Source of the DNA: Bacteroidota bacterium
GTDB taxonomy: Bacteria > Bacteroidota > Bacteroidia > Chitinophagales > Chitinophagaceae
Assembly (NCBI GenBank): GCA_023427575.1
Contig: JAEZAY010000542.1
Location: 1-10,330 of the forward strand
DNA length: 10,330 bases
Direction of reading: 5' to 3'
The notes under the pieces: generated by a model
Told to the model about the DNA's origin: nothing
What the model saw: only the letters and a program-made list of their open reading frames with translations
The model's database searches: none
Part shown: piece after piece, positions 1 to 10,330 of the stretch
Layout of the letters: each line of letters opens with the position of its first letter
How positions within the stretch are numbered: the stretch's first letter is position 1
Position numbers and translations under genes: made by a program

Positions 1-6
1 CTTCCA

Positions 7-54
7 ACTCCGAATTTTCATTCGACTCCTAACTCCAAACTCCTTTACGACTCC
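7..54. repeat. Degenerate ACTCC short-period repeat
   Basis: The word ACTCC occurs five times, at 7-11, 25-29, 32-36, 39-43 and 50-54. Three consecutive copies have a 7-bp period (25, 32, 39) and the spacing loosens on either side. It lies beyond the 3' end of the large minus-strand gene, and may continue past the left edge of the window. This is a decayed microsatellite-like tract; no function can be read from it. Confidence 0.4.
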
Positions 55-131
55 CGGCTCGCCACTGAATTCCGGTTAAATAAAAACAAGTCACAAGAAT
101 TCCACCATTCTATTCACTTCTGAAATCCGGA

Positions 132-3008
132 TTATTTCGCTGCCAGCGCCTTTTCGATCAGTGCCTGTATTTCGTGATGCTGATGTGAATCGGAATGGTT
201 CCCAATACGCTGTTTCAGGTCCTGTAAGGCTTTGGTCGCTTCGGCAGATTTGATGGCGCCAATTCGCTGAATTGTAAATGGTAAAACATGCGGCAGTTTT
301 GTCCTTTCTGCCAGTTCTGTCGCCCTTTTAACATTAGTGGGCACAGCAGGCTCCAGGGCATACCACAGCATTAAAGGCAGGTTCTGATCCGTGGAATCTT
401 CTGATCTTTGTAATAAAGCCTCGAGCGTCTCCCATCTGTTTTCCGGTGCAGTTCGTTGAATGGCGGAAGCGAGGTACAACCGTACCAGTGCCGAGGTGTC
501 ATTTTTGCCCAGTTCGGCAAAGCGTTTCAGCGCGGTGGCAGAAAGCGCCTTATCCTCCGCCAGCAACTGGATTGCCCAGCTTCTGAGGTATTCGCTGTTA
601 TGATCCAGAAGTTTAATCAGCTCCTGTTCCTGTAACCCGCCCGTTACATGCAGAGTCCAGAGCGCCCGCAACTGGCGGCTAACATCGGGATTTGTGTTCA
701 GGATATTTTTTAAAGCCTTATGAACTTTTTTATTGGGGCCACGTTCCTGTAAGATGAGGCGGGAGGTCCGGACATACCATTCATTGGGATGCAACTGATA
801 GTTCACCAGTTCAGCATCTTTCGCTTTGGAAAGGTCTATTTTCACCCATTTATCGGTCTCATGACTGATCTTGAAGATCCGGCCCATGGTTTTTTGATGC
901 ACATCCGGATTTGAGCTATGACATTGGTTTTTATCGTACCAGTCAATAACAAAAACAGAACCGCTGGCGTCATACCGGAAGTTCAACCACTGCGACCAGT
1001 TATCGTTTGTCAGCAGGAAATCCTCTCCATGGCTCGCCACATATCCGGAACCCTTTCGGGCCAGGCGGTCAACATTTACCCGGCTGCCATGAATATTATT
1101 CATGTAAATATTATTGCGATATTCTGATGGCCATTGTTCACTGCCTAAGTAGATCATCGCTCCGGCATGCGCATGGCCTCCGCCTGCGGAATTTGATCTG
1201 AAATTGCCGGCATGTGGGCCACGGTTGCCTACCCAATGCACATGGTCGCCAATCTGCTTAATATCATCATACGTGTAGGGATTGAAATGACTGCCGGCCT
1301 GCCTTTGATAGCGGGCTCCCTGAATGGCCTGGAACATGTGCGGGATCACACAAACGGTAATAAAGGAATGGCCATAATCATTGAAATCGATGCCCCAGGG
1401 ATTACTTGTACCCTCTGAAAAAAGTTCAAACCTTTTCTTTGTAGGATGGTATCGCCAAACCCCGCCATCCAGCTTCGTCCGTTCGCTGTCTGGAGCGCCG
1501 GGACGGCCTACATTGGAATGAGAAAATACTCCATGGGTGCCATACAGCCATCCATCAGGGCCCCAACGGAAACTGTTGAGCATTTCATGGGTGTCTTGAA
1601 GCCCCCATCCATCCAGTACAATCTGAGGCGGACCTGCGGGTTTATCGTTCTTTTTGTCAACCGGGATGAAGAGAAGATTTGGCGCTGAACCAAGCCAGAC
1701 TCCGCCCATGCCAACCTCGATGGCGCTTATCAGGTTAAGTCCTTCCATAAACACCTTTCGGTTATCAAGAGTGCCATCGCCATCGCTGTCTTCAAAGATC
1801 AGGATCCGGTCTTTGCCTTCCCCTTCAGGCGCCCTCACCGGATATGTATGGGCTTCGGCTACCCAAAGCCGGCCTTTTTCATCAATCGTAAAGCTGATTG
1901 GACGAACAATCGCAGGTTCCGAAGCCGCGCTTTTCACTGTAAACCCTGCCCTTGTGGTCATGACCTTCGCGGCTTCCTTTGCTGATAGCCCGGCATGAAC
2001 AATGGGATCAAGGGGTGGAAGTATAATAATATCGGCCGGACGTAACTCGTTTGGAAAATCCGGCCTGGAAGCATAAAACCTGAAATCATCAAAATTGATA
2101 TGGGCCCATACATCGTCGCCGATATATGGAATCTGGGAAATCCCGCTTTCATTATCGATGATCCGGATAAAAATTTCCTTATCCAGGTGCTTGCTCAAAT
2201 CGGCAACCACCGGCTGCAGCGTGGCGCGGCCCGAACCTGTTATCTGGTAGATCACTTCTTTGTTGTCGGCCCGAACCAGTTCAACGCGGGTATCCTGAAG
2301 CGCACCGCCGGAAACTTTAAAAGCCGCAAAAGGATGTGTAACCACGAAGGGCTCCGAACTAAGCGTACCGGTTTTCTTATAGAACTTAGTACCACCACTG
2401 CTAAGAAAATACTTCCCTGAAAAGCCATTTTTAGTCTCCTTATCGTGAATAGGGGAAGGGTCCGCATTCACTAAAGCATCAGCAAAAGCATCTCCTGTTG
2501 CCGTCCAGTTCTCCAGGTTGCCTTTTTCAAAATCCAGGTTCAATTCCTTTCCGGCCTTCATTGGCTTAATGCCGGCAACGGTATTTTCACTTGTTATCGG
2601 ACCATCAACCACCTCAAAACTTCCCACCATGCCCGCGGCGCGGTGTCCCGCTACGGTACAGAAATAAGTATCGCTATGAACCGCCTTGAACTCAATACTG
2701 GTTGTGCTGCCTTTATCGAGAAGCATCCCGCTCTTAATTCCCATTTTTTCAAGAGCGATATCATGCAACATGAATTCGCCATTTACAATGGTTATCTGCA
2801 CCATTTCACCCGGCCGGGCCTTCAAAACCGGGTTTCGGGTTCCATCCGTTCCATAATACCCGAGCATGGTAGCCTGCAGGGTGTATTCCCGGTCGAACTT
2901 GGTTCCTTTGGCGGGTTTGGAATCCTTGTTAGTTTCTTTTTGACTGAAAACAGCCTGCTGAAAAGAAAGGCAAACCAAAAAGCAAATAACATAAGAAGAT
3001 GAGGACAT
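132..3008 (-). CDS. Exported cupredoxin / membrane-bound dehydrogenase / HEAT-repeat protein
   Basis: A 958-residue exported protein, probably a sugar or polyol dehydrogenase of the envelope; the substrate is unknown. Residues 1-22 form a signal peptide. Residues about 40-134 are a cupredoxin with a full type-1 copper ligand set: His82, Cys117, His122 and Met127 (C-x4-H-x4-M spacing as in auracyanin). Residues about 153-313 look like a jelly-roll module, starting with LDFEKGNLENW. Residues about 355-715 match the putative membrane-bound dehydrogenase propeller family (Piru_Ver_Nterm, related to glucose/sorbosone dehydrogenases), with the marker DSDGDGTLDN at 407-416. Residues about 737-955 are helical HEAT-like repeats. 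Many planctomycete relatives end in a CxxCH cytochrome c domain. None is present here, so the copper domain may be the electron acceptor (inference). It is the last gene of a likely three-gene operon, 122 bp after the DUF1080 gene. The start is the ATG directly before the signal peptide. Confidence 0.88.
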   Translation of the reverse strand: MSSSSYVICFLVCLSFQQAVFSQKETNKDSKPAKGTKFDREYTLQATMLGYYGTDGTRNPVLKARPGEMVQITIVNGEFMLHDIALEKMGIKSGMLLDKGSTTSIEFKAVHSDTYFCTVAGHRAAGMVGSFEVVDGPITSENTVAGIKPMKAGKELNLDFEKGNLENWTATGDAFADALVNADPSPIHDKETKNGFSGKYFLSSGGTKFYKKTGTLSSEPFVVTHPFAAFKVSGGALQDTRVELVRADNKEVIYQITGSGRATLQPVVADLSKHLDKEIFIRIIDNESGISQIPYIGDDVWAHINFDDFRFYASRPDFPNELRPADIIILPPLDPIVHAGLSAKEAAKVMTTRAGFTVKSAASEPAIVRPISFTIDEKGRLWVAEAHTYPVRAPEGEGKDRILIFEDSDGDGTLDNRKVFMEGLNLISAIEVGMGGVWLGSAPNLLFIPVDKKNDKPAGPPQIVLDGWGLQDTHEMLNSFRWGPDGWLYGTHGVFSHSNVGRPGAPDSERTKLDGGVWRYHPTKKRFELFSEGTSNPWGIDFNDYGHSFITVCVIPHMFQAIQGARYQRQAGSHFNPYTYDDIKQIGDHVHWVGNRGPHAGNFRSNSAGGGHAHAGAMIYLGSEQWPSEYRNNIYMNNIHGSRVNVDRLARKGSGYVASHGEDFLLTNDNWSQWLNFRYDASGSVFVIDWYDKNQCHSSNPDVHQKTMGRIFKISHETDKWVKIDLSKAKDAELVNYQLHPNEWYVRTSRLILQERGPNKKVHKALKNILNTNPDVSRQLRALWTLHVTGGLQEQELIKLLDHNSEYLRSWAIQLLAEDKALSATALKRFAELGKNDTSALVRLYLASAIQRTAPENRWETLEALLQRSEDSTDQNLPLMLWYALEPAVPTNVKRATELAERTKLPHVLPFTIQRIGAIKSAEATKALQDLKQRIGNHSDSHQHHEIQALIEKALAAK

Positions 3009-3130
3009 ACAATCGTGCAGTTTATTAAAGTAATCGCTGGTTTTCTATAGCTCGGGCTGGTTAATGTTCCGGCGATGAGCCGATGGTTAAATATATTTGA
3101 AACCGGGTGAAATGCAGCTAAAAAAGGGGT

Positions 3131-3799
3131 TTATTGTTTTGAGTCAACGCGCTTTTTTTGCAATCTGATGTCTTTGTAATGTACTTCCGCTTTTCCACTG
3201 CCGTGAATTTGAAAGGCAATCAAACCGGTTTGCGGAATTGTGGCGTCCATTTCCGTATAATTTACGGTCTCTTCGCCGTTTAAAAAGATGCGGATCTTTT
3301 TTCCTTCGGTATGAATTTCATAATCATTCCAGTCATTGCGCCGCAGCAGCCGTTTGATTTGAACCGTATCTGCTATAGCAAGCAATTTATTACGGCGTGA
3401 TTCATCGTACAGGCTCCCCCAATAACCATCTCCAATATCGGCCTGGTACCCGATCATCTCGTAGTCCGGATCATCAATGCGCTGACTATGAAATTGTACA
3501 CCGCCATTAACAAAGCCTTCATGCCCGGTCAGCTTGAATTTTAGTTTGAGAACGTAATCGGTGAAATTTTGGGTTGTACTGATAAACTGGTTATGCGGAA
3601 CTGTTTCGGTTAAAGAGCCCCCAACTAAGGCGCTGTCCCGGATCCGCCAGGTATGAATGGTATCGCCCTGCCAGCCATTGAATGTGATGCCGTCGAATAA
3701 ACGGATTTCATTCGGTTGTGCCTGACCGTTTACGCAGGAAATATTAAATGCAAACACGGTAAGGATGGGCCATATTGATTTCATAACAAACAAAGCCAT
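3131..3799 (-). CDS. Exported DUF1080 (3-keto-disaccharide hydrolase family) protein
   Basis: A 222-residue secreted protein of the DUF1080/3keto-disac_hyd family, a concanavalin-like fold. Some members hydrolyse 3-keto-glycosides made by an oxidoreductase. Visible family marks are LFDGITFNGW (34-43), NGGVQF (98-103), GYQADIGDGYWGSLYDE (117-133), DWNDYEIHTEG (156-166) and TGLIAFQIHG (191-200). The length is normal for a single-domain member. Residues 1-25 are a signal peptide. Met6 (ATG at 3784-3782) is followed by Lys and gives a more typical signal peptide than Met1, so the true start may be five codons downstream. There is no clear Shine-Dalgarno for either. It sits 109 bp after the FG-GAP lipoprotein gene and 122 bp before the dehydrogenase gene on the same strand. 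This fits a pathway in which a sugar is oxidised and the keto-glycoside is then cleaved; the substrate is not evident. Confidence 0.9.
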   Translation of the reverse strand: MALFVMKSIWPILTVFAFNISCVNGQAQPNEIRLFDGITFNGWQGDTIHTWRIRDSALVGGSLTETVPHNQFISTTQNFTDYVLKLKFKLTGHEGFVNGGVQFHSQRIDDPDYEMIGYQADIGDGYWGSLYDESRRNKLLAIADTVQIKRLLRRNDWNDYEIHTEGKKIRIFLNGEETVNYTEMDATIPQTGLIAFQIHGSGKAEVHYKDIRLQKKRVDSKQ

Positions 3800-3908
3800 T
3801 GTAATATCGAAATTATTCCAGGATAATACCGGTTTTCATTCCTGGTTTTTTTCACAATCCGCTCTGTTCTAACCTCAACGAACACCAGAAATTAAAGGCT
3901 GAAAGATT

Positions 3909-5159
3909 TTATTCTTCGTTCTGTTTAAAAACGAATACCCCTTTTTTGTTGGCGATTATCAGATCTTTAAGCCCGTCGCCGGTGATGTCTTCTACTTTTA
4001 CCTGCAGTCCTACTCCCGAGTTATTATCGATATAATGGGCCACCCAGGTTGGGGTGGAACCTTTTTTAAATTCAAACCAGTACAGTACGGGCGGATTTAA
4101 TTCGCCGGGGTCATGGCCCATATGCGCGAAATAGCGCATTCCTGTCACCAGGTCTGGAAGCCCGTCTTTATTCATATCTGTAAAAGCCAGGCCATGGGTC
4201 TGACTTAAGGTATCGGTGATAAGATGTGTCTTCCAGCTAAGCTGGCCTTTATCATCTTTAAGCTGTTCGTGCCACCAAATGCCAAATGCATGTGCGGAGG
4301 AGGAAACCACATCGTTATCGCCGTCGCCATCAAAATCGTACGCATACATCTGAGCGGCAGGCTCCCCAAGTTTAGCCTCATGAAAAACCCAGTTGCCCTG
4401 AAAAACATCCTGCGGAGCTTCCCACCATCCTGCGGTGATTATTACATCGGGACGCCCGTCTCCATTGATATCCCCCATACCAAGACCATGAGAAAAAGGA
4501 TCAGAGCCCAGATGTCCTTCACTGCTTATCGGATATGCCTTCCATTCCAGATTCCCGGCCGAGGACGGCGACTTAAACCAGGTCATTTGTTTTTTAGCAG
4601 AATTGCCCGCCAGCAGGTCAATTCTTCCATCCCCATCGATATCAAAGAAACCCGGAGATTCATTACTAACCGTATTATGTATCAGATGTTGTTTCCAGTG
4701 CCCCGGTTTTCCCTGGGGATTTTCGTACCAGTAAGCTTCTCTTCCCGGATATCCAACAACGAGGAAATCGATCCAGCCATCGAAATTTACATCCATACTA
4801 TGACTGAGAAACGCATCGCTATAGCCTTTATCATATTCATATTTTTTCGGTTGCATGATTTCATGCGGCACCCAGTCAGGAGCCTGAAACCAGTAGGCGC
4901 CAGCCAGCACATCTATTAATCCGTCTTTATTCACATCACCAACGGCAACGCCTTCAGCGATAAATTCGTTGGTGAGGGTATGTTTAGTAAAACTGATCTT
5001 CTTTGAACTGTTCTGGTTAGCGGTATTATTAACAGGAGTGCTACAGCCGGCAATCAAACCAAGGGCCGGGAGGAAAAATGCGCAGCCAAGGGTTTTGTAA
5101 AAAGCTCGACCGGCAGAAAAAACAGACTCAATAATGGGATAGCGTAAAATTTTAATCAT
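3909..5159 (-). CDS. FG-GAP/VCBS seven-repeat beta-propeller lipoprotein
   Basis: A 416-residue lipoprotein built as an integrin-like propeller. Residues 1-39 are a long type II signal peptide ending in the lipobox LIAGC (Cys39). Seven calcium-binding loops of the form DxNxDGxxD or DxDGDGxxD start at residues 75, 123, 173, 230, 275, 328 and 391, so the whole mature protein is probably one seven-bladed propeller. There is no separate catalytic domain. Such proteins usually bind calcium and act in binding or scaffolding at the cell surface; a ligand cannot be named. It is the first gene of the minus-strand cluster with the DUF1080 and dehydrogenase genes, and probably serves the same carbohydrate-related process. 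The ATG at 5159 is the only Met before the lipobox. Upstream, 5160-5690 is gene-poor and should hold the promoter. Confidence 0.88.
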   Translation of the reverse strand: MIKILRYPIIESVFSAGRAFYKTLGCAFFLPALGLIAGCSTPVNNTANQNSSKKISFTKHTLTNEFIAEGVAVGDVNKDGLIDVLAGAYWFQAPDWVPHEIMQPKKYEYDKGYSDAFLSHSMDVNFDGWIDFLVVGYPGREAYWYENPQGKPGHWKQHLIHNTVSNESPGFFDIDGDGRIDLLAGNSAKKQMTWFKSPSSAGNLEWKAYPISSEGHLGSDPFSHGLGMGDINGDGRPDVIITAGWWEAPQDVFQGNWVFHEAKLGEPAAQMYAYDFDGDGDNDVVSSSAHAFGIWWHEQLKDDKGQLSWKTHLITDTLSQTHGLAFTDMNKDGLPDLVTGMRYFAHMGHDPGELNPPVLYWFEFKKGSTPTWVAHYIDNNSGVGLQVKVEDITGDGLKDLIIANKKGVFVFKQNEE

Positions 5160-5327
5160 GATGGATGCTAATATAAGGCATTTACATAAAAACTATCCAT
5201 TGAGTAAGAACTGAGCGGGCAGTTAAAAGAATTTTTTAATGGTAATAAGAGAACTGGGGAAAGGGTTTTGTACGACAGAACTTGCGTACATCCTAACATT
5301 GTGTTTCCATTGGATGCAGTAGTCAGG

Positions 5328-5347
5328 ATCATTGGTATCCGGGTAAT
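5328..5347. repeat. 20-bp near-repeat, copy 1 (minus strand encodes YPDTND)
   Basis: This 20-mer matches 10192-10211 at 18 of 20 positions in direct orientation. Read on the minus strand, both copies encode YPDTND and the two differences are synonymous third positions (GAT/GAC and AAT/AAC). It may be a coding remnant or chance. Confidence 0.4.
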
Positions 5348-5523
5348 TGTATTTCCCGGGCCTCGGAAGAAATCCGTTAAGAAAATTGAAACGGACGGCG
5401 TAAAATAAAAATAGTTGTTACCAAAGCTGGGAAATGATTTTTGGCTCGTAAGTCCTACCACTGTTGGGTTATGTTCTGTAGCTGTGACTTATTTTTTATT
5501 TAGCAGGGAGTTTCAATTTTTAA

Positions 5524-5588
5524 GATTTATTCCGGAGCCCGATTTTTTTGCTCCACTTTTTTTCTAAAAAAAAGTGGAAGGGGTCATT
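5524..5588 (+). repeat. 65-bp hairpin-rich inverted repeat, copy A
   Basis: This 65-mer is the reverse complement of 10266-10330 with a single mismatch, at 5565 in the loop. It contains two overlapping hairpins. The first pairs GGAGC (5534-5538) with GCTCC (5550-5554) across an 11-base loop. The second pairs TCCACTTTTTTT (5552-5563) with the A-run plus GTGGA ending at 5578. The two share TCC (5552-5554), so they are mutually exclusive. It lies 102 bp past the 3' end of the 57-residue membrane gene. It could terminate that operon, although there is no U-tract after the stem in either direction, or be one arm of a mobile unit. Confidence 0.85.
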
Positions 5589-5690
5589 ATTTCTAACGAC
5601 GTTCTAATTAGGTATAACGAACCCCATTAAATTGTAAATCATCAAGGATTTAAAATCGCTTCAGCATAACCGCTGTCATTTCGTTTAACA

Positions 5691-5864
5691 TTATGCTCCA
5701 AACCAATCATCCCAATATTCATCCACCAATTTTCCTGCAAGGATTACAAAACTGCCGATAGCTGTAATAAGTCCCTGATTTGAAAATCCACCATAAGCTG
5801 CCATTCCCAGTCCAGCCATTAGTATGATTCTGCCGACTATTTTTGATTGATCCATACAATTCAT
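5691..5864 (-). CDS. Small two-helix membrane protein (57 aa)
   Basis: A 57-residue open frame from ATG (5864-5862) to TAA. It begins MNCMDQSKIVGR, has two hydrophobic segments at about 9-27 and 31-47, and ends with an acidic, aromatic tail (LVDEYWDDWFGA). This is a helical hairpin with no signal peptide, probably in the inner membrane. Met4 (ATG at 5855-5853) is an alternative start giving 54 residues. It lies 33 bp after the stop of the pYEATS gene on the same strand and is probably the third gene of that operon. Small partner membrane proteins often act as toxins, inhibitors or assembly subunits of a larger membrane protein. Nothing in the sequence decides between these, and I do not recognise a family. 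No Shine-Dalgarno is visible, as is usual in this phylum. Confidence 0.7.
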   Translation of the reverse strand: MNCMDQSKIVGRIILMAGLGMAAYGGFSNQGLITAIGSFVILAGKLVDEYWDDWFGA

Positions 5865-5897
5865 TTTAAAAATGGTTCGAATCAGTGAATACGTACT

Positions 5898-7010
5898 TTA
5901 TTTGTTCCAGTAGAACCCCTGCGGCAGATTTGGCAGATCATTTATATCAAGTTCTAGTTGTGTAAAGATCTTTTCCGATTGCACATCTGATAATGCTCCA
6001 ACTGTAAATGCCTCATAGGCGATAACTTCTACAAAAACGTCGGATTCCCCCTGTGGATCAAGTACGCGCATCATCGGCTCAAACGAGTCGTGAAGAACAA
6101 TGGCCACGGGGCCCGATATCGGACTGCGATCTACAGACGAAACTTTTATTTTCACCTTGTATAAGCCAGGGATCATAGATGTACTTACTTCGGCGCTAAT
6201 TTCTCGATTCTCCGTAATTGATTTACCACCCCAGCGGCCTTTCTGTGGATCATCCGGATCGGGACCTGCGCCCTTCGACCTTAAAATCGAGTTCATTAGT
6301 TCTATTTGCGATGCATCATTGGATAGATGTGTCTGCACTAGTCCTGCCGTCCCAATCTGACCATCATTTGGATTATTTAGTGATCTGACAATCGAACGGC
6401 TCACTTCAATCTGTTTTTCTACGTCATGGTCTTTTTTACGCAAGATTTTAGGAAACTCTATGCGAGTCCATAAATAGCCGCAAATCATACCAATGGCGCT
6501 GTACAGAATAATAAGCGCGTACGAAAAAGGGAGATATCTGGTAAAAACAGAACCATCAGTATCATTTGCTGTCGTCAGGGCTTCAGAGATATACTTCGAT
6601 GCTTCATAAATCATTTTCTGAAGCTGAGTGAACTGGGTAAGTGTTATACCGATAATAATTTTAGTTAGCCAGTCCGAGATTTCTTCCAGACTTGTATTGT
6701 CTTTATAACTTGTCCGGCCATTATTTCCATCAGTGTCGGTGGAAGCTGCGGTATTACTCTGAAAGCTTTTTGGGACGGCAAAAATGAATCCAAGTATAGA
6801 TCCGCAGATAAAGTAGGCAGTAATAACTGATATGATGGTGAAAAGCGCATAACTTCTGTTGTCCTTGAAAAAAACTAATACACAAATCGCCAGTAGCGTA
6901 GTGGCAACAATCCCAAGATTAATTATTTTACGCAAAGAGGGCTTTATCGAGTAATCGCCCGTGCTGCCAAAGGTTGAAAAACTAAATAATCGTTTCAGAG
7001 CGAGATTCAT
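5898..7010 (-). CDS. Four-helix membrane protein with C-terminal pYEATS domain
   Basis: A 370-residue inner-membrane protein. Hydrophobic segments lie at about 29-48, 53-78, 115-130 (shorter, possibly re-entrant) and 162-182. A conserved-looking block, NTSLEEISDWLTKIIIG (105-121), precedes the third; similar blocks occur in other multi-helix membrane proteins of pYEATS type (from memory). Basic residues before helix 1 (KPSLRK) and after helix 4 (RIEFPKILRKK) place both ends in the cytosol. A linker (about 190-250) leads to DPQKGRWGG (254-262) and a beta-rich C-terminal domain (about 265-368). That domain has the prokaryotic YEATS pattern: VAIVLHDSF (302-310), EAFTVGA (333-339) and LELDINDLPNLP (352-363). 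pYEATS domains have been proposed to sense or recruit ligands in conflict and signalling systems; the ligand is unknown. It lies 43 bp after the lipoprotein gene and 33 bp before the 57-residue membrane gene. Confidence 0.82.
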   Translation of the reverse strand: MNLALKRLFSFSTFGSTGDYSIKPSLRKIINLGIVATTLLAICVLVFFKDNRSYALFTIISVITAYFICGSILGFIFAVPKSFQSNTAASTDTDGNNGRTSYKDNTSLEEISDWLTKIIIGITLTQFTQLQKMIYEASKYISEALTTANDTDGSVFTRYLPFSYALIILYSAIGMICGYLWTRIEFPKILRKKDHDVEKQIEVSRSIVRSLNNPNDGQIGTAGLVQTHLSNDASQIELMNSILRSKGAGPDPDDPQKGRWGGKSITENREISAEVSTSMIPGLYKVKIKVSSVDRSPISGPVAIVLHDSFEPMMRVLDPQGESDVFVEVIAYEAFTVGALSDVQSEKIFTQLELDINDLPNLPQGFYWNK

Positions 7011-7053
7011 ATGTTATAGTTTTAAATTGGTTATTAGTTAAGGTTCGATTTAG

Positions 7054-7560
7054 TTATTTCACTTTCTTAATGAGGATTTGCCCATTTACTATGTCGAACT
7101 CATAAAGTTCCCAGCCCGGCTGTTGACCATTGTCGGGTTTGCCCTGTAATTGGTTCTCATTGGGGTCTGGTGCTGCCGGGGATTCTTTTAAAGCTGCAAT
7201 CGCGGTAGCGAGTCCTGCTATCGAACTGATGGATTCAGGGATCTTTGAATCAGTAATGAGTCCAAATGATTTGAGATAGCCGTTTTCATAGTCTACCTTC
7301 AGATCCGCCGATCCGATCCCCGATCTGGTCTTTGCATATATGGGATTTTTTAAATCCGGTAGATAGATGATACTGGACTTTTGATTTACATCTTTAGATG
7401 GATAGTTTTCGATCAGGACATATGCTTTTGGGTAGTAAAATTTTAAACCGGTTTCGGTCTTCATATTTTCATCTTTGTATAATTTGATTCCTGCGCAGGA
7501 TGGAAGAATGTTTGCAGAGATGAAGAGTGCGCATAACAATACAAATGAAGATTTTTTCAT
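7054..7560 (-). CDS. Hypothetical lipoprotein upstream of the pYEATS gene
   Basis: A 168-residue protein of unknown function. Residues 1-21 are a signal peptide (MKKSS, then a hydrophobic core) ending in LPSC with Cys22. Pro at -2 is not ideal for a lipobox, but the overall shape fits a lipoprotein. The mature part has a beta-rich block (about 38-105) with GLKFYYPKAYVLIE, IIYLPDLKNPIYA and SGIGSADLKVDYENGYL. A short Ala-rich helix follows (about 112-125), then a Pro/Asn/Gln linker (127-148) and a final strand pair (150-167). The YLPD and YPKAY pattern recalls other unannotated bacterial lipoproteins, but I cannot name a family. It is the first gene of the minus-strand operon. The pairing with a four-helix pYEATS protein suggests an envelope sensor signalling to an inner-membrane partner (inference). 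The start is the ATG before MKKSS, preceded by an A-rich leader. Confidence 0.75.
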   Translation of the reverse strand: MKKSSFVLLCALFISANILPSCAGIKLYKDENMKTETGLKFYYPKAYVLIENYPSKDVNQKSSIIYLPDLKNPIYAKTRSGIGSADLKVDYENGYLKSFGLITDSKIPESISSIAGLATAIAALKESPAAPDPNENQLQGKPDNGQQPGWELYEFDIVNGQILIKKVK

Positions 7561-7696
7561 TTTATTTTATTAATAGAAGTGAGGAAAAATGGTGTAGCCT
7601 AAGCCGGATTGAACAAAGCTGGTTAATTTATATATAGCTAATTGAACGGCAGATCGTAGAAATTAATTTCAGATTCTGCTCGTAATAGGAACTATA

Positions 7697-7919
7697 AACG
7701 GGAGATTTTTAAGCGGTACAGAAAATATTAGCCTGGTACAGATAAGGGTGTAGATATCAAAGGGCAAAGCAAAACGGAACAGTTATTATTTATTCCTGCA
7801 CGCCCGGCCTTTAAATATTGAGCTCGGTTTTCGACCCGTTCAGCTGAAACAAAAATATGTTTTACGGGCTTGGAATCGGAAGGGTGTTTTTCCCGTTTTA
7901 TAACCTGTTATTTCCCGTT
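7697..7919. promoter_or_regulatory. Three AACGGGA boxes, possible operators
   Basis: AACGGGA occurs at 7697-7703 on the plus strand, and as its complement TCCCGTT at 7891-7897 and 7913-7919. The last two are 22 bp apart, about two helical turns, and share the longer word TTTCCCGTT. Two of the boxes adjoin TATAA on the same side (7693-7703 and, inverted, 7891-7902). A clustered, oriented motif between divergent operons suggests a regulator site; the regulator is unknown. Confidence 0.3.
7715..7742 (+). promoter_or_regulatory. GGTACAGA direct repeat, 20-bp spacing
   Basis: GGTACAGA occurs at 7715-7722 and again at 7735-7742, exactly 20 bp apart, which places both on the same face of the helix. 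GGTACAG occurs once more at 8191-8197, 65 bp before the plus-strand operon. Equal-phase direct repeats are a common form of operator, but no regulator can be named. Confidence 0.3.
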
Positions 7920-8005
7920 AGAAGCTTTGCAGGATTAATTGAGTTTCGCAAGTGGTTAGCATCAGCCATAGTAAATTGACTATAACGGTAGAGGTGAATA
8001 TAAGG

Positions 8006-8037
8006 ATTGCAAATTCAAAAAACTTTATCTATACTTG
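8006..8037 (+). promoter_or_regulatory. Possible Bacteroidota -33/-7 promoter for the kinase operon
   Basis: ATTG (8006-8009) is followed after 20 bp by TATACTTG (8030-8037). The Bacteroidota consensus is TTTG, a 19-21 bp gap, then TAnnTTTG, so the match is 3 of 4 and 5 of 6 fixed positions. If used, it gives a leader of about 220 nt before the ATG at 8262. Matches this weak occur by chance in A/T-rich DNA. Confidence 0.25.
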
Positions 8038-8261
8038 TAGGAAAGTATCAAATAGTCTTCTCCAGATATATCCTTCCTATTTAGACAAATAACATTGGTT
8101 GAATTTGCATGTACGTATCCTCGTTTTAGCAAAGTTCTGTTTTCCTGAGCTTAACTTCTATAATGAATAAAATGGCAATTGCTATATACCGGTACAGTCG
8201 AACGGAATTGTGAACGCCTTCTAAAATATTCAACTTTTTTTTAAACTTAAATATCCATATT

Positions 8262-8786
8262 ATGCCTGTAGTAGTAATCGATTCGAAATCACTGGAAAGA
8301 CTAAATAGGTTTCATGCTGAATCCGAAAAAGATTGTTTAATGGATTTTGTAAGTAACGAATTCAAATTTGTTGAAGGAGAAAATTGCGACAGCCCGCCAA
8401 CATTAAAGGAGGTTGGGGCAGGCGTCACTTTGAGGGCGGTAATGCAAATGATGAACAATTATATCAATTCCGCGGGGGAAGAAAAAACGATATGTATTGA
8501 TTACGGCCGAAATATTTTCGAATCTCTGTTATTCAATGAAGGAGGTGAACGAAATAATTGCCAGGGTATAAGATTTTATTTTGGCCTTAAACCAAACAAG
8601 AACGGCGATCCGGAAATTAACTTAATACTGGTTCCCCTGGATGCTGACTCATGTGAAAGTAAAGAACTTAAAAATATCAGCCTTGCGCAAAAGGCAGCTG
8701 ATGACGTAGGCCATGGAACCAATAAGAAGAAGATGACAGGCGCCGGTTCGGATAACAAATATATTTTATTTCATCTTGCACGTTAA
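8262..8786 (+). CDS. Hypothetical cytosolic protein, first gene of the kinase operon
   Basis: A 174-residue protein without signal peptide or membrane helix. I do not recognise a named family. It starts MPVVVIDSKSLERLNRF. A helical part follows (GVTLRAVMQMMNNYI at 54-68), then IDYGRNIFESLL (79-90) and a strand pair with CQGIRFYFGLK (100-110) and INLILVPLDADS (119-130). The C-terminal third is polar and probably disordered (about 131-165). The GIRFYFG-then-LILVPLD layout recalls unannotated Bacteroidota proteins with GIRIYYG and LVLVGVD motifs found near sensor kinases; this is from memory and unverified. The next gene starts 13 bp after its stop, so it is co-transcribed with the seven-helix protein and the kinase. 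It may act as a cytosolic partner of that pathway. The leader is A/T-rich with no Shine-Dalgarno. Confidence 0.7.
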   Translation: MPVVVIDSKSLERLNRFHAESEKDCLMDFVSNEFKFVEGENCDSPPTLKEVGAGVTLRAVMQMMNNYINSAGEEKTICIDYGRNIFESLLFNEGGERNNCQGIRFYFGLKPNKNGDPEINLILVPLDADSCESKELKNISLAQKAADDVGHGTNKKKMTGAGSDNKYILFHLAR

Positions 8787-8799
8787 GTCAGATCGAACG

Positions 8800-9432
8800 A
8801 TGGATTTTTGGGATATTGCGTATCAAAGTCTTTTGCTGGTAACCTTTATATTCAGTCTACGGCTGGTCAATCAAAAGAAATTCAAGATCTTTCCTTATTT
8901 GTTGGGAATTACAAATTTTGTTGAATTATTCATTTTTTTTATAAAACATGAAAATCCTGAATATCCTATACTCTATCATTTCTACATTCCAATAGAATAT
9001 TGTTTGCTGGCGTATTTTTATTACAGAATTACTGATATCGGGTGGGGAAAGAGATTTGCTTTTTACTCGATTTTTGGATTGCCGCTGATTTGCATTTTCA
9101 TTTCATTTAATATAAATCCGTTTAAGTTTCCTACGCTACAATTTAACGTTGCTGGAGTCTGTTTAATCATTCTTGCTTTAATTAGTATTTTCTCGATAAT
9201 GCCAGAAGAAAGCAGTTCTATTTGGACGCATCCGGTATTCATAATAAACATTGGAATACTGGTTTTTTATTCTGGAAATTTACTTTTAATGGGGGTGTAC
9301 AACTATTTAAGAGATTTTAATCTTGAGCTTGCCAAATCGCTTTTCAGAGCGATCAATACATCCTTGAATTTTGTTATGTACTTAATGTTTATAACTGCAT
9401 TTGTATGCCTTTCGAGAACCAGGAAGTTGTAA
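8800..9432 (+). CDS. Seven-helix membrane protein, probable receptor half of a split sensor
   Basis: A 210-residue integral membrane protein with about seven hydrophobic segments, at roughly 8-24, 31-48, 60-77, 87-104, 113-135, 144-166 and 183-203. The C-terminal tail (SRTRKL) is basic, so it should be cytosolic, which puts the N-terminus outside. The start chosen is the ATG at 8800, 13 bp after the upstream stop. An in-frame TTG at 8776 would add eight residues and overlap the upstream gene, and is less likely. Its 3' end overlaps the kinase start by 28 nt in another frame, which points to coupled translation. No ligand-binding domain is visible outside the membrane. Together with a kinase that has only one helix, it probably forms the sensing part of a two-piece receptor. 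The gene is strikingly A/T-rich, as expected for such hydrophobic codons. Confidence 0.75.
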   Translation: MDFWDIAYQSLLLVTFIFSLRLVNQKKFKIFPYLLGITNFVELFIFFIKHENPEYPILYHFYIPIEYCLLAYFYYRITDIGWGKRFAFYSIFGLPLICIFISFNINPFKFPTLQFNVAGVCLIILALISIFSIMPEESSSIWTHPVFIINIGILVFYSGNLLLMGVYNYLRDFNLELAKSLFRAINTSLNFVMYLMFITAFVCLSRTRKL

Positions 9433-10190
9433 ATACGGTAATATTAGGTTGCATCTTGTTTTTATTATTAATCTTCATAATAATTTGGTCTGCTGTTAAC
9501 TACCATAATCAGAAAAAAGAAAAACAATTGTTGGAGGTATCCTTCCAGCAGGAACTTCTGAAAACTCAGCTTGAAACGCAGGAACAAACCTTTCACCAGA
9601 TAGGTGAGGAGCTGCACGACAATATCGGCCAGTTGCTTAGCAGTGCCCGTATGTTGATTGGAATTGCGGAGCGATCGCTTGATTCGGTACCCGGGGCTTT
9701 GAAAACCGCTGACCAAACTCTGGGCAAGGCTATTCAGGACCTGCGGATGTTGTCTAAGTCATTAAATATGGAGTGGCTGCATCAGTTTAATGTAATCGAC
9801 AATTTATACGCCGAAGTGGAAAGGATCAATGCCGCGCAGATGATCCGGGTAGACCTGTTTACTTCGGTTCAAAGTTTACCTCTCCGTCCGGAGTCAAGAG
9901 TGATGTTGTTTCGAATTGTTCAGGAAGCCATGCATAATGCTATGAAACATTCCGAGGCGCAGCATGTTCGCGTTGATATCTCCTGCGATCAGGAAATCCT
10001 GGTGCTTATTAAAGACGACCGTAAAGGATTTAAAATGGAATCCAGTGGTCGTCATGGGCTGGGTTTATTAAATATGAATCACCGCACCAGTCTTTTAGGT
10101 GGCACCATTTCCTGGACTTCACTGCCCGGCGTCGGCACTGAAGTCAGAATTGGCATTCCTGTTCAACATCCAGAAACTACCAATTCATAA
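9405..10190 (+). CDS. HisKA_3-type sensor histidine kinase (NarX/ComP/LiaS class)
   Basis: A 261-residue membrane histidine kinase with one N-terminal helix (about 11-31) and no sensor domain. A coiled coil (about 35-63) follows, then the HisKA_3 dimerisation helix with EELHDNIGQ and the phospho-acceptor His71. The HATPase part (about 165-252) has an N-box EAMHNAMKH (Asn178), a G1 box DDRKGF (204-209) and a G2 box GRHGLGLLNM (215-224), ending in GTEVRIGIP. The G1 box normally reads DxGxGF. Here the first Gly is Arg206 (codon CGT, one base from GGT), which may weaken ATP binding. Kinases of this class normally phosphorylate LuxR/NarL-type regulators; none follows within the 140 bp left in the window. 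Input most likely comes from the seven-helix protein whose gene overlaps it by 28 nt. Confidence 0.9.
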   Translation: MPFENQEVVNTVILGCILFLLLIFIIIWSAVNYHNQKKEKQLLEVSFQQELLKTQLETQEQTFHQIGEELHDNIGQLLSSARMLIGIAERSLDSVPGALKTADQTLGKAIQDLRMLSKSLNMEWLHQFNVIDNLYAEVERINAAQMIRVDLFTSVQSLPLRPESRVMLFRIVQEAMHNAMKHSEAQHVRVDISCDQEILVLIKDDRKGFKMESSGRHGLGLLNMNHRTSLLGGTISWTSLPGVGTEVRIGIPVQHPETTNS

Positions 10191-10191
10191 C

Positions 10192-10211
10192 ATCGTTGGT
10201 GTCCGGGTAAT
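10192..10211. repeat. 20-bp near-repeat, copy 2 (minus strand encodes YPDTND)
   Basis: This is the direct-orientation partner of 5328-5347 (18 of 20 identical). On the minus strand it lies within a 14-codon frame, 10177-10221 including the stop, which reads MRTYYPDTNDVMNW and has a stop codon directly upstream. It is therefore at most a fragment. Confidence 0.4.
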
Positions 10212-10265
10212 AAGTTCTCATTCACCCGAAGCCTTTATCAATAGTGAATAGGAGCAGTCTTTGTA

Positions 10266-10330
10266 AATGACCCCTTCCACTTTTTTTTTGAAAAAAAGTG
10301 GAGCAAAAAAATCGGGCTCCGGAATAAATC
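10266..10330 (-). repeat. 65-bp hairpin-rich inverted repeat, copy B (reaches window edge)
   Basis: This is the reverse complement of 5524-5588 with one mismatch. It has the same two hairpins: TCCAC plus a T-run (10276-10289) pairs with an A-run plus GTGGA (10291-10302), and GGAGC (10300-10304) pairs with GCTCC (10316-10320). It begins 75 bp past the stop codon of the kinase gene, and identity may continue beyond 10330. Like copy A it lies beyond the 3' end of an operon, so a bidirectional terminator role is possible. Confidence 0.85.

Follow-up and report, generated by a model that had tools for sequence, protein, structure and literature searches.

A three-gene Bacteroidota operon for a lipoprotein, a membrane pYEATS protein, and a 57-residue membrane protein: a possible mosaic conflict system

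The operon, its products, and the divergent kinase module

The window, by which we mean the whole 10,330-nucleotide stretch analyzed, carries three closely spaced genes on the minus strand and, divergent from them, a signaling module on the plus strand. Its relevant features are the following.

7054..7560, minus strand: gene for a 168-aa lipoprotein, beta-rich, lipobox cysteine Cys22
5898..7010, minus strand: gene for the 370-aa membrane pYEATS protein
6465..6944, minus strand: four-helix membrane domain, residues 23-182 of the 370-aa protein
5916..6212, minus strand: pYEATS domain, a YEATS beta-sandwich, residues 267-365 of the 370-aa protein
5691..5864, minus strand: gene for a 57-aa two-helix membrane protein with the C-terminal end WDDWFGA
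5551..5579 (approximate), minus strand: hairpin past the 57-aa gene, likely operon end
8262..10190, plus strand: divergent signaling module, possible regulator
8262-8786, plus strand: gene for a 174-aa protein of no family
8776-9432, plus strand: gene for a 218-aa multi-helix protein
9405-10190, plus strand: gene for a HisKA_3 histidine kinase

The sequence-only reading had described three tightly packed minus-strand genes with membrane- or lipid-anchored products, and this arrangement is confirmed, with intergenic gaps of 43 and 33 bp. The hairpin 3' of the 57-aa gene (-20.1 kcal/mol, z -4.3, equalled by 0 of 200 shuffles) likely marks the end of the operon; it is not among the entries of a simple terminator scan of the window, and promoter and terminator scans of the window gave no more matches than chance. 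In codon usage the 57-aa ORF resembles a gene, and just 1 of 52 spurious window ORFs equals its score. FG-GAP, 3-keto-disaccharide hydrolase, and DUF7133 genes lie downstream of the trio, and among nine window proteins scanned there is no lipase, protease, or cell-wall hydrolase adjoining it. Six window proteins compared with PADLOC-DB 2023 matched no defense model, the sole entry being CARF_TM at E 0.024, and five compared with NCBIfam gave no meaningful match.

The 370-aa protein carries membrane helices followed by a pYEATS domain on a single chain, with a long helix (residues 160-211) linking the two. As the same reading had proposed, its C-terminal domain has a genuine YEATS-type fold, a beta-sandwich. 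Against Pfam PF20305 (pYEATS) the window protein scores 18 bits, the curated cut-off being 26.9; the model is matched at E <= 0.01 by 39 of 43 aligned proteins, the window protein included, at best with 8.5e-16. When the family was compared by sequence with solved structures, nine matches came up at E 10 or better, and no YEATS structure is among them. The four-helix domain has no Pfam name and is also found in TPR- or repeat-tailed proteins of other phyla; its motif is GxxxGFxFAxPKS ... LEEISDWLTKII ... GYLWTR, and the signature GFxFGIP...ISDWLTKI, a portion of which served to fetch the loci described below, is also near-invariant in an independent protein-search alignment. The nearest relatives, P0002-P0008, share 49-64% identity with the 370-aa protein and sit on metagenome contigs. 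A search of 396 genomes from one order, that of Limnovirga, found relatives at E <= 1e-10 in six of them, with only a few first-look candidates scored per genome.

The three genes of the divergent module overlap end to start, and the gene one would look for next, just past the window end, is that of a response regulator. Were the locus to serve a two-component-regulated envelope stress response without killing, the kinase would sense damage and induce the operon, and the pYEATS protein and lipoprotein would protect or repair. The divergent position of the HisKA_3 module agrees with this, as does the presence of similar modules beside relatives in loci L016, L020, L050, and L059 (loci carry L numbers throughout); in L059 the kinase, a trypsin, and a YLATT-pYEATS protein share one strand. 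Of the loci with homologues of the window kinase, 8 belong to the 36 genomes in which HisKA_3 was counted; they form five independent groups (L005, L016, L020, L050, and the Chryseobacterium group L059/L063/L071/L072) against about one expected, with a Poisson probability of about 0.003 that is post hoc and compares loci and background counted under differing detection settings. HisKA_3 kinases are common, however (307 in 177 Mb), the L005 kinase is of another type, 701 bp split the trio operon from the kinase module, and most loci lack such a kinase, homologues being found in 11 of 80. The association of the module with relatives is modest and suggestive, and we think a pure stress response unlikely. 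By eye, and not by search, the first genes of L016 (112 aa) and L050 (108 aa) look like that of the 174-aa protein (GIRFYFG..LILVP).

Distribution of the three genes

That the lipoprotein, the pYEATS protein, and the small protein, which the sequence-only reading took as one module, form a recurring unit was not borne out. Loci of 370-aa relatives were fetched with flanks of at most 8 kb, cut short where a contig ended, the contigs of P0002-P0008 lying outside the set; in 80 of 80 loci the relative occurs without the other two genes, the outcome that the sequence-only reading had named as refuting it. The lipoprotein-family profile found nothing among the ORFs of these loci at E <= 0.1, apart from which there was one chance match at 0.17; for the 57-aa protein, no match was better than E 1.7. 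The closest relatives among the fetched loci, L001-L003, have neighbors other than the lipoprotein and 57-aa genes, and the L003 gene has no close same-strand neighbors. A search for co-occurrence detected the lipoprotein in 0 of 17 whole genomes holding 370-aa relatives, an absence that we trust because the same profile finds it in genome G105 at 8e-50. A conserved trio is rejected within the loci and genomes searched (80 loci, 17 genomes, and the 396-genome sample). The exact trio looks local, and its absence from everything searched lessens its importance as such; the nearest relatives, on their metagenome contigs, fall outside the search, so the trio may persist in a narrow clade.

The lipoprotein family has 12 homologues and the signature 'KFYYPKPYLLVE...YLPDL...GxGS...DSKIPE'; the structure model of the lipoprotein is poor (pLDDT 64), with no structural match at E <= 0.001. 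G105 is the only one of the 396 genomes of the order with a lipoprotein relative, and it is not among the six with 370-aa relatives. The family was detected in 4 of 395 genomes of a phylum sample (the order-sample genome and three weak matches) and in 2 of 294 of one family sample (the order-sample genome and one fragment), samples that overlap and in which few first-look candidates were scored per genome. In L087, the best relative from a genome follows, at a distance of 6 bp, the gene of a multi-helix patatin-type protein (Patatin E 1.3e-4, under the cut-off), and in L090 a class-3 lipase gene lies opposite in strand to a distant relative (E 5.6e-4) and faces it; no lipase was recognized among the ORFs listed for L088 and L089, where the two remaining weak relatives lie. 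Of 110 viral-contig stretches that fitted a search pattern, none encodes a relative.

As a separate matter, a general rule that some lipoprotein, of whatever family, adjoins the 370-aa family was rejected (10 of 91 versus 55 of 786 genes, p 0.20), the ten including at least one false call, the patatin of L026.

For the 57-aa protein, a probable homologue is encoded by a 54-aa ORF on the minus strand (L103:1498-1662). In L103 and L104 it lies 14 bp behind a SLATT_2 gene, which itself follows a class-3 lipase (Lipase_3). Its E-value of 0.008 per genome is by itself not significant, as 244 genomes were searched and about two such matches are expected by chance. Its score of 70 compares with at most 46 for 6149 other small ORFs of the loci and at most 61 in 20,000 shuffles, and among 115 loci the ExWDDWF pattern occurs only in those of genome G937 (L103, L104, and L105). 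We accept it as a probable homologue because of the complete 54-aa ORF, the shared end motif, these scores, and its place as the last gene of a comparable operon. Ten other weak matches of the 57-aa model (205 genomes, E 0.017-0.1) are at chance level, and viral contigs held no match to a single narrow DNA pattern that encodes the ExWDDWF end. The operon at L104:5168-8610 encodes a 120-aa protein, a secreted 394-aa protein, the class-3 lipase, a SLATT_2 protein bearing an extra C-terminal domain, and the 54-aa WDDWF membrane protein.

The three genes might, then, be unrelated chance neighbors, with the 370-aa protein acting alone. The trio's absence elsewhere in the searched set, the nonsignificant enrichment of lipoproteins, and the solitary gene of L003 would fit, but the three share one strand, short gaps, and one strong hairpin after the third gene, and each has a relative or probable relative beside membrane- or lipid-acting genes. 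We hold this reading, too, to be unlikely.

Genes beside relatives of the pYEATS protein

Neighbors of genes combining transmembrane helices with pYEATS (TM+pYEATS) were collected on the same strand, at <= 150 bp per step and up to three steps each way; 10 short or overlapping ORFs of the 67 were dropped, and 57 were scanned. A link to conflict systems, suggested earlier, finds support here, since lipases, proteases, a nuclease, and cell-wall hydrolases lie beside some relatives. Among the families listed (25 of 44) are patatin, Tle1-like lipase, trypsin (2), Endonuclease_NS (2), papain, and Amidohydro_2 (2), with muramidase, CHAP with PG_binding, M15 with PG_binding, and VanY as the cell-wall types. 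Examples by locus are as follows.

L006: VanY
L007: Amidohydro_2
L022: trypsin
L024: M15 and PG_binding
L025: Endonuclease_NS and trypsin
L026: patatin
L030: CHAP and PG_binding, Tle1-like lipase
L052: muramidase, papain, PLAT

Neighbors of other kinds include HSP90, TonB receptor, MarR, and TraG; the HSP90-type gene near L029, L031-L033, and L035 is an ordinary neighbor. In L001-L003, no recognized conflict-type enzyme lies in the same operon.

Several further arrangements were seen. An operon at L046:602-8732 combines a caspase, an AAA/MoxR-like ATPase, and a protein with SLOG and pYEATS, and an operon with the pYEATS protein as its last gene recurs in L046, L036, L057, L068, and L074. Homologous secreted proteins are encoded near pYEATS genes in three lineages (L013:9613-10926, L029:9359-10663, and L058:6290-7399), that of L013 having no Pfam match. 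Homologous amidohydrolases occur near TM-pYEATS genes at L007:6614-7759 (Amidohydro_2), L023:2014-3342, and L005:15178-16926, and directly adjoin them in L007 and L023. L050:7803-11502 is a compact defense-like island with a divergent kinase module; it encodes a four-helix protein without pYEATS, a lipoprotein, a 106-aa protein, an M15-like peptidase, and a TIR-like protein (TIR_2 E 0.04), followed, by eye, by a two-helix protein and another TIR-like protein.

A cell-wall hydrolase lies no more than two genes away in 4 of 36 TM+pYEATS loci (L006, L024, L030, and L052), and by eye none of the four starts with an evident signal peptide. The background (M15_4, CHAP, muramidase, and VanY) was 9 in 19.7 Mb of four genomes, 3 of the 9 falling, by coordinates, in these very loci. 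From it, 0.07-0.1 hydrolases are expected in 36 x 6 kb, and the Poisson probability of at least four, 7e-7 to 4e-6, is a guide only, because three of the four background genomes were chosen for the association and the families were picked post hoc. Near four-helix genes without pYEATS, an M15_4 enzyme is one ORF away in L054 and two in L056, at least in these; in L050, an M15-like motif seen by eye, without Pfam match, is three ORFs away and a 62-residue hydrolase fragment fourteen. In L058 (pYEATS only) a hydrolase is six ORFs away. Six of the eight hydrolases (all but those of L006 and L050) were compared with PHROGs, and 6 of 6 match phage endolysin families.

With such pairings in mind, the four-helix domain could be a chromosomal, gated, holin-like membrane effector that a sensor opens, releasing endolysin-like hydrolases or lipases made without evident signal peptide, for ligand-triggered self-lysis or envelope attack. 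The sensor would be the cytosolic pYEATS domain here and TPR or other repeats elsewhere, and the window would hold a pared-down version, with an outer-membrane lipoprotein and the 57-aa membrane protein standing in for the enzymes. The four-helix domain occurs in several phyla, and the endolysin-like pairing was seen in Bacteroidota and two Pseudomonadota loci. We rate this reading as rather improbable.

On a viral contig (L085:1932-5166), by eye, a bare four-helix protein is encoded opposite in strand to an endolysin/Rz/Rz1-type cassette, which holds an embedded Rz1-like lipoprotein; being on the opposite strand, the four-helix gene is therefore probably cargo, not a holin.

Very doubtful is a role in the immunity to, or the delivery of, secreted antibacterial toxins, with the family and lipoprotein shielding the producer from the lipases and cell-wall hydrolases encoded next to relatives. 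The Tle1-like, patatin, muramidase, CHAP, M15, and Endonuclease_NS neighbors, a repertoire that resembles type VI effectors, would suit it, and so would the patatin-type gene and, weakly, the class-3 lipase gene found close to relatives of the lipoprotein. But neighbors such as trypsin, papain, SLATT_2, and, beside stand-alone pYEATS, caspase better fit intracellular conflict systems, the families listed (25 of 44) for the 57 neighbors hold no secretion machinery bar one TraG-type gene (L028), and no toxin gene lies beside the window trio.

Proposed mechanism and comparison with known systems

We tentatively favor a mosaic conflict system aimed at the envelope, in which a cytosolic pYEATS domain would gate the membrane effector at its core. 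The operon would have been put together within one lineage, out of components that Bacteroidota reshuffle between operons of this type. The 370-aa protein would form the core, with its four-helix domain in the inner membrane and pYEATS in the cytosol, an orientation that we infer. Binding of a putative ligand, a modified peptide or small molecule, to pYEATS would change the state of the membrane part, which would then probably open or break the membrane. The lipoprotein, in the periplasm or outer membrane according to its sorting signal, may be the far-side partner, as anchor, guard, or restrainer, the 57-aa protein may be a small membrane subunit or regulator, and the divergent histidine kinase module may control expression of the operon.

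This mosaic view is favored because of the YEATS fold, the patchy distribution, and the effector and hydrolase neighbors of relatives, and also because a lipoprotein relative follows a patatin-type gene and the probable 57-aa homologue follows SLATT_2. For the effector role we draw on relatives, since the window trio has no lipase, protease, or hydrolase beside it, and the view is weakened by the lack of a PADLOC match, by L001-L003 with their lack of conflict enzymes, and by the ordinary genes beside some relatives. If it holds, the YEATS fold, an acyl-lysine reader in eukaryotes, gates a bacterial membrane effector, and the unnamed four-helix domain would gain a role as the element common to systems that couple it with endolysin-like enzymes.

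The pYEATS domain (PF20305) reportedly goes back to Burroughs and Aravind, J Bacteriol 2020; the window protein shares its YEATS beta-sandwich but falls below the curated cut-off. No paper on prokaryotic or bacterial YEATS proteins was found in searches of one open-licence library. In PMC7159879, 'YEATS' appears three times, each as an author name; the paper describes peptidoglycan attack, SLATT pores, and trypsin and papain-like effectors in conflict systems, with SLATT as a predicted pore former.

Phage holin/endolysin/spanin cassettes resemble the loci of some relatives, where endolysin-like hydrolases that show no evident signal peptide accompany a multi-helix membrane protein, joined in L050 by a lipoprotein. 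They differ in that the membrane protein here is fused to a putative ligand-binding domain, the window holds no endolysin gene, and in L085 the four-helix gene opposes the cassette.

The combination of membrane helices with pYEATS is already named in Pfam, as YLATT ('YEATS-Like-Associating Three TM', PF20303) plus PF20305, for example in L059 of Chryseobacterium oleae, which matches PF20303 at 1.8e-20 and lies beside trypsin and histidine kinase genes. Common to both are N-terminal membrane helices and a C-terminal pYEATS domain on a single chain of similar length, with a histidine kinase module nearby. The window differs in its unnamed four-helix domain and in having no trypsin gene; PF20303 has no match in the 370-aa protein up to E 10, and a scan of the 43 aligned proteins does not have it among the 18 families listed.

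SLATT effectors (PF18183, SLATT_2) differ in that the window protein has no SLATT match, a search for the SLATT 2TM domain in the 370-aa and 57-aa proteins finding none up to E 10, and nucleotide-signal partners were not seen. They too combine N-terminal membrane helices with a C-terminal domain, and in L103 and L104 the SLATT_2 gene is followed by a small WDDWF membrane protein, as in the window.
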